From positions 666,705 to 730,704 of the forward strand of contig NZ_CBXV010000008.1 in the NCBI RefSeq assembly GCF_000820845.2: DNA of 64,000 bases. The letters are read 5' to 3'. This DNA is from Pyrinomonas methylaliphatogenes. GTDB taxonomy: Bacteria > Acidobacteriota > Blastocatellia > Pyrinomonadales > Pyrinomonadaceae. The translations under genes were made by a program, and so were the position numbers. The notes below the pieces were generated by a model. It saw only the letters and a program-made list of their open reading frames with translations. It was not told the origin of the DNA and made no database searches. Shown one piece after another: positions 1-64,000 of the stretch (position 1 is the stretch's first letter; every line of letters starts with the position of its first letter).

Positions 1-1
1 C

Positions 2-1735
2 GAAGGGTTGCGACGGACGCGCGAATTGCGCGCAAGCTTGCGCGCGAGCGGCGAGAGCGAAGAGGCGAAGTATGAGGCCGACTTCCTGCTCGCGCAGAAG
101 GAAGCGCAGTTCTCCGAAGCGCTGTGGCGCGCGGCGGCGATCAGAGTTGACGCATTGGCCGATGACGAAACGGTGGTTGCAGGGGATCGATTGAACGTTA
201 CGGCGCGCGTCTTTCTGTCGGACGAGAGGGCGGTTGAGATCAAAGCGATTCGTTTGCGCGCGCCTGCCGGTTGGCGCCTCGAAGAGGTCGCTCCTGAATC
301 GAACGCCCTTTTGGTCGCGAGCGAGTTTGAAGGGCGCGAGACGCCGCAGCATCAAGCGCGCTTTCGCATCACCGTGCCCGATGGCGAAGGGCCGACGATG
401 CCGTACTGGTTGCGCGAGCCGCGCGATGGGGACCTTTTCCGCTGGACGAGCGATGCGCCGAAAGCTAGGCCCTTCGATGCGCCGCTCGTCAGCGCTGAAG
501 TCGAAGCGGTAATCGGAGGCGAGCCGGTCACCATTACCGCGCCGGTCCAGTACCGTTACGCCGATCCGGTTCGTGGCGAGATCAGGCGCGAGATCAACGT
601 CGTGCCGATGGTTTCGGTCGCGCTCGATCCCGAGTTGGTCATCGTTCCGACTTCGGCGCAAGAGACAGAGCGGCGCGTCTTCGTGCGACTTTCGAGCAAC
701 GCTTCGCGCGCTGTCAACGGGCGGGTGAGCTTGCATGTGCCCACTGGTTGGCGCGTTGAGCCGGCTTCGGCTCCATTCGCGCTCGAACGTAAAGGCGAAA
801 AGGGAACGCTCGTCTTCACGGTGCGCGTTCCCGGCGGCGCGCGCGCCGATGCTTACTCTATCAGCGCCGAAGCCGAGATCGAGGGGCGAAGGTTCGCCCT
901 TGCGGAGCGCGAGATCAGCTACCCGCACATTCAGACGCATCGCGTTTACGCGCCGGCGCAGGCCACGTTTCGCGTATTCGATTTGAAGGTCGCGCCCGTG
1001 CGCGTCGGTTACATCATGGGAAGCGGCGACCGCGTGCCCGAAGCGATCAGGCAGATGGGACTGGACGTGACTTTGCTCAACGAAGATGATCTGGCGGTTG
1101 GCGATCTTGCGCGTTTCGATGTGATCGTCGTTGGCATTCGTGCGTCGCAAGTTCGGCCCGATTTTGTCGCCAACAACCGTCGGTTGCTCGATTACGTGCG
1201 GCAGGGCGGAACGCTGATCGTGCAGTACCAACGGCCCGATTACGTCGAGCGCGGGCTGGCTCCGTTTCCGGCGAAGATGGCGGCGCGGGTCACGGACGAG
1301 AACGCGCCGGTGAAGATACTTGTGCCTGATCATCCGGCTTTCAACTTCCCGAACAAGATCACGGCGGATGATTGGCGCGGTTGGGTGCAAGAACGAAGCC
1401 TCTACAACTTCACGACTTACGATGCGCGCTATGTGCCGCTTCTTGAATCGCACGACGCGGGCGAGCCGCCGCAGACGGGCGGCGAAGTTTACGCCGAGAT
1501 CGGACGCGGCAAGTATGTCTACACGTCTTATGCTTGGTTCAGGCAGTTGCCCGCGGGCGTGCCCGGCGCATACAGGTTATTCGCCAACCTGCTAAGTTTG
1601 GCGAAAGCGCCATCACGTGTTGAGCGAAGCCGTGCGGTGAAGATCGATTCCCGACGTTTCGCGGAAAGTCAGACGGCTCGCGTTTCGTCAAGCCGAAAGC
1701 TTTCGGCTTCGGCGCAAGCTGGCGGGACGCGGTGA
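2..1735 (+). CDS. PIG-L family deacetylase, C-terminal part (5' end outside the window)
   Basis: The frame is open from the first bases, so the gene starts upstream and only about 577 codons are visible. The first ~40 residues (FLLAQKEAQFSEALWRAA) match the end of the LmbE/PIG-L deacetylase region as seen in large acidobacterial homologues. They are followed by two beta-sandwich stretches of the NEW3 (NPCBM-associated) type around residues 45-130 and 205-300, each carrying a P-x-GW motif. The last ~230 residues form a Rossmann-like, ThuA/glutamine-amidotransferase-like domain (VGYIMGSGDRVPEAIRQMG, then GGTLIVQYQRPDY). Known members hydrolyse N-acetyl groups from GlcNAc-type substrates; the zinc-binding catalytic N-terminus is not visible here, so activity and substrate are inferred from architecture. 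An ArgH-like lyase follows 62 bp downstream on the same strand, probably co-transcribed. Confidence 0.8.
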   Translation, partial: EGLRRTRELRASLRASGESEEAKYEADFLLAQKEAQFSEALWRAAAIRVDALADDETVVAGDRLNVTARVFLSDERAVEIKAIRLRAPAGWRLEEVAPESNALLVASEFEGRETPQHQARFRITVPDGEGPTMPYWLREPRDGDLFRWTSDAPKARPFDAPLVSAEVEAVIGGEPVTITAPVQYRYADPVRGEIRREINVVPMVSVALDPELVIVPTSAQETERRVFVRLSSNASRAVNGRVSLHVPTGWRVEPASAPFALERKGEKGTLVFTVRVPGGARADAYSISAEAEIEGRRFALAEREISYPHIQTHRVYAPAQATFRVFDLKVAPVRVGYIMGSGDRVPEAIRQMGLDVTLLNEDDLAVGDLARFDVIVVGIRASQVRPDFVANNRRLLDYVRQGGTLIVQYQRPDYVERGLAPFPAKMAARVTDENAPVKILVPDHPAFNFPNKITADDWRGWVQERSLYNFTTYDARYVPLLESHDAGEPPQTGGEVYAEIGRGKYVYTSYAWFRQLPAGVPGAYRLFANLLSLAKAPSRVERSRAVKIDSRRFAESQTARVSSSRKLSASAQAGGTR

Positions 1736-1797
1736 GGATCACCGGACGGGAGAGCTGAATCGCTGAAGGGCAAGATTTCTTGAAGAGGAGTGGTCCA

Positions 1798-3318
1798 GTG
1801 GAACAGAAGGAGAGATTCCCGGCGCCCGCTTACGCGGAGAACGTGCTGGCGGAGATTTTCGAGGATGCCAAGCGGCTTTTCCTCGATGCCTTGATCGAGG
1901 TTGACATCGCCCACGCGGTGATGCTCGCAGAACGCGGCATCATCTCGCGCGAAGATGCCTGCCAGATCTTGCGTGCGCTCGAAGGGATGAATCGCGATGA
2001 GATACTCGCCGCGCGATACGATGGAAGCTGCGAAGACCTTTTCTTCTACTTGCAACAACGGCTCAGCGAAAAGTGCGGCGAAGAGACAGCCGGGCGTTTG
2101 CACACGGCGCGCAGCCGCAACGACATAGACGTGACGATCTATCGCATGAGGCTCAGGCGCGATCTTCTCGCTCTGATCCGCGCGGTGATGGATCTGCGCT
2201 GCGCTTTGCTCGATCAAGCGGCGCTTCATCATGAGACGACCATCCCGGCCTACACGCACACGCAACCGGCTCAACCGACGACGCTGGCGCACTACCTGCT
2301 GGCGATGGCGGAAGTTTTGAGCCGCGACGTCGCGCGGCTGCAACGCGCTTTCGAGAACGCGAACCTTTCGCCGCTCGGCGCCTGCGCCATCACGACCACG
2401 GGTTTCGACATCGATCGCGCGCGCACGGCCGAGTTGCTCGGCTTCGAAGGGGTCGCCGAAAACTCTTACGCGGCGATCAGCGCCGTCGATTACCTGACGG
2501 AAGCGATGGGCGCCGTCGCGGTGGCGATGGTCAACGTGGGAAGGTTCGCGCAGGACTTCTTGCTGATGGCGACGCGCGAGTTCGGTTTCTTGCGGCTTTC
2601 CGATGGCTACGTGCAGATTTCGAGCATCATGCCGCAGAAGCGCAACCCGGTCGCGCTCGAACACGTGCGCGCCTTGGCAAGCTGCGCGCTCGCCGAAGCG
2701 CAAGGCGCGTTCACGGTGGTCCACAATACGCCGTTTGGCGATGTGAACGATGCCGAGGATGATCTTCAACCGCTCATCTGGCGCGCGCTCCACGATGCGC
2801 GGCGCGCGACGGCTGTCTTTGCGGCGGCCATTTCACACGCTCAATTCGACATTGAGCGTTTGCGCGAACGCGCCGCCGAGGATTTCATTACGGTGACGGA
2901 GTTGGCCGATGCCATCGTGCGTCGGGAAGGATTGCCGTTCCGCGTGGCGCATCAAATCGTTGCCTCTTTCGTTCGCCGAACGCAGGGCGTCATCGCGACC
3001 ATTCAGACTTCGGGCGAGAGCTTGCACGCTGATCTTTTAGCGCAAGCGGCTCATAAGCTTTTGCAGGAGACGGCGCGCGAGATCTTAGGGCGCACGCTCA
3101 GCCTGTCACCTGAAGAGACGCGGCGCGCGTTGGATCCGCTAAACTTCGTGCGCGTGCGCGGTGTAATGGGCGGTCCCTCTCCAGAAGAGACGCGACGCAT
3201 ATTGCAAGCATCGCGCGCGCGCGCGGAGCTGGATGAAGGATGGTATCGGAAACGCACCGAGCTGATGACGACCTACCCGGAGAAGTTACGCGAAGCGACG
3301 CGGGCGTTAGGATGCTGA
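1798..3318 (+). CDS. Argininosuccinate lyase-like protein (fumarase/aspartase superfamily)
   Basis: About 506 residues. The superfamily signature SSIMPQKRNP lies near residues 275-284 with the catalytic-loop serine; TARSRNDIDVT and THTQPAQPTTLAHYL are the other conserved blocks of ArgH. Known ArgH cleaves argininosuccinate to arginine and fumarate in the cytoplasm. Two features are atypical: the N-terminal WGGRF block of canonical ArgH is missing, and the usual SPLGxGALAGT segment reads SPLGACAITTT. A related lyase with another substrate is therefore possible. The GTG start at 1798 is chosen because GAGGAG at 1785-1790 sits seven bases upstream; an in-frame TTG at 1780 precedes that ribosome site. 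No other arginine gene is nearby. The stop codon falls inside the first copy of a spaced repeat. Confidence 0.8.
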   Translation: MEQKERFPAPAYAENVLAEIFEDAKRLFLDALIEVDIAHAVMLAERGIISREDACQILRALEGMNRDEILAARYDGSCEDLFFYLQQRLSEKCGEETAGRLHTARSRNDIDVTIYRMRLRRDLLALIRAVMDLRCALLDQAALHHETTIPAYTHTQPAQPTTLAHYLLAMAEVLSRDVARLQRAFENANLSPLGACAITTTGFDIDRARTAELLGFEGVAENSYAAISAVDYLTEAMGAVAVAMVNVGRFAQDFLLMATREFGFLRLSDGYVQISSIMPQKRNPVALEHVRALASCALAEAQGAFTVVHNTPFGDVNDAEDDLQPLIWRALHDARRATAVFAAAISHAQFDIERLRERAAEDFITVTELADAIVRREGLPFRVAHQIVASFVRRTQGVIATIQTSGESLHADLLAQAAHKLLQETAREILGRTLSLSPEETRRALDPLNFVRVRGVMGGPSPEETRRILQASRARAELDEGWYRKRTELMTTYPEKLREATRALGC

Positions 3319-3476
3319 CGAAACGTTCTGATTGAGCGAATGTTGATCGCGAGTCATGCATTTAGCCTTGATCCTACGATGCTGACGAGACGTTCTGATT
3401 GAGCGAATGGTTGACCGTCTGTTGCTCAACCAATCGCTTTGACATGATGTTGACGAAACATTCTGATCGAGCGAAC
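3311..3476. repeat. Three spaced direct repeats at the argH-like 3' end
   Basis: Three copies of a 31-nt unit starting GATGYTGACGARAC lie at 3311-3341, 3378-3408 and 3446-3476. Copy 2 differs from copy 1 at one base and copy 3 at four. The spacing is 67 and 68 bp. The intervening ~36-nt segments are not alike. Copy 1 overlaps the last codons and stop of the upstream gene. Confidence 0.85.
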
Positions 3477-3669
3477 GCGCTGATGGTCGAGTCAGCGCTT
3501 TGAGAGAGCTCTTTGGCGGGCCAATCGGCGAATCCCGATATGCTTGACACCTTTTTCCGCCTTGGCGGAAAATAACCTCATCGTGACTCCGACCGAACGA
3601 CGGCAGTTCAGACCTCGCTGTGTTGTTGCTGATGGGGCGTTTCCGAACGCGCCAGGAGGGGACGAAAAG

Positions 3670-5391
3670 ATGAGGAGAAGTCGATTGCCCTTTAGTGCCG
3701 CGGCAATACTCAGCGCGCTTCTGCTATGTCTCTCCCCGGCACATGAAATAGCGAGTCGCAATCGCCCGCTTGGGATCATCGCCGGATCGGTGTGCGATGA
3801 TCGGGGCAGGCCCTTGGCTGGCGCGCTCATCGTCCTGTTGCGTGAAGGTGCCGAGACGGTCGTCCAAAAAACGCGCAGCTCATCCGATGGGACGTTCCGC
3901 TTGCGCGTATTGCCGGGACGCTATATTTTGCGCGCCATTGCTGACGGATTCAATGAGGCGCGCTTCGCTTCCGTGGAGATTTCGCCATCCTCCGAGTTGA
4001 TCTATCGTTTCAATCTCGAACCGGTTGGCTCCAATCGCACGCTGCCTGAACGGCGCGCCGATCGGAATGAGCCCAAATGGCGCCTCCGATTGGCAAACGG
4101 TCGGCGCTCGATCTTCAATCTCGAAGAGGGGCAGTCGACAAAGGTCCAGGTCGCGGAAGGTGAGGGAGAGCCGCGCGAGGGTCTGCGAAAAGAGGGGCGG
4201 ACCACCAGCGGGGTCGTCGAGACATACTATGCGGCTTCAGATGCGCCGTTTACGCCCGGCTTCCCCGGCCTGAACTTCGCCATGGCGACGCCGGTCGCTC
4301 AAGATGTCGCGCTGATCCTCGTCGGACAGGTCGCGCCCGGCGCCGGAGCGCGATTCGAAGCGACCGCGCGCAAGCGCGTCGATCATCATCTGGTGAGCGT
4401 CGGTTTGGGCGGCGCGCAGGCCAAGGCGATCTCAGCCGATGATGAGGGGGCGAAGGCGAAAGGTGAGGCCATCGGTCAACTCTCGGTACGGGCCGTGGAT
4501 GAGTGGCTGGTGCGCGACGGGATCGTCGTCGTGCTTGGCCTCGATTATTCGCACTTTGCTGGAGCGGGCGGTCTGAATGTCTTCGCTCCGCGAGTGGGCT
4601 TGCAGTTCGATGCCAATTCGCGCACGCGAATTCACGCTGCCTATGCTCCGGCGGAAAGGGAGGCGCAAACTGCCGCTCCGCTCGAAGGGGGCGCGACTAG
4701 TTTCAAGAGGTTTGAGGCGCAACCGGTCGCGCTGGTCGATGGGCGGGCCGTCGTCGAGCGCAGTCGCCGTTTCGAAGTCGGCCTTGAGCGCGTTCTCGAC
4801 GAGCGATCGAGGATTGAGGCGACCGCTTTCTTCGATACGGTGGATGGCCGCGGCCTCGGTTTGATGGGCGTGCCGATCGCTGCTTTCGCCAATGAAGCGG
4901 GCGCGGAACTGATCCGCATCGCCAATCAGCAGGGCGCGGCGCGCGGAATGCGCGTCATTTACACGCGCCGCATCAGTCATGCCTTGAGCGCATCGGCTGG
5001 ATATTCGTTTGGGCAAGGGCAAGAGCTTGCTGCGGAAGGTTTAACGAACCCGGAGAAGCTCTTCCGCCCGGGGTTCTTCCAAACGCTCGCCGCGCAACTC
5101 GATGCCGATTTAGGACGCGGGACTTGCGTGCGGACGGTCTTCCGGTTCTCGCCGCGCGCGACGGTCTTCGCCATCGATCCTTTTGCCGGAAGGCTCGCCG
5201 TTTACGATCCATCGCTCAGCATCCTCGTGACGCAGGAGCTCCCAACCTTCGGCTTGCCCGTGCGTGCCGAAGCGGTGCTCGACGCGCGAAACGTGCTGAA
5301 CGTGTTGCCGAGCGCGGATGATGGCGAAACGGTCATCTTTCTCAGTTCGCTGCCGCGTTCGGTGCGGGGTGGAATCTCGATCAGATTTTGA
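3670..5391 (+). CDS. Secreted carboxypeptidase-regulatory/outer-membrane barrel protein, plugless
   Basis: 573 residues from an ATG preceded by AGGAGGGG. Residues 1-28 look like a signal peptide. Residues ~38-120 form a CarboxypepD_reg-like beta-sandwich (GIIAGSVCDDRGRPLAGALIVLL, ending in PGRYILRAIADGF). The rest alternates polar and hydrophobic residues as in an outer-membrane beta-barrel and ends in SIRF, a C-terminal phenylalanine typical of barrel proteins. It resembles the barrel half of Oar-type TonB receptors, but I see no plug domain and it is about half the length of the full receptor at 58.8 kb. Role unknown; an outer-membrane adhesin or degenerate receptor are options. An alternative upstream start at 3544 would displace the signal peptide and is unlikely. 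Confidence 0.7.
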   Translation: MRRSRLPFSAAAILSALLLCLSPAHEIASRNRPLGIIAGSVCDDRGRPLAGALIVLLREGAETVVQKTRSSSDGTFRLRVLPGRYILRAIADGFNEARFASVEISPSSELIYRFNLEPVGSNRTLPERRADRNEPKWRLRLANGRRSIFNLEEGQSTKVQVAEGEGEPREGLRKEGRTTSGVVETYYAASDAPFTPGFPGLNFAMATPVAQDVALILVGQVAPGAGARFEATARKRVDHHLVSVGLGGAQAKAISADDEGAKAKGEAIGQLSVRAVDEWLVRDGIVVVLGLDYSHFAGAGGLNVFAPRVGLQFDANSRTRIHAAYAPAEREAQTAAPLEGGATSFKRFEAQPVALVDGRAVVERSRRFEVGLERVLDERSRIEATAFFDTVDGRGLGLMGVPIAAFANEAGAELIRIANQQGAARGMRVIYTRRISHALSASAGYSFGQGQELAAEGLTNPEKLFRPGFFQTLAAQLDADLGRGTCVRTVFRFSPRATVFAIDPFAGRLAVYDPSLSILVTQELPTFGLPVRAEAVLDARNVLNVLPSADDGETVIFLSSLPRSVRGGISIRF

Positions 5392-5716
5392 TTCTAAGTT
5401 TTGGCAGAAGATGGTTCGGAGCGGCCCGCCCTCTCATGCGCGGGCTTTTCCGTTTACGGGCGCAGTGACAGCGAAAGAAGCCCATCCAAGATTTCGGATG
5501 GCATCCGAGATTTTGGATGCGCTTCGCTCGAATCCACGGCTGAGAGGCCATATGTCGGATTAAGTGAGGCATAAGTTTTTCGTCAAAGTTTCGGCAAAAG
5601 AGCTATTTACGCGCTGGGCCCGAGGTGCCTTGGGCGCCTCGGGGCGGGAGCTTTTTAAGGTTTCGGGTGAATGGAACGGCATTTGCTCCCGAGAAAGCGG
5701 GGCTTAACCTGAGAGG
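5392..5716. other. Intergenic region upstream of the histidine kinase
   Basis: A gene-free stretch of 325 bp between the barrel gene and the sensor kinase. Apart from the two tandem imperfect palindromes at 5483-5519 I see no gene, no clear promoter and no terminator. Confidence 0.6.
5483..5519. promoter_or_regulatory. Two tandem 18-bp imperfect palindromes (operator candidate)
   Basis: Two 18-bp units of the form CATCCRAGATTTYGGATG lie at 5483-5500 and 5502-5519, separated by one base. Each unit is an imperfect inverted repeat with 5-bp arms CATCC/GGATG. Tandem palindromes ahead of a gene are typical of a dimeric regulator site, but the start of the kinase is ~200 bp away and the regulator is unknown. 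Two small RNA hairpins are the alternative. Confidence 0.4.
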
Positions 5717-8647
5717 ATGAAGAATCCGGTGCTGGCAACGCGAACTTGGGTGCTTTTGATGACGGCGGCGGTGCTGTTCGCCGCTGGTGCGCTCAATTTC
5801 GCGCAGCGCCTGACGCACGATCTGCCGCCGACCGATGGCGTCCAGTGGGAGGAGACGAATAAAGGGATCATCGCGCGGGCCGTCGCGCCGGGGTCGGTTG
5901 GCGAGCGCGCAGGCATTTTGCCCGGAGATCATCTGATCGCCATCGCCTTCGATGACCTGCGTTATGAAGCGATAGATTCGGCATCGAACATCTCGATCTA
6001 TCTTGAGCAAGCGGGGGTCGGCGGCAATCTCCACTATTTGATCGAACGCCCGTCATTTCCGCCCGAAACGCGCTTCTATTACGCGGATCTTTACGGGCTG
6101 GACCAGATAGAGCGCTGGACGGCGCGCGATCTGATCATTCAAGCCGTTGGCCTCGTCTATCTCTTTGTTGGGCTATTCGTGCTTTTTAAGCAAGGCGGGC
6201 GCGCGCCTTTCGTCTCGCACTTCGTTTCGCTCTGTTTGACGGCCTTCGTCTTCCATTTCTACAAGCCGATCGGGACTTACGAGGATTTGGATCTGGCGAT
6301 CGCGTTTCTCGACACTTCCGCGCTGATCCTCTTCGCTCCGCTCTTCCTTCACTTTTGCGCGATCTATCCGGTTCGACGGCATCTCATCGCGCGAAGGCGC
6401 TGGTTAGCTGGATTGCTTTATGTCCCGGCGTTTGCGCTCATCGGGTTCGCAGCGCTCGTTCACTTCGTTCCGACGTCACGGTTTAAGGTTCCTGAGGATT
6501 GGGTTGGTGGCCTGTACTGGGTGTCATTTGCCCTTTTCTGGCTGGCGCTCGTCGCCGGCGCGGCGATCTTGGTGCGTCGATTCCTCAGGAGCGAGAACGC
6601 CATCGTTCGCCAGCAGCTTAAGTGGATCGTTTGGGGATCGGCGCTGGCCATCCTTCCGTTCACGCTCTTTTATGCGATGGCTTATCTGCTGGAGGGCGTG
6701 GTGGCGGAGAATTGGCTTACGGACCTCGCGCTCATCCCGCTCGCGCTCATTCCGCTCACCTTCGGCAATTCAGTCGTCCGCTATCGTTTGATGGATGTCG
6801 ATATCGTCGTCCGGCGCGCTGCCGTTTATGCGCTGACGACGCTGGCGATCGCGCTCATGATCGGCGCAGTGGTTTACACGGCGGGACTTTACGCCATCGG
6901 GAGCGAAGACCTGCAACCCGGAATGGTCACGCTGCGCTTTGTCGTCGCTGTGATGGCGATGGCGGTCATCGTGATGACGGCGGCTCCGATCAAAAACTAT
7001 TTGCAGGAGAAGACGGACCGGCTCTTCTACGGTGAGCGATATGATTTGAGAAACAGCCTGCTCGATTTCGGACGGACGCTTTCAGCGACCACCGCGCTCG
7101 ATCCGCTGCTCGATGCGCTGATCAACCGTTTGCAGCAAGTTCTCGGCGTCGAGCGCATCGCCATCTTCATCGAAGACGCGCATGAGCCTGCCGGTTACAG
7201 GCTCGCCCGCGCCGTCGGCCTCAGCGGAGAGATCTCTTTGCCGGCGGATTTCCGTGAAGCGCTCCGCGTCCATTCAGCGAAGACCGGGATCGTGCGCGCC
7301 GATGATCTCGAGATCGTCCCGGAAACCGAAGGCGCGATCCGGCGTCCGCTGCACTACTACGTTCCGTGCACGGTGCGCGATGCGATGGTCGCCGTGATCG
7401 GGCTGGGCCGCTCGGCGCATGGCGCGCTGCTTTCGTCGGAAGATCTGGAGATTTTGCGCACCGTTTCGGGCTACGTCGCCGTCGCCATCGAGAACAGTTT
7501 GCTCTATCAGGAGCAGAAGAAGCGCGCGGCGGAACTCGAACAGCTCAAAGAGTTCAACGAATCGATCGTCGAATCGGTCAACATCGGTCTTCTCGCCGTC
7601 GATCTCGAAGGGCGCATCACGCGCTGCAACTCAGCCCTTGAGGAGATGTTGCAGGTTGAGCGTGAGCGAATCATCGGTCGCCGGGTCGAAGAGCTTTTCG
7701 ATGAGAACTTCGCCGAGACGCTCGACGAGCTTCTCGGCAGCACGGGCTGGAACCTGATCGAACTGCGCCACAAGTATAAGCTGCGCGTCGCGACGCGCGA
7801 CGGTCGCGCACTGGTCCTAAACATCGCTTTGGCCCCGCTGCAACGCGCCGACGTTTACGGCAACACGGGGACGCTCGTCGTACTCGAAGACGTGACGGCG
7901 CGCACGCAGCTTGAAGAGCAGTTGCAACAGGCGGAGAAGCTCTCTTCCATCGGTCTGTTGGCAGCGGGCGTCGCGCATGAGATCAACACGCCGCTCACTG
8001 GGATATCGAGCTACACGCAGATGCTTCTGGGGATGATACCGCCGACCGATCCGAAACACGGGCTGCTCGAGAAGATCCATCGCCAAGCGGAACGAGCCGC
8101 CGGCATCGTCAACAACCTGTTGAACTTCTCGCGCACGGGCAGCGCGACCGAATTCGGCCCCGTCGATATCCACCGCGTGCTTGACGACACGTTGCAATTG
8201 CTTGAGCCGCAGCTTCGCAAAGGGCAGATCGAGATCGAGCGGCGTTATCAAGATGGCTTACCGCCCGTTTGGGGCAACGCCGGAAAGTTGCAGCAAGTCT
8301 TTACTAATCTCCTCTTGAACGCGCGCGATGCCATCATCGGTGGAGGGCGCATCACGTTGACGACGAGCGAAGAGGATGGCGTCGTCTCCATCGAAGTCGC
8401 TGACACGGGCATCGGCATTGCGCCCGAGGATCTGCCGCGCATTTACGACCCGTTCTTCACGACTAAAGGCGTCGGCGTGGGCACCGGACTGGGGCTGGCT
8501 GTCACTTATGGCATCGTGCAAGAGCATGCCGGACGCATCAGCGTCGAGTCCGCCGTCGGGCGCGGCACGACCTTCCACATCATCCTACCGAAAGCCGAGA
8601 CGCGCATGACCGAAAAGCGCACCAGGCTGCAAGCCGTCGGCGATTGA
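5717..8647 (+). CDS. Large membrane sensor histidine kinase (PDZ-TM-GAF-PAS-HisKA-HATPase)
   Basis: 976 residues. One membrane helix (about 12-32) is followed by a PDZ-like segment (about 35-110, with APGSVGERAGILPGDHLIAI), then about nine further hydrophobic helices to residue ~420. The cytoplasmic part holds a GAF domain (about 440-600), a short coiled linker, a PAS domain (about 615-735), a HisKA domain with the phosphoacceptor His754 in VAHEINTPLTG, and an HATPase domain with N-box NLLLNARDAI, G1 DTGIGIAPEDL and G2 GVGTGLGLAV. It should autophosphorylate in response to a membrane or periplasmic cue, perhaps peptide ends bound by the PDZ. No response regulator is adjacent, so it is an orphan kinase here. 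The genes on both sides are functionally unrelated. Confidence 0.9.
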   Translation: MKNPVLATRTWVLLMTAAVLFAAGALNFAQRLTHDLPPTDGVQWEETNKGIIARAVAPGSVGERAGILPGDHLIAIAFDDLRYEAIDSASNISIYLEQAGVGGNLHYLIERPSFPPETRFYYADLYGLDQIERWTARDLIIQAVGLVYLFVGLFVLFKQGGRAPFVSHFVSLCLTAFVFHFYKPIGTYEDLDLAIAFLDTSALILFAPLFLHFCAIYPVRRHLIARRRWLAGLLYVPAFALIGFAALVHFVPTSRFKVPEDWVGGLYWVSFALFWLALVAGAAILVRRFLRSENAIVRQQLKWIVWGSALAILPFTLFYAMAYLLEGVVAENWLTDLALIPLALIPLTFGNSVVRYRLMDVDIVVRRAAVYALTTLAIALMIGAVVYTAGLYAIGSEDLQPGMVTLRFVVAVMAMAVIVMTAAPIKNYLQEKTDRLFYGERYDLRNSLLDFGRTLSATTALDPLLDALINRLQQVLGVERIAIFIEDAHEPAGYRLARAVGLSGEISLPADFREALRVHSAKTGIVRADDLEIVPETEGAIRRPLHYYVPCTVRDAMVAVIGLGRSAHGALLSSEDLEILRTVSGYVAVAIENSLLYQEQKKRAAELEQLKEFNESIVESVNIGLLAVDLEGRITRCNSALEEMLQVERERIIGRRVEELFDENFAETLDELLGSTGWNLIELRHKYKLRVATRDGRALVLNIALAPLQRADVYGNTGTLVVLEDVTARTQLEEQLQQAEKLSSIGLLAAGVAHEINTPLTGISSYTQMLLGMIPPTDPKHGLLEKIHRQAERAAGIVNNLLNFSRTGSATEFGPVDIHRVLDDTLQLLEPQLRKGQIEIERRYQDGLPPVWGNAGKLQQVFTNLLLNARDAIIGGGRITLTTSEEDGVVSIEVADTGIGIAPEDLPRIYDPFFTTKGVGVGTGLGLAVTYGIVQEHAGRISVESAVGRGTTFHIILPKAETRMTEKRTRLQAVGD

Positions 8648-8781
8648 TCCGCGAAATTTCAAATAGGCTACACGAACGAACGGGCCTCATCACAACCACA
8701 AGGCGCGTTGAGCCGATGACCAGCAAAAGGCGCGTTTAATCACATCGGGCAAGATTCAATTGCAGCTAGATCGGCGCTTGA

Positions 8782-8811
8782 TTGGATGAAAAGGGCGGGA
8801 AGCATTATAAT
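8782..8811 (+). promoter_or_regulatory. Candidate promoter of the 2-oxoacid dehydrogenase operon
   Basis: A perfect TATAAT lies at 8806-8811, with a weak -35 TTGGAT at 8782-8787 and an 18-bp spacer. It sits ~140 bp before lpdA in an otherwise empty 300-bp gap, the only place where the operon can begin. Confidence 0.5.
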
Positions 8812-8950
8812 GCCATGCTTTCCGTCGGGTGATGAAAATACGGGTGGAGGGGGCTGGCCATTACGCTCGATCTATAGTTTGAGTCCTTTTCCGCTTTTCA
8901 TCACCGATTCCATGTCGAAATCAACAAAGCAATCATGAGAGGGAGTGGAA

Positions 8951-10354
8951 GTGGCGACAGAACAGTTTGATGTGACGATCATCGGAAGCGGTCCCGGAGG
9001 ATACGTGGCCGCGATTCGCGCGGCGCAGTTAGGTCTGCGCACGGCCATCGTCGAAAAGGACAAACGCTTGGGTGGCACCTGCACGCTGCGCGGCTGCATC
9101 CCGACCAAGCAACTGCTTCAATCGGCATATATCTACGAGAAGATGAAGCATGCCGCCGAGTTCGGCATTCTCGCCTCCAACGTCGGTTACGATTTCAGCC
9201 AAGTTCAAAAGCGCAAAGAGCAGGTCGTCACCAAGAACTCCAAAGGAATAGAGTTCTTGATGAAGAAGAACAAGATCACCGTCTTCAAGGGCACCGGACG
9301 GTTGAACCTTCCCGGTCGCGTCGAGGTCACCGGCGAAGACGGCAAAAAGGAGACCGTTCACACCAAGAACATCGTCATCGCGACGGGTTCGGTCGTCCGG
9401 CCCATACCCGGCTTTGAGACCGATGGCGACCGCGTCATCAACAGCGACCAGATACTCGAATTGAAAGAGGTCCCGAAATCGCTGATCGTGATGGGCGCCG
9501 GAGCCGTCGGCGTCGAATTCGCTTCGATCTTCTCGCGCTTCGGATGCGAAACGACCATCGTCGAGATCATGCCGCGGCTGCTGCCGCTCGAAGACGAAGA
9601 GATCTCGAACGAATTGGCGCGCGCGTTCCGCAAGCGCGGCATCAAGTTACAGCTCGATACCAAGCTCGACGGCGTGGAACGCACCAAGACGGGCGTGATC
9701 GTGACGGGCAAAACATCCAAGGGCGAACCCGTGAAGATCGAGGCGGAGAAGCTCCTCGTCGCCGTCGGTCGTATGCCTTACACGGAAGGGCTTGGATTAG
9801 AAGGGACCAAGATCAAGGTCGAACGCGGGGCGATTCAAGTTGACGAGTATCTGCGCACGGGCGAGCCGAACGTGTATGCCATCGGCGACGTCATCCCGAC
9901 GCCGTGGCTTGCGCATCTCGCTTCCAAAGAGGGGATCCTCGCCGTCGAGCAGATCGCCGGCAAGCAGGTCCAGCCGATCAACCTGCGGCTCGTCCCATCG
10001 TGCACCTACTGCGATCCGGAGGTCGGATCGGTCGGGTTGACGGAGCAAAAGGCGCGCGAACTTGGGTACGATGTCAAGGTTGGCAAGTTCCCGTTCACGG
10101 CTTCAGGCAAGGCGCGCATCCTCGGCGAGGATGAAGGCTTCGTCAAGATCGTCAGCGAATCGAAGTACGATGAGATCCTGGGCGTCCACATCATCGGCCC
10201 GCACGCGACCGAGTTGATCGCCGAAGCGTGCGTGGCGATGCAGCTCGAATCGACGGCGGAAGAGCTGGGCCGCACGATTCACGCGCATCCGACCGTTTCC
10301 GAATCGGTGATGGAGGCTGCCGAAGACGTGCACAAGCTGGCAATCCATTTCTAA
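8951..10354 (+). CDS. lpdA: Dihydrolipoyl dehydrogenase (E3)
   Basis: 467 residues, the normal length for the family. It reoxidises the dihydrolipoyl groups of E2 with NAD+ in the cytoplasmic 2-oxoacid dehydrogenase complex. The FAD-binding GSGPGGYVAAIRAAQLG opens the protein. The redox-active disulfide is Cys44/Cys49 in GGTCTLRGCIPTK; the usual LNV between the cysteines is changed. An NAD-binding GAGAVGVEFASIF follows, and the C-terminal catalytic HAHPTVSE is present. GTG at 8951 is preferred because GAGGG lies about seven bases upstream; GTG at 8945 is in frame but too close to it. It is first in an operon with E1 alpha, E1 beta and E2, so it is probably dedicated to this complex. Confidence 0.93.
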   Translation: MATEQFDVTIIGSGPGGYVAAIRAAQLGLRTAIVEKDKRLGGTCTLRGCIPTKQLLQSAYIYEKMKHAAEFGILASNVGYDFSQVQKRKEQVVTKNSKGIEFLMKKNKITVFKGTGRLNLPGRVEVTGEDGKKETVHTKNIVIATGSVVRPIPGFETDGDRVINSDQILELKEVPKSLIVMGAGAVGVEFASIFSRFGCETTIVEIMPRLLPLEDEEISNELARAFRKRGIKLQLDTKLDGVERTKTGVIVTGKTSKGEPVKIEAEKLLVAVGRMPYTEGLGLEGTKIKVERGAIQVDEYLRTGEPNVYAIGDVIPTPWLAHLASKEGILAVEQIAGKQVQPINLRLVPSCTYCDPEVGSVGLTEQKARELGYDVKVGKFPFTASGKARILGEDEGFVKIVSESKYDEILGVHIIGPHATELIAEACVAMQLESTAEELGRTIHAHPTVSESVMEAAEDVHKLAIHF

Positions 10355-10456
10355 GCTGGACCGGGCCCTGCGATGGCCAGAGGATCTGAACGGGCTCGAA
10401 GCGAAGGCCCTCTCTGGTCCAGCATCATCGGAATCCGGTCCGAAGTCTGAAGAGTC

Positions 10457-11746
10457 ATGACAAACAAACGGGGATCGCGAGGCAAATCGACCAGAGCCAA
10501 CGGAAAGAAGCGCACGTCGAACAGGACTGAAACGGCGCGGACCGCCGAGGTCGTAGACGCTGCGACCGTCGCGCTCGATGAAGCGGGGACTGGCGAAATC
10601 GCGCAGCGCGGCGGAAACGGCGCTTCGGCGACAAGCGTCGCCATGCAAACGACCGCCGGGCGCGATTCCGTTCATTTGGTTGAGATCGTCGAAGGCGTGC
10701 AGGCTCCGGCGATCGACGAAGGTTTGATCTGTTCGCTTGAGACCGGTTTGACGCGCGAGCAGATGCTGGAGCTTTACTACTACCTGAAGCTCACGCGACT
10801 GGTCGAAGAGCGGCTCGTCAACCTCTATCGCCAGAACAAAGTGATCGGCGGCGTCTATCGCTCATTGGGTCAAGAGGCGACCGCCGTCGGCACTTGCTAC
10901 GCGCTCGAGCCGGGCGACTTCATCGCGCCGCTCATCAGGGATCTGGGCGCCGTGCTCACCAAGGGGATTCGCCCGCGTGCGATCTTCGCGCAGTACATGG
11001 CCAAAGCGTGGGGTCCATCCGAAGGGCGCGACCTGAACATCCACTTCGGCGACATGGAGCGCGGCTTCATCGGGCCGATCTCGCACTTGGGTGACATGAT
11101 CCCGGTGATGACAGGCGTGCTCTTGGCCGCGCGCATGCAGCAGAAAAAGATCGTTGCCATCGCATACATCGGCGACGGCGGGATGAGCACCGGAGCTTTC
11201 CACGAAGGGTTGAATTTCGCCGCCGTACAACGCTTGCCGCTCATCGTCGTCGCCGAACATAACTGCTATGCGTATTCCACTCCGACGCACAAACAGACGG
11301 CGGTGAAGAATCTGGCGGACAAGGCGGCAGGCTACGGCATTCCCGGCTACATCGTCGACGGCAACGACATCATCGCTTGTTACGAAACAACGAAGCGCGC
11401 CGTTGACTTCGCCCGCTCCGGCGGCGGCGCCGTGTTGATCGAGGCGAAGACCTACCGGCGCAAAGGTCACGCCGAGCACGACGACCAACGCTACGTGCCG
11501 CGCGAAGAACTGGAGCTGTGGGAGAAGCGCGATCCAGTGGATCGTTACGAGCGACATCTCACCTCGCAAGGGATCGCGACGCGCGAAGAACTCGACCAGA
11601 TCACGGCGCGCATCAAGCAGGAACTCGAAGAGGAGGTCGCGTGGGCTGAAAGCTCGCCGCTGCCGGAACCGGAACGAGCGGCGTATAATGTGTACGATAA
11701 CTCCATCGTGCCGCCAGCTTTTCGGCCAAAGGTTTTGGAGCGATAG
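10457..11746 (+). CDS. 2-oxoacid dehydrogenase E1 component, alpha subunit
   Basis: 429 residues. It is the thiamine-diphosphate subunit that decarboxylates pyruvate or a branched-chain 2-oxoacid and passes the acyl group to E2. The ThDP/Mg motif begins GDGGMSTGAFHEG near residue 239 and ends in AEHNCYAYSTP, where EHN replaces the common NN. YRSLGQEA and the phosphorylation-loop-like region YRRKGHAEHDD are conserved. The first ~85 residues form a basic, low-complexity extension (rich in K, R, T, A) absent from typical family members; it may be a linker for docking to the complex. The start at 10457 follows GAAGAG. The heterotetrameric alpha/beta arrangement excludes the one-chain AceE type. 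Substrate cannot be fixed from sequence; branched-chain or pyruvate are most likely. Confidence 0.9.
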   Translation: MTNKRGSRGKSTRANGKKRTSNRTETARTAEVVDAATVALDEAGTGEIAQRGGNGASATSVAMQTTAGRDSVHLVEIVEGVQAPAIDEGLICSLETGLTREQMLELYYYLKLTRLVEERLVNLYRQNKVIGGVYRSLGQEATAVGTCYALEPGDFIAPLIRDLGAVLTKGIRPRAIFAQYMAKAWGPSEGRDLNIHFGDMERGFIGPISHLGDMIPVMTGVLLAARMQQKKIVAIAYIGDGGMSTGAFHEGLNFAAVQRLPLIVVAEHNCYAYSTPTHKQTAVKNLADKAAGYGIPGYIVDGNDIIACYETTKRAVDFARSGGGAVLIEAKTYRRKGHAEHDDQRYVPREELELWEKRDPVDRYERHLTSQGIATREELDQITARIKQELEEEVAWAESSPLPEPERAAYNVYDNSIVPPAFRPKVLER

Positions 11747-11753
11747 AACGACC

Positions 11754-11957
11754 ATGCGAAAGCTGACCACAGCCCGCTTGAAGTGCGCTTCGCCAATCGC
11801 GCGGCGACGAGGCGCGCGCGCGTGTTGCCGGGGCGAAGCTGAGCCCTCGATGGGCGTCAGCTTGCTCGGAGAGATGAATCTCGTCGTCGAACCGAAAGAG
11901 CGGCGGTTGGTCGTCAACCCGAAGCATCCGTATGTGGCGCAGCACTATTTGAAGTAG
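11754..11957 (+). pseudogene. Remnant of a clan AA aspartic protease-like gene
   Basis: Between the two E1 genes there is no intact gene, but two short stretches in different frames look like the ends of a clan AA (retropepsin-like) protein. One, from about 11765 in frame 2, reads SPLEVRFANRAATRRARVLPG. The other, to 11957 in frame 0, reads LLGEMNLVVEPKERRLVVNP and ends HPYVAQHYLK. The middle with the catalytic D-T-G is gone. I infer a frameshifted, internally deleted copy. Identification is by recalled family pattern only; a short independent peptide gene starting at ATG 11754 is the alternative. Confidence 0.45.
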
Positions 11958-12024
11958 CAACTCCGAGGCGAGCGAGAGGAGCTGAGCGGAAAAATCGGTC
12001 GAAATCGATCTGAAGATTCAAAGC

Positions 12025-13053
12025 ATGGCAACAGCGTTCAAAAAAGAGCAGAAGGCGGAACGTCCGGCGCGCGGCGGCGTGGTTACATTCGTCGAAGCGA
12101 TTCGCCAAGGCATCTGGGAAGAGATGGAACGCGATGAGCGCGTCTTCGTCATCGGCGAAGATGTCGGCGTCTATGGCGGCGCGTTCAAGGTGACGGATGG
12201 GCTGATCGATTACTTCGGCCCCGAGCGCGTGATCGATACGCCGATTTCGGAAGCGGCCATCGTCGGCGCGGCGTGCGGCGCGGCGCTGATGGGCATGCGC
12301 CCCGTGGCTGAATTCCAGTTCATCGACTTCATCTCGTGCGGCTTCGACATGCTGACCAACTTCGCGGCGAAGTGCCGCTACCGTTGGGGCGCGGGCATTC
12401 CGGCGGTCTTTCGCGGGCCGTGCGGCGCGGGCGTGCATGCTGGCCCGTTTCATTCGCAGAACGTCGAGTCCTTCTTCATGAACACGCCGGGGTTGAAGAT
12501 GGTCGAACCATCGAACCCGTATGATGCGAAGGGGCTGATCAAAGCGGCGATCCGCGATCCCGATCCGGTGCTCTTCTTCGAGCATAAGAAGCTCTATCGG
12601 CTGCCGCGATTGCGGCAAGAGATACCCGAGGACGATTACATCGTCGAGATCGGGCGCGCACGGGTCGCGCGCGAAGGACACGATCTTTCGATCATCACCT
12701 TCGGCGCGCAGGTTCTGACGGCGCTTGATGCGGCGGAAGAGTTGGAGCGCGAAGGATTGGACATCGAGGTGATCGATCTGCGAACGCTGCTGCCGCTCGA
12801 CCGAGAGACGATTCTGGCGAGCGTGCGCAAAACGAGTCGCGCTTTGATCCTGCACGAAGCGCCGCGCACGGGCGGCATCGGCGGCGAGATCGCCGGATTG
12901 ATCGCCGAAGAAGCCTTCGAGTGGTTGGACGCGCCGGTTGTGCGTATTGGCGCGACGGATACGCCAGTGCCCTATTCGCCGCCGCTCGAAGAGTACCATC
13001 TGCCGCAGGTGAAGGATGTCGTGGACGCGGCGAGGAGGTTGGCCGCATACTAA
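12025..13053 (+). CDS. 2-oxoacid dehydrogenase E1 component, beta subunit
   Basis: 342 residues, the usual length for PdhB/BkdA2. It pairs with E1 alpha to build the thiamine-diphosphate site. Conserved blocks are VFVIGEDVGVYGGAFKVT, TPISEAAIVGAACGAALMG, the central PVAEFQFIDFI, and the C-terminal transketolase segment with EVIDLRTLLPLD and HEAPRTGGIGGEIAG. The C-terminal TPVPYSPPLEEYHLP recalls branched-chain enzymes, but such blocks are shared with pyruvate enzymes. It lies 278 bp after E1 alpha, a gap filled by the protease remnant, and 174 bp before E2. All four complex genes share the strand, and one terminator ends the group. Confidence 0.92.
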   Translation: MATAFKKEQKAERPARGGVVTFVEAIRQGIWEEMERDERVFVIGEDVGVYGGAFKVTDGLIDYFGPERVIDTPISEAAIVGAACGAALMGMRPVAEFQFIDFISCGFDMLTNFAAKCRYRWGAGIPAVFRGPCGAGVHAGPFHSQNVESFFMNTPGLKMVEPSNPYDAKGLIKAAIRDPDPVLFFEHKKLYRLPRLRQEIPEDDYIVEIGRARVAREGHDLSIITFGAQVLTALDAAEELEREGLDIEVIDLRTLLPLDRETILASVRKTSRALILHEAPRTGGIGGEIAGLIAEEAFEWLDAPVVRIGATDTPVPYSPPLEEYHLPQVKDVVDAARRLAAY

Positions 13054-13227
13054 GCGTCAGGTGCGGACGATGAGGGATCGACGAAATAGATTGAGCGAAA
13101 AACGCCGCGCGTTCGTTGCTTGCGATTTGAAGCGATCCTTCATCGATTCCGAGCGCAGGCTTTTGCGACAAGTTAACTTGCTGGAGCACCTGATGCCCAA
13201 TACCGGAAACCCGTTGGGGAGAAACTT

Positions 13228-14649
13228 ATGAGCACAGAAGTGGTGATGCCGCAGATGGGCGAATCCATCGCGGAAGGGACGATCACGAGATGGTTAAAGA
13301 AAGTCGGCGAGCGCGTCGAACGCGACGAGCCGCTGTTTGAGATCACGACCGATAAAGTCGATGCGGAGATCCCCGCGCCGACTGCCGGAACGCTCGTTGA
13401 AATCCGATTCAAAGAGGGCGATACCGTCCCTGTGGGAACGGTGGTGGCCGTCATCGGTGGCGAAGGCGCGGGCGTTTCCGCGCCGCAGGAGACACAAAAA
13501 CCTGAGGCCGCCGCTGAAGGTGTGACTACGCAATCTGCGCGGACCGAGACCGCGACGGCTCCTGCGCCGCCTGCGCCACAGCCGCAGCCCAATGGTTCTG
13601 CGACGGCTGCGCAGCAACCACCTGCGGTTGAGAGCGGACCGGTCACCAGAGCGAGTCAAACGGTTGAAGAGCTGAGAAGGACGCGCTCGAGCCCGCTCGT
13701 GCGGAAGATCGCCCGCGAGCACGGGATCGATCTCGCGCAGATCGAAGGCACGGGGATGAGCGGGCGCGTCACAAAGAACGATATCCTGAGTTTCATCGAA
13801 TCGGGTGGCGCAGCGGCCCAGAAAGCAGCGCCGGAGCAACAACCGACGCCAACTGCGCCGCAGCCCGAAGCGCCATCAGCGCAACCCGTCGCGCAGGCGC
13901 CGTCGATCATCGAACCCGTTCACGCTCCCGTGGTCCAGCCGGCGGAGGGCGATCGCGTCGAGCAGATGAGCGTCATGCGCAAGAAGATCGCCGAGCACAT
14001 GATCCTTTCGAAACGGATCTCGGCGCACGTCACGACCGTCTATGAAATAGACATGACGCGCGTCGCGCGCTTGCGCGAACAACACAAACAATCGTTCCTC
14101 GAACGGCACGGGACGAAGCTCACCTTCATGCCGTTCATCTTTCAAGCGGTCATCAGCGCTATCCGCCGTTATCCGATCTTCAACGCGCAGGTGAGCGGCG
14201 ATCAGATCATCTATAAACGCGACATCAACCTCGGCATGGCCGTCGCGCTCGATTGGGGATTGATCGTGCCCGTCATCAAACGGGCCGATGAACTGTCGAT
14301 CGCGGGACTGGCTAAAGCGGCCAATGATCTTGCGGAAAGAGCGCGCGCCAAACAGCTCAAACCTGATGAAGTTCAGGGCGGAACTTTCACCATCACCAAT
14401 CCAGGCGTCTTTGGCGGCCTGTTCGGCACGCCGATCATCAATCAGCCGCAAGTGGCCATCCTCGGCGTCGGCGTGATCGAGAAGCGGCCCAAGGTGATGA
14501 CCAACGAGGAAGGCGACGACTACATCGCCATTCGCACGATGTCATATTTCGCCTTGAGCTTCGATCACCGCATCATCGATGGCGCGGATGCGGAACGCTT
14601 CCTCGGTCACATCAAACAGGTGCTCGAAGCTGGTCAGTTCTCGCTTTAA
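13228..14649 (+). CDS. 2-oxoacid dehydrogenase E2 (dihydrolipoamide acyltransferase)
   Basis: 473 residues with the classical E2 layout. A single lipoyl domain (1-80) carries the lipoylated Lys43 in TTDKVDAEIPAP. An Ala/Pro/Gln-rich linker follows, then a peripheral subunit-binding domain (about 150-190, SSPLVRKIAREHGIDLAQIEG), a second linker, and the catalytic CAT domain (about 245-473) with His447 in FDHRIIDG. It moves acyl groups from E1 to CoA and forms the core of the complex. The start follows GGGGAGAAACTT. Single lipoyl domain and the TDKVDAE motif are common in acidobacterial and Deinococcus-type branched-chain or mixed-substrate complexes; substrate stays open. It is the last gene of the operon, 25 bp before a strong terminator. 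Confidence 0.92.
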   Translation: MSTEVVMPQMGESIAEGTITRWLKKVGERVERDEPLFEITTDKVDAEIPAPTAGTLVEIRFKEGDTVPVGTVVAVIGGEGAGVSAPQETQKPEAAAEGVTTQSARTETATAPAPPAPQPQPNGSATAAQQPPAVESGPVTRASQTVEELRRTRSSPLVRKIAREHGIDLAQIEGTGMSGRVTKNDILSFIESGGAAAQKAAPEQQPTPTAPQPEAPSAQPVAQAPSIIEPVHAPVVQPAEGDRVEQMSVMRKKIAEHMILSKRISAHVTTVYEIDMTRVARLREQHKQSFLERHGTKLTFMPFIFQAVISAIRRYPIFNAQVSGDQIIYKRDINLGMAVALDWGLIVPVIKRADELSIAGLAKAANDLAERARAKQLKPDEVQGGTFTITNPGVFGGLFGTPIINQPQVAILGVGVIEKRPKVMTNEEGDDYIAIRTMSYFALSFDHRIIDGADAERFLGHIKQVLEAGQFSL

Positions 14650-14674
14650 GCGAGATTCCGGAAGACTCCGACGT

Positions 14675-14712
14675 AATGGGGGCAAGCGCACCGTTGCCCC
14701 CATTAATTTTTC
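14675..14712 (+). terminator. Rho-independent terminator of the dehydrogenase operon
   Basis: An 11-bp perfect stem (AATGGGGGCAA at 14675-14685 with TTGCCCCCATT at 14694-14704) is followed by AATTTTT. It begins 25 bp after the E2 stop. Confidence 0.9.
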
Positions 14713-14933
14713 CCGCCGCGCAGGCGGGTGTTTCACCTCGCGCAATCGAAGCCTTTCACCTATTGTTGCGATCAGCTAGCGATTGAATGATAAGACGGCG
14801 AACCCCCTTGACGCGCCCTCACCTTGAGCTCAGAATCAGCATCGAACTCAAATGCACCGATGAATTGATGGCGCGAGAGCGTCGTCAACGAGGTTTAAGG
14901 AGCCTCGAAAAATATCGAACGCGGGAGGGGGAA

Positions 14934-15281
14934 ATGAGAAGGATTCTCGGTACGTTGAGTTTGATGCTCATCTTCGCTTTAGCGAGCAGCCTGTTCGCTT
15001 CGGCCCAGACCGGCGCAACAGGGTCGCTTTCCGGAACGGTCACCGATGCACAGGGAGCGGCCGTTTCGGGGGCGACCGTCGTGGTGAAGAACAGCGCGAC
15101 GAACGCTGAGTTCAATGCCACGACTTCAGAGAAAGGCGATTTCAACGTGGCCTCGCTTCCGGCTGGCACTTACACTGTGACCGTCACCGCACCCGGATTC
15201 AAGCAAGCCGTCGTGCGCGACGTGAAGGTGGAGACGGGTCAGTCGGCGAGCGTCAAAGTCGTGTTGGAGAAGGAAGGCTGA
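14934..15281 (+). CDS. Small secreted carboxypeptidase-regulatory-like protein
   Basis: 115 residues from an ATG after GGGAGGGGGA. Residues 1-24 are a clear signal peptide (LMLIFALASSLFASAQ). The remainder is a single CarboxypepD_reg/Cna-B-like beta-sandwich: GSLSGTVTDAQGAAVSGATV, then NVASLPAGTYTVTVTAPGF. The domain closely resembles the N-terminus of the TonB receptor at 58.8 kb, but here the protein stops at the end of the domain. It could be a free-standing periplasmic domain or the stable N-terminal remnant of a lost receptor; I see no barrel sequence downstream. No function can be assigned beyond secretion and a likely protein-binding role. Confidence 0.75.
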   Translation: MRRILGTLSLMLIFALASSLFASAQTGATGSLSGTVTDAQGAAVSGATVVVKNSATNAEFNATTSEKGDFNVASLPAGTYTVTVTAPGFKQAVVRDVKVETGQSASVKVVLEKEG

Positions 15282-15406
15282 AGGCCCTCTTGTGGGAATG
15301 ATCCCAAGAGAGCCCTGGGCGCATCAAAAAGAGCGACTGCTGTTGGCGTTCGGCATCGAACGTCAACGGCGGTCAGTTAAAAGCCAGTGGATGTGACAGA
15401 TCGAGG

Positions 15407-15412
15407 TATAAT
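15407..15412 (+). promoter_or_regulatory. -10 box candidate for the OmpA gene
   Basis: A perfect TATAAT stands 95 bp before the OmpA-family start. No convincing -35 box is at the expected distance, so this rests on the -10 hexamer only. Confidence 0.3.
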
Positions 15413-15507
15413 GAGCCTGAAGGAGAGACTAGGATCCACGGCGATCTCGGCGAGAATGGATCTTGTGATCCCTTGAGGTCGAATTCCAGAAGACGGGAGT
15501 TGAGAAT

Positions 15508-16587
15508 ATGAAGACCAAGTTGACGATCCTGCGAGCGGTTCTCTTCGCCATGACGCTCATCGTCGCTCCAGCGGCGTTAGCGCAGAGCGCACAAGATGCT
15601 GGCACGCAAACGGCCCCTGCTGCAGGAGCTTCCGTGCGTTCCGTCGCCAACGGCCAGAAGATGAAGATCAAAGGCGTGGTCGTGCGCCGCAACGGCGACA
15701 ATTTCGTCGTGCGTGATGCGAACGGCGTAGACACGGTCGTGCGTTTGACGGATCGCACGAGCGTGAAGGAGCGCAAGAGCAATCCGTTCCGTCGCGCCAA
15801 GAACTATGCGATGACTGACATCCTGCCCGGCCTTAACCTTGAGGTTGAAGGGCGCGGCGACACGACCGGGCAGCTCGTGGCTGAGAAGGTGCAATTCTCC
15901 GATGACGAACTGCGCGTGGCGCGCGCGCTCGAAGCGCGGGTGACGCCAGTTGAATCGCGCGTCAGTTCAACCGAGTCGCGCTTGTCGCAGGTCGAGCAGA
16001 ACGCGCAACGCCTCTCTGGCCAGCTCGAAGAGCTGGCGGCGATCTCAAATGCAGCGCGCGGCGGTGCGGTAGCTGCGCAGGCGACGGCCGATGCCGCCGT
16101 CGCCGGAGTGCGTGCGACTAACGAGCGAATCTCCGCGCTCGATGATTACGTCCCACAGCAGGTTCTGACGGTCAACTTCCGCGTCGGGAGCGCGGTGCTT
16201 TCGCCGCAGGCTAAAGCGCAGTTGGACCAACTGGCGCAACAGGCTCAGCAGGCGAAAGGGTATATGATCGAAGTCACCGGCTTTGCCGACGCAACGGGCA
16301 GTCCGGAGTTCAATCGCCGTCTCAGCCAGCGTCGAGCTGATGCGGTCGTGCGCTATCTGGTCGAGATTCACAAGATACCGCTGCGCCGCATCATCACGCC
16401 CTATGGCTTCGGCGAGTCGCAGCCCGTTGCCGATAACACGACGCGCGAGGGGCGAGCGCGCAATCGTCGCGTCGAAGTGAGGCTGCTCGTCAGTCGAGGG
16501 CTGACGCAACCGGCGCCGGAGATGAACGTGCCCCCAGCGCCAACAACGACAACCAGGATGACCGGGAGCAACAATCCGGGCTTGTAA
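15508..16587 (+). CDS. OmpA family outer-membrane/peptidoglycan-binding protein
   Basis: 359 residues. A signal peptide (1-26, ending ALA-QSAQ) leads to a DUF5666-like beta domain (about 48-130: KMKIKGVVVRRNGDNFVVRD). Next comes a helical, heptad-rich segment (about 135-210: VESRVSSTESRLSQVEQNAQ), probably a coiled coil, then the OmpA C-terminal domain (about 225-335) with NFRVGSAVLSPQAK, TGFADATGSPEFNRRLSQRR and RNRRVEV. That domain binds meso-DAP peptidoglycan. The N-terminal part is not an eight-strand OmpA barrel, so the protein is probably periplasmic or peripherally anchored. The start is preceded by GGGAGTTGAG. A hairpin terminator follows 70 bp after the stop. Confidence 0.88.
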   Translation: MKTKLTILRAVLFAMTLIVAPAALAQSAQDAGTQTAPAAGASVRSVANGQKMKIKGVVVRRNGDNFVVRDANGVDTVVRLTDRTSVKERKSNPFRRAKNYAMTDILPGLNLEVEGRGDTTGQLVAEKVQFSDDELRVARALEARVTPVESRVSSTESRLSQVEQNAQRLSGQLEELAAISNAARGGAVAAQATADAAVAGVRATNERISALDDYVPQQVLTVNFRVGSAVLSPQAKAQLDQLAQQAQQAKGYMIEVTGFADATGSPEFNRRLSQRRADAVVRYLVEIHKIPLRRIITPYGFGESQPVADNTTREGRARNRRVEVRLLVSRGLTQPAPEMNVPPAPTTTTRMTGSNNPGL

Positions 16588-16601
16588 GGACGAGCTCAAT
16601 T

Positions 16602-16707
16602 GTGCCAACCTTTTCGCGCGCCGCGCGATGGTGGACTTCTTGGGTTGGCACCCGGTAAGAAGGCGCGCTGAACGTGCAGCTCAGAGCGGGGGCGCGCCTT
16701 TCTTCTT
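16602..16707 (+). terminator. Terminator region after the OmpA gene
   Basis: The second hairpin pairs AAGGCGCGC (16660-16668) with GCGCGCCTT (16692-16700) and runs into TCTTCTT, a weak U-tract. Just before it lies a 9-bp inverted repeat, GTGCCAACC (16602-16610) with GGTTGGCAC (16643-16651), around a long loop. Confidence 0.65.
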
Positions 16708-16722
16708 GGCCTTGATGCGAAG

Positions 16723-17739
16723 ATGATTCGATTCGAACAGAGGGTTACGGATCGTTGGTGTTTCGGGCGGACCTTGTTATGCTCTCTGGTGCTGGTTATC
16801 TCTTTTTGTACGATCTCAATCGCGCAAGGCGGTTCGCCGCCCAACACGCCGCGCCAGACTCAGCAGCGATCGACAAAGAGCGATGAGGATGAGGAGGTCG
16901 TTCGCATCAGCTCCAAACTGGTCGTCGTCCCCGTCTCCGTGACGAACGCGAAAGGCGATCCAGTGCTCGGCTTGACGATGAAAGATTTCATCATCGAGGA
17001 AGAAGGGCGTCGCCAGGAGATAGCGCAGATCGGCGATCCCGATCAAGTGCCTATTGAACTCGCGCTTCTGCTCGATGTTTCGGGAAGCGTCAAAGCGAAA
17101 TTCGATTTCGAGAAGGAGGCCGCCGCTCGTTTTCTACGTGAGGTTCTCAAACAGAACGATCGCGCCACGATCTTCGCTATAGATGAGGAGCCCAGGCGTA
17201 TTCAGGAGCGGACAGCAGCCGAAGAAGCGGCACAAAAAGTTCTATCAATCGAACCGGCCAATAAAGCGACGGCTTTCTACGATACGATCGCGGAGGCGGC
17301 GAGATATCTTGAGCGTTCGACGCCGGCGCGCCATCGCCGCGTCATCGTCGTCATCTCGGACGGCGAGGATAATCATAGCGAAGAGTACAAGAGCGCGGCG
17401 GCAGCGCTCGCTGAAGTGCAGCGCGCCGATGCTGTCTTCTACGCTATCAACCCGAGCGGTCAATCGATCTGGCTCAATAAGATCAGCACGCGCGGTCAGG
17501 AGGGGATGGTACAGATCGCGCAAGCGACGGGCGGAACGACTTTCCTCCCAAACCTGCTCGAAGATCTCGAACCGGCCTTCCGCCAAATAGCCGCCGAGCT
17601 GCGCTCACAATATCTGCTGCAATATTACTCATCGGTCGAAGCGCCCGAAGGGACTTTCCGTCGCATCGCCGTGCGCGTTGCGGCGCGTCCTGATCTGCGC
17701 GTGCGCGCGCGCCAAGGTTACTATGTGACGAGCCATTGA
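16723..17739 (+). CDS. VWFA-related (acidobacterial type) secreted protein
   Basis: 338 residues. An N-terminal hydrophobic stretch (about 15-33, LLCSLVLVISFCTISIA) acts as signal peptide or anchor. It is followed by a beta-rich segment (VVVPVSVTNAKGDPVLGLTMKD) and a von Willebrand A domain. The MIDAS metal site is visible as DVSGSVKAKF, a central threonine in NKATAFYDTI and ISDGEDNHSEEY. This matches the acidobacterial VWFA-related family (TIGR03436), whose function is unknown but which is expanded in this phylum and is presumably for cell-surface protein binding. It lies on the + strand, convergent with the beta-lactamase-like gene, only six bases apart. Confidence 0.88.
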   Translation: MIRFEQRVTDRWCFGRTLLCSLVLVISFCTISIAQGGSPPNTPRQTQQRSTKSDEDEEVVRISSKLVVVPVSVTNAKGDPVLGLTMKDFIIEEEGRRQEIAQIGDPDQVPIELALLLDVSGSVKAKFDFEKEAAARFLREVLKQNDRATIFAIDEEPRRIQERTAAEEAAQKVLSIEPANKATAFYDTIAEAARYLERSTPARHRRVIVVISDGEDNHSEEYKSAAAALAEVQRADAVFYAINPSGQSIWLNKISTRGQEGMVQIAQATGGTTFLPNLLEDLEPAFRQIAAELRSQYLLQYYSSVEAPEGTFRRIAVRVAARPDLRVRARQGYYVTSH

Positions 17740-17745
17740 CGTGCG

Positions 17746-18657
17746 TCATTTGCTCAAACCATCAACCAGAAGCGAGGCGAGCCGCGAGATAAGAAGTAGC
17801 CCCGGATTGTCTACGCTCCAGATGATCTCCGGCATGTCGTCGCACGTAATCGCCATCGCGATGCGACCGCGCGGCGTATAGACGATGCCGACGTCGCTGC
17901 GCAAGCGATCGAGCGCGCCGGTCTTGTTGGCCACTTCGACGCCGCGTAGCGCGCGCGGGATCCCGTCGCGATATTGCTGGCGCTTCATGATGGCCAACAT
18001 CTCGCGAGAAGCTTCAGTGTTGACGACCTCGCCGCGCTCGAGCTTTTCCAAAAGCGCGACCATCTCGCGCGGCGTGCTCACGCCGAGGCCGAAACGTTTG
18101 TTTTCAGGGATCATTCCGGCGCGACTCTCGCCGCCGCCGCCGACCTTCCGCAACACGCGCGTCTGTTTCAACCCGAGCTGGTCCATCCGATCGTTCACCG
18201 CATCCGTCGTGATTTGATCGAGAATAAGATTGGTCGCCGTGTTGTCGCTAAGGATGATCATCAAGCGCACGGCGTCGCGCAATGTGAGGCGCAATCCGTC
18301 GGAAAGCTCAAGCAGGATGCCGGAGCCGGAGACCTTCTTCGCTTCCGTCAGGACCAACTCATCATCCCATTTCGCTTTGCCCTCAGCGACGCGCGCGAAG
18401 ACTTCGACCATGATCGGAACCTTGATCGTGCTCGCCGTGCGCACGCGGTCGTCGGCGCCGAATCCGTAGCTCGCTCCCGTATCGAGATTCTTCGCAAAAA
18501 GACTGACATGCCCCTTGAACTTGGAGATCTCAGCGCGGACGCGCTGGTCCAGCGCCTTCATCTTGTCATCCCGCGATGAAGGCGCCTGTGCTGCGATTGA
18601 GATCGAGGCAAAACACAGAAGGCAGAATGCGCATATCGAAAGCCCGTATGACCTCAT
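17746..18657 (-). CDS. Class A beta-lactamase-related serine hydrolase
   Basis: 303 residues with a signal peptide (1-23, CAFCLLCFASISIAAQ). The three catalytic motifs of penicillin-recognising enzymes are present and correctly spaced: Ser76-x-x-Lys79 (STIK), Ser137-Asp-Asn (SDN) and Lys245-Thr-Gly (KTG). The omega-loop E-x-x-L-N of class A beta-lactamases is not recognisable; that region reads GGGGESRAGMIPENKRFG. Without the general-base glutamate it may be a poor beta-lactamase and could act as a peptidase or esterase in the periplasm. Glu177 in GGGGES might substitute. No regulator of the AmpR/BlaI type is adjacent, so no resistance cassette is suggested. Confidence 0.82.
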   Translation of the reverse strand: MRSYGLSICAFCLLCFASISIAAQAPSSRDDKMKALDQRVRAEISKFKGHVSLFAKNLDTGASYGFGADDRVRTASTIKVPIMVEVFARVAEGKAKWDDELVLTEAKKVSGSGILLELSDGLRLTLRDAVRLMIILSDNTATNLILDQITTDAVNDRMDQLGLKQTRVLRKVGGGGESRAGMIPENKRFGLGVSTPREMVALLEKLERGEVVNTEASREMLAIMKRQQYRDGIPRALRGVEVANKTGALDRLRSDVGIVYTPRGRIAMAITCDDMPEIIWSVDNPGLLLISRLASLLVDGLSK

Positions 18658-18874
18658 GGTCGTCTCGTCCCCTTGTGGCTAAGGTGTGGAGGAACAAGAC
18701 GGCATTTAACCTGAATGGGTCGGTCGTCCGCAAGCGCGAGAGGGCGAGGGCGAATTTTAAGCTGCGCTCGAGCCATTGCCGCTCGGTGAGATGAAAAGGA
18801 AGATCGAGCGAGGATCTTCTTCGCCCGATCTTCCCGCAAAGGAGCGGCGCTGGCGCAGGATCGATGCGCGCCAT

Positions 18875-20338
18875 TCACTCGTGGGCTGGCGCTGCAGACG
18901 CTGCCGTAGACGTTGACATCGCATTGCGCTCGATGGCGCGCGTCGGCGTAAGCTCCAGATCCAAATTGTATCCTTCTTCGCCGTGTTGCGTAAGGTCGAG
19001 CCCCGTCACTTCGTCATCTTCGCTAACACGAAGGCCGATCGTCGAATCGAGGACCTTCAGGATGATGAACGAACCGACGATGGCGAGCGCGATGGAGACG
19101 ATGACGCCGATCAATTGATTGAGCACCTGCGCCGCGTTACCATCAACCAGGCCGACAGGCAGCGGATTGCCAGCCGAATCTTTGAAGATCGGGTTGATCG
19201 CTTTGGTGGCGAAAACTCCGGTCAGGAGCGCGCCGATGGTCCCGCCCGTGCCGTGCACGCCGAAAACGTCGAGCGAATCGTCATAGCCGAAGCGCTTCTT
19301 CACCTCGGTCACCATCAGGAAACATCCGACGCTCGCTACGACGCCGATGATCAAAGCGGCCATCGGCGTGACGAAACCGGATGCGGGTGTGATCCCGACA
19401 AGTCCCGCAACCGCTCCCGACAACGCGCCGAGGACGGTCGGTTTGCCGTGTCGAATCCATTCGGCGAACATCCAGCCGAGCGCGGCGGAAGCGGCGGCAA
19501 AATGGGTGACGACGAAAGCGTTAGCCGCAAGTCCGTTGCTCGATAGAGCGCTGCCCGCATTGAAACCGAACCAGCCGACCCACAGCAAGCAAGCGCCGAT
19601 GAAGGTCAGGACCATGTTATGAGGCAGCATCGGAACTTTCGGATAGCCCAAACGCCGTCCGAGGATGATGGCGCACACCAGCGCGGAGAAGCCCGAAGAG
19701 ATGTGGACCACCGTTCCGCCCGCGAAATCGAGCGCCGGAACACGTCCGCCGAGCGCAGCGTTGAGAAATCCGCCCTTGCCCCACACCATGTGGGCCAGTG
19801 GGAAGTAGACGAACGTCGCCCACAACACCATGAAGATGAGCATCGCGCTGAACTTCATGCGCTCGGCGAACGCGCCAGTGATGAGCGCCGGAGTGATGAT
19901 GGCGAACATCAGTTGAAAGACCATGAAGGTCTGTTGCGGGATGGTGGCCGCGTAATCCGCATTCGGTTCCATCCCGACGCCGCGCAGGAATAGGTAGCTT
20001 GTCCCACCGAAGAACGGCGTGCCTTCGGAAAAGGCGATGCTGTAGCCGTAAAGCGCCCAAAGCACCGTGATGACGGCCATCAACGAGAAGCTTTGCATCA
20101 TCGTCGCCAGCACGTTCTTCTTGCGCACAAGGCCGCCGTAAAAGAGCGCCAACCCAGGGCCCGTCATCAGCAAGACGAGCGCCGCGCTCATCAGCATCCA
20201 AGCGTTGTCGCCAGCGCTCTGCGCCGCGCTGACGCTCGTCTCAAGACGGCTCAAGCGCTCTTCCACTCCTTGTGCCAAAGCGCTTGTCGCGAATAGGCAG
20301 CCAATAATCGCCATATGAAAGGTCCTACAAGCTGACAT
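18875..20338 (-). CDS. amt: Ammonium transporter, Amt family
   Basis: 487 residues. A cleavable N-terminal signal (about 1-21, MAIIGCLFATSALA) and a short helical stretch (VEERLSRLETSVSAAQ) precede about eleven membrane helices. Recognisable blocks are GPGLALFYGGLVRKKNVL, the periplasmic-gate region FFGGTSYLFLRGVGMEPN, and DFAGGTVVHISSGFSALV with the pore His; a second His lies in FGVHGTGGTIGALLTGVF. It conducts ammonium across the inner membrane and is gated by GlnK/GlnB. The ATG at 20338 is chosen because AAGGAGA lies eight bases upstream and it gives a proper signal peptide. The PII partner is not fused in an amt-glnK operon but lies across the divergent glnD gene. Confidence 0.94.
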   Translation of the reverse strand: MSACRTFHMAIIGCLFATSALAQGVEERLSRLETSVSAAQSAGDNAWMLMSAALVLLMTGPGLALFYGGLVRKKNVLATMMQSFSLMAVITVLWALYGYSIAFSEGTPFFGGTSYLFLRGVGMEPNADYAATIPQQTFMVFQLMFAIITPALITGAFAERMKFSAMLIFMVLWATFVYFPLAHMVWGKGGFLNAALGGRVPALDFAGGTVVHISSGFSALVCAIILGRRLGYPKVPMLPHNMVLTFIGACLLWVGWFGFNAGSALSSNGLAANAFVVTHFAAASAALGWMFAEWIRHGKPTVLGALSGAVAGLVGITPASGFVTPMAALIIGVVASVGCFLMVTEVKKRFGYDDSLDVFGVHGTGGTIGALLTGVFATKAINPIFKDSAGNPLPVGLVDGNAAQVLNQLIGVIVSIALAIVGSFIILKVLDSTIGLRVSEDDEVTGLDLTQHGEEGYNLDLELTPTRAIERNAMSTSTAASAAPAHE

Positions 20339-20733
20339 CGTCTTATCTCCTTTTGTTCGAATATGACTTGGGGAGATCCCAAAGCGGCAGGCTGCGATGA
20401 TTGCGTGTGGCCGCGCAGACCAAAAGCGCTTAGCCAATCGATAAGTAAAATGATCGACGAACTACTCGTAGCGCGCCTCCAGACAGTTACGGACTGAACC
20501 CGCTTGGAAGTCGCACAAGGAGCTTGACAACGCCCCGGCCTTCCTGTGAAAGTCGCCAAAGACCGGGCGGTCAACGGCTGCCGTCTGAAGAAGCGACAAT
20601 TTTAGCGATCACGTAGCTTTTTGCAATACCTAAATTTTCGGCCTCTGTTGGTGCGTTTCTGGGGCAAATTTGCTATTGCTTCTTTACGAATTTTTTGTAA
20701 AAGCTCTCGGTGCTCAAAGCGGGTGGCGAGATT
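20339..20733. other. Divergent intergenic region between amt and glnD
   Basis: 395 bp shared by two nitrogen genes. It holds the amt ribosome site (20346-20354) and a GC-rich imperfect inverted repeat around 20532-20562. It ends in an AT-rich stretch (about 20620-20705). I cannot define a promoter with confidence on either strand. Confidence 0.5.
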
Positions 20734-23439
20734 ATGGATCCGGCGACGAGCGCGTATCGGCGTAAGGTTCAAGCCCATGCGGCGAGGCGTCTCGCCGCGC
20801 TCTCCGGCGTCTCCGATCCGGTCGAGGCGGCAGCTCAGCTTCGCGCCTTCATCAAGCTCGAGGACGAGCGATTGAAGATCGCGCATCGGTGTGGCGCGCC
20901 CGGTAGCTGGACGGTCACTGCGCGCAGCTTTGCGCTCGATTGTTTGATCGAACGCATCTTCCAACATCTCAAACGATCTGGCGAAGCGAGCGAGGCTTTG
21001 CGCGTGGCCTCGAGCAGTTTCGCTCTGATCGCCATCGGGGGCTACGGTCGTCGCGAGCTTTCATTCAGCTCCGATATAGATCTGCTCTTTCTGTCAACCG
21101 GCCATCGGCGCGCGGCGGCGAAGCTTGTGACCGAAGAGGCGCTTCGCTTGTTGTGGGATGCGGGGCTAACGGTCGGCCATAGTCTGCGCACAATCAGCGA
21201 GACGTTGGCGGCAGCGCGCGCCGATGTGCATCTGCAAACGGCCCTCTTCAGTTCGCGATTGGTGATCGGGAGCGCGATGCTGTTCGAAAGTTTCGAGGCG
21301 GCGCTTGAGATCGAGCGCGAGCGGCGACGATCCGAGATTATCGCGGCTATTTGCGAAGAGCATGAGCAGAGGCGGCGGAGCTTTGGGGCTGAAGTTTGCG
21401 TCCAGGAGCCTCACATCAAAGAGGGCTGTGGTGGGTTGCGTGATCTGCACACGGTTTTGTGGATCGCGCGCCTCACCAACGGATGCCGCGCCCTCGATGA
21501 ACTCGGCGCGAGCGAGTTGCTGAGCAAAGAGGAGGAGGAAAAACTCATCCGCGCGCGCGATTTCTTGCTGCGCGTGCGTTGCGAAGCGCACCTGCTTGGC
21601 GGACGGCGGGCCGACCGTTTGACATTCGATCTGCAGCCGGAATTGGCGGCGCGTTTGGGTTACCGGGCCGATACGCATCTGGCGGCGTCGGAGAAATTCA
21701 TGCGCGACTACTACCGACACGCGCTGGCGATCAGCCGCGCGTGCGATAAGGCGATCGCGTTGGCAACAGAAAAACGACTGCCGCGCGCGCGGTGGTTCCT
21801 ATGGCGCCGCGCGGCAAGACCGTTCATCGTCGAAAATGGGCGTGTGTATCTGAACGACGAGGCGGCCAGCAGTTTGCGTCGCGCCCCGCTCCTTTACTTC
21901 GAGGCCTTCGCGCGCGCGCAGGAGAGCGGCGCGGAGCTTTCGCACAATCTCCTGCAAGCGTTGGAGGCCAATCTGGATCTGATCGATCGCAAATTCCGCC
22001 ATTCGCCCGAGGCGGCGCAGGCTTTTCTACAGATCTTGCGGCGACGTGGGCGCGTCGCGCGCGCGTTGCGCATGATGCGCGACACTGGCTTTCTTTCGCG
22101 TTATCTGCCGGAGTTCGATCGGATCAGTCTTCTCATCCAGCACGATTTTTATCACCACTACACGATCGACGAGCATACGCTCAAGGCGATCGAAGCGCTC
22201 GATGAATTGAGTCGCAGCCAGGATGAACAGCGCGCGCACTGGCGTGCCGTCTTCGATCAGATCGAAGATGTCGCCCTGCTTTATCTGGCCGTTCTGTTGC
22301 ACGATTTCGGTAAAGGGCGCGGGCGCGGACATGCCGCCCGCGGCGCGCTCGTCGCGGCGCGTGTCTGTCGGCGATTGCATTTAGATCCAGCGAGCAGCGC
22401 GAAGATCGTCCTTTTGACCAAGCATCACCTTTTGATGGCGCATCTTGCGCAACGCCGCGATCTGACCGATCCGCGCATCGTTCAGCGCTTCGCCGCGCAG
22501 ATAGAGTCGTTGGATGCGCTCAACATGTTGCTCTTGCTCACTTATGCGGATCTACATGGCGTCGCGCCGGGCGTGTGGAGCGATTGGAAGGGAAGGCTGT
22601 TGTGGGATCTTTACATGCGCGCGCGCAAGGTTTTAACGGGCGAGCCGTTGATCAGCGCCCCGAGCGCTCGCGCGCTGCGCAAAGAGCGCGTCCTCGCTCT
22701 GCTGCAGGGCGAGATCCCGCCGAGCGAGATCGAGCGCCATTTCGCCTTGCTTCCGGAAAAGTATGCCCTCACGTTTGATGCCGAAGCGATCGCTAGGCAT
22801 CTCCGCTTGATCAAGCGCCTCGATGATGTGTGGAGTTGGCAATGGCGCCCTTTCAGCCGCGACACGACCGAACTCACCATCTGTACGCGAGATCGACACG
22901 CACTCTTTGCCGATATCGCTGGCGCGCTGGCGTCGCATGGGATCGAGATCCTGAGCGCGGAGTTGAACACGCGCGAAGACGGACTTGTCATAGATCAATT
23001 TGTTCTGCGCGAAGCGGCGACACATCAAGCGGTCGAGGAACGGCGGCGCGGAAGGATCGAACGCGCTTTGCGTGCGGCGATAGCCGGGGAGAGCGATGTC
23101 GCCGCGCAGGTCGAGCGTTGGCGAGCGCGTAACGCTCCGCGCCGGATGCGCGCGCGCGCAGAGCGCAGTCCGACGCCACGGGTGACGTGCGATAGCGAGG
23201 CCGCGCAGCTTTACACTGTGCTCGAAGTGTGCGTGGCGGACGAACCCGGCTTGGCTTATCGCATCGCGCGCATCGTCGCCGATCTGGGTTTTGAGATCGT
23301 TTGCGCGCGCATAAGCACCGAGAAACATTACGCGCTCGATGTCTTCTACGTCACTGATGAAGAGGGGAACAAACTCTCAGCGACACAGGAAGAAGAGCTC
23401 TGCCGCGCGCTTCGCCGTGCGTTGGCGATCGAGGCATAA
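20734..23439 (+). CDS. glnD: [Protein-PII] uridylyltransferase / uridylyl-removing enzyme
   Basis: 901 residues, the usual GlnD length. The nucleotidyltransferase domain has IGGYGRRELSFSSDIDLLFL near residue 100-120 with the G-x-G and D-x-D metal ligands. A GlnD PII-linker follows, then the HD domain (AVLLHDFGKGRGRGHA, about residues 515-530) that removes UMP. Two C-terminal ACT domains (about 710-770 and 830-900) sense glutamine. The enzyme uridylylates PII when glutamine is low and deuridylylates it when high. ATG 20734 gives MDPATSAYRR; an in-frame GTG at 20710 is possible. glnB, its substrate, starts 91 bp downstream on the same strand. Confidence 0.95.
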   Translation: MDPATSAYRRKVQAHAARRLAALSGVSDPVEAAAQLRAFIKLEDERLKIAHRCGAPGSWTVTARSFALDCLIERIFQHLKRSGEASEALRVASSSFALIAIGGYGRRELSFSSDIDLLFLSTGHRRAAAKLVTEEALRLLWDAGLTVGHSLRTISETLAAARADVHLQTALFSSRLVIGSAMLFESFEAALEIERERRRSEIIAAICEEHEQRRRSFGAEVCVQEPHIKEGCGGLRDLHTVLWIARLTNGCRALDELGASELLSKEEEEKLIRARDFLLRVRCEAHLLGGRRADRLTFDLQPELAARLGYRADTHLAASEKFMRDYYRHALAISRACDKAIALATEKRLPRARWFLWRRAARPFIVENGRVYLNDEAASSLRRAPLLYFEAFARAQESGAELSHNLLQALEANLDLIDRKFRHSPEAAQAFLQILRRRGRVARALRMMRDTGFLSRYLPEFDRISLLIQHDFYHHYTIDEHTLKAIEALDELSRSQDEQRAHWRAVFDQIEDVALLYLAVLLHDFGKGRGRGHAARGALVAARVCRRLHLDPASSAKIVLLTKHHLLMAHLAQRRDLTDPRIVQRFAAQIESLDALNMLLLLTYADLHGVAPGVWSDWKGRLLWDLYMRARKVLTGEPLISAPSARALRKERVLALLQGEIPPSEIERHFALLPEKYALTFDAEAIARHLRLIKRLDDVWSWQWRPFSRDTTELTICTRDRHALFADIAGALASHGIEILSAELNTREDGLVIDQFVLREAATHQAVEERRRGRIERALRAAIAGESDVAAQVERWRARNAPRRMRARAERSPTPRVTCDSEAAQLYTVLEVCVADEPGLAYRIARIVADLGFEIVCARISTEKHYALDVFYVTDEEGNKLSATQEEELCRALRRALAIEA

Positions 23440-23476
23440 CCGGTGAAAGCCATCGCCCTATGCGCGCGACACATAA

Positions 23477-23869
<393 letters not shown>

Positions 23870-24090
23870 GGACGGTTTCAGACACGCGACCGCGAATCGA
23901 AGGCCGATGACGGACGATGCGCGGTCGCGTGCGCTAAAGACTATGGTCCCATTTCCCCGACCCGCGAAGCGCCCCTCGGCGCGCCAGAGATCCGATCCCC
24001 AGCTCATCGCCCTCGAGTCGAGGCGATAGGGATCGATCTCTGTCGTTCATGACCGAAGAAGCTAAAAAACCGTTCGCCGCTTAAGCTTCA

Positions 24091-24249
24091 TCAGATGCGG
24101 CCCAGCAACAGCAAGATGATGATGATCAAAAGGATCAACCCAAGCAATCCGCTCGGATAGTAACCCCATCCGCGGCTATATGGCCATGTGGGTAGGGCGC
24201 CGATCAGGAGCAGGATCAGAATGATGAGCAGAATCGTCCCGATCGTCAT
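24091..24249 (-). CDS. DUF3309 family small membrane protein
   Basis: 52 residues, two hydrophobic helices (ILLIILILLLIGALP and GLLGLILLIIIILLLLGRI) around a short polar loop containing WPYSRGWGYYPSG. This is the layout of the DUF3309 family of tiny inner-membrane proteins of unknown role. A GGAGG box lies seven bases before the ATG at 24249, which supports a real gene despite its size. It stands alone between glnB and the amidohydrolase. Confidence 0.85.
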   Translation of the reverse strand: MTIGTILLIILILLLIGALPTWPYSRGWGYYPSGLLGLILLIIIILLLLGRI

Positions 24250-24521
24250 CGGAAAACCTCCTCACCTTGGCTGGATGGAACTCACACTGCGACTTCAGTA
24301 TGCGCTTATGTGCGTTTCGAGTCAATGAGATTTTTCTTGATCGAAAAGCCCAATCGGCACGGGTGACGAGATGATCGGAAGAACCGAAGGTAGAGTTCAT
24401 CGAGATCATTCCTAATGTCGGCAATTCCGAGAACGGCCTCGCGCCCATCGCTGGTTTACGCGCGAAGCGGGTGGCTCTGCGCCATAGAAGATCTTTCGGT
24501 TCCAACCGATCTCGCGGCCTT

Positions 24522-25889
24522 TCATTCGGCATGACGGTCGAGATAGTCGAGCAACACGTTGGCCATCACCTTGACGCCGATCACGAGCGACTCTTCGTCC
24601 ACATCGAACTCGGGCGTATGGACCATCGCCGTAATGCCGCGCGCCGGATTAGCGACTCCGAGAAAGTAGTAGAAGCCGGGAATGACCTTCTGGTAGTAAG
24701 AGAAGTCTTCCGCGCCCATTTGCGGCAAAGGCGCAATGACGTTCTTCTCGCCGACGACGCGACGCAAAGTCGGCAGCATCTCTGCGACCAGTTGAGGATC
24801 GTTGTAGGTCACGGCGGCGCCTTCTTCGTACTGCATCTCGAAAGTCGCGCCGTAAGCTGAAGTTATGCCGGCGACGGTTTCGCGCATCAACTTCTGGACC
24901 TGGCGCCGCACGTCTTCGCTCAAGGTTCGGACGGTCCCTTCGAGCTTAACTTCATCGGCGATGATGTTGAAACGGTTGCCCCCTTGAATGATGCCGACCG
25001 TGATGACGAGAGGCTCTTGAGTGTTGATGCGACGGCTGCGGATCGTCTGCAAAGCCATGACACACTCAGCGGCGACGACTACGGCATCGATGCCCTCATG
25101 TGGATAGGCTCCATGAACCTTCTTGCCGCGAATTGTGATGACGAAACGATCTGAGGAGGCCATCGCTGGACCAGAGTTGTAGCCAATCTTCCCGATTTCG
25201 ATGGTCGGCATGACGTGGAGACCGAAGATCGCTTGTGGACGCGGGTCATCGAGCGCGCCTTCTTTAATCATCAACGGTGCGCCGCCCTCCTCGCCGGGGG
25301 GCGGACCTTCCTCTGCTGGTTGAAAGATGAACTTGACGCTCCCGCGGATCTCATCGCGCATCCGGCTGAGGATCTCGGCCACGCCGAGCGCGATCGTCGT
25401 GTGAACATCGTGCCCGCAGGCGTGTTTGACGCCCGGCACGCGCGATTTATACGGAACCTCGATCGTCTCTTGAATCGGGAGCGCGTCCATGTCAGCGCGC
25501 ACGGCGACGACTGGACCAGGCTTCGATCCTTTGAGCAAGGCGACGACGCCGTGACGGGCGACGCCGGTTCGTACCTGATCGAACCCGAGCGCTTTCAATT
25601 TTTCGGCGACGATCCTAGAGGTGCGCTCTTCGCGGTTCGATAGCTCCGGATGCATGTGGAAATCGCGCCGTTGTTCGATCAGCCTAGCGCGCAAGCTCTC
25701 GGCTGCTTGCGCGATGCGCTCTTCGCGCGTGGCGCTTATGGGACCTTCGGCCAACGCGGTGCGGCATCCGATACAGAGCGAGATGATCGCTGGCGCGGCC
25801 CACGCGAGCCTCTTCATGGGCGAAGGAAAGCGGCGTAATGCGAAGAGTCCCCGACGAGGACTTTTCATGCGGTGTGGAAACGTAAGCAT
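24522..25889 (-). CDS. M20 family metallo-amidohydrolase (secreted)
   Basis: About 455 residues. It belongs to the M20D amidohydrolases that cleave N-acyl or hippurate-type amides and IAA-amino acid conjugates. Dinuclear metal ligands are seen in RADMDALPIQE, ACGHDVHTTIALG, FQPAEEGPPPGEEGG and GLHVMP. A bacterial exopeptidase dimerisation domain (about 235-345) includes GKKVHGAYPHEG. The N-terminal hydrophobic stretch (MKRLAWAAPAIISLCIGCRTALA, from residue 25) is a signal peptide, so the enzyme is likely periplasmic. Starts at 25889, 25868 and 25817 are all possible; AAAGG precedes the first. It is divergent from the permease, and substrates could be taken up by that transporter, but this is only a guess. 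Confidence 0.88.
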   Translation of the reverse strand: MLTFPHRMKSPRRGLFALRRFPSPMKRLAWAAPAIISLCIGCRTALAEGPISATREERIAQAAESLRARLIEQRRDFHMHPELSNREERTSRIVAEKLKALGFDQVRTGVARHGVVALLKGSKPGPVVAVRADMDALPIQETIEVPYKSRVPGVKHACGHDVHTTIALGVAEILSRMRDEIRGSVKFIFQPAEEGPPPGEEGGAPLMIKEGALDDPRPQAIFGLHVMPTIEIGKIGYNSGPAMASSDRFVITIRGKKVHGAYPHEGIDAVVVAAECVMALQTIRSRRINTQEPLVITVGIIQGGNRFNIIADEVKLEGTVRTLSEDVRRQVQKLMRETVAGITSAYGATFEMQYEEGAAVTYNDPQLVAEMLPTLRRVVGEKNVIAPLPQMGAEDFSYYQKVIPGFYYFLGVANPARGITAMVHTPEFDVDEESLVIGVKVMANVLLDYLDRHAE

Positions 25890-26185
25890 CCGACCTTTCG
25901 CCTTTCAGGGAGCGTTTTTGAGGGAAGATCTGTGAACGCGCGATGAAGTTACAACGTTTGCGCAAAGATCGTCAATCGGAAGCGAAGGTTGTTCGGCCCA
26001 TCTTCGAGCTGGCTCGACCGATTCGCTCGATGGTAAATTTTCGGCGTCCTGTAAGCGAAAGCGATGCGGGTCGAGTGCGCGCCGGAAAGATTCGGTCGGC
26101 TCGGAAGAGAGCGCGGGGCGGTTTCGGTGCGGCGATCAACGAATCGTGTCAAGATGGGAAGTTCATCTTCGAAAGCGGGGGTGTG

Positions 26186-27697
26186 ATGCGCGAAGACGGG
26201 AGCTTCGGGCTCAAACGCGGCCTCGGTCTACTCGATGCGACGGCGATCGTCATCGGTTCGATGATCGGTTCGGGCATCTTCATCGTTTCGGCTGAATCGG
26301 CACGGTTGGTCGGCGCGCCGGGATGGTTGCTGCTGGCCTGGTTGCTCGCGGGCGTTCTGACGATCACTGGCGCGTTGTGTTGCGCCGAGCTTGCAGCGAT
26401 GATGCCACAGGCGGGCGGGCAGTACGTTTTCTTGCGCGAAGCGTATCATCCGGCGATCGGATTTCTCTTCGGTTGGTCGCTCTTCATCGTCATACAGACG
26501 GGAACGATCGCCGCCGTCGCGGTCGCTTTCGCCAATTTCCTCGGAGTCTTTACCGATACAGTATCGCCCGCGCGCTACGTCGTCGCTCCCATCCGCGTAG
26601 GACCGTATGCCGTCAGCCTTTCGACGCAGCAGTTGGTCGCCATCGCGCTCATCCTGCTGCTGACGTGGACCAACACGCGCGGGCTTCGGGCGGGGAAGGT
26701 CGTGCAGAACCTCTTCACGTTCACGAAGACGGCGGCGCTGATCGGATTGATCGGCGTCGGGTTGCTCTTCGGCTGGAACGAACGTAGCGCGGCTTACACC
26801 TCTTCATGGTGGGATCCGTGGGCCAACGGTTGGACGCCGCAAAACGCGCAGCCGGGATTGCAAGCGTTCGGAGCGTTGGCTTTGCTGATGCTTCTGGGGC
26901 GCGCGATGACTGGTCCACTTTTTGCGCAATCGGCGTGGAACAACGTGACCTTCACCGGAAGCGAAACGCGCGATCCGGGACGCACGCTCCCACGCGCTCT
27001 GCTTTACGGTTGCAGCTTAGTCGTCGTCCTTTACCTTCTTGCCAATGTGGCCTACATCGTCACCTTGCCGCTTGAGGGGATTCAGCGCGCACCACAGGGG
27101 CGCGTAGCGACAGCGGCGATGCAAGCGATCTTGGGGACGCCAGGCCAGTTCATCATGGCCGCATGCATCATGATCTCGACTTTCGGTTGCGACAACGGAT
27201 TGATTCTCGCGGGCGCGCGCGTCTATTACGCGATGGCGCGCGATGGCCTCTTCTTCGCGCGGATCGGCGAGCTGAATGAACGGCGCGTGCCTGCTACGGC
27301 GCTTGTCGCGCAAGGGGTCTGGGCCTCGGCCTTGACTTTGCCGCGCACGATCTCATTCGATGAGCGGACCGGTGCCGTGCAGTATGGCAACGTTTATACG
27401 CAGCTTCTCGAATACATCATCGCCGCCGATCTCATCTTCTACGTTCTGATGGTTGGGGCAGTCATCATCATGCGATGGCGTCTACCGCACGCGCCGCGTC
27501 CCTATCGCACGTGGGGCTATCCGTTCGTGCCGTTGATTTACATCGCGTTGGCGGTCTCGCTCGTCTGTGATCTCATCTATCTTGCGCCGGCCACATCTGG
27601 GATCGGATTCTTGCTCGTCATGACTGGGCTGCCGATCTATTTCGTGAAGAGGGCCGCGTTACGATCCGTTCTGAAGAATGAGAGGGGCGAAGCGTAA
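26186..27697 (+). CDS. APC family amino-acid permease
   Basis: 503 residues from ATG 26186 (after a GGGGG stretch). The first helix carries the APC substrate motif GSMIGSGIFIV. About twelve to thirteen hydrophobic helices follow, including the typical SAWNNVTFTGSETRDPGRTLP loop that precedes helix 8 in the LAT/YfnA-like group. It imports or exchanges amino acids or amines across the inner membrane. The reading frame is open 243 bp further upstream, but that extension is charged, lacks a ribosome site and overlaps the divergent control region, so it is rejected. It faces the amidohydrolase gene back to back with a 296-bp gap. Confidence 0.88.
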   Translation: MREDGSFGLKRGLGLLDATAIVIGSMIGSGIFIVSAESARLVGAPGWLLLAWLLAGVLTITGALCCAELAAMMPQAGGQYVFLREAYHPAIGFLFGWSLFIVIQTGTIAAVAVAFANFLGVFTDTVSPARYVVAPIRVGPYAVSLSTQQLVAIALILLLTWTNTRGLRAGKVVQNLFTFTKTAALIGLIGVGLLFGWNERSAAYTSSWWDPWANGWTPQNAQPGLQAFGALALLMLLGRAMTGPLFAQSAWNNVTFTGSETRDPGRTLPRALLYGCSLVVVLYLLANVAYIVTLPLEGIQRAPQGRVATAAMQAILGTPGQFIMAACIMISTFGCDNGLILAGARVYYAMARDGLFFARIGELNERRVPATALVAQGVWASALTLPRTISFDERTGAVQYGNVYTQLLEYIIAADLIFYVLMVGAVIIMRWRLPHAPRPYRTWGYPFVPLIYIALAVSLVCDLIYLAPATSGIGFLLVMTGLPIYFVKRAALRSVLKNERGEA

Positions 27698-27722
27698 CGC
27701 GGCGCATGGTTCGTCAGTTCGC

Positions 27723-27995
27723 TCAGTGGACGGTCGAAGCGGGGAGAAGCGATCCGCGCCGATCGGCGGCGATTGCGTAGCCATCTTCGATGTGTCCGAT
27801 CATGCCGTGAAAATAGATCTCTGTGCCCGATAGAACGACCAGCACGTCGCCGGCCCTGATGCGCGGATTTTCGACGCGAAAACGTATGACCGTCGCGTGC
27901 CCGTTCTCCTGTTCGAGCGTTTCGAAGGTGAACTTATCCGCTTCGACGACGACCGTTTGCGAGGTGTTAGTATAATTCGGTCTCTCCTCTGGCAT
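27723..27995 (-). CDS. Small conserved-looking protein of unknown function
   Basis: 90 residues, starting at ATG 27995 after a near-perfect GGGAGGT box. Not recognised. It is rich in beta-type sequence (VVVEADKFTFETLEQ, VLVVLSGTEIYFHGMIGHIEDG) and has no signal peptide, membrane helix or cysteine. The repeated VL and GxI pattern suggests a small beta-barrel fold. It lies 71 bp downstream of another unknown gene on the same strand, and the pair may be one operon. Confidence 0.7.
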   Translation of the reverse strand: MPEERPNYTNTSQTVVVEADKFTFETLEQENGHATVIRFRVENPRIRAGDVLVVLSGTEIYFHGMIGHIEDGYAIAADRRGSLLPASTVH

Positions 27996-28066
27996 TTCTG
28001 GACCTCCCTTTCGAAAATTCGGCGCGCGTCGATCGCTTGGTCGCTTGAAGCTGACGAACGCGCGAT

Positions 28067-28612
28067 TCAAAAATTATGGGGATGAAAACCGCGTCCGTAA
28101 AGGTCCTGATAGACCCATCCGAGGACGCGTATCTCCGCCGTGCAGAGCGCTTCGAGCCAACACGAGGTCAGATAGATGGCGCGTTCGCGGGCCGTCGGAA
28201 TTTTGCTCGATTCTTCGAGCGCCGATGCGCCTTGGGCCGTTTGTAAGCGATAAGCGCTGGCGATCTCCTCATTGGTGCGGCGCGCTTCGTCGAGCGCGGC
28301 GAGCAATTCGCCGATCCACTCGTAAAGCGCGTGCTCATCCTTGTAGGTCGCCAGGGCTTGAAAGATGCCGATGGCAAGCCTATCTTCGGCGCGCGAGAAG
28401 GCGAACGTCTCGCCATAGATCCGCTCATCTTCGCGCCGTTTCCACTCGAAAAGTTCCTGCACCGCCGGATGGTTAATGACAGCGACGCGCGGGTCGTAAC
28501 GCAGAAACCATTCGATCACGGCAGCAAGCGAAGAGGCCTCTACCTCGCCGTTGGCATCGCGGCGCAATGCGGGCGGACGAAAATCCGCGCCTTCACTCCC
28601 GTGCTCTTTCAT
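28067..28612 (-). CDS. Unknown cytoplasmic helical protein
   Basis: 181 residues, mostly helical and acidic. Not recognised. A central stretch reads EDRLAIGIFQALATYKDEHALYEWIGELLAALDEA. A conserved-looking C-terminal part is YLTSCWLEALCTAEIRVLGWVYQDLYGRGFHPHNF. No signal peptide or membrane segment. ATG 28612 is used with a weak GGTGA upstream; an in-frame TTG lies two codons earlier. The small beta protein at 27723 follows on the same strand. Together they could form a two-gene unit of unknown role. Confidence 0.65.
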   Translation of the reverse strand: MKEHGSEGADFRPPALRRDANGEVEASSLAAVIEWFLRYDPRVAVINHPAVQELFEWKRREDERIYGETFAFSRAEDRLAIGIFQALATYKDEHALYEWIGELLAALDEARRTNEEIASAYRLQTAQGASALEESSKIPTARERAIYLTSCWLEALCTAEIRVLGWVYQDLYGRGFHPHNF

Positions 28613-28775
28613 CTTCAAGCTTCACCAGCGCCGCCCCAGTTTACAGCCATTCGGGCGCGAAGCAAAATCAGCATCACAGGCTTTTTGGCGTTTATGGCTC
28701 AAAGCGGCCACGGACGCGACTCGTCCGTGCCCAACCGCCGCCACTTCGCGAGAATTTCCGCGCGCATGTTTCGTG

Positions 28776-28781
28776 TATAAT
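28776..28781 (+). promoter_or_regulatory. -10 box candidate
   Basis: A perfect TATAAT stands ~55 bp before the small membrane protein at 28836 in the right orientation. The -35 region is weak (AATTTC/TTTCCG at about 15-18 bp). Confidence 0.35.
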
Positions 28782-28835
28782 GCGGCGAAATCCCGTTGAA
28801 AATGATCGTCCATGCGGCGGATGGAGGGTGGGCGG

Positions 28836-29240
28836 ATGGGTTTAAGCGTTCAGATCGTTTGGTTGTTCGTGCTTGCCATACCCGTCGCGTGCATTTCGTG
28901 GACGGTGACGCATGAAGAGATCTTTCGCGAGCCGCGCGAGTTCTGTCTCGAGAAGAGTCGCACATGTCGCCGTTTGTTCGAGCGAAAGTTCTTCTATCTC
29001 TTTACCTGCGAATACTGCTTCAGTCATCACGTAGTTGTGATCTTCCTTCTCATCACCCGCTACAAGTTGCTCTTTGCCGATTGGCGCGGGTACTTGATCG
29101 CTGGCTTCGCCCTCGTCTGGATCGCCAATCAATATATGAGCCTTTACGGAAGACTACGTCTCGATATCAGTCACGAGCGGCTCGATATCGAAGCGAAGAG
29201 GGTCGAGATGAGCGAATCGAGCGATTCAAAGGGCGATTAG
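28836..29240 (+). CDS. Small membrane protein with a C-x2-C motif
   Basis: 134 residues from ATG 28836, which has GGAGGG seven bases before it; an earlier ATG at 28812 lacks this. Three hydrophobic helices are visible: about 3-22 (SVQIVWLFVLAIPVACISW), about 68-84 and about 92-106. A cluster of cysteines and histidines, FTCEYCFSHHVV, sits at the start of the second helix and may bind a metal or redox partner. The C-terminus is charged and helical. Function not recognised; the CxxC-HH arrangement recalls membrane proteins of the DUF1360 type only loosely. Confidence 0.7.
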   Translation: MGLSVQIVWLFVLAIPVACISWTVTHEEIFREPREFCLEKSRTCRRLFERKFFYLFTCEYCFSHHVVVIFLLITRYKLLFADWRGYLIAGFALVWIANQYMSLYGRLRLDISHERLDIEAKRVEMSESSDSKGD

Positions 29241-29302
29241 CCAGAAGACCCAGCGTTCGCGGGTTCGGCGGAAATCGGTCTCTCTGAACCGGCCCGTCGC
29301 GC

Positions 29303-30484
29303 TCAAACGCGCTCGCAGATGATAGCGATCCCTTGACCGCCGCCGATACAGGCGGTCGCCAAAGCATAACGCCCTTTGCGCCGGTGAAGTTCGAGGAGCG
29401 AAGTCAAGACTAAGCGCGTCCCCGTCGCGCCGAGCGGGTGGCCCAGCGCGATCGCTCCGCCGTTGACGTTGGTCTTCTCGCGATCAAGACCGAGTTCTTT
29501 CTCCACAGCTAGGTACTGCGCCGCGAAAGCTTCGTTGACCTCGAAAAGATCGATGTCGCCGAGTTTGAGGCCGGCCTTTTCGAGCGCTTTGCGCACGGCG
29601 GGGACGGGGCCGATGCCCATGATCTCGGGTTCGACTCCGGCGTAAGCCCAACTGACGATACGCCCGAGAGGCTTTTTATTGGTCCGGCGGACGTAGTCTT
29701 CGCTCGCGATGACGAGCGCCGCTGCGCCATCGACGATGCCGGAAGCGTTGCCAGCGGTGACGAATCCGTCTTTGTTGAAGGCGGGCGGAAGTTTCGCCAG
29801 CGCTTCGAGCGTCGTATCGGGGCGCATGTGATCGTCGCGGTCAACTATCTGCACGCCCTTCTTCGTCTTCACCTCGACGGGCACGATCTCTTCGGCAAAA
29901 ACGCCCGCGTCCTGCGCTCGTTTGGCCGCCCGTTGCGAACGGAGCGCATAGCGATCCTGCTCTTCGCGCGAGATCCCATACTTGCGCGCGAGATTCTCCG
30001 CCGTCCCAGCCATGGTCGTGTTGCAGTAGCTGTCGAGCAACGCGACCATCAAACTGTCTTCGAGCTTGCCTTGACCGAGCGCGAATCCGGCGCGCGCGCC
30101 GTAGATGACATGAGGAGCTTGCGACATCGATTCCATGCCGCCGACCAGAGCCGTTTCGGCTTCGCCGAGCAGGATCATGTGCGCTCCCGAGATGATCGAC
30201 TGAATGCCGCTTCCGCACAGACGGTTGACCGTCAGCGCTGGACGATCAATAGGCACGCCGGCTTTCAAGGCGACGTGCCGCGCGCCGTAGATGGCATCGC
30301 CCGAAGTCTGCAGCGCGTTGCCGATCACCGTGTGATCTATCTCTTCGGGCGCGACGCCAGTCGCTTCCAACGCCGCGCGCGAAGCGATGGCCGCGAGATC
30401 GATCGCCTTGATGTCTTTCAACGCGCCGACGTATTCACACATCGGCGTACGCTTTCCGCCGAGAATGAAGACTTCCTTCGCCAT
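29303..30484 (-). CDS. Acetyl-CoA acetyltransferase (thiolase)
   Basis: 393 residues, normal thiolase length when the ATG at 30484 (after GGAAGGGG) is used. The acyl-binding Cys90 lies in VNRLCGSGIQSI. The second active-site region, NEAFA, the GGAIALGHPLGATGTR block with the catalytic His, and CIGGGQGIAI with the second Cys are all present. The enzyme condenses or thiolytically cleaves acetoacetyl-CoA or 3-ketoacyl-CoA in fatty-acid or PHB metabolism. It is not in an operon with other beta-oxidation genes. A 17-bp palindrome of TetR type lies 19 bases before the start, suggesting repression relieved by an acyl-CoA or similar ligand. Confidence 0.93.
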   Translation of the reverse strand: MAKEVFILGGKRTPMCEYVGALKDIKAIDLAAIASRAALEATGVAPEEIDHTVIGNALQTSGDAIYGARHVALKAGVPIDRPALTVNRLCGSGIQSIISGAHMILLGEAETALVGGMESMSQAPHVIYGARAGFALGQGKLEDSLMVALLDSYCNTTMAGTAENLARKYGISREEQDRYALRSQRAAKRAQDAGVFAEEIVPVEVKTKKGVQIVDRDDHMRPDTTLEALAKLPPAFNKDGFVTAGNASGIVDGAAALVIASEDYVRRTNKKPLGRIVSWAYAGVEPEIMGIGPVPAVRKALEKAGLKLGDIDLFEVNEAFAAQYLAVEKELGLDREKTNVNGGAIALGHPLGATGTRLVLTSLLELHRRKGRYALATACIGGGQGIAIICERV

Positions 30485-30502
30485 ATTGCATCGCCCCTTC
30501 CT

Positions 30503-30519
30503 TACCGTATCGTTCGGTA
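30503..30519. promoter_or_regulatory. Palindrome upstream of the thiolase (TetR-type operator candidate)
   Basis: The site reads TACCGTATCGTTCGGTA on the + strand, with 5-bp arms TACCG/CGGTA. It resembles the TACCGACCG-type sites known for TetR-family regulators of fatty-acid and phenylacetate metabolism such as PfmR. It lies just upstream of the thiolase ribosome site, where a bound repressor would block transcription. Regulator not in the window. Confidence 0.5.
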
Positions 30520-30743
30520 GAGAAGAGGTTAACAGAGCGGCGAACGCGGAATCAAATTGACTCTCACACGTGGATCCTCTCGCATCGCGCTTTCGCTCTT
30601 CGCGGAGCCAGCCTTCGTCATCACATCTCCTCTCTTCGCTGCACATGGCTCGTTATTTCACAGTCATTCCTAGCTTCGATCTTCGGTCAAGATGCGAAAC
30701 CTCGCGCTACGGTCAAACGGTAAATGTGGGAGATTAATGACCT
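30520..30743. other. Gap upstream of the thiolase without recognised gene
   Basis: The whole gap between the thiolase start and the PBP4 stop is 375 bp. Apart from the palindrome at 30503 and the spaced repeats at 30744-30851 I see nothing; an unlikely 54-residue extension of the thiolase frame runs into it. Confidence 0.5.
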
Positions 30744-30851
30744 CGGAGAATTTAAGTCTGTCCGTGCGGTGATTGGCGAGGACGCCGCACGCAGCGGCTC
30801 AGTGAGCATGGATACCGGAGAATTTAAGTCTGTCCATGCGGTGATTGGCGA
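30744..30851. repeat. Two 36-nt repeats around a 36-nt spacer
   Basis: Copies at 30744-30779 and 30816-30851 start CGGAGAATTTAAGTCTGTCC and differ at one base. They flank a unique 36-nt segment. This is the exact geometry of a two-repeat CRISPR, but the sequence has no palindrome and no relation to the array at 50 kb. The second copy ends eight bases before the PBP4 stop codon. Confidence 0.85.
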
Positions 30852-30859
30852 AAGGTAGA

Positions 30860-32533
30860 TTAAGAGCGCCCGGCGAACATGGCCAGCAGAATGGCTATGG
30901 CGTCAAGGTAGACGCGCCGCGCATCGGCTTCGCGCGGCAAATTGTTCACGATGAGCGAGAAGACCAGGCGCTCGCCCGCCGCCGTCGTCACGTAACCGGA
31001 AAGCGATGCCGCGTTATTGATCGTTCCCGTTTTGGCCCGGACGTTCCCTTCGGCAGCGGTGCCCCTCATGCGGTTGCGGAGCGTGCCATCCACGCCAGCG
31101 ATGGGGAGCGCGTCACGAAAGACTTGCGCGTAGCGGTGACGGCTCATGTAGGTCAGAAGCTGAACGGTCGTCGTCGCGGTCACCAGATTGCTGCGCGAAA
31201 GACCCGAGCCATCGACCATCTGCACGCGGTCTTCGTCGATTCCGGCTTTGCGCAAGAACTGTTTGACGGCTTCGATGCCGGCCTCTTCGCTCGATTGTTT
31301 GGGATCAATGCGCGTCGCGTTGCCGAGCGCGCGCAGGATGAGTTCCGTGTAAAGATTCTGGCTCGGTTTAAGGGTTTGCGCGATGATCTGGCCCAGCGGT
31401 GGGGATTGACGTTGCGCGATCTCGATCAACGAAGAGGGATCGAAGGGCGCGGTACGGCGCATGTATGCGTCGATGGTGCGTGTCTTTCCGCGGATCTTGA
31501 CGCCGCGTTTTTCGAGCGCGGAGCGGAGAAGCGAGGCGAACAGCAATGCCGGATGTGAGATCGAAACGCTCGCCGTGTAACCGGGATCGTCTTCGGGGAG
31601 CGCGCCGCCGACTTCGAGCGTGTTTTCGCCGAGCGGGCGGTAAACGTAGAGCTTGCGGCGCGCCCCGCGCGGCGCGGTTACGGTCCGGTTGATGATCTTC
31701 AGCAGCGAAGTCTCCGGTCCGGTCGTGACTGTACCTGGTTCGCCTGCGCGCTTGCCCGGTTTGACGAAAAGATCGAGCGAATTGTCGTTGATCGTCAGAG
31801 CGCTGATCTCCGCGCCGTAATACCACTGAAGATCATCGACTTCCCATCCGGAGCCGAACGGTATGCCGTCGAAGTAGCTTTCGTCGGCGATGAGATCGCC
31901 TTCGATCCGCCGCACTCCGGCGGCGACGATCTTCTCGGCCAGCTCATCGATCGCACGATAGTAGTCGCCGTCATAGAAACGTGCAGCGAATGTTGGATCG
32001 CCGCGGCCATAGATGATGAGGTCGCCGCGGATCTTGCCCGAAGCATCTGGGCGGGTTTGCGCATAGACGGAAGTCGTGAACCGAAAATCTGGACCGAGAC
32101 GATCGAGCGCCGCGGCGATCGTGTAAAGCTTCATGTTGGAAGCCGGTTGCATGAACTTATCGGCGTTCAGCTCAAAGAGCGTGCGCCCCGTATCGAGCGA
32201 GACCACTTTAGCGGCAAACTGCGCGGGCGCGAGTTCCGGCTGATGCAGGATCTCTTCGATAGCGGCGCGCAATTCTCCGATGGTCCGCGTCGTCGCCGGA
32301 ACGAAGCCCGCTGGATGCGGTGGGGCGGACGGCATGGGCGACGGGACCGGGGCCGATTGCGGGGCGTTCTGCGTCTGCGTGACCGCGCGCGCGCGCACCG
32401 CATCTTGCGGCGGCGGAGTTTGGGCCGGCGCGGTGCCGGAGAAAAGCGCGATGATGAGTGCTAACGCTAGCTTGGCCCTAAACCGATTCTTGATGCCAAG
32501 CCCGACCTCAGATGCTCTCTCGCGATCCATCAT
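30860..32533 (-). CDS. dacB: D-alanyl-D-alanine carboxypeptidase/endopeptidase (PBP4)
   Basis: About 557 residues. Signal peptide about 15-38 (LALALIIALFSGTAPAQ), then a proline/alanine-rich linker. Peptidase S13 motifs are present: SxxK as SNMK (after MQPA), SxN as SRSN in DGSGLSRSN, and KTG as AKTGTINNAASLSG. The large insertion domains typical of PBP4 lie between the first and second motif. The periplasmic enzyme trims or cleaves peptidoglycan cross-links. The ATG at 32533 is preferred over 32557 because GAGG lies just before it. Heptose kinase and heptosyltransferase genes follow upstream on the same strand. Confidence 0.9.
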   Translation of the reverse strand: MMDRERASEVGLGIKNRFRAKLALALIIALFSGTAPAQTPPPQDAVRARAVTQTQNAPQSAPVPSPMPSAPPHPAGFVPATTRTIGELRAAIEEILHQPELAPAQFAAKVVSLDTGRTLFELNADKFMQPASNMKLYTIAAALDRLGPDFRFTTSVYAQTRPDASGKIRGDLIIYGRGDPTFAARFYDGDYYRAIDELAEKIVAAGVRRIEGDLIADESYFDGIPFGSGWEVDDLQWYYGAEISALTINDNSLDLFVKPGKRAGEPGTVTTGPETSLLKIINRTVTAPRGARRKLYVYRPLGENTLEVGGALPEDDPGYTASVSISHPALLFASLLRSALEKRGVKIRGKTRTIDAYMRRTAPFDPSSLIEIAQRQSPPLGQIIAQTLKPSQNLYTELILRALGNATRIDPKQSSEEAGIEAVKQFLRKAGIDEDRVQMVDGSGLSRSNLVTATTTVQLLTYMSRHRYAQVFRDALPIAGVDGTLRNRMRGTAAEGNVRAKTGTINNAASLSGYVTTAAGERLVFSLIVNNLPREADARRVYLDAIAILLAMFAGRS

Positions 32534-32679
32534 GAAACCTCGAAAGCTTTTCGACATCTGGTTTTTGGAGCGCGCCTTTCAAAGTCGCGATCTCTTTATG
32601 AAAGCTCGCAACTAAACATGGTGGCGCTTTTTAATCCGAACGGAAAATCGTGAATCAACGCTCCGGTCGAACGCAAAAA

Positions 32680-33693
32680 TCAGCCATGCGATTCGCTCAA
32701 AATCAGCGCTTCGATCGAATGGACGATCTCTTCGGGCGAAGCGGTCGCCGTGCCGACTTTGCCGACGACGATCCCTGCCGCGTGATTGGCCAGCATGGCG
32801 GCTTCGAAGAGGGCAGCTCCCGCTGCGAGCGCCGCGCCGAGAGCCGCGATCACCGTATCGCCTGCGCCCGTCACGTCATAAACTTCGCGCGCGACGGTCG
32901 GGACCGACACCGGCGCGCGATCCTCTTCGACGAGCATCATGCCGCGCTCGCCGCGCGTGATGAGCACGGCACGGCAGGCGAGCCGCGCGCGGATGTTTTG
33001 TGCCGCTTGCGCGATGCCGTCATCGGAATCATCTTCGCTGTTCGTCAATCGCAGCGCCTCGTGATGATTGGGCGTGACGAGCGTCGCCGGACGGTAAGCG
33101 TCGAAGTTACGAAACTTCGGATCGATGAGCGTCGGTATCTTCGCCTTTTGCGCGAAGGAGAGGATTTCAGCTAGCGTGCGCGGCGTGACGGCGCCTTTAT
33201 CGTAATCTGAGACGATGAGGGCATCGGCGCGTTTGAGTTTTCTTTTCAAAGTTTCGATCAACCGATCTTCGATCTCCGCAGAGACGGGCGTGCGCCGTTC
33301 GCGGTCGGCGCGCACGACGAGCTGACTGTGCGCGATGATGCGCGTCTTGGTCGTCGTCGGACGCGCATCATCGACGATCAGAGTCTCATCGTCGGCTCCT
33401 ACTTCGCGCAATTCAGCGCGCAAGCGGTCAGCCGTTCGGTCACGCCCGACGACGCCGACGACCGTGGCGCTCGCGCCGAGCGCCCGCAAGTTGGCCAGCA
33501 CGTTGGCGGCGCCGCCCAGTCGGACCGATTCGCGTTTTATGTCAACGACGGGCACCGGCGCTTCCGGCGAAATGCGCGTGACGTCGCCCCAGACGAACTC
33601 GTCGAGCATCACGTCGCCGAAGACGACGACGTTTCGATCGCGTACCTTTTGCAAGATCTCCTTGGCGCGTTGCGGCGAAAGGTGCGGTATCAA
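32680..33693 (-). CDS. rfaE1: D-glycero-beta-D-manno-heptose-7-phosphate kinase (HldE N-terminal domain type)
   Basis: 337 residues of the PfkB/ribokinase fold. Start region VVVFGDVMLDEFVWGDVTRI, substrate block RLGGAANVLANLRALGA and the ATP/catalytic motif DVTGAGDTVIAAL with its catalytic Asp are clear. It phosphorylates heptose 7-phosphate at C1 in ADP-heptose synthesis for lipopolysaccharide core. Unlike E. coli HldE it ends after the kinase domain, so the adenylyltransferase (RfaE2) must be elsewhere. It lies 154 bp downstream of the heptosyltransferase-type gene, and both point to the same envelope pathway. Confidence 0.88.
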   Translation of the reverse strand: MIPHLSPQRAKEILQKVRDRNVVVFGDVMLDEFVWGDVTRISPEAPVPVVDIKRESVRLGGAANVLANLRALGASATVVGVVGRDRTADRLRAELREVGADDETLIVDDARPTTTKTRIIAHSQLVVRADRERRTPVSAEIEDRLIETLKRKLKRADALIVSDYDKGAVTPRTLAEILSFAQKAKIPTLIDPKFRNFDAYRPATLVTPNHHEALRLTNSEDDSDDGIAQAAQNIRARLACRAVLITRGERGMMLVEEDRAPVSVPTVAREVYDVTGAGDTVIAALGAALAAGAALFEAAMLANHAAGIVVGKVGTATASPEEIVHSIEALILSESHG

Positions 33694-33783
33694 ATCCTTT
33701 CTCCCTCAATCTCGATCTTCTTAGAATCCGAGCGCCGAATGCTATCCTTTAATCGAGCGAGCGGTCAACCGACACAAGGGGGG

Positions 33784-33875
33784 CAAATCCGACCGAGCAA
33801 GCGGTCAATCTGAATGAGGCCACCAGATGAAGAAGCTCATCTTTCGGTCAAATCCGACCGAGCAAGCGGTCAATC
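33784..33875. repeat. Two identical 27-nt repeats 65 bp apart at a gene end
   Basis: Copies at 33784-33810 and 33849-33875 are identical over 27 nt (starting CAAATCCGACCGAGCAAGCG). The second covers the stop and the last eight codons of the glycosyltransferase. A third degenerate copy, AATCGAGCGAGCGGTCAACC, lies at 33751-33770. Confidence 0.85.
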
Positions 33876-34945
33876 GCCGCGATGACGCTTTCGACCGAAA
33901 CGCGCCGTATGCACTCGGGCCGGTCGAAGACGGCGCAGGTGTAACCGGGGCAAGGCGCGCAGTCCATCTCGACGCGCACCACCTCGTGCGGAGCGTCGGT
34001 CCACGGACGCCAGTGCGCGACGTTCGATGAACCGAAGATGACGACGGCTGGCGTCCCGACGGCGGCGGCGATGTGCGCGATGCCGCTATCGTTGCCGATG
34101 AAGAGTTTAGCGCGTCGGGCGAGCGCGGCGACTTCTGGCAAAGAGAGCGTCGTGAAAGGGATGATGCGCGCGTGAGCGCGCGCGATCACATCGCGCACGA
34201 CATCCTCTTCCGCAGGTGCGGCGACGATGATCGTCATGAGTCCGCGGGCGCGTAAACCATCTGCAACGCGCGCGAACTTTTCCGCGGCCCACATTTTCGA
34301 TTCAAAAGCCGCCGCCGGATGCATCAAGACGAACGGCTGTGATGCGCGCAGTCCTTCGGTACGAAGTTTTCGCATCAAGGCCTCGTCAGCCTTCTGCGTG
34401 ACCGTCAAGCGCGCGCGCGGACGGTCGGTTACGGGAACGCCGGTCCAGCCGAGCAGAGCGAGTTGCTGTTCCGCTGAGTGCGTCCTGTCCTGACACCAGA
34501 TTTCAGATGGATGCGGCGCCAGATGGTTATGCAGGCGCGCGTACTGGTAACTGGCGAAACCAACGCGATGGCGCGCCCCCGACGCCCACGTCAGAAGAGT
34601 CGCCGTCGTTCCACCGTGAAGGTTGAAGGCGACATCGTAGTTCGAAGCGCGCAAGCTTTTGACCGCCAGCATGCGCGCCGTCGAAGTTGGCGCAATCGAG
34701 ATGACGCGCGTCGCGTCCGTGCAACCGTCGAACAGCGGCGCGACCCAATCTTCGAGCAGAACATCTATTTCGGCTTCGGGCAGGAAACGGCGTAGCGCGT
34801 GAAGCGCGGGCGTCGCCAAAACCGCGTCGCCAATGGATCGCAGGCGCACGACGAGCACGCGCCGTACCTCGCTCCAGTCCCAACGCGCCGGTCCGAGCGG
34901 TTGCGCGCCTTCGGGAACGATCTGCCCGCATGTCGTCGGTTGCAT
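33848..34945 (-). CDS. Glycosyltransferase family 9 (heptosyltransferase type)
   Basis: About 365 residues. The N-terminal RRVLVVRLRSIGDAVLATPAL is the GT9 signature for heptosyltransferases such as WaaF/WaaC. The C-terminal domain has FIGNDSGIAHIAAAVGTPAVVIFGSSN, the ADP-heptose-binding block, and CAPCPGYTC with paired cysteines. It adds heptose to the LPS inner core at the cytoplasmic face of the inner membrane. ATG 34945 and GTG 34951 are both possible starts. The heptose kinase follows and a Trm112 gene precedes it by 33 bp, so this is probably an operon. The 3' end lies in a spaced repeat. Confidence 0.88.
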   Translation of the reverse strand: MQPTTCGQIVPEGAQPLGPARWDWSEVRRVLVVRLRSIGDAVLATPALHALRRFLPEAEIDVLLEDWVAPLFDGCTDATRVISIAPTSTARMLAVKSLRASNYDVAFNLHGGTTATLLTWASGARHRVGFASYQYARLHNHLAPHPSEIWCQDRTHSAEQQLALLGWTGVPVTDRPRARLTVTQKADEALMRKLRTEGLRASQPFVLMHPAAAFESKMWAAEKFARVADGLRARGLMTIIVAAPAEEDVVRDVIARAHARIIPFTTLSLPEVAALARRAKLFIGNDSGIAHIAAAVGTPAVVIFGSSNVAHWRPWTDAPHEVVRVEMDCAPCPGYTCAVFDRPECIRRVSVESVIAAIDRLLGRI

Positions 34946-34984
34946 CGCCACGGCGATCCGGAAAGGTGGAGCCGCTTTCGTAAA

Positions 34985-35188
34985 TCAACTGGCGGTCCCG
35001 CTTGAAACTTGCGGCTGATCATCTTCGATCTGCGCTTCGTCGATGAGCATCACGGGGATGTCATCGCGTATCGGATAGACGCGCTTGCACTGCGCGCATT
35101 TTAACCCGCTGCCGTCGGGTTTGAGTTCGACCTTGGTTTTGCACAACGGACAGACGAGGATCTCCAGAAGCTCTTTGCTGATCGCCAT
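34985..35188 (-). CDS. Trm112 family zinc-ribbon protein
   Basis: 67 residues. LLEILVCPLCKTKVELKPDG and LKCAQCKRVYPIRDDIPVML are the Trm112 fingerprint, with two C-x2-C pairs that bind zinc. In bacteria these small proteins act as activators or partners of methyltransferases; the partner is unknown. Family members often lie near lipid A and LPS genes, as here ahead of the heptosyltransferase, but a direct link is inference. It begins at ATG 35188. Confidence 0.9.
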   Translation of the reverse strand: MAISKELLEILVCPLCKTKVELKPDGSGLKCAQCKRVYPIRDDIPVMLIDEAQIEDDQPQVSSGTAS

Positions 35189-35306
35189 ATCAGGGCCCCT
35201 TCGAAGGATTTTTGCGATCGGTTAAGAGATGCCGTTATCGCAAGCAAAGCTTAACAGTTCGGTGAGGTCGCGAGCAAGAAATATCACCCCGATCTTGGGG
35301 AGGCGC

Positions 35307-36650
35307 TCATCGTCGCCTTTCGAGACGCATGAGGATGCCGTCCTTCGGACGTAACGTGATGCGCGGCAGTGGTTCGATTCTTCGTTGCGGGATGAGCCTC
35401 ATGTGCCAGTCGCGGATCAACACGGCGAGCACGATGATGCCTTCCATCCACGCGAAGGCTTCGCCGATGCAACGGCGCGGACCGCCGCCGAACGGGAAGT
35501 AAGAGAACGGCGGACGCGCCTGTTTCAGTTCGGGCCGCCACCTTTCGGGATCGAACCTTTCAGGCTCAGGGAAGAAACGCGCGTCCCTGTGCATGACGTA
35601 TTGGCTGACGAGGACGAGCGAGCCCGCGGGCACGAGATAACCGCCTATTTCGACATCCCTGATCGCCAAGCGCCCGATCACCCACGCTGGCGGATAAAGG
35701 CGCATCGCTTCGGCGAAGACCATCTCGGCATATTCGAGTCGCGCCACATCGTCGAAGCGCGGAAGGCGATCTCCGAGCACGGCCTTCGTTTCATCGAGGA
35801 GTCTGTGTTCGATCTCCGGATGTTGCGCGAGCAGATAAAAGGTCCACGCCAGAGCGTTGGCCGTCGTCTCGTGACCGGCGAGAAAGAGCGTCATCGCTTC
35901 GTCGCGCACCTGCTCATCAGTCATGCCGCTGCGGTCGCCTTCCATGTCGCGCGCGGCGAGCAACATCGACAGTAGATCGCCGTGATCTACGCCGCTCGTG
36001 CGGTGCTCTTCGATGATGCGGTAGATGATCGCATCGAGGCGAGCGCGCGCCCGTTCAAACTTGCGACGCGAGGGTAGCAAAAACCTCTCGATCAATTCCG
36101 AATAGGGCATCATCAAGATCTCAAAGAGGTCCATCAGATCGGCGAGCGCCCTTCCCACTTCATCAGCATCGGATTCGACGTTCGCATCGAAGAGCGTTTT
36201 GCCGACGATCGAGAGCGTCAAACGCATCATCTCGCGCGCGACGTCGATCTCTTCGCCATCGCGCCAGCGTTGGGAAAGCGCCGCCGCATACGACGCCATC
36301 ACGTCGGCGTAAGCGGCGATCCGTTGGCGATGGAAAGCCGGTTGCATCAAGCGGCGTTGGCGCCGGTGGAACTCGCCTTCACTGGTCAGCAGTCCGTTAC
36401 CCAACAACTTCTTCGCGCGTTGAAGGGCGCGCCCTTTGATGAAATGTTCGTGGCGCGTGACGAGCACCTCTTTGATGAGTTCTGGATGGTTGAACAGGAA
36501 GAAATGTTGCGGGCCGATGCGAAATTGCGCCGCATCGCCGTAAGCGCGCGCAAGCTCTGTGAGGAAGCGGAGCGGATCGCGCCGAAAAGAGAGAAGTTGT
36601 AATCCCGGCACAAGACATCGCGGACCGGGCGGAACGATCGCTGTTTCCAT
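35307..36650 (-). CDS. Cytochrome P450
   Basis: 447 residues. The haem-binding loop is [16 protein letters not shown] with Cys394 as the thiolate ligand. The I-helix oxygen-activating AGHETT is at 258-263 and the K-helix E-x-x-R at 314-317 (EAMR). No N-terminal membrane anchor is visible, so it is soluble like most bacterial P450s. It resembles the CYP102/CYP110-like fatty-acid group by its DPLRFL N-terminus, but substrate cannot be fixed. No ferredoxin or reductase gene is nearby; electrons must come from a partner elsewhere. It stands alone between Trm112 and the glycosidase. Confidence 0.92.
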
Positions 36651-36729
36651 AGCTTCGCCTTTCGCCGAGCGTCAGAAGAGAATCCCACCAGACTCTCGCT
36701 CGATTTTAACAGAAGCAGGCGCGCATACG

Positions 36730-39219
36730 TTATCGCGTGATGAGGATCTCCGTGACCGGCGCGGCGGGCAGTTCGACGCGCAGACGGTGCGCCGCCTTGT
36801 CGAATTCCACGCGCTCGATCTTACGCCCATCGGCGAGCACTTCGCGCGGCGGATCGCTCACCCCCAGAATCTCGATCGCGGAAGGCAGGCGCGCATCTTT
36901 GTATTCACCCGCGTGAGCGAAGGCGATACGCAAACCGAACTGCTCTTCGCTTAAGCGAACGATCGTGTTGAGGTAGCGTCCGTTGCGATAAGCATAGCCG
37001 TCACCTTCATCCTGATAGATGCGGCTTTCTCCACCGGCACCGGCTGCAACGACGAGCGTGAGCGGCGCGTTTTTCATCTCGTCCGTGTGCTGAACGGGCG
37101 CTTGGACGGCGAGCGCGGCTCCGGCTCTTACGAAGAAGGGCAAACGGTCGAGCGGCGCTTCGACCATCATTTCGCTTCCCCCTCGATAACGCGCGCCGGT
37201 CCACCAATCGATCCACTCATCGCCCGCGGGGAAGTAGACGCGCCGACGTCTTTCGCCTTCGCGCACCACGGGCGCAACCAGCACGTCGCGCCCGAGCAAG
37301 AACTGATCTTCGATCAAATAGGTGCGCACATCGTTCGGATACTCGAACCAAAGCGGACGCATGACGGGTGCGCCCGTCTCCTCGTGTTCGCGAAAGAGCG
37401 TGTAGATGTACGGCAAGAAGCGGTAACGCAGTTCGATCGTCGCGCGGTTGATGCGCTCAAACTCGGGGCCGAACGCCCACGGTTCCTGGTTGCGCGTCGG
37501 TCCACCCGATGAATGGCCGCGCAAGAATGGCGTGAAGATGGCAGCCTGCAACCAGCGGGCGTAAAGCTCGCCCGTCGGCAGCGGGTAATCGGCAAAACCG
37601 CCGACATCGGCGCCAGCAAAGGGGATGCCGGAAACGCCGAGGTTAGCCAGCATCGGGATGCTCAGTGCCAGATGATCCCACGTCGAAACGTTGTCGCCGG
37701 TCCAGACGGCGGAGTAACGTTGCACGCCTGCATAGGCGGCGCGCGTCAAGACGAACGGGCGCGCATCGGGACGCAGCCTCTTTAAACCCTCGAAGGTTGC
37801 GCGCGCCATCTGCATGCCGTAAACGTTATGGTAGCGACGGTGGGTGTCGGGGAGCACGCCTTCGCCCGCGTGCGGCACGTCGAGCGGAAAGGTCTTGCCC
37901 GGATGGTGCATGATGCGCGGTTCCGCGAGATCATCGGGCAAGAAGGTCGCCGGTTCATTCATGTCGTTCCAGAAGCCGGCGATCCCTTCATCCGTATGTT
38001 TCTTGTAAAGCGCCCCGAACCACGCGCGCGCTTTCGGATCGGTGAAATCGGGAAAGGCGCATGTGCCGGGCCAGACGCGCGCGTGAAACTCACTCCCATC
38101 AGCCGCGCGAACGAAATAGCCGCCTGCGCGACCTTGACGATAGACTTCGTATTGATCATCGACCTTGACGCCGGGATCGATGATGACCACAAGGCGAAAG
38201 CCCTGCACGCGAAGGTCGCGGATCATCTTCGCCGGATCGGGAAAGCGTCCGCGGTCCCACGTGAAGACGCGGTAGCCGTCCATATAATCTATGTCGAGGT
38301 AGATGACATCGCACGGGATGCGCTTTTCGCGAAAGGTGCGCGCCAGATCGCGCACGCGCGCTTCCGGATAGTAGGACCAACGCGATTGTTGAAATCCGAG
38401 CGCCCAGATGGGCGGTAGCGGCATACGTCCGGTCAGCTCCGTGTAGTCACGCAGGATGTTGTGCGGCGAACGCTCTTTGCCGCCCGTAAAGACGTAGTAG
38501 TTGATCTCGCCGCCCGCCGCGCCGAACGTGTAGCGCGCCGGATCGGTCTTGCCCATATCGAAATAGGTCCGGTGCGTGTTGTCGAAGAAGATGGCATAAG
38601 CCCGGCCTTGATGGAGCGCGATGAAGAAGGGGATGGATTTATAGAGCGGATCGGTGTTGCGGTCGTAAGCATAGGTGTCGTAGTTCCACATCACCATCGT
38701 CTGCCCGTGGCGTGACATGGGCAGAGCCTTTTCGCCGAAGCCGTAGTAAGTTTCGGTCGCCGGACGGAGCTTTGAAGTTTCGACTGCGCCCGTTTCGGGG
38801 TCGAAAGAGAAGGGGCGCGCCGGATCATCTTCGACGACCAGGCGCCCTTGCGCGTCGTAAATGACGGTGCGAAGCGGACGGTGGAAGATGACAAGCCGCG
38901 CGCCCATCGTGTTGATCTCGGTTCGATCGTCGAAACGGTTAACTTGTGCGCTGATTGCGATTCGCTTCTCCGTCTCCACAGCGTAAGAGAAATCGGGTTC
39001 GAACTCACCTTTAGGCGCGACGCGCACGTGCGCGACATCGGGCGCGATGAAGGCGATCGCCGCGCGCGCGCCGCTCGATAGGCGGAACGTCGCACCGTCA
39101 GGTCGCGGTTCGACCGCGACGACATCGCCTGCGGCGCGCCATGCGCCGCGCACATCGAAAGCAGAGGTGGCGGCGAGAAAGAGGAGGCAGACTATCGGGA
39201 ATCTTCTGCGCTTCGGCAT
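36730..39219 (-). CDS. Glycoside hydrolase family 31 (alpha-glucosidase-like), secreted
   Basis: 829 residues with a signal peptide (1-25, FPIVCLLFLAATSAFDVRG). A beta-sandwich galactose-mutarotase-like N-domain is followed by the GH31 catalytic barrel. The nucleophile is Asp419 in GFWNDMNEPATF, and the acid/base region contains RGHSSGGPTRNQEPW. PIWALGFQQSRWSYYPEARV and the substrate region DIDYMDGYRVFTWDR are typical for alpha-glucosidases and alpha-xylosidases. ATG 39219 (with GGAGAG upstream) is chosen because it gives the signal peptide; a longer frame to 39354 is not. A PfkB-type sugar kinase lies just upstream on the same strand, suggesting use of the released sugar. Confidence 0.92.
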   Translation of the reverse strand: MPKRRRFPIVCLLFLAATSAFDVRGAWRAAGDVVAVEPRPDGATFRLSSGARAAIAFIAPDVAHVRVAPKGEFEPDFSYAVETEKRIAISAQVNRFDDRTEINTMGARLVIFHRPLRTVIYDAQGRLVVEDDPARPFSFDPETGAVETSKLRPATETYYGFGEKALPMSRHGQTMVMWNYDTYAYDRNTDPLYKSIPFFIALHQGRAYAIFFDNTHRTYFDMGKTDPARYTFGAAGGEINYYVFTGGKERSPHNILRDYTELTGRMPLPPIWALGFQQSRWSYYPEARVRDLARTFREKRIPCDVIYLDIDYMDGYRVFTWDRGRFPDPAKMIRDLRVQGFRLVVIIDPGVKVDDQYEVYRQGRAGGYFVRAADGSEFHARVWPGTCAFPDFTDPKARAWFGALYKKHTDEGIAGFWNDMNEPATFLPDDLAEPRIMHHPGKTFPLDVPHAGEGVLPDTHRRYHNVYGMQMARATFEGLKRLRPDARPFVLTRAAYAGVQRYSAVWTGDNVSTWDHLALSIPMLANLGVSGIPFAGADVGGFADYPLPTGELYARWLQAAIFTPFLRGHSSGGPTRNQEPWAFGPEFERINRATIELRYRFLPYIYTLFREHEETGAPVMRPLWFEYPNDVRTYLIEDQFLLGRDVLVAPVVREGERRRRVYFPAGDEWIDWWTGARYRGGSEMMVEAPLDRLPFFVRAGAALAVQAPVQHTDEMKNAPLTLVVAAGAGGESRIYQDEGDGYAYRNGRYLNTIVRLSEEQFGLRIAFAHAGEYKDARLPSAIEILGVSDPPREVLADGRKIERVEFDKAAHRLRVELPAAPVTEILITR

Positions 39220-39354
39220 TGATTTCGCTCTCCGTTCTTTCAACTTGTCGTCGAAATCGCCCACTTTAGTTAAAAACAGAGCAGCGCTGTTGGTCAATGG
39301 GCCACTCTTTAGATGAAGTTCGAGATGAATCGAATGGCGCGCTGGCCGAATCAT

Positions 39355-40296
39355 TCAGCCGAGCGATTGAAGATAAGCGTAAAGCTCTTCGCGCGTCGGG
39401 AGAGCCTTGCGCGCGCCGAGAGCGCGACACTTGAGCGCGGCGACGGCGCAACCCATCTTCAAGCATGTTTCGAGTTCCTCTCCTTGCAGGAGGCCGTAGA
39501 GGAATCCGGTGTGAAAGGCGTCGCCTGCGCCGGTCGTGTCGCGGCAACCGCCGGGCACAGGCAGCGCCGTCGTTTCGATGAACAGCCCTTCGTGGTAGAG
39601 CAACGCGCCGCGCGTCCCGCGCGTCATGCCGACCACAGCGCAACCGTACCGCGCCTTGATCTCCATCAAGGCGGCGCGTTCGTCGGTCAACCCCGTAAGT
39701 CGGCGCGGGAACTCCGCCGACGAGATGAGGACATCGATCAGCGGCAGAAGTTGCGGCAGCCCATCATAGATGTTGTCTATATCGGCGGAGACGATGGTCC
39801 CGGCGCGGCGGGCTTCACGAGCCACCTGCGCACAGGCGGGCGGGTCGTGGGCATCCAGATGCAGTATCCGCCCGCGTTCGGCGAATCCGACCGGGGCCTC
39901 CCATTCGCTGTAAGCCAAGCGTTCATCGCGATCCCAGAGGATGGTCCGTTCGCCCGTGCGCGCATCGATGATGATGAAGGCGACCTGCGTGCGTGCCCCT
40001 TCGACGATCTCGACGAAATCCGTGTTGACGCCTTCATCGACGAGCGATTGCAACCCTTTGCGCCCCTCTTCGTCCGATCCGAAGCGCCCCGCGTAGGCCG
40101 TGCGCAACCCCAGGCGGCGCAACCCGACCATGGCCGAAGCCGTCTGCCCGCCAGCGGATTGCGCGTACTCGAGAAAGCGCGTCTTTGTGTCGAACGCCGG
40201 ATACTGCGGCGCGACGATTAAGTGATCGAAGGCGTTCAACCCGAATCCGACGCAGTCGAACTCCCTCTTTTCGGGCAACTTGAGCGGGAAACGCAT
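39355..40296 (-). CDS. PfkB family carbohydrate kinase
   Basis: 313 residues of ribokinase fold. The N-terminal substrate block is YAQSAGGQTASAMVGLRRLG and the catalytic signature DTTGAGDAFHTGFL with the base Asp is complete. The family phosphorylates sugars such as fructose, ribose, adenosine or KDG; the exact substrate cannot be deduced. It lies 135 bp upstream of the GH31 gene on the same strand, so both may be transcribed together. It is divergent from uvrC with a short gap of 68 bp. Confidence 0.88.
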   Translation of the reverse strand: MRFPLKLPEKREFDCVGFGLNAFDHLIVAPQYPAFDTKTRFLEYAQSAGGQTASAMVGLRRLGLRTAYAGRFGSDEEGRKGLQSLVDEGVNTDFVEIVEGARTQVAFIIIDARTGERTILWDRDERLAYSEWEAPVGFAERGRILHLDAHDPPACAQVAREARRAGTIVSADIDNIYDGLPQLLPLIDVLISSAEFPRRLTGLTDERAALMEIKARYGCAVVGMTRGTRGALLYHEGLFIETTALPVPGGCRDTTGAGDAFHTGFLYGLLQGEELETCLKMGCAVAALKCRALGARKALPTREELYAYLQSLG

Positions 40297-40364
40297 CGCG
40301 ATTCGCTCCGTTCGCTGGAATCCTGTACAATTTCAATCATAAGGCTTGACGACGTGTAAGCGCC

Positions 40365-42209
40365 ATGACCCTCGAAGAGAAACTTCAGCTTCTGCCGACC
40401 GAGCCTGGTGTCTACATTTACAAAGACGCCGAGGGGCGCATCATCTACGTCGGCAAGGCGAAAAGTCTACGTCACCGCGTGCGCTCTTATTTTCAATCGA
40501 ACCGCGCGCTCGACGCGAAGACGCGCGAACTGATTCGCCGCATCGCTGATCTCGAATTCATCGTCACGGATACGGAAGTCGAAGCGCTGGTCCTCGAAGC
40601 GAATCTGATCAAGCGTCACAAGCCGCGCTACAACGTTCTGCTCAAAGACGACAAACAGTATCCCCACCTGAAGCTGACGATCAATGAACCTTTCCCGCGC
40701 GTCATGATCACGCGGCGCGTAGAGCGCGACGGAGCGCTCTATTTCGGCCCTTTCCTGCCGGCCAGTCTGGCGCGCCGGACGATCGATCTCATCAATCGCA
40801 CGTTCCAGCTTCGCACATGCGACATCGAGATCGATGGGAGACTGCCACGCCCATGTCTCGAATATCACATCAAACGGTGCCTCGGCCCGTGCGTTCGAGA
40901 GTTATGCTCGCCCGAACAATACAAAGAAGCCGTGCGCGACGTGCGACTGTTTCTCGAAGGGAAGAACAAAGAGCTGGTTGAAGACCTCGAACGGCGCATG
41001 TACGCGGCTTCGGATGCGATGAACTTCGAACTGGCGGCCAAATACCGCGACATGCGCAAAACGGTGCTCGCGCTCGCCGAACAGCAGAAGATGGCAACTT
41101 CGCCCGACCGTGACGTTGACATCTTCGGCTACCACCGCGAAGGCGCGCGTTTGGCGTTGCAGCTTTTCACCATGCGCGAAGGCAAAGTGGTCGGGCGGCG
41201 CGAGTTCTTCTGGGAGGATCTGCCGGAAGAGGGTTTCGATCCGTCGGCCTTCTTGAGCGAAGTGCTGGCCCAGTACTACTCGACCGATTACGTGCCGCGC
41301 GAGATCTACGTGCCGATAGATTTCGAGGACCGCGAACTTCTGGAGAAGGCTTTGAGCGAGCGGCGCGGACGGCGCGTCCACATCATCGTCCCGCAACGCG
41401 GCGAAAAGCGCGATCTGGTCGAACTCGTCGAAAAGAACGCACGGCTCGCCTTCGAGCAGCGTTTCCGCCTCCTCAAGCCCGACATGCAGCGCGTGCTCGA
41501 AGAGCTGCAAGAGGTCCTGGAGTTGCCGCGCTACCCGGCGCGCATCGAGTCGTTTGACGTGTCGAACATCTCGGGCACGGACACCGTGGCAGCGTTGGTG
41601 GTGTGCGAAAACGGGCGCATCGACCGCGCCGCCGGCAGACGCTTCCGCATCAAGACGGTCGAAGGCGCGAACGATCCGGCGGCGATGCGCGAAGCGGTCT
41701 TCCGCCGTTATCGGCGCCAGTTGGAAGAGCGAAACCCGCTGCCCGATCTCGTCCTGATCGACGGCGGGCGGACGCAGCTTCAAGCGGCGGCGGATGCGAT
41801 GCGCGAACTCGATCTAGAAGCCATCCCGCTGGTCGGTGTGGTCAAACCTCAGGGTCGCCACAACGAAGTTTCGCATCTTCTGGTGCGCGGGCGCGAGCAT
41901 GAACCTATCTATCTCGATGCGCACTCGCCGGTCCTTCATCTCATCCAGATGATCCGCGACGAGACGCATCGCGCGGCGGTCGCTTATCATCGCAAGCGGC
42001 GCGAACTGCGCGACTTCACCTCGGAGTTGACGGCCATTCCGGGCGTCGGCGAGAAGCGCAAGAACCGACTGCTCCGCCATTTCGGCTCGATCACGCGCAT
42101 CGCGCAAGCGAGCGTCGAGGAGCTTAAGCCGTTTGTCGGACGCGCCACCGCCGAAGAGATCGTCGCCCACTTCGCCCGCCAACGCGAAGCGGCGCAGGCC
42201 GGAGAGTGA
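40365..42209 (+). CDS. uvrC: Excinuclease ABC subunit C
   Basis: 614 residues, normal for UvrC. The N-terminal GIY-YIG nuclease domain shows GVYIYKDAEGRIIYVGKAKSL, making the 3' incision. A UVR domain follows near residue 205-240 (EDLERRMYAASDAMNFELAAKYRD) that binds UvrB. The RNase H-like 5'-incision domain contains RIESFDVSNISGTDTVAALV and DLVLIDGGRTQL. A C-terminal helix-hairpin-helix pair (IPGVGEKRKNRLLRHFGS) binds DNA. ATG 40365 is the only sensible start. An MBL-fold gene follows after 30 bp and is probably co-transcribed. Confidence 0.96.
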   Translation: MTLEEKLQLLPTEPGVYIYKDAEGRIIYVGKAKSLRHRVRSYFQSNRALDAKTRELIRRIADLEFIVTDTEVEALVLEANLIKRHKPRYNVLLKDDKQYPHLKLTINEPFPRVMITRRVERDGALYFGPFLPASLARRTIDLINRTFQLRTCDIEIDGRLPRPCLEYHIKRCLGPCVRELCSPEQYKEAVRDVRLFLEGKNKELVEDLERRMYAASDAMNFELAAKYRDMRKTVLALAEQQKMATSPDRDVDIFGYHREGARLALQLFTMREGKVVGRREFFWEDLPEEGFDPSAFLSEVLAQYYSTDYVPREIYVPIDFEDRELLEKALSERRGRRVHIIVPQRGEKRDLVELVEKNARLAFEQRFRLLKPDMQRVLEELQEVLELPRYPARIESFDVSNISGTDTVAALVVCENGRIDRAAGRRFRIKTVEGANDPAAMREAVFRRYRRQLEERNPLPDLVLIDGGRTQLQAAADAMRELDLEAIPLVGVVKPQGRHNEVSHLLVRGREHEPIYLDAHSPVLHLIQMIRDETHRAAVAYHRKRRELRDFTSELTAIPGVGEKRKNRLLRHFGSITRIAQASVEELKPFVGRATAEEIVAHFARQREAAQAGE

Positions 42210-42239
42210 CCGAAGATTCCTCGGCGAGAGCCCGAATTT

Positions 42240-43202
42240 ATGCGCATACATCCGATCACATTACCGACGCCTTTCGAGATTGGACCGGTCAACGTCTATC
42301 TCATCCTGGACGATCCCGTGACCTTGATCGACACGGGACCGAAGACGCCCGAAGCGCTCGAGGCTTTGCGCGAGGGTTTGCGTCGAGCCGGAGTGCGCCT
42401 CTTGGACATCGAGCGGATCGTACTCACGCATACGCACGAGGACCATTGCGGATTGGCGCGCAGGTTGCTCGATGAGGCGCCTGACGCGGAGGTTCACGTT
42501 CATTTATGGGAGGCGGGCCATCTGGCGTCGCGTTTAGCTTATGAGGAATACCGCGCGCTGCTGTTGCGTGCGGGCGTGCCAACGGATGCGGTCGAGGCGA
42601 TGCGTGGGCTTTATGATGGTATGCGCCGTTACACCGATCCGCTCGAGCCGGGCCAGTGCCGTGAGCTTTTAGATGAGCAAGAGCTAGAGTTCGCCTCCGG
42701 CTCGCTGCGCGTCATTCACACGCCGGGGCATACGCCCGGTTCGTGTTCGTTCTTGCGTGAAGCGGATCGCACCGTCATCGCCGGCGATTGCGTTTTGAAG
42801 CGCATCACCCCTAATCCCATCCTCGCGCCCGATCCCATCGACCGCTCGCGTCGTTTCCGTTCGCTCGAAGAGTATCTGGTGAGCTTGGCGCGGTTGCGCA
42901 GTTTCGCGCCGACGCTCGTTTATGGCGGGCATGGTGAGCCGATCAACGATTACGAGGAGCTTTTCAACCGCTACCTGCGCCAGTTACGCGAGCGCCAAAA
43001 GGAATTGTTGCGGCTCATACCGAAACGGGGCGCGACCGCGTGGGAGCTTTCATTCGCGCTCTTCCCTGATGTCGGCGAAGCTCAACGTTTCCTCGCCCTA
43101 TCGGAGACGATCGCCCATCTGGATCTCGCCTCTGCCGAAGGGAAATTGGCCGTCGAGATGAGCGATGGGCGCGAGATCTACGTCCGAAGTGCGGTCGTTT
43201 GA
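42240..43202 (+). CDS. MBL-fold metallo-hydrolase with C-terminal winged-helix segment
   Basis: 320 residues. The metallo-beta-lactamase motif H-x-H-x-D-H is seen as His64, His66, Asp68, His69 in LTHTHEDHCG, followed by HTPGHTPGSCSF and VYGGHGEPI. The C-terminal ~70 residues (LLRLIPKRGATAWELSFALFP) form a winged helix as in LACTB2-like hydrolases. Members hydrolyse thioesters, RNA or other esters; the substrate is unknown. It sits 30 bp after uvrC and ends 11 bp before a convergent methyltransferase gene. Confidence 0.9.
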   Translation: MRIHPITLPTPFEIGPVNVYLILDDPVTLIDTGPKTPEALEALREGLRRAGVRLLDIERIVLTHTHEDHCGLARRLLDEAPDAEVHVHLWEAGHLASRLAYEEYRALLLRAGVPTDAVEAMRGLYDGMRRYTDPLEPGQCRELLDEQELEFASGSLRVIHTPGHTPGSCSFLREADRTVIAGDCVLKRITPNPILAPDPIDRSRRFRSLEEYLVSLARLRSFAPTLVYGGHGEPINDYEELFNRYLRQLRERQKELLRLIPKRGATAWELSFALFPDVGEAQRFLALSETIAHLDLASAEGKLAVEMSDGREIYVRSAVV

Positions 43203-43213
43203 ATCGATAGCCA

Positions 43214-43867
43214 TCAAGGTGCGCTCTCATCATGCGCTGGGGACTTTTGCCGTTGATCCTTGATCACTTCGAATTCGAAGTGGAGCGTTTTGCCGCGAAT
43301 GATGAAACTCAAGTAGGCCTCCCAGAAGCGGCGAATGAAGCGCAGCGAAGGAAAGCGATTGGGGCTATTGATGAGAAGTTCGAAACCGAGCAGGCGCCAG
43401 AATCTGAGCAATGTGATGCGAATCACGCGCGTCCGCAGCGTGATGTCGCTGTAGAAGGCGAACTCCGGTTTCTTCTTCTCCGAAAAGTATGAGAAGGATT
43501 CGCTCGTCAAATGATGGCGATGAGTCGGGTCGCAGAAAGAGGCAACGTCCGTGTAATGCGGCGTTTCGAGGATGATGCGCGCGCCCGGTTTCGCTATCCG
43601 ATAAAGTTCCGCCATCACGGCAGGGATGTCCGCGAGATGCTCGATCACTTGATTGCCGATGATCAGATCGAACTCATTGTCAGGAAAAGGGTAAGGGAAT
43701 TGATTGAGGTCATGAATGACGTCAGCATCCGTCTTCGGATTGATGTCGATCCCGATCGCGCCCGGCGTCTTATGCTTGCCGCAACCGAGATCGAGGATCT
43801 TCAACGAGCGCGCCGCCTGTCGATCGCTCAAGGATCTTCTCCCCTCGTCCCGTGAATTCGCCGCCAT
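43214..43867 (-). CDS. SAM-dependent class I methyltransferase
   Basis: 217 residues from ATG 43867; an in-frame TTG at 43912 is an alternative. LKILDLGCGKHKTPGAIGID is motif I for SAM binding, followed by LIIGNQVIEHLADIPAVMAELYRIAKPGARIILETPH, a Methyltransf_11 pattern. The substrate is not deducible; relatives occur in cell-surface polysaccharide clusters. The C-terminal half is aromatic and basic (ITLLRFWRLLGFELLINSPNRFPSLRF) and may contact a membrane lipid. It stands alone, convergent with the MBL gene. Confidence 0.85.
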   Translation of the reverse strand: MAANSRDEGRRSLSDRQAARSLKILDLGCGKHKTPGAIGIDINPKTDADVIHDLNQFPYPFPDNEFDLIIGNQVIEHLADIPAVMAELYRIAKPGARIILETPHYTDVASFCDPTHRHHLTSESFSYFSEKKKPEFAFYSDITLRTRVIRITLLRFWRLLGFELLINSPNRFPSLRFIRRFWEAYLSFIIRGKTLHFEFEVIKDQRQKSPAHDESAP

Positions 43868-44024
43868 TTGTAATACAACATCGGGGCGCTTTTTTGAAGG
43901 GCCAGCAGTCAACGCGCGGGCTTTCGCCCGACATCAAACTAATTCTGGAACGGCACTCCCTCTAACTGCGTGTAGTAATCTAGCGACGGATCACTTCTTT
44001 GCTTGTCCTGAGGAGGATCAAACG

Positions 44025-44873
44025 ATGAGGCGGAAAGCGTTTGCTCTTCTGGTTTCGATCCTTTTCCCGATGGCTGTTAGGGCCCAGCAGGTTGGACCCG
44101 AAGTGGCGATCACCATCGGCGGCAACTATCTCGGCGTGTTCACAAAAGACATCACGCGAGATGAGATGGGGCGCTATGGGTTGAATGAGCCGCGCGGCGT
44201 CCGCGTCACTGAGGTCATCAAAGGAAGCCCCGCCGATAAAGCCGGGCTGCGCGAAGGGGACGTGATCTTACGTTACGACGGCGAAGTGGTGACCAACACG
44301 CGCAAGCTGACGCGCCTGATCCAGGAATCGCCCGCCGAACATCAGGCGCGGTTAACCATTTTGCGTGAGGGCAAAGAGCAAGAGATCGTCGTCACTTTGG
44401 GCGAACGGCGCGGGTTACAGGATTTGACGGGTGAGATGGCGCGCTTGCGAAACGCGATCGTCAGCATCGGCGCGACCCGTCGTTTGGGCATCAGCACGGA
44501 GAGTTTGACTAAACAGTTGGCCGATTACTTCGGCGTCGCTGAAGGTCAAGGTGTGCTCGTCACTTCGGTCGAACCCGGCAGCCCGGCGGATCGCGCTGGA
44601 CTCAAGGCCGGCGACGTCATCGTCGAAGTCGATGGCGAGAAGGTGGGAAACGCCGCATCTCTTACACGCGCGATCAACCGCAAGGCTGATGGCGAGGTGA
44701 CGCTTACGATCGTCCGCAACAAACAACGGCTGACGATCAAAGCCACGCCAGAGCGAAGAGGCGGGTTTGACTTCGATCGCGCGTTCACCTTCCGCTGGCC
44801 GGTCGAACTCTACTGGCCCAACATCCGTTTGTCTTCGCCCGCGTTCGAGTTTGTGGCGCCCGAACTTCGATGA
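44025..44873 (+). CDS. Secreted protein with two PDZ domains
   Basis: 282 residues from ATG 44025, which has a perfect AGGAGGA box eight bases upstream. Signal peptide about 1-21 (ALLVSILFPMAVRAQQ). The first PDZ domain covers about 30-125 (GVRVTEVIKGSPADKAGLREGDVI) and the second about 150-245 (GVLVTSVEPGSPADRAGLKAGDVI). No serine-protease domain is attached, unlike DegP/HtrA. It is probably a periplasmic adaptor that binds C-terminal peptides or regulates a protease. It converges on the TPR gene with only five bases between the two stops. Confidence 0.85.
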   Translation: MRRKAFALLVSILFPMAVRAQQVGPEVAITIGGNYLGVFTKDITRDEMGRYGLNEPRGVRVTEVIKGSPADKAGLREGDVILRYDGEVVTNTRKLTRLIQESPAEHQARLTILREGKEQEIVVTLGERRGLQDLTGEMARLRNAIVSIGATRRLGISTESLTKQLADYFGVAEGQGVLVTSVEPGSPADRAGLKAGDVIVEVDGEKVGNAASLTRAINRKADGEVTLTIVRNKQRLTIKATPERRGGFDFDRAFTFRWPVELYWPNIRLSSPAFEFVAPELR

Positions 44874-44878
44874 GCGCA

Positions 44879-46723
44879 TCAGCGCTGCGGCGTTGTGCCC
44901 CTCTTCTTCGCCAACAGATTGGCTTTGGCCGTGAGGGCTTCTTGATAAGCGCCGCCGACGACTTGGCCCACTTTGATCGCGGCGTCGAATTCGCGTAGGG
45001 CTTCGTCATCGCGTTCGAAGAAGGCGAGGATGCGCCCCATCGCCGTATGGGCCCGCGAGAGCAGGGCGCCGTCTCTTTCAGGCGAGGCATGTTCGATCGA
45101 GGCGCGATAGTTCGCCAGCGCGCGATTGAGCCGTTCGGCGAGCGCCTCGTCATCTGTCGTGTCTTCCGCCGCGAGGCTCGCCGCTTGCGCGAGCGCGAAA
45201 TAGATCCGCGGCTCGCTCGGATGCTCTTTGAGCATCTCTTTCAATCGAGCTTCAGCCGCGACGTAATTGCGCAGGCGCAGCAGCTCATCCACCTCGGCGA
45301 GATCCTTGATCAAGGATGCGCGGCGCGCATCTTCGGCTACCTCGCTTGCGCGCGCCGTTTCGACGCGACGTGAGGCGACGCGCTCGCGCGCGGCGCGGTA
45401 TTCGGCAGGACGCCGCATCTCTCGCGTTGCGTCGAAAGAGGCGATCATGTCGGAGAAGAAGTTGGCGATATCGAAGCCGGAACCTTCCAGATCGCGCAGC
45501 TTTTCGGCGAAGTAGAAGTCGAGAACCGCCCCGCGCTCATAAGCTTCGGCCAGTTGCGCCGTCGTCTCATCGGCGATCGCTGCGCGCAATTTGTCGGCTT
45601 CTTCTCGGATCCTCTGTTGCTCAGCGGGCGTCGAAGCGCGTTTGTAACGCGCGCTCATCTCCTGCTGCAAGGCGAAGAGCTTGATCATCTCGTCGATGCG
45701 CGCGTCGGCGGCGATGACCAACGAGCGCGCGACGGCGAAAAAGAGATCGGGCGCTTTGCTCTCTTTCGCATTCGGGCGCGAGTCTATGATCTGCTTGATG
45801 GCCTCGCGCCGCGCCGCGATGTCACGACCGAAGCGGACAATCAAGGGGTCGAGCACGTACTGCAAGTAAGCGCGCCGCAATTCTGACAGGAGCGGATTGA
45901 TGTTGTAAGGGATGATCGCGTAATAATCGTCGCCGATGATGCGGAAGTTGATCGTCTCCGGAGCGGCCAATAGATCCGGGATGACGTGAAACGTGCGCCG
46001 GCGCACGCGCGTGGTAAAAGCTGGTCCAGCCTTCTTGCCCTTGTTCTGCATAGATTGGTCGGTTTCCGGGACGCGCTCGATGACTTCGGTCACCGGGCGC
46101 GTGTGAAGGTAGGAGAGGACGAGGCGGACCATCTCAGCCGTCGGCGCGCGCAATCGCTCGGCGGCCACGCGATATGTGCGAAGGTAGTTCGGCAGATTCT
46201 CTTCCAGCCCCGATCTTCTGTAGAACTGGCGAAGCAGCGGCGCGAAATCGAGCAGTTCAACGACCTCGGCGGGAAGATCGTCCGTCTTCGCGGGAGCCTC
46301 GAAATCGGGTGGTCCACCGAGAGCCAGCGCCAGCGAGACATAGCGTGCAGCTTGCTCAGCCGGGGTCGCTGGTGCGGGAAGCTTGTGGCGTTCGTAGAAT
46401 CCACGCAAGCGCGCGCGTAGCTCCGCATCGAGGTTGACCAGATCGCGGCGCACCGCAGCGCGAAAGGCCGACGGCGCCCCGGGTTCAGGATCGAATCCGG
46501 CGGCCTCGAGCGCTACCATCATGGCGATCAATCGGGCATCAGGTTCGATCACCACGCCGTACTCGGCCAGATCAAAGGTTTCTGCGCGCCCCTGCTCTGT
46601 GCGCCCTTGCGTCTTCGAGGTGGCTTGAGTAGTTTGCGCGCGCGCTGCAACAGACCAAAATAGAGATGCCGCGCAGAGAAGGTTGATGAACGGTTTCATA
46701 GAAGTGACGACTCTCGAATTCAT
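44879..46723 (-). CDS. Secreted TPR-containing protein of unknown function
   Basis: 614 residues. Signal peptide about 9-29 (MKPFINLLCAASLFWSVAARAQ). The N-terminal two thirds are helical with no recognised domain. Residues ~500-600 contain tetratricopeptide-like helices (LRLRNYVAAEARLKEMLKEHPSEPRIYFALAQAASL and RAHTAMGRILAFFERDDEALREFDAAIKV), suggesting protein-protein contacts in the periplasm. The start at ATG 46723 follows GGATGAGAG; ATG 46699 is also possible. It is divergent from the S46 peptidase gene, and a role together with that enzyme is possible but unsupported. Confidence 0.75.
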   Translation of the reverse strand: MNSRVVTSMKPFINLLCAASLFWSVAARAQTTQATSKTQGRTEQGRAETFDLAEYGVVIEPDARLIAMMVALEAAGFDPEPGAPSAFRAAVRRDLVNLDAELRARLRGFYERHKLPAPATPAEQAARYVSLALALGGPPDFEAPAKTDDLPAEVVELLDFAPLLRQFYRRSGLEENLPNYLRTYRVAAERLRAPTAEMVRLVLSYLHTRPVTEVIERVPETDQSMQNKGKKAGPAFTTRVRRRTFHVIPDLLAAPETINFRIIGDDYYAIIPYNINPLLSELRRAYLQYVLDPLIVRFGRDIAARREAIKQIIDSRPNAKESKAPDLFFAVARSLVIAADARIDEMIKLFALQQEMSARYKRASTPAEQQRIREEADKLRAAIADETTAQLAEAYERGAVLDFYFAEKLRDLEGSGFDIANFFSDMIASFDATREMRRPAEYRAARERVASRRVETARASEVAEDARRASLIKDLAEVDELLRLRNYVAAEARLKEMLKEHPSEPRIYFALAQAASLAAEDTTDDEALAERLNRALANYRASIEHASPERDGALLSRAHTAMGRILAFFERDDEALREFDAAIKVGQVVGGAYQEALTAKANLLAKKRGTTPQR

Positions 46724-46931
46724 GTTCTCTCATCCTAAAGGATGCCACATTCGGGCCGTGGGATACCACTCTGTGAGGGCGAGGCTTGAGCCGTTGCCAT
46801 GTAGAAGTCGCTCGACATCATCGAACAGATCAGCCTATCGCAGATCAAAGCTTGGTTTGTCTTCTCGAAACTGTGCTATTCTAGCCTCGCTCCCCGAAAG
46901 ATTCAGAGACCTTCTTCGATCGAGGGGAAAA

Positions 46932-49016
46932 ATGAGATCACAAAGGGCTTGGTCCTTATTTCTCATCGCACTTATTTGGCTGTCGAGCCTTTCGCCGGTC
47001 ATCCATGCCGACGAAGGCATGTGGCCGTTCAACAACGTGCCAAAGGCTGAGATCAAACGGCGCTACGGTTTTGAAGTAACCGATGCTTGGTTGCGCAAAG
47101 TGCAACTCGCCTCCGTTCGTTTCAATAATGGCGGGTCGGGATCTTTCGTCTCGCCCGACGGGTTGGTGTTGACCAATCATCATATCGCTTCCGATACGTT
47201 GGCGAAGTTGAGCACGCCCGAGCGCGATCTGGTGAAGCAAGGGTTCTATGCGCGGACGCGCGCCGAAGAATTGAGGGCGCCTGATCTCGAACTCAACGTG
47301 CTGGTGGATATCGAAGACGTGACGGATCGAGTCAACGCCGCCGTCAAGCCGGGCATGTCTCCGGCGGAAGCGAACGCCGCGCGTCGAGCGGCGATAGCCG
47401 CGATCGAAAAAGAGTCTTTGGAGAAGACCGGCTTGCGCAGCGACGTCGTGACGCTCTACCAAGGCGGGCAGTACAACCTTTACCGTTACAAGCGGTACAC
47501 AGACGTGCGTTTGGTCTTCGCGCCCGAATTCCAGATCGCCTTCTTCGGCGGCGATCCGGATAACTTCACGTATCCGCGCTACTGTCTCGATATGGCCCTC
47601 TTTCGCGTCTACGAAAACGGGCAGCCGGCACATGTCGAAAACTACCTGAAGTGGTCGCCCGCCGGAGCGCGCGATGGCGAACTCGTCTTCGTCTCGGGAC
47701 ATCCGGGTTCAACGCAAAGGCTGAATACGGTGGCCCACCTCGAGTACTTGCGCGACTTCGGTTTGCCGTTGCTAATTCGCTGGCTCGAGGTGACGCGCGC
47801 AGCCCTGCTCGAGTACAGTCGCAAAGGTGAGGAGCAAGCGCGGCGCGCGCAAGAGGATCTGTTCGGCGTGGAGAACAGTTTGAAGGCGCTACGCGGACAG
47901 CTCGAGGGCTTGAAGGATCCTAAGATCATCGCGCGCAAGAGAGAGGCCGAAGCGGCGTTGCGCGCTTTCGTCGCCGCCGATGCCCGTCGGCAGCGTGAGT
48001 ATGGAGATGCATGGGACGCGATCGCGCGCGCGCGCGCCAGTCTAGCTTCGTACGAACGCGAGCGCCGTTTCCTCGAAGGCGGCTGGGGATTCAACTCTAG
48101 ACTCTTCGACATCGCGCGCACGCTCGTCCGTTTGGCAGAAGAGAACGAAAAGCCCGACGCCGAACGCTTGCCTGAATACACGACGGCGAGGCGCGAATCG
48201 CTTGAACTGCAATTGTACTCACCCGCTCCGATCTACGACGACTTTGAACAGATCAAGCTGGCGGCTTCGCTCCGCTTCATGCGCGACGAGCTCGGAGCGG
48301 CGAATCCGGTGGTCCAGAAAGTGTTGGCCGGAAAGACGCCCGAGGAACGCGCCGCCGAGTTGGTGAGCGGCACGAAGCTCAAAGACGTTGCCTATCGCAA
48401 GCAGCTTGCGGCGGGCGGCAGTCGGGCTATCGAAGAATCAAAGGATCCGATGATCGAGCTGGCCCGCGCCGTCGATGCCGAAGCGCGCGCCGTGCGCAAA
48501 CGTTATGAAGATGAAGTGGTAGGCGTCGAACGAGAAGCTTACGCGAAGATCGCCCGCGCCCTCTTCGAGAAAGAGGGGACAAAGATCTATCCAGATGCGA
48601 CCTTCACTCTTCGCCTGTCATACGGCGCGGTCAGGGGCTACATGGAGAATGGTAAGTTCATCCCGCCATTCACCTTTTTCGCTGGGCTGTACGAACGCGC
48701 GGCGCAGCACGGCAACAAAACGCCGTATCAACTGCCACCGCGGTGGAGCGAACGCAAAGCGGCGCTCAATCTTCGCACGCCGTTCAACTTCGTCTCGACC
48801 AACGACATCATCGGCGGAAATTCCGGCTCGCCCGTGATCAACCGCAACGCCGAGTTGGTCGGCTTGATCTTCGATGGCAACATTCAGTCGCTGGTCGGAA
48901 ATTTCGTTTACGACGACACACAAAACCGCGCTATCGCCGTCGATGTGCGCGGCATGATCGAAGCGTTGCGCAAAATTTACGGAGCCGAAGAGCTGGTCCA
49001 AGAGCTCTTGCGCTAG
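46932..49016 (+). CDS. S46 family dipeptidyl-peptidase (DPP7/DPP11 type)
   Basis: 694 residues from ATG 46932 (after GAGGGG). Signal peptide about 1-26 (SLFLIALIWLSSLSPVIHADEG). The chymotrypsin-like fold with the S46 signature begins EGMWPFNNVPKAEIKRRYGF. The catalytic His is in TNHHI (residues 83-84) and the nucleophile Ser631 in GGNSGSPVIN. A large helical domain between the two beta-barrel halves (about 270-570) narrows the site for dipeptide release. It cleaves dipeptides from peptide N-termini in the periplasm and feeds peptide-based growth. Its stop is followed at once by a repeat pair. Confidence 0.94.
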   Translation: MRSQRAWSLFLIALIWLSSLSPVIHADEGMWPFNNVPKAEIKRRYGFEVTDAWLRKVQLASVRFNNGGSGSFVSPDGLVLTNHHIASDTLAKLSTPERDLVKQGFYARTRAEELRAPDLELNVLVDIEDVTDRVNAAVKPGMSPAEANAARRAAIAAIEKESLEKTGLRSDVVTLYQGGQYNLYRYKRYTDVRLVFAPEFQIAFFGGDPDNFTYPRYCLDMALFRVYENGQPAHVENYLKWSPAGARDGELVFVSGHPGSTQRLNTVAHLEYLRDFGLPLLIRWLEVTRAALLEYSRKGEEQARRAQEDLFGVENSLKALRGQLEGLKDPKIIARKREAEAALRAFVAADARRQREYGDAWDAIARARASLASYERERRFLEGGWGFNSRLFDIARTLVRLAEENEKPDAERLPEYTTARRESLELQLYSPAPIYDDFEQIKLAASLRFMRDELGAANPVVQKVLAGKTPEERAAELVSGTKLKDVAYRKQLAAGGSRAIEESKDPMIELARAVDAEARAVRKRYEDEVVGVEREAYAKIARALFEKEGTKIYPDATFTLRLSYGAVRGYMENGKFIPPFTFFAGLYERAAQHGNKTPYQLPPRWSERKAALNLRTPFNFVSTNDIIGGNSGSPVINRNAELVGLIFDGNIQSLVGNFVYDDTQNRAIAVDVRGMIEALRKIYGAEELVQELLR

Positions 49017-49017
49017 A

Positions 49018-49095
49018 GCATCCTTACAGGGATCTCTCTAGTCATGGGTCTGCGCTTGGCGATAGATGTACCGCCGGCGACTTGCATCCTTACAG
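49018..49095. repeat. Short repeat pair after the S46 peptidase
   Basis: GCATCCTTACAG occurs at 49018-49029 and 49084-49095, 66 bp apart. Shorter shared words follow (GGCGATAGATGTA at 49058 and 49210, GCGCTCTCCAAT at 49098 and 49190), as if several decayed copies of one unit were present. Confidence 0.6.
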
Positions 49096-49743
49096 TGCGC
49101 TCTCCAATAATCTCCGGTGAAGGGCGAAGCTTGTACGCCATGTCTCTGGAGAGCGAAGCATGTTTAGCGTCAAAAAGCTTAATGCAGGAGCGCTCTCCAA
49201 TTCATCTTCGGCGATAGATGTATGGGAGCCCCTTCAAGCCCCGATCGAAAGACGCCGTTTGTCAATCGCTCGAACTTTTCTAAACACTGCGGCGGCAACC
49301 GGTCATCGCGCTTTCGTCTGATCGCTCGACCCTTTGGCGATCTCACATGTTCAAGCATAGAACGCACGCAGCTTTTGCCCACAGAACGGTGCGAGTAAAT
49401 GAAACGCCTTCGCGAACGTTCGGATTCGCTATCCTCACTTCCCAAAAGATGGTGACGCGCTCGCTTAATCGGCGTTCGAAGTACATCTAGCGGCGAGGCG
49501 ATTGGTGAGCTTGCAGTTTGCCCCTTTTTTGGGGGAATTCTCTCTGTTCTAGTACATCCAGCGGCGAGGCGATTTGTGAGCTTGCGGTGCGGTGAAGAGG
49601 GGGCAGCCTTCGTAGCCGCCTGGCGATCACACGTGCTGCGAGCTGCAGGGCGATGAGATCAGGCGCAACCTTTCTAACCATGAGCGGAAACCTTTCCGGG
49701 AAAACCTCGCGGCGGGGAAGCTTCGTTTCGGGTGTGGGATAAC
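49096..49743. other. Gene-poor stretch before tRNA-Lys
   Basis: About 760 bp between the peptidase and the tRNA have no credible gene. The stretch holds decayed repeat units (49098-49222), the repeat pair at 49480-49588 and the tRNA promoter. Open frames here lack ribosome sites and family resemblance. Confidence 0.6.
49480..49588. repeat. Two 38-nt repeats 71 bp apart
   Basis: Copies at 49480-49517 and 49551-49588 (starting AGTACATCYAGCGGCGAGGC) match at 35 of 38 bases around a unique 33-nt segment. They lie in non-coding DNA. Confidence 0.85.
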
Positions 49744-49773
49744 TTGACACTCATCGAAGAGGCTTCGCATAAT
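49744..49773 (+). promoter_or_regulatory. Promoter of the tRNA-Lys gene
   Basis: A consensus -35 TTGACA (49744-49749) and -10 CATAAT (49768-49773) with 18-bp spacing end six bases before the mature tRNA, as expected for a stable RNA promoter. Confidence 0.75.
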
Positions 49774-49779
49774 TTGTAT

Positions 49780-49855
<76 letters not shown>

Positions 49856-50058
49856 AACTAACCCCACACAGCTTACCCACAAGGCGATTGCTCAACTGCC
49901 GCGCCGCGCGTGTTGACTTAAGTTCCGCGCTTCGTTCTCTTCATGGGATCACGTCGGCCAATACCGCGGGTGGCGCACTCGGAACCGTCGCTTTCAAACG
50001 GCTGCATCAGATTGCCACAGAGCGTGCAGACCTGCTGCGAAATATGCGAATTAAGTTA

Positions 50059-50392
50059 ATTCCGCCCGCATCCGCGGGGAAACGATGTGCTGACGTGGAC
50101 TGGCATCAAGTGGGATGATATTCCGCCCGCATCCGCGGGGAAACGATGTGCTGACGTGGACTGGCATCAAGTGGGATGATATTCCGCCCGCATCCGCGGG
50201 GAAACGATGTGCTGACGTGGACTGGCATCAAGTGGGATGATATTCCGCCCGCATCCGCGGGGAAGCGATGTGCTGACGTGGACTGGCATCAAGTGGGATG
50301 ATATTCCGCCCGCATCCGCGGGGAAGCGATGACCGCGAATGCTGCCGCCGCTATATATTCTGCATTCCGCCCGCATCCGCGGGGAAGCGATT
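50059..50392 (+). CRISPR. Small type I-E-like CRISPR array with four identical spacers
   Basis: Six 29-nt repeats start at 50059, 50120, 50181, 50242, 50303 and 50364, each with the palindromic core CCCGCATCCGCGGG. The five spacers are all 32 nt. Spacers 1-4 are identical (starting TGCTGACGTGGACTGGCATC); spacer 5 (50332-50363) is different. Repeats 1-3 read GGGGAAACGATG at the end, 4-6 read GGGGAAGCGAT, and repeat 6 ends in T instead of G. Similarity to E. coli-type repeats and the changed last repeat suggest transcription on the + strand with the leader left of 50059. No cas gene is in this window. Confidence 0.88.
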
Positions 50393-50423
50393 CAAAGGCC
50401 ATGCAGCGCACGATCTCGTCCCC

Positions 50424-50527
50424 ATCGTTGAACGCTGGGGCCAGAGTGGGCAAATAGGTTCAACTGTAAACGGATCAAGCGGACATAATCGTCCATATCG
50501 TTGAGCGCTTGGGCCAGAGTGGGCAAA
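50424..50527. repeat. Two 31-nt repeats 73 bp apart next to the CRISPR array
   Basis: Copies at 50424-50454 and 50497-50527 (starting ATCGTTGARCGCTKGGGCCA) match at 29 of 31 bases. Both lie at the 3' side of the decayed HEAT-repeat gene; the right copy is part of its coding sequence (EALPTLAQALNDMDD on the minus strand), the left copy extends beyond it. Confidence 0.85.
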
Positions 50528-51063
50528 GCCTCTTTCGTCGCGGCGAGCATCTCGGGCGTGGCGACGATCTCCGGAGGACGACCATCCAAACGCTCCGTCA
50601 GATCGTCGAATGCGAAAGCGGCGCTGCGTCTTTCGAACGTGCTCTTCTTACGAGCAATCCGGCGAGCGCTCTGATCCCAACCGCCGCGCCCACCAGCACT
50701 AAAGCGGCCTGACGGCGAACGATCACATCTCTGCCCGGCGACCACTCACACGGATTCTTCATCGAGCATGCTGGAGACGATCGCTTCGCTCTCCGGCGCA
50801 AGTTCTATGGGCAATTGCGCGGCCAACACGCGCGGACGGCAACCCCTTTCCTTCCGTAGAAAATCGTTCAGCAGCGGCACCGCAGGCGGACCGATCTTAA
50901 AGAGCTCCATTGCCGCCTGTTCCGCCTCTTCTCTTTCAGCTTTTTGATCAACGCGAGAATGCGCGCCCGATCGCTCGCAACAGGTTCTTGAACCGCCGCC
51001 GTGGTGCTGAAGAGCAGCTAGAAAAGAGTAGAAGGCGCGGAGAATCAGCTCATGTTTCCTCAT
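50461..51063 (-). pseudogene. Decayed secreted HEAT-repeat protein
   Basis: No single frame spans this region, but pieces in different minus-strand frames join into one plausible protein. From 51063 the start MRKHELILRAFYSFL gives a signal-like N-terminus. A second frame continues LLFSTTAAVQEPVASDRARILALIKKLKE. A third gives EEAEQAAMELFKIGPPAVPLLNDFLRKE, a HEAT-type helix pair. Further frames give RRQAALVLVGAAVGIRALAGLLVRRA and RPPEIVATPEMLAATKEALPTLAQALNDMDDYVR. At least three frameshifts are needed, so it is not functional unless the sequence has errors. It sits beside the CRISPR array and ends in a spaced repeat. Confidence 0.65.
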
Positions 51064-51305
51064 GCCTTTCTGACAGGGCAGTGTTTGTGCCGCACAGAAG
51101 AAGCCGTTTCAATCGATCACCGCACACGTCATGGCGCAAGATTTTTTACGCCACCTGATGATGATCGACGATAGTCGATCTCCGGTGCGTTGCGGGAAAA
51201 AAGGGGGATAAGTTACCCTTAGCCTTAACGCGCATCGTTCGGTCGAGTTCGGCCCTCACTGTAAGATGCGTCGGAGGATCGTTCGCCGAATTGGGGGAAC
51301 GTTTA

Positions 51306-52487
51306 GTGTGGTTAATAGTGGTTGCCGTTATCTCTTGGTTTACGTTATTGGCTTGGATCGCGGCTGCCATTTTGACCTTGCGCGCGCGCAAGGGACAACG
51401 GCCTCTCGTCGTGCTCGATGAGATCGATTTGAAACAATCCGATGCGCCGTCGGTCTCCATACTCGTTCCTTGTCGAAACGAAGCGGGGCGCGTCTTGCGG
51501 CAGAGCATCGGTTCGATGTTGGCGCAGGATTACGGCAATTTCGAGCTGATCGCCATCGACGATCGTTCGACCGATGAGACGAAGGCCATCCTCTTCGAGC
51601 TTGCAGCGCGCGATCCGCGCATGCGCGTCATCGAAGGGGCGGAGGTGCCTGAGGGATGGATCGGCAAGCCGCATGCGTTGCAGCAAGGCTTGCAGGCCGC
51701 GCGCGGTGAATGGATATTGGCGACCGATGCCGATATGCTCTATGCGCCCGAAGCGTTGCGCGAAGCCATCGCTCACGCGCGATGCGGTAGTCTCGATGCC
51801 TTGAGCTTCATCCCGCGCGTCGATTGCCTTTCGTTCTGGGAGCGCGTCTTCATGCCGGTCTTCGGATGGATTCTGATGGTCATGCTCCCGCTCTATCGCG
51901 TCAACGACCCACGCCATGGTGAGGCCATCGCTGCTGGAGGATTCTTCTTGATCAAACGTGAGATTTTGGAGAGGCTCGGCGGCTATAGTGTCGTGCGTAA
52001 CGAGGTGGCGGAAGACCTGCGTTTGGCGGAAAAGCTGAAGCGTGCAGGGGCGCGCTTTCGCCTCGAATATGCTCCGCATCTTGTGCGCACGCGCATGCAG
52101 ACGAATTTGCGCGAGATTTGGGAAGGCTTCAGCAAAAATCTGTTCGCCGGAGTCGGCTATCGCCCTGTACAAGGGACGGCAGGTGCGTTTCTAACGTTCC
52201 TGTTGGGCATCGCTCCTCCCCTTATCACGCTGACCGCTTTGTTGAAAGGCGATCTACCGGCAGCGATTTGGGTTCCGGCAGCGTTTTCGTGGGCGGTTCA
52301 GGTGGCGATCTTCATGGCCGTCGACCTATGGGCGGATGTGCCGATACTCTATGCGCTGACGGCGCCCTTAGGCTTCGCCCTCTTCGGCGCCATTCTGCTC
52401 AACTCGACGATAAGGATCACGACGGGCATCGGCGTCACTTGGAGAGGGCGGCGCCTGTACGCCGAGGAAATCCCACCGCGTTATTGA
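51306..52487 (+). CDS. Membrane glycosyltransferase family 2
   Basis: About 393 residues. An N-terminal membrane helix (VWLIVVAVISWFTLLAWIAAAIL) leads into a GT-A domain: VSILVPCRNEAGRVLRQSI, LIAIDDRSTDETKA, a DAD metal site in WILATDADMLYAPEAL, and a later ED in VVRNEVAEDLRLAEKLKRAG with the processivity-type RLEYAPHLVRTRM block. Three or four hydrophobic helices end the protein. It transfers a sugar to a lipid or polymer at the inner membrane; relatives include carotenoid (CrtQ) and hopanoid (HpnI) glycosyltransferases, and substrate is open. GTG 51306 is preferred (GGGGGA seven bases before); TTG 51291 is the alternative. The asparaginase gene follows after 13 bp. Confidence 0.85.
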   Translation: MWLIVVAVISWFTLLAWIAAAILTLRARKGQRPLVVLDEIDLKQSDAPSVSILVPCRNEAGRVLRQSIGSMLAQDYGNFELIAIDDRSTDETKAILFELAARDPRMRVIEGAEVPEGWIGKPHALQQGLQAARGEWILATDADMLYAPEALREAIAHARCGSLDALSFIPRVDCLSFWERVFMPVFGWILMVMLPLYRVNDPRHGEAIAAGGFFLIKREILERLGGYSVVRNEVAEDLRLAEKLKRAGARFRLEYAPHLVRTRMQTNLREIWEGFSKNLFAGVGYRPVQGTAGAFLTFLLGIAPPLITLTALLKGDLPAAIWVPAAFSWAVQVAIFMAVDLWADVPILYALTAPLGFALFGAILLNSTIRITTGIGVTWRGRRLYAEEIPPRY

Positions 52488-52500
52488 TGAATGTTTGCTT

Positions 52501-53601
52501 ATGACGAACGAAAACCATTCCATACCTCCTCCCGCATCGCTCGTTGAGGTGCGGCGCGGTTCGATCACCGAATCGAGACATCGCGGTCACATCATCGCCG
52601 TAGATGGCGAAGGGCGCGTCATCGCTCGGATCGGTTCGCCCGAAAGGATCGTCACTTATCTTCGTTCCTCAGCTAAACCGCATCAAGCCATCCCGGTCGT
52701 CGCCTCAGGCGCGGCGGAAAGATTTGGCTTTAACGCGCGCGAGATCGCCCTCATGTGCGGTTCTCACAGCGGCGAACAGATTCACGTCGAGGTTGCCGCC
52801 GCGATGTTGCGCAAAGTGGGGCTCGATCAAGGCGTCCTCCGCTGCGGCATACATGAGCCATTCAGCCGCGAGGTCGCACAGGAGCTGCGCCGACGTGGCG
52901 AACGTCCAAACGTCCTGCAGAACAACTGTTCAGGGAAACATATCGGGATGATCGCGCTCGCCCGCCATCTCGGCGCTTCGGTCGAAGATTACGATCATCC
53001 GAGCAATCCGGCGCAGCGTTTGATCGCCAAGGTCATCGAACAGTTCTCCGGCGTGCCGGTCGAAGATATCGCGGTCGGGATCGATGGCTGCGGCGTGCCG
53101 GTCTTCGGACTTACCGTGCGCGCCATGGCGCTGATGTACGCGCGACTCGTCGCGCCACCATCCAACTTCGATGCGCGAACGCGCATGGCTTGCGATCGTA
53201 TCGTAAGCGCGATGCTCACTTACCCTGAGATGATCGGTGGCACGAGTGAACGGTTGGATACGGAGGTGATCCGCGCAAGCAAAGGACGGGTCGTGTCAAA
53301 GGTCGGGGCCGAAGGGGTGTACACGGCGGGCGTCCTCCCGTGCGAGAGGTGGCCGCGCGGGCTAGGCATCGCATTGAAGATCGAAGATGGTGAAGATAGA
53401 CGTGCCCGTCCACCCGTCGTCATCGAGACCTTGCGACAACTCGGATTGCTCGACGAAGAGGCTTTGCGCGCGCTCGCTCCATACTCACGATTCGACGTGC
53501 GCAATCATCGCGGTGAAGTGGTCGGCGAGATACGCCCTTCCTTTGAGCTTGAACTTCTGAGGCATAGACCTCGCGAAGCCGACGGAAGCGAACTATTATG
53601 A
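52501..53601 (+). CDS. L-asparaginase, type III-like (Rhizobium etli / thermolabile family)
   Basis: 366 residues. The protein matches the asparaginase_II family (PF06089), which is unrelated in fold to E. coli AnsA/B: LVEVRRGSITESRHRG at the start, RSSAKPHQAIPVV, CGSHSGEQIHVE, and the central NNCSGKHIGMIALARH with GIDGCGVPVF. These carry the Ser-Lys and cysteine residues of the zinc/catalytic site described for R. etli ReAV. It hydrolyses asparagine to aspartate and ammonia in the cytoplasm. ATG 52501 is used; a TTG six bases earlier is also in frame. It is probably translationally linked to the glycosyltransferase before it. Confidence 0.87.
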   Translation: MTNENHSIPPPASLVEVRRGSITESRHRGHIIAVDGEGRVIARIGSPERIVTYLRSSAKPHQAIPVVASGAAERFGFNAREIALMCGSHSGEQIHVEVAAAMLRKVGLDQGVLRCGIHEPFSREVAQELRRRGERPNVLQNNCSGKHIGMIALARHLGASVEDYDHPSNPAQRLIAKVIEQFSGVPVEDIAVGIDGCGVPVFGLTVRAMALMYARLVAPPSNFDARTRMACDRIVSAMLTYPEMIGGTSERLDTEVIRASKGRVVSKVGAEGVYTAGVLPCERWPRGLGIALKIEDGEDRRARPPVVIETLRQLGLLDEEALRALAPYSRFDVRNHRGEVVGEIRPSFELELLRHRPREADGSELL

Positions 53602-53841
53602 TTCAAAAGTGTACGCTTCAGGAGTACAGAAGGAGTACAAAAACAGGCGAGTTGAATCGATCGGATCGTCAAACGAGGGATCGAATCGCGCGCCGAAAGC
53701 CGGCAATTATGCATCGGAGCGCCGAGCCGAGCGCGAGTTCAAGGATTTCGTGATGCACTGGCACGCTCTTTGCCCGACGGTAGGGTGACCAAACGACCGA
53801 AGGGGGAACAAAGGGTCATCGGGTCAGGCTCGGAGACGATA
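53602..53841. other. Gap after the asparaginase gene
   Basis: The gap between asparaginase and the next gene is 463 bp. This first half shows only a small tandem repeat of GGAGTACA (about 53618-53640). No gene recognised. Confidence 0.5.
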
Positions 53842-54013
53842 CCGGTTTGAGTGAGGTGTGATTCACCCCACTCAAACCGGGAGAGCAGAAAGCCAGAACA
53901 AGGGGAATTGGCGAGACGCTCTCGCTAGTCAAAGAGCACTCATAAATAACGCCGGCGGCGGGGAGCCAAGGTTAGGGGGAGCCTTGAGCCCAGCTCGTCG
54001 GCGTTCTCTTTTT
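53842..54013 (+). ncRNA. Candidate structured RNA ending in a terminator
   Basis: A perfect 12-bp hairpin pairs CCGGTTTGAGTG (53842-53853) with CACTCAAACCGG (53869-53880), with an inner GGTG/CACC stem. About 70 bases later AACGCCG (53948-53954) pairs with CGGCGTT (53999-54005) around an inner CAAGG/CCTTG stem, and CTCTTTTT follows, a terminator-like end. The order hairpin, linker, nested stem, U-tract suggests a small RNA or leader about 170 nt long, but I cannot match it to a known family. The last stem could also be just the asparaginase operon's terminator. Confidence 0.4.
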
Positions 54014-54064
54014 GGCAACCAAAATTGCGTTAACGGCACAGCGCCCTCTCCCCTTTGAGCTCGG

Positions 54065-55204
54065 CTATTTCGCCGGGCCCAACAATCGCGTCGGATCGGT
54101 TTGCGCCGTCAGCTCATCTATGTTGAGTCTGACCATGTCGCCCGCGTCCGTATAATTCTTGAACTTCGCGGCACGCGCGCGGCGGCGGAAGAAGACGACC
54201 CCGCCCAGAACGCTCCCGATCGACAGGCAGAGGATCAGAGCCAGTCCAGTCACCTTGAGGGTCGTGACGACGACGCTCGCCGTCATACGGTTATAGGCGC
54301 GTTCCCAGCGTTCCCAAGCGCGCGGGTTCGGCCCGAGCCACCGGACCACCTGCTCATAACGGATCGCATCGGCCAGCCGACGCGCGAATCCCTCATCGGG
54401 CGCGTCAAAGACGAAGACGGCGTAGTTGCCGATGCGACGGTAAAGCGATGGGAGCGGAGCGCCGATTGCGCGCAGATTCTTCAGATGTTCGATGATGCGC
54501 CGGTCGTTATCGGCAGCAAATTGCGGCGTGGTATGCTCGACGATGACGAGTCGCGCTGGACCATACGAAGCGGTGATCGCTTCCGTGCCCCCATCGAACG
54601 AAAGCGCCTCGAGCGCCGGGCGATGGCCCGCTGCGGCTTGCAACTCTCCGAGAGAGAGTGTGAAGACTGCGCGATTCTGCGCGCTCTCCCAATCGGGCAG
54701 ATGGCGCACGAGCGGTGGGATGTCGCCTTCGCCACGATCGAGCTTTTCGGCGAGACCGCGCGCCAAAGAGCGAAGCGCTTCCGGTGTGCCGAGCTTCGCT
54801 TTCGAGACCAAGACGAAACACGTGCCTTTGAAGAAGGCGACCTCCGACGGCGTCATGACCCCCCAAGTCCCTATCTGATCCGATCCGACGACCGCCTCGC
54901 GCTGACGCAAGCGATCGGCGACCGAGGTCAAAAGGGCGTAGGCTGCCGGTTCGGTTCGTAGCCGCACGAGCGTGACGGAATACGGCGCACGCGCTTGATC
55001 GAGGTAGATCCGCTTGACGGTATCGAGAACTGGAAACTCTGCCAACGGGTAATCCTCGAACGCGCCGCCGCGAGGCGAACCAGCGGCCTGGAACTCGCCG
55101 ATGCGGTCAGGTAAGAAATTCGCCGCTTCTCCCGCCCCGCTGACCGGAAGAGAGAGGAGGAGAGCGCAGATGATGAACGAAGGAACGCGCAAATGAAATG
55201 TCAT
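54065..55204 (-). CDS. Secreted/anchored protein resembling DUF6599
   Basis: About 379 residues. Signal peptide about 1-24 (FIICALLLSLPVSGAGEA). The middle contains two related alpha/beta halves: the first has ALLTSVADRLRQREAVVGSD and FKGTCFVLVSKAKLG, the second ITASYGPARLVIVEHTTPQ and GNYAVFVFDAPDE. A C-terminal membrane helix (VVVTTLKVTGLALILCLSIGSVLGGVVFF) with a basic RRRARAAK tail anchors it with the bulk in the periplasm. The layout fits DUF6599 proteins found in Acidobacteria; function unknown. The ATG at 55204 is chosen over a TTG at 55222. Confidence 0.72.
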   Translation of the reverse strand: MTFHLRVPSFIICALLLSLPVSGAGEAANFLPDRIGEFQAAGSPRGGAFEDYPLAEFPVLDTVKRIYLDQARAPYSVTLVRLRTEPAAYALLTSVADRLRQREAVVGSDQIGTWGVMTPSEVAFFKGTCFVLVSKAKLGTPEALRSLARGLAEKLDRGEGDIPPLVRHLPDWESAQNRAVFTLSLGELQAAAGHRPALEALSFDGGTEAITASYGPARLVIVEHTTPQFAADNDRRIIEHLKNLRAIGAPLPSLYRRIGNYAVFVFDAPDEGFARRLADAIRYEQVVRWLGPNPRAWERWERAYNRMTASVVVTTLKVTGLALILCLSIGSVLGGVVFFRRRARAAKFKNYTDAGDMVRLNIDELTAQTDPTRLLGPAK

Positions 55205-55404
55205 GGCCGACAAGATGATCAACCTTCGGAAAGATCTATCGCCCCGTAGCTTCCCTACGATGAACGAAGAAGATTGAATCGTTCGCTCGCTTTCAAGCGA
55301 GATGATTGAAGCGACTTGGTTTCGTCCTTATCGACGCAATGATAACACAACCGCGAAAGGGCGCGTATCCGAGATGGAAGTCGCTCTGGCGACAAAGAGC
55401 TTAG

Positions 55405-55507
55405 GTGCCTCGAGCGCCCCCGACCTCGTCTTGTGTGCCGAGCGCGCCACGTTCAACATGCCTCGCAAGAGAGCCTCGAGCGCTCCCGGCTTCGTTTTGC
55501 GTCCCGA
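55405..55507. repeat. Two 37-nt repeats 66 bp apart at a gene end
   Basis: Copies at 55405-55441 and 55471-55507 share 30 of 37 bases around the identical core GCCTCGAGCGC. The right copy ends eight bases from the stop of the PH-domain gene. Divergence is greater than at the other loci. Confidence 0.7.
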
Positions 55508-55514
55508 TCCTTGT

Positions 55515-56090
55515 TCAACGCCAATGGCGTTGCTCGCGCAGAATCATCTCGGCGAGATCGCGCGGGCGCGAGATTTTACGCAAGGCGATGGCACGCGATC
55601 TATCTTCCGCGTTCTCGACGATCACATCGCCGATGCCGAGAAGCCATTCGCCGATGCTTTGCGAAATGGTCACTTGACTGATGCTGCGAAGTGGAATAAC
55701 TCGTCGCCGACGGATGAAAAGCCCTTCGTTGACCTCGATCGCAGAATCGGTCAGTTTGTAAATAGTCATGTTTCGCCGCAGATGGCGCAGCACGACCGGC
55801 AACATGACCAATACAGAAGTCAAAAGGGCAGCTTTAAAAGGAAGTCCGATATAGGCGAAGGCCGCTGTGATCGCAAGCGCCAAAAGCCCGCTGAAGATAT
55901 AACCGATGCCGATGGGCAACGCCGCGGGATGGGTGATGAAGATGATCTTCGATTCTGAAGCGGCCAGTTCGCGCGACGCGGAGCGCACGGGAGGATTGGC
56001 CCCAATCGCAGCGCCGCAATGGCCGCAGAAACGGGCCTCGTTAAAGATCGCTGACCCGCAACTTTCACAGTAAACCGTGCGCCTTTGCAT
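55515..56090 (-). CDS. Zinc-ribbon and bacterial PH (YdbS-like) domain membrane protein
   Basis: About 191 residues. An N-terminal zinc ribbon has two C-x2-C pairs (VYCESCGSAIFNEARFCGHCG). Two membrane helices (about 58-80 and 82-100: IGIGYIFSGLLALAITAAFAYIGLPFKAALLTSVLVML) lead to a bPH_2 domain (about 105-180: YKLTDSAIEVNEGLFIRRRRVIPLRSISQVTISQS). The family is of unknown function, membrane associated. The start could be the ATG at 56090 or a TTG at 56096. Confidence 0.85.
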   Translation of the reverse strand: MQRRTVYCESCGSAIFNEARFCGHCGAAIGANPPVRSASRELAASESKIIFITHPAALPIGIGYIFSGLLALAITAAFAYIGLPFKAALLTSVLVMLPVVLRHLRRNMTIYKLTDSAIEVNEGLFIRRRRVIPLRSISQVTISQSIGEWLLGIGDVIVENAEDRSRAIALRKISRPRDLAEMILREQRHWR

Positions 56091-56238
56091 CTCCAAAGGG
56101 ACGATAGCAAATTTAGCGGTTGACTGGAAAGATCGCGTTTGTGCTTAAGACATGAAATCTCAAGGGGAGAACTGCTGCGTCACGATTGCCCACGGCGCTG
56201 CCGAAATAAGCATCTTCAACAGGCGCAGAACCGATGCG

Positions 56239-57030
56239 TCACTGGCTGACCAAGCGGAGCTTCCCATCCGGCAGTCTGACGACGAAGACATCGCGCTCAT
56301 AGATGGCCGTTGGCTTGGGCTCTTCCTTTTCGATGACGGCAAGTTGCGCTTGGTCGGCGCGCTTCGCTCGATGGACCGCCTCCGGATCGCGTAGCAGGAC
56401 GTAGCGCCGCGCGATCCGCCTCACATACTCGCGCGTCTCACGATAGGGAGGGATTTGCTTCCCGTAACGTATGACGGCTGCTTCGCCCGCGTTGTAACCG
56501 GCCAGTGCGAGCGCGATATCTTCGCCGAATAGGTCGAGCAGGAAGCGCAAATAGCGCGTCCCACCTTCAATGTTCTGACGCGGATCGAACGGATTGAGGA
56601 CGCCAAAGCGCGCCGCAGTGCCCGGCATCAACTGCATCAATCCGAGCGCGCCCTTGGGCGAAACGGCGCGAGTGCGAAAGGCCGATTCTTGATGCATCAA
56701 AGCGTAGAGGAGCATCGGATCGACTCCATACCGCAAACCAGCCTCGACGAGCAACGCATCGATCTGCGCGTTGCCGGTCGTAAATCCGCGAAGCCAGTAT
56801 TTCACATCCTTAGGTCCGCCGGTGGGCCGCACATGGATGAGCCTCAGTCCTCTAACGTCCGAAGTGTGGAGCGCGGGTTTGCTCAGCTTCTTCGCTAGCG
56901 GCTTAGCATCGTGGGGCTCAAGGCGCACGCCTATGTCGATATTGTCGAAGTGATATCGCGGCGGGCTTTGCCCTTGAACGATCGATGAGAGAAGGACTGT
57001 AGTCGCAAGGAAGAAGAGGGAACGCTTCAT
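56239..57030 (-). CDS. Lytic transglycosylase (SLT domain)
   Basis: 263 residues with a signal peptide (about 1-20, SLFFLATTVLLSSIVQG). The SLT domain (about 88-210) contains the catalytic Glu115 in LMHQESAFRTRAVSPKGALGLMQLMPGTA and the conserved YNAGEAAV. It cleaves the MurNAc-GlcNAc bond with formation of 1,6-anhydroMurNAc in the periplasm, for cell-wall turnover. The N-terminal ~85 residues are unassigned. A C-terminal tail (PTAIYERDVFVVRLPDGKLRLV) is short and beta-like. It is divergent from pyrD. Confidence 0.92.
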   Translation of the reverse strand: MKRSLFFLATTVLLSSIVQGQSPPRYHFDNIDIGVRLEPHDAKPLAKKLSKPALHTSDVRGLRLIHVRPTGGPKDVKYWLRGFTTGNAQIDALLVEAGLRYGVDPMLLYALMHQESAFRTRAVSPKGALGLMQLMPGTAARFGVLNPFDPRQNIEGGTRYLRFLLDLFGEDIALALAGYNAGEAAVIRYGKQIPPYRETREYVRRIARRYVLLRDPEAVHRAKRADQAQLAVIEKEEPKPTAIYERDVFVVRLPDGKLRLVSQ

Positions 57031-57145
57031 GATGGACGTCGTCGGGTCGCGCCAAAACTTCCGGTCGCCGGGAAGCGACCGCGGCGACTAAGGATAGCAT
57101 GGAGACGATATTAGGTTCAACAGGTTTAAACAAAATTATCGCTCG

Positions 57146-57229
57146 AGGTCAATGGGCAAGCCGGTCTTGATCTTGATCCGCTTGAATGACGGCTTTCTCC
57201 ATTTCGCCAGGTCAATGGGCAAGCTGGTC
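57146..57229. repeat. Two 21-nt repeats 63 bp apart upstream of pyrD
   Basis: AGGTCAATGGGCAAGCYGGT plus C occurs at 57146-57166 and 57209-57229 with one mismatch. It lies in the divergent control region of the lytic transglycosylase and pyrD genes. Confidence 0.75.
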
Positions 57230-57250
57230 GGCGTTTGAGCGTATGGCTTT

Positions 57251-57279
57251 TTGACACCTTCCCATGGCTTTGCTAGCCT
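57251..57279 (+). promoter_or_regulatory. Candidate promoter for pyrD
   Basis: A perfect -35 TTGACA (57251-57256), 17-bp spacer and a weak -10 TAGCCT (57274-57279). If real, transcription would begin after the ATG at 57264, so translation must start at 57297. Confidence 0.4.
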
Positions 57280-57296
57280 CGCCGATCGGATCGCCG

Positions 57297-58421
57297 ATGT
57301 TCTACCCGTTTTTGCGTCCTCTCCTTTTTCGCTTGGAGCCGGAGACGGCCCACGAGCTAGCGCTCGGCGCCATCGCGCGCACGCCTCCTGCCTTGCTTCG
57401 CTTCCTTTCCTCTTCGGGCGAAAGGTTTCCGGAAGCGATACGACGCTTCGGGCTAGAGTTTTCGAATCCCGTGGGGCTTGCCGCCGGTTTCGATAAAAAC
57501 GGCGTTGCAGCGCCGTCTCTCGCGGCATTAGGATTCGGTTTCATCGAACTCGGCACCGTCACGCGACAGGCGCAGGAGGGGAATCCGCGTCCGCGCATCT
57601 TTCGCTTGCCGCGGGATCGAGCGCTCATCAATCGCGCTGGCTTCAACAACGACGGGGCGGCGGCGCTCGCTTCACGGCTGGCCCGGGCGCGCCCTTCGTG
57701 TGTAGTAGGCATAAACATCGGCAAAAGTCGCGTTGTGCCGCTTGAGGAGGCGACCGAGGATTATCTGGCGAGCCTCGAGATCGTGCATCCGCACGCCGAT
57801 TACATCGCCGTCAACGTCAGTTCACCGAACACGCCGGGGCTGCGCGCTTTACAGCAAGCCGATCTGCTTGCCGCGTTGCTCGAAGCTTTGCAAGAGCGCA
57901 ACCGTCAGCTTTCGCAAGCGCGCCCCAAGCCTCTTCTCGTCAAGATTGCGCCGGATCTTGGCGATGAGGATCTCGCGATGATCGTCTCGGTGGTCCAGCG
58001 AGTTGGTATCGCCGGGATCATCGCGACCAATACGACGACGCGCCGCGATCTGCTTGTGCGAACGCCGCGTGAGACGTTGGCGGCGATTGGCGAAGGCGGA
58101 CTGAGCGGTGCGCCGCTCAAAGCGCTTTCGAACAGCGTCATCGCAAAGATCCATCTTTTGACGCGCGGCGCGGTTCCGGTGATCGGCGTTGGTGGCATCT
58201 TCAATGCCGAAGATGCTTGGGATAAGATCAGCGCCGGGGCTTCGCTCGTGCAGGTTTATACGGGGCTCGTTTACGAAGGCATAGGCATCGTGCGCCGCAT
58301 CAATCGCGGGTTGGTCGAGATCATGAGGCGAGAGGGTTTCCGTTCGCTCGATCAAGCCGTGGGGTGTCGCGCGTCCGAATGGAGCGCGTTTCGTGCGTGC
58401 GATCATGGTCAGGTTAACTGA
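57297..58421 (+). CDS. pyrD: Dihydroorotate dehydrogenase (quinone), class 2
   Basis: About 374 residues. The N-terminal helical segment MFYPFLRPLLFRLEPETAHEL is the quinone/membrane-binding region of class 2 enzymes, which supports a start at 57297; an in-frame ATG at 57264 adds eleven residues. FMN and substrate blocks are NPVGLAAGFDKNG, FIELGTVTRQAQEGNPRPRIFRL, the catalytic NVSSPNTPGLR with Ser (class 2 base), and GVGGIFNAEDAWDKISAGASLVQVYTGL. It oxidises dihydroorotate to orotate with quinone in pyrimidine synthesis at the inner membrane. No other pyr gene is adjacent. Confidence 0.95.
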   Translation: MFYPFLRPLLFRLEPETAHELALGAIARTPPALLRFLSSSGERFPEAIRRFGLEFSNPVGLAAGFDKNGVAAPSLAALGFGFIELGTVTRQAQEGNPRPRIFRLPRDRALINRAGFNNDGAAALASRLARARPSCVVGINIGKSRVVPLEEATEDYLASLEIVHPHADYIAVNVSSPNTPGLRALQQADLLAALLEALQERNRQLSQARPKPLLVKIAPDLGDEDLAMIVSVVQRVGIAGIIATNTTTRRDLLVRTPRETLAAIGEGGLSGAPLKALSNSVIAKIHLLTRGAVPVIGVGGIFNAEDAWDKISAGASLVQVYTGLVYEGIGIVRRINRGLVEIMRREGFRSLDQAVGCRASEWSAFRACDHGQVN

Positions 58422-58752
58422 GATTTGCGCCTCGCGTAAGCTGTGCTTAACATGTGGGCCGCATGCTGACGCTCACGAAACTTCGAGGCGGATCGGCCAA
58501 GACGGATTGCCGCGATAACAGATTTTATGGCGAATATATTGAAGCTCCGTTCAGCTCGGTTGAGCATCTTGCGACGCGCAGGCATCTCATGATAGAAGTT
58601 CCCTTACAGCAACCTTCACTTTGTCGTTTTGAGGGCGTTGCGCTGATAGATTCTTGTGTCGGGCCGCGAGGCTCGTCGGCCATCCGGGAAGCTTGGAATA
58701 CGTCCACATGATAAGACGGTGATTTCAATACAACTCTCGAGGGAGCATTCGT
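58422..58752. other. Gap between pyrD and the TonB receptor gene
   Basis: 331 bp. One open frame here (58454-58711) has no ribosome site or family likeness. A GAGGGAG box stands before the receptor start at 58753. I see no defined promoter, riboswitch or terminator. Confidence 0.5.
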
Positions 58753-61700
58753 ATGCGTAGATTTCTTTGCTTCTTAGCTTTGCTTCTAGTTTTGGGCCCG
58801 GTCGCCTTGGCGCAATCGACGACAAACGGGGCGATCGGCGGAATCGTCAAGGACCCGCAAGGGGCCGTCGTCCCGAACGCTTCGATCACCGTTCGGAACG
58901 AGGAGACGAACAAGGAGAGCACGGGAACGAGCGATGGCGAAGGGCGTTTCCGCATCGTGCAGTTGCAGCCGGGCAATTATACCGTAACGGTCAACGCGCC
59001 CGGTTTTTCCACTTATACACAGCAACATGTCGTCGTCGAAGTTGGGCGCGAGACGGCGCTCGATGTTTCGCTGAGCGTCAGCGGGGCGCAGGCCACCGTC
59101 GTCGTGACATCTGAGGCGCCGGTCATCAACACTTCGCAGCAGGATTTTTCGACCAACGTCAATCAAGTTTCGATCAACGAGCTTCCGATCAACGGTCGTC
59201 GCTGGTCCAATTTCGCGCTCTTGACGCCGGGCGCGGTTCCCGACGGCACTTTCGGTTTGATCAGCTTCCGCGGCATCTCTGGGCTTTTAAACAACAACAC
59301 GGTCGATGGCGGCGACAACAACCAAGCCTTCTTTTCGGAAGAGCGCGGTCGCACGCGCATCGGTTACGTCATCAGTCAGGCCGCGATCCGCGAATTTCAG
59401 GTCAACACCTCGAACTATTCGGCAGAGTACGGGCGCGCCGCTGGCGGCGTGGTCAACGCCGTGACGAAGAGCGGAACGAACGAATTACATGGCTCTGGTT
59501 TCTACTATCAACGAAACAACAAGTGGGGGGCGCGTAACCCGCTTAGCTTCCTGACGCAGAATATCAATGGCGTCTTTACGCCCGTCGCTTTCAAGCCGAA
59601 AGACGTTCGGCATCAATTCGGCGGGACTTTGGGCGGTCCGATCGTCAAAGACAAAGCCTTCTTCTTCTTCAGCTACGATCAGCAAAAACGCAACTTCCCG
59701 GGCGTCGCGCGCTTTTCGCAGGTGGACTTTCTGAACAGAGTGGATAGATGTTTGCTGACCTCGCCGTTGGGGGCGACCGTCACGCTGGCGCAATGTCCGG
59801 CATATCCGGGGACTTCCAATCCAAGCCGAACCGGATCGTTGGCGACCGGAAAAGGGTTGACGAATGCGCAAGTTGACCAAGCTTTGAACTTCCTCAACAG
59901 CCTCTCTGGAGAGGTCCCACGGCGCGGCGATCAGCGGCTGATCCTCGGGAAGATCGATTGGAACATCAACTCGAAGAACACTCTTTCGGCGACCTACAAT
60001 AGTTTGCGCTGGGATTCGCCAAACGGCATTCAGACGCAAGCCATCAATACGCGGGCGAAAGACAACTTCGGCGATGATTTCGTCGATGTCGATTTCCTCA
60101 ATCTTCGCCTTACTTCTAGTCTGACGGCGCGCGCCGTCAATGAATTCCGTTTCCAAGCGGGGCGCGACAAAGAGTATGAGTTCAGTCAACCGCCGCTTCC
60201 GGGAGAGCCGACGACCGCGCCGGGAGGTAGATCACCTCAGGTCTTCATCACGAACGGATTCTCTTTCGGAATTCCCGACTTTCTTGAACGCCCGGCTTTC
60301 CCCGATGAGCGACGCTTCCAATTCGCCGATACGTTGACGCTCACCCTCGGTCAACATACGGTAAAATTCGGCGGCGACATCAATCGGGTGAAGGACATCG
60401 TCAACAACATTCGCTTCTTGGGAGGCGAATACAATTACACCGGAGGCACCAATGCCGCCGGTTTCTATAGCGGCCTTAACGACTTCATCATCGATTACAT
60501 CAACTTCATCACGCAAGGCGGGCTGCCGGCTAATACGCCTTGCTACAGCAGCACGAGGACGCGCGGGAAGTGTTACGGCGGCAACTTCAATCAAGGTTTA
60601 GGCGTGCCGGGCCTGTCCTTCCACACGACCGACTTCAATCTCTTCATTCAAGATGATTGGCGCGTCTCGTCGCGGTTGACGCTCAATCTCGGTCTGCGTT
60701 ACGAGTATCAGATCAACCCCGATCCGGTTAACGTGAATCCAGATCTACCGCAGACGGCCAACAAGGTCAGCGACAAAAACAACTTCGGTCCGCGCATCGG
60801 ATTGGCCTATGATTTGACCGGCGATGGGAAGACCGTGTTGCGTGGCGGTTATGGCATCTACTACGGTCGGGTCATCAACTCAACCATTTACAATGCGCTC
60901 ATCAATACGGGCGTCGGCACCGATCGCGGGCAAAGACAGGTTACGCTCACGGCCAGCAATCCGGCTGCGCCCGTTTTCCCGAATCTGCTGAGCGCAGGGA
61001 CGCTCGTGCCGCCACAGGTGCAGTACTTCGCTTCGAACTTCCAGAATCCGCAGATCCATCAAGCGGATCTGATCTTCGAGCGCGAGGTCGCGCGCAACAC
61101 GGTCGTCTCGGCATCTTATCTCTTCAGCTTCGGGCGCTACTTGCCAACGTTCGTTGACACTAATCTCAATCCGCCCGTCTTTGCGAGATACACCATCGTG
61201 GGCGGGCCATATGATGGACAAGTATGGCTGCTGCCCGTGTTCGTCGGTTCAAGGCCGAATCCGAACTATCAACAGATCACGGAGATCCGCAGCAACGTCA
61301 TCTCTAAATACAACGCGCTCGTGTTACAGGCTAACCGTCGTTTGACGAACGGCCTGCAGTTCCAGACAAGCTACACGCTCTCACGCGCTTCTGACACCGG
61401 ACAGACTTCGCAAACCTTCACCTCGCCGAACGTTCCATTCAATCCGTTCGATCAGGCTGCGGAGAACGGTTTGTCCAACTTCGACCGCCGGCATAAATTC
61501 ATCGCCAGCGTGGTTTGGCAACCGACTCCCTTCGATGAAGGAAGCAGCCGCGCAGCGCGGGCCATCTTCAACGGGTGGACCATCTCGCCCATCCTCAACG
61601 CATTCTCTGGCCAACGCTACAGTGCGACGGTTAGCGGCACCGTCAATCCCGTAAGCCTTGGCTTCCCATCGGGCACACAAACGCCGCCCGGCGGCGGAGG

Positions 61701-62007
61701 CGTGAACGGCGTAGGCTCGACGCGATTCGCGCTTGCCCCGCGCAACTCTTTCAAGATGCCCTCGATCTGGTATCTCGATATGCGTCTGTCGCGACGCTTT
61801 AGCATCACGGAGAAGGCCAGATTGGAGTTCTTAGCGGAAGCCTTCAACCTCTTCAACCGAACGCAGGTCACTGGCGTCAACACGGCGCTTTACTCGATTT
61901 CGGGTTCGACCCTGCAGTTCAACACTGCGTTCGGAACGCCTACCGCAGCCGATAGCACGCTCTTCCGCGAGCGGCAGGTTCAACTAGCGGTGCGTTTCGA
62001 ATTCTGA
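58753..62007 (+). CDS. TonB-dependent receptor, Oar-like, with carboxypeptidase-regulatory domain
   Basis: 1084 residues. Signal peptide 1-20 (FLALLLVLGPVALAQS). A CarboxypepD_reg domain (about 25-110: GAIGGIVKDPQGAVVPNASI) precedes the plug (about 120-235) with AAIREFQVNTSNYSAEYGRA and GGVVNAVTKSGTNELHGSGF. The remaining ~840 residues are a beta-barrel of alternating residues ending in LAVRFEF, with the C-terminal phenylalanine. In Bacteroidota and Acidobacteria such receptors import large or unusual nutrients or take part in adhesion; the substrate is unknown. No SusD-like partner or TonB gene is next to it. A strong terminator follows after 24 bp, so it is monocistronic. Confidence 0.93.
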   Translation: MRRFLCFLALLLVLGPVALAQSTTNGAIGGIVKDPQGAVVPNASITVRNEETNKESTGTSDGEGRFRIVQLQPGNYTVTVNAPGFSTYTQQHVVVEVGRETALDVSLSVSGAQATVVVTSEAPVINTSQQDFSTNVNQVSINELPINGRRWSNFALLTPGAVPDGTFGLISFRGISGLLNNNTVDGGDNNQAFFSEERGRTRIGYVISQAAIREFQVNTSNYSAEYGRAAGGVVNAVTKSGTNELHGSGFYYQRNNKWGARNPLSFLTQNINGVFTPVAFKPKDVRHQFGGTLGGPIVKDKAFFFFSYDQQKRNFPGVARFSQVDFLNRVDRCLLTSPLGATVTLAQCPAYPGTSNPSRTGSLATGKGLTNAQVDQALNFLNSLSGEVPRRGDQRLILGKIDWNINSKNTLSATYNSLRWDSPNGIQTQAINTRAKDNFGDDFVDVDFLNLRLTSSLTARAVNEFRFQAGRDKEYEFSQPPLPGEPTTAPGGRSPQVFITNGFSFGIPDFLERPAFPDERRFQFADTLTLTLGQHTVKFGGDINRVKDIVNNIRFLGGEYNYTGGTNAAGFYSGLNDFIIDYINFITQGGLPANTPCYSSTRTRGKCYGGNFNQGLGVPGLSFHTTDFNLFIQDDWRVSSRLTLNLGLRYEYQINPDPVNVNPDLPQTANKVSDKNNFGPRIGLAYDLTGDGKTVLRGGYGIYYGRVINSTIYNALINTGVGTDRGQRQVTLTASNPAAPVFPNLLSAGTLVPPQVQYFASNFQNPQIHQADLIFEREVARNTVVSASYLFSFGRYLPTFVDTNLNPPVFARYTIVGGPYDGQVWLLPVFVGSRPNPNYQQITEIRSNVISKYNALVLQANRRLTNGLQFQTSYTLSRASDTGQTSQTFTSPNVPFNPFDQAAENGLSNFDRRHKFIASVVWQPTPFDEGSSRAARAIFNGWTISPILNAFSGQRYSATVSGTVNPVSLGFPSGTQTPPGGGGVNGVGSTRFALAPRNSFKMPSIWYLDMRLSRRFSITEKARLEFLAEAFNLFNRTQVTGVNTALYSISGSTLQFNTAFGTPTAADSTLFRERQVQLAVRFEF

Positions 62008-62030
62008 ATTTCGGCATAAAATGCTTTTCC

Positions 62031-62067
62031 AAAAAGCGCGCAACCTTCGAGTTGCGCGCTTTTTTTG
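62031..62067 (+). terminator. Rho-independent terminator after the TonB receptor
   Basis: A 14-bp perfect stem (AAAAAGCGCGCAAC at 62031-62044 with GTTGCGCGCTTTTT at 62051-62064) with a 6-nt loop and a run of T to 62067. Confidence 0.93.
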
Positions 62068-62266
62068 TCTCGAGAGAGGACGCTTGAATCTTCGATCTGT
62101 ACTGAATTCGCCCGTGCACTTCCGAACGCGAAAGGGATTGTCGGCCAAAGCGACGGAATTTCGCGCGCGTCTCTTCGCTGGCACGAGCGTTGCTCGGCCT
62201 CTGATATGCTCTGAAAGATTCGCGTATGGATCTGAGGAGCGATCTTCATTCAAAGGGGAGACAAAG

Positions 62267-62479
62267 ATGGGTTTACCGAACAAGGATGAGCTAAAAGGAA
62301 AATGGGAGCAAGCTAAGGGCACAGTTAAGGAGAAGATCGGTCACGCGATGGATGATCGAGAACTGGAAGAAGAAGGGGCCGCTGAGCGCGCTCAAGGTGA
62401 GGCGCGCGAAAGCTTCGGCGAAGCGAAGCGTAAAGTGGGCGATGCCGTCAAAGATCTCGGCGAGACAATACGTAAGTAA
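62267..62479 (+). CDS. CsbD family stress-response protein
   Basis: 70 residues from ATG 62267, after AAGGGGAG. The CsbD signature is present at the start: NKDELKGKWEQAKGTVKEK, then the helical, highly charged repeat AQGEARESFGEAKRKVGDAVKDLG. The family is a small hydrophilic general-stress protein in many bacteria, with unknown molecular role. The start choice is supported by the match to the family N-terminus. A perfect terminator follows, so it is monocistronic. Confidence 0.92.
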   Translation: MGLPNKDELKGKWEQAKGTVKEKIGHAMDDRELEEEGAAERAQGEARESFGEAKRKVGDAVKDLGETIRK

Positions 62480-62485
62480 TCCGAT

Positions 62486-62524
62486 GCGATGGGCGGGAAG
62501 CTTTCGTTCCCGCCCATCGCTTTT
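62486..62524 (+). terminator. Rho-independent terminator after csbD-like gene
   Basis: A 14-bp perfect stem (GCGATGGGCGGGAA at 62486-62499 with TTCCCGCCCATCGC at 62507-62520), followed by TTTTC, seven bases after the stop. Confidence 0.92.
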
Positions 62525-62582
62525 CTGCTGTCTTAGCGCGAGAATTCAACTCGCGAGGCGGCGCCACTCGAGCGCGTTGCGC

Positions 62583-62617
62583 AAAAAAAATCGGAGGGGA
62601 AAGTTTCCACCTCCGAT
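62583..62617 (-). terminator. Rho-independent terminator for the minus-strand stress gene
   Basis: Read on the minus strand, ATCGGAGG (62617-62610) pairs with CCTCCGAT (62597-62590) and runs into a tract of eight T (62590-62583). It lies 29 bases after the stop of the gene at 62646. Confidence 0.9.
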
Positions 62618-62645
62618 CAGCGTTTTAGCCGGTCGTCCGGCGCGC

Positions 62646-63146
62646 TCACTCTTGTCTTATGTGTTCTGCGCCTAGTTCCTCGAAAAGTTTTTCGAGTTGA
62701 TCGGCATCTTCATCCGTTCGTGCCTCGACTCCCAGCAGAATCCCACCCTGGCGTAGACCTGCGTCGTAAACCTTAGCGCGATGCTCCGGGATGCCTGCGC
62801 CGATGAGCGCACCGATCAATCCTCCGGTCGCTCCTCCGGCGCCGGCTCCGGCAAGGGCGGCAGCTAGTGGACCAGCGACGACGAGTCCGAGTCCGGGAAT
62901 AGCGAGCGATGTGCCAACGGCGGCGATGGCCGCTAGCGCGGCACCGACGGCTCCGCCAATAGCTCCGCCGATTCCTGCGCCATCCGCAGCGTGGGTGCCA
63001 GTTTCGATGGCGAACTCTTTGCTTTTAGTCGCATCCGACATCAGAACGCTTATCTCATCGCGCGTGTATCCGCGTTCAGCGAGGATATTGACGACCGCTT
63101 CCGCCGCCGTGCGCGATTTGAAGAGTCCGGTTACAAGTTTGGCCAT
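62646..63146 (-). CDS. Glycine-zipper general-stress-like protein
   Basis: About 166 residues. The N-terminal AKLVTGLFKSRTAAEAVVNILAERGYTRDEISVLMSD matches the YflT/17M general-stress domain. A central Gly/Ala-rich stretch (IGGAIGGAVGAALAAIAAVGTSLAIPGLGLVVAGPLAAALAG) is a glycine-zipper pair of helices, probably membrane inserting. The C-terminal half (GGILLGVEARTDEDADQLEKLFEELGAEHI) resembles a ferredoxin-like regulatory fold. Function unknown; stress induction is inferred from the family. ATG 63146 is used; a GTG at 63155 is in frame with GGGGG before it. It is convergent with the CsbD gene. Confidence 0.8.
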   Translation of the reverse strand: MAKLVTGLFKSRTAAEAVVNILAERGYTRDEISVLMSDATKSKEFAIETGTHAADGAGIGGAIGGAVGAALAAIAAVGTSLAIPGLGLVVAGPLAAALAGAGAGGATGGLIGALIGAGIPEHRAKVYDAGLRQGGILLGVEARTDEDADQLEKLFEELGAEHIRQE

Positions 63147-63428
63147 GATCTTCACTGTCCCCCTTTACGGTATCGTTGTGCCTCGTTGTGAGCAAGCGTC
63201 ATGCCGCGATCGCCTCGCGCTCGCGGTCTTCAACAGAATCGCGCTTCTTGCGGCGGAGAGCGGGCCGGAGCAGATCGCGCGCCGAAACGCGGACGTACTG
63301 AAAGGGGACGGATCGTTTGAATTGAAGCCAGCGAAGGTTTCCGTGTTAACCTCTCCATCCGGGCTTTTTGTCGTGCGGATGCGTAAAATCCGCTGGCTCC
63401 TTCAAGCGAACGATGCGAGAGAGCGCTT

Positions 63429-64000
63429 ATGAGAAAAAGATCTTTCCTTATCCGCAGCATCTTCTTGGCGATTTGTTTGCTTATGACATCACTCACTATC
63501 GCCGCGCCAAAGTTGAGCGTCGATCAAGCGCGCCGCTTGATCGCGCGCGTCGCTGGGTTCGCCTTGAAAAATGACGATGTGCGAATTGAAAGCATCTCGA
63601 TGTTCGGGTCATCGGCGGTCGTGGAAGCCGAGATGCGGACCGCTTTTCGCTTCGAACATCGAGACGGTCGTTGGCGCATCGCCGAAATACGGGTTGGACC
63701 GGACCGATGGGAGGATGTCGAACTTTTCGCGCGCGCCCTCAATGCTGAAAAGCGCGAGCGGGCGCGCGCCGAACTCGAGACGATCGCTGCCGCTTTACGC
63801 GCTTTCCGCCGCGACCATGGCTTCTACGTCGTGGCGGACAGTCACGCCGTGCTCATCGATCATCTCAGTCCGCGCTACCTTTCTCGCGTCATCCGACTCG
63901 ATCCGTGGCATCGCGATTATCTCTACCGCGGGACGCGGGATGATTTCGAACTTCGTTCCGCCGGCGAAGATGGGCGCGCGGGCACGGAAGATGATATCGT
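63429..64000 (+). CDS. Secreted protein with GspG-like C-terminal domain (3' end outside the window)
   Basis: At least 190 residues; the frame stays open at the window end. Signal peptide about 1-25 (SIFLAICLLMTSLTIAAPKL). Residues ~30-110 (VDQARRLIARVAGFALKNDD, then VVEAEMRTAFRFEHRDGRWR) form an alpha/beta segment of unknown family. Residues ~115-190 resemble the C-terminal domain of major pseudopilin GspG: RAELETIAAALRAFRRDHGFY, then YLSRVIRLDPWHRDYLYRG and RSAGEDGRAGTEDDIV, the last with the acidic calcium-binding-like pattern. There is no prepilin peptidase motif, so it is not a pseudopilin but a soluble protein using the same fold. Confidence 0.72.
   Translation, partial: MRKRSFLIRSIFLAICLLMTSLTIAAPKLSVDQARRLIARVAGFALKNDDVRIESISMFGSSAVVEAEMRTAFRFEHRDGRWRIAEIRVGPDRWEDVELFARALNAEKRERARAELETIAAALRAFRRDHGFYVVADSHAVLIDHLSPRYLSRVIRLDPWHRDYLYRGTRDDFELRSAGEDGRAGTEDDI

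What the first reader, a model, noticed from the sequence alone, without database searches (positions are those of the whole stretch)
50059..50392. CRISPR array with four identical consecutive spacers
The repeats and 29/32 geometry look like type I-E, yet spacers 1-4 are the same 32-nt sequence while only spacer 5 differs. Normal adaptation gives unique spacers, so the unit was probably multiplied by recombination or slippage after acquisition. The repeat change AAACG (copies 1-3) versus AAGCG (copies 4-6) falls inside the identical-spacer run: one repeat mutated, then that unit was copied. Four crRNA doses against one target could be selected, or the array could be a relic without Cas proteins drifting as a tandem repeat.
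Basis: seen in the sequence. Interest (0 to 1): 0.65.

Follow-up and report, generated by a model that had tools for sequence, protein, structure and literature searches.

The report
Orphan CRISPR array, one spacer quadrupled
A hot-soil bacterium carries a short leftover CRISPR memory in which one entry, probably a piece of a phage DNA-packaging gene, has been copied four times in a row, while the matching type I-E Cas genes that were searched for are missing from the genome; a tidy example of a known process rather than a new system.

Summary
Window 50059-50392 holds six 28/29-nt repeats exactly 61 bp apart with five spacers. Spacers 1-4 are the same 32/33-nt sequence, and an A/G change splits repeats 1-3 from 4-6. 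This is the only array with this repeat in the 99.5%-complete genome. Cse1, Cas6e and Cas7e were not found there, while two unrelated CRISPR-cas loci were. A same-genus genome carries Cse1, and family relatives have type I-E arrays with 29-nt repeats in the same hairpin register. So this looks like an orphan type I-E array whose one repeat-spacer unit was multiplied by unequal recombination or slippage, a documented process. New here: read in frame, spacer 1-4 gives VLTWTGIKWDD, which fits the zinc-binding linker of gpA-type phage terminase large subunits (score reached by 7 of 20,000 random 33-mers); a degenerate search of the whole viral collection hit only terminases, at this position. The true protospacer was not found. 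Function today is doubtful; selection for guide dosage is possible but untested. At least three copies are distinguishable by their flanks; the assembly used 454 plus MiSeq reads, so the exact count is probable, not proven.

The parts
50059..50392 (+). whole array: 6 repeats, 5 spacers, period 61
50059..50087 (+). repeat 1 (AAACG variant)
50088..50119 (+). spacer 1, frame gives VLTWTGIKWDD with the preceding G
50120..50148 (+). repeat 2 (AAACG variant)
50149..50180 (+). spacer 2, identical to spacer 1
50181..50209 (+). repeat 3 (AAACG variant)
50210..50241 (+). spacer 3, identical to spacer 1
50242..50270 (+). repeat 4 (AAGCG variant)
50271..50302 (+). spacer 4, identical to spacer 1
50303..50331 (+). 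repeat 5 (AAGCG variant)
50332..50363 (+). spacer 5, unrelated sequence, no target found
50364..50392 (+). repeat 6 (AAGCG variant; last base T, probable trailer end if the + orientation is right)
49780..49852 (+). tRNA gene (anticodon CTT by reading) 206 bp upstream of the array; neighbour, not part of the array

Best explanation
This is an orphan remnant of a type I-E CRISPR array. It once held at least two spacers: one probably taken from the terminase large-subunit (gpA) gene of an unsampled phage, and one of unknown origin. After acquisition, the repeat-spacer unit carrying the terminase spacer was multiplied to four tandem copies by unequal homologous recombination or replication slippage between identical repeats. 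The type I-E cas genes searched for are absent from this genome but present in a congener, so the array most likely no longer works in defence. Shown: the array, the four identical units, the single location, absence of three I-E signature families, presence of Cse1 in the congener. Inferred: the duplication mechanism, loss of cas genes rather than transfer of an array alone, and the terminase target.
For: Array anatomy and identity of units. Single location in the genome. No Cse1, Cas6e or Cas7e in the own genome, with positive controls ringing and stop codons read through. Cse1 in same-genus G001 and in 11 of 95 other relatives. I-E arrays of relatives have 61-bp periods and 29-nt repeats whose hairpin occupies the same positions. 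The genome's C5 array has a different repeat and 48 spacers that are all different, so multiplication is not a general habit of the strain or its assembly. Terminase target: a nucleotide search of named phages gave one lineage, a gpA terminase, in the same reading frame. The degenerate peptide pattern hit 3 of 2.9 million viral contigs, all gpA terminases at the same column. Score 21.1 bits against a profile of six distant gpA proteins; 7 of 20,000 random 33-mers reach it, and the best of 48 other spacers of this genome scores 14.3. Spacer duplication with this cause is described in PMC8047081, and duplications make up 86% of complex spacer events in PMC11472070.
Against: No exact or near-exact protospacer was found; the best relatives match 25 of 33 nt. 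The profile p-value is for one family that the search itself pointed to. The repeat's outer stem pair (position 6 with 21) and its 3' handle differ from the I-E repeats of relatives, so the subtype rests mainly on 29/32 geometry, and the direction of transcription is not established. No clear leader was recognised. Copy number could be off by one or more if no 454 read spans the array.
Confidence: 0.82

Rival explanations
1. The copies were kept by selection for guide dosage: four identical crRNAs against a phage terminase gene, used by an effector that is or recently was available.
For: Four perfect copies of one unit; probable phage target in an essential gene; a congener carries Cse1.
Against: No Cse1, Cas6e or Cas7e in this genome. 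The genome's other systems have different repeats. Duplications arise without selection in published work.
Confidence: 0.08
2. Copy number is an assembly artefact: fewer identical units exist.
For: Units 1 and 2 have the same flanks (A repeat on both sides) and cannot be told apart by 150-nt reads; trimmed 454 reads averaging about 384 nt would rarely span the array.
Against: Units 3 (A to G repeats) and 4 (G to G) are each distinct, and an A-to-A unit exists, so at least three copies are needed. With the stated 492-nt mean, about two 454 reads are expected to span it. MIRA is an overlap assembler, and the assembly was curated by hand.
Confidence: 0.12
3. Spacers 1-4 were acquired independently four times from the same protospacer.
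For: The A variant on one side and the G variant on the other is what repeated leader-end acquisition would give.
Against: Four identical boundaries with no other spacer between them. Reacquisition accounted for about 1% of complex events in a large survey.
Confidence: 0.02
4. A non-CRISPR tandem repeat (minisatellite).
For: Exact 61-bp tandem structure; a separate local duplication lies just downstream (D3).
Against: A fifth, unrelated spacer of the same length sits between perfect repeats; the repeat has a I-E-like hairpin register; the spacer resembles a phage gene.
Confidence: 0.03

Closest known systems
Type I-E CRISPR arrays of relatives beside Cse1 (L049 of G014, L053 of G008)
   Same: 29-nt repeat, 61-bp period, hairpin with 4-nt loop covering positions 7-11/16-20, ATT or ATG start
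   Different: only six repeats, weaker outer stem, different 3' end (AAACGATG against ATGAACCG), no I-E cas genes found in the genome, four identical spacers
Orphan (cas-less) CRISPR arrays, e.g. the CRISPR2 locus of Enterococcus faecalis (title of PMC4580645, and general knowledge; paper not read)
   Same: array far from any cas genes
   Different: no effector of the same subtype was found in the genome to serve it in trans
Duplicated repeat-spacer units reviewed in PMC8047081 and surveyed in PMC11472070
   Same: identical spacers explained by recombination or replication misalignment between repeats
   Different: four consecutive copies making up four of five spacers, with a repeat variant inside the run

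Membership tests
CRISPR array | conserved repeats separated by similar-sized, different spacers | tested here: met
   six repeats, two distinct spacer sequences of equal length
CRISPR array | spacers derived from mobile elements | tested here: inconclusive
   no exact protospacer; strong in-frame resemblance to gpA terminase; nothing for spacer 5
Type I-E system | 29-nt repeat and 32-nt spacer | tested here: met
   61-bp period; 29 nt shared by repeats 1-5 apart from the A/G site, last base differs in repeat 6
Type I-E system | repeat hairpin like that of I-E relatives | tested here: inconclusive
   same register, but 5 pairs instead of 7, and energy not clearly below shuffles (z -1.3 and -0.6)
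Type I-E system | cas3, cse1, cse2, cas7e, cas5e, cas6e effector genes | tested here: not met
   Cse1, Cas6e and Cas7e not found in the genome; other I-E genes not searched separately. So: an orphan array of I-E type, not a I-E system
Type I-E system | AAG-like PAM next to protospacer | not testable with these tools
   no true protospacer; a relative (L173) has CAA just before the aligned site, which would give AAG with the first G
gpA-type terminase protospacer | spacer peptide matches the aligned column after the CPxC motif | tested here: met
   alignment; profile score; Pfam PF05876 and PF20454

The most novel reading that the evidence does not exclude
A guide against a phage packaging motor gene was amplified fourfold as a dosage response and kept as a portable memory, served in trans by type I-E effector genes that come and go within the genus.
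Probability: 0.05. Interest if true: 0.6.

Novelty: new member of a known kind. Interest (0 to 1): 0.22.

Why it matters
It is a clear case of repeat-spacer unit multiplication in an array that has lost or never had its Cas genes, with a repeat variant that makes most copies distinguishable. If copy number varies between cells or strains, it could be used to measure how such duplications arise without immune function. The probable terminase target shows how a spacer without a database hit can be assigned through its reading frame.

Tried and rejected
Exact searches of spacer 1 (two sub-patterns) and spacer 5 in viral contigs: nothing. Pattern for WTGIKWDD in viral contigs: nothing. Spacer patterns at up to 3 mismatches in 97 genomes (own and relatives): only the array itself for spacer 1; for spacer 5 one 3-mismatch hit in G024, not followed. 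Plasmid search: one weak hit to an antiporter gene in Halobaculum, rejected as chance. The repeat in viral and genome collections: no array; three single chance-like hits. The relaxed repeat hit in G032 is a single site without an array. Comparison of the insertion site with congener G001: only the tRNA and 58 nt beyond it are shared, then unrelated DNA, so no empty-site comparison was possible. No second copy of the tRNA end in the window. No convincing promoter or terminator beside the array.

Full report
Observation. Six repeats lie exactly 61 bp apart from 50059 to 50392. Four copies of the same 33-nt stretch follow repeats 1-4, and a different spacer follows repeat 5. Counting the G after each repeat as its last base gives a 29-nt repeat and 32-nt spacers; repeat 6 ends in T. 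Position 24 is A in repeats 1-3 and G in repeats 4-6. No other copy of the repeat exists in the genome at up to three mismatches.

Organism. The window lies in a genome of 3,788,560 bases in 16 contigs. The paper on Pyrinomonas methylaliphatogenes K22 gives 16 scaffolds and 3,788,560 bp (PMC4644332), so the identification is practically certain. That genome was assembled by MIRA from 454 reads (stated mean 492 nt; 28.9 Mbp in 75,215 reads implies about 384) and 2 x 150 MiSeq reads, with manual curation. About 0.2 to 2.3 454 reads are expected to span the array. Because of the A/G marker, three kinds of unit are distinguishable by their flanks (A-A, A-G, G-G). At least three copies are therefore needed; only units 1 and 2 are interchangeable.

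Cas context. The genome has two other CRISPR-cas loci, each with Cas1. One on contig C5 has a Cas10-like gene, a Cas4-Cas1 fusion-like protein and 49 repeats with 48 different spacers. One on contig C9 has Cas3-like, Cas7-like and Cas1 genes and ends inside another array. These type readings are by eye from the translations, except Cas1. Their repeats do not resemble the one here. The type I-E families Cse1, Cas6e and Cas7e give no match in this genome, although the searches read through stop codons and the controls ring. The same-genus genome G001 has Cse1 on a short contig, beside genes that look like cas3, cse2 and cas7e (only Cse1 was tested by profile). Among 97 genomes, 12 have Cse1. Arrays next to Cse1 in G014 and G008 have 29-nt repeats with 61-bp spacing and a hairpin in the same register. 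The repeat here keeps only five of the seven stem pairs, and its 3' part differs, so the I-E label rests mainly on geometry and register, and the direction of transcription is not settled.

Target. Direct searches found no protospacer. In the named-phage search the only hits were three Pseudomonas phage records, 17 nt each, all in the terminase large-subunit gene. In the record examined, the hit lies in the same reading frame as spacer 1, which reads VLTWTGIKWDD. A pattern for LTWxGIKWD was then searched through the whole viral collection. It hit three contigs, all encoding a terminase with LTW(S/A)GIKWDD, and Pfam assigns this protein to the gpA ATPase and nuclease families. Alignment puts both sites at the same place, just after the first CPxC motif. 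Against a profile of six distant gpA proteins from Acidobacteriota genomes the spacer scores 21.1 bits. Random 33-mers from the window average 9.9, 7 of 20,000 reach the score, and the best of 48 other spacers of this genome scores 14.3. An earlier profile from closer relatives, with the three pattern hits left out, gave 0 of 3,000. The family was chosen because the search pointed to it, so these figures overstate the certainty somewhat; I put the terminase assignment at about 0.85. In relative L173 the codon before the site is CAA, which with the first G of spacer 1 would read AAG, the usual I-E PAM (general knowledge); this is only suggestive.

Mechanism. Duplication and loss of repeat-spacer units are well documented and attributed to recombination or replication misalignment (PMC8047081). 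In a survey of 24,090 spacers about 3% were duplication candidates, 86% of them simple duplications and 1% reacquisitions (PMC11472070). Four identical consecutive units are, I think, at the high end but fit this process. The repeat variant boundary is compatible with it but also with leader-end copying, so it does not decide the matter. With no I-E effector found, current function is unlikely; selection for dosage remains possible if an effector was lost recently.

Verdict. A real, slightly unusual, ordinary-in-kind object: an orphan I-E-type array with one spacer quadrupled, and a probable phage terminase as its former target.

Noticed in passing
window 50405-50527: Two 50-nt stretches 73 bp apart, 82% alike, just downstream of the array inside an open frame without a Pfam match (50392-50745, minus strand); looks like a local tandem duplication in a decaying gene.
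   Followed up: partly
window 49769-49910 and L059 (G001 contig C712): The tRNA gene plus 58 nt downstream is 97% identical in the congener, after which the two genomes diverge completely; the congener appears to have inserted element genes there. The tRNA may be an integration site.
   Followed up: partly
L025 about 1080-1400 (G000 contig C5): A second short CRISPR-like run with repeat TTTCAACCTATAATGGAAGAAATA follows the 49-repeat array, with several degenerate copies.
   Followed up: no
L026 15750-15953 (G000 contig C9 end): Contig C9 ends inside a CRISPR array (repeat about GTTTCAATCCCACACTGGTCCGATTAAAAC), so at least one more array is incomplete in the assembly.
   Followed up: no
L038 (G091 contig C23): Cse1 appears split in two stretches with one in-frame TAA, so this relative may have a broken type I-E effector.
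   Followed up: no
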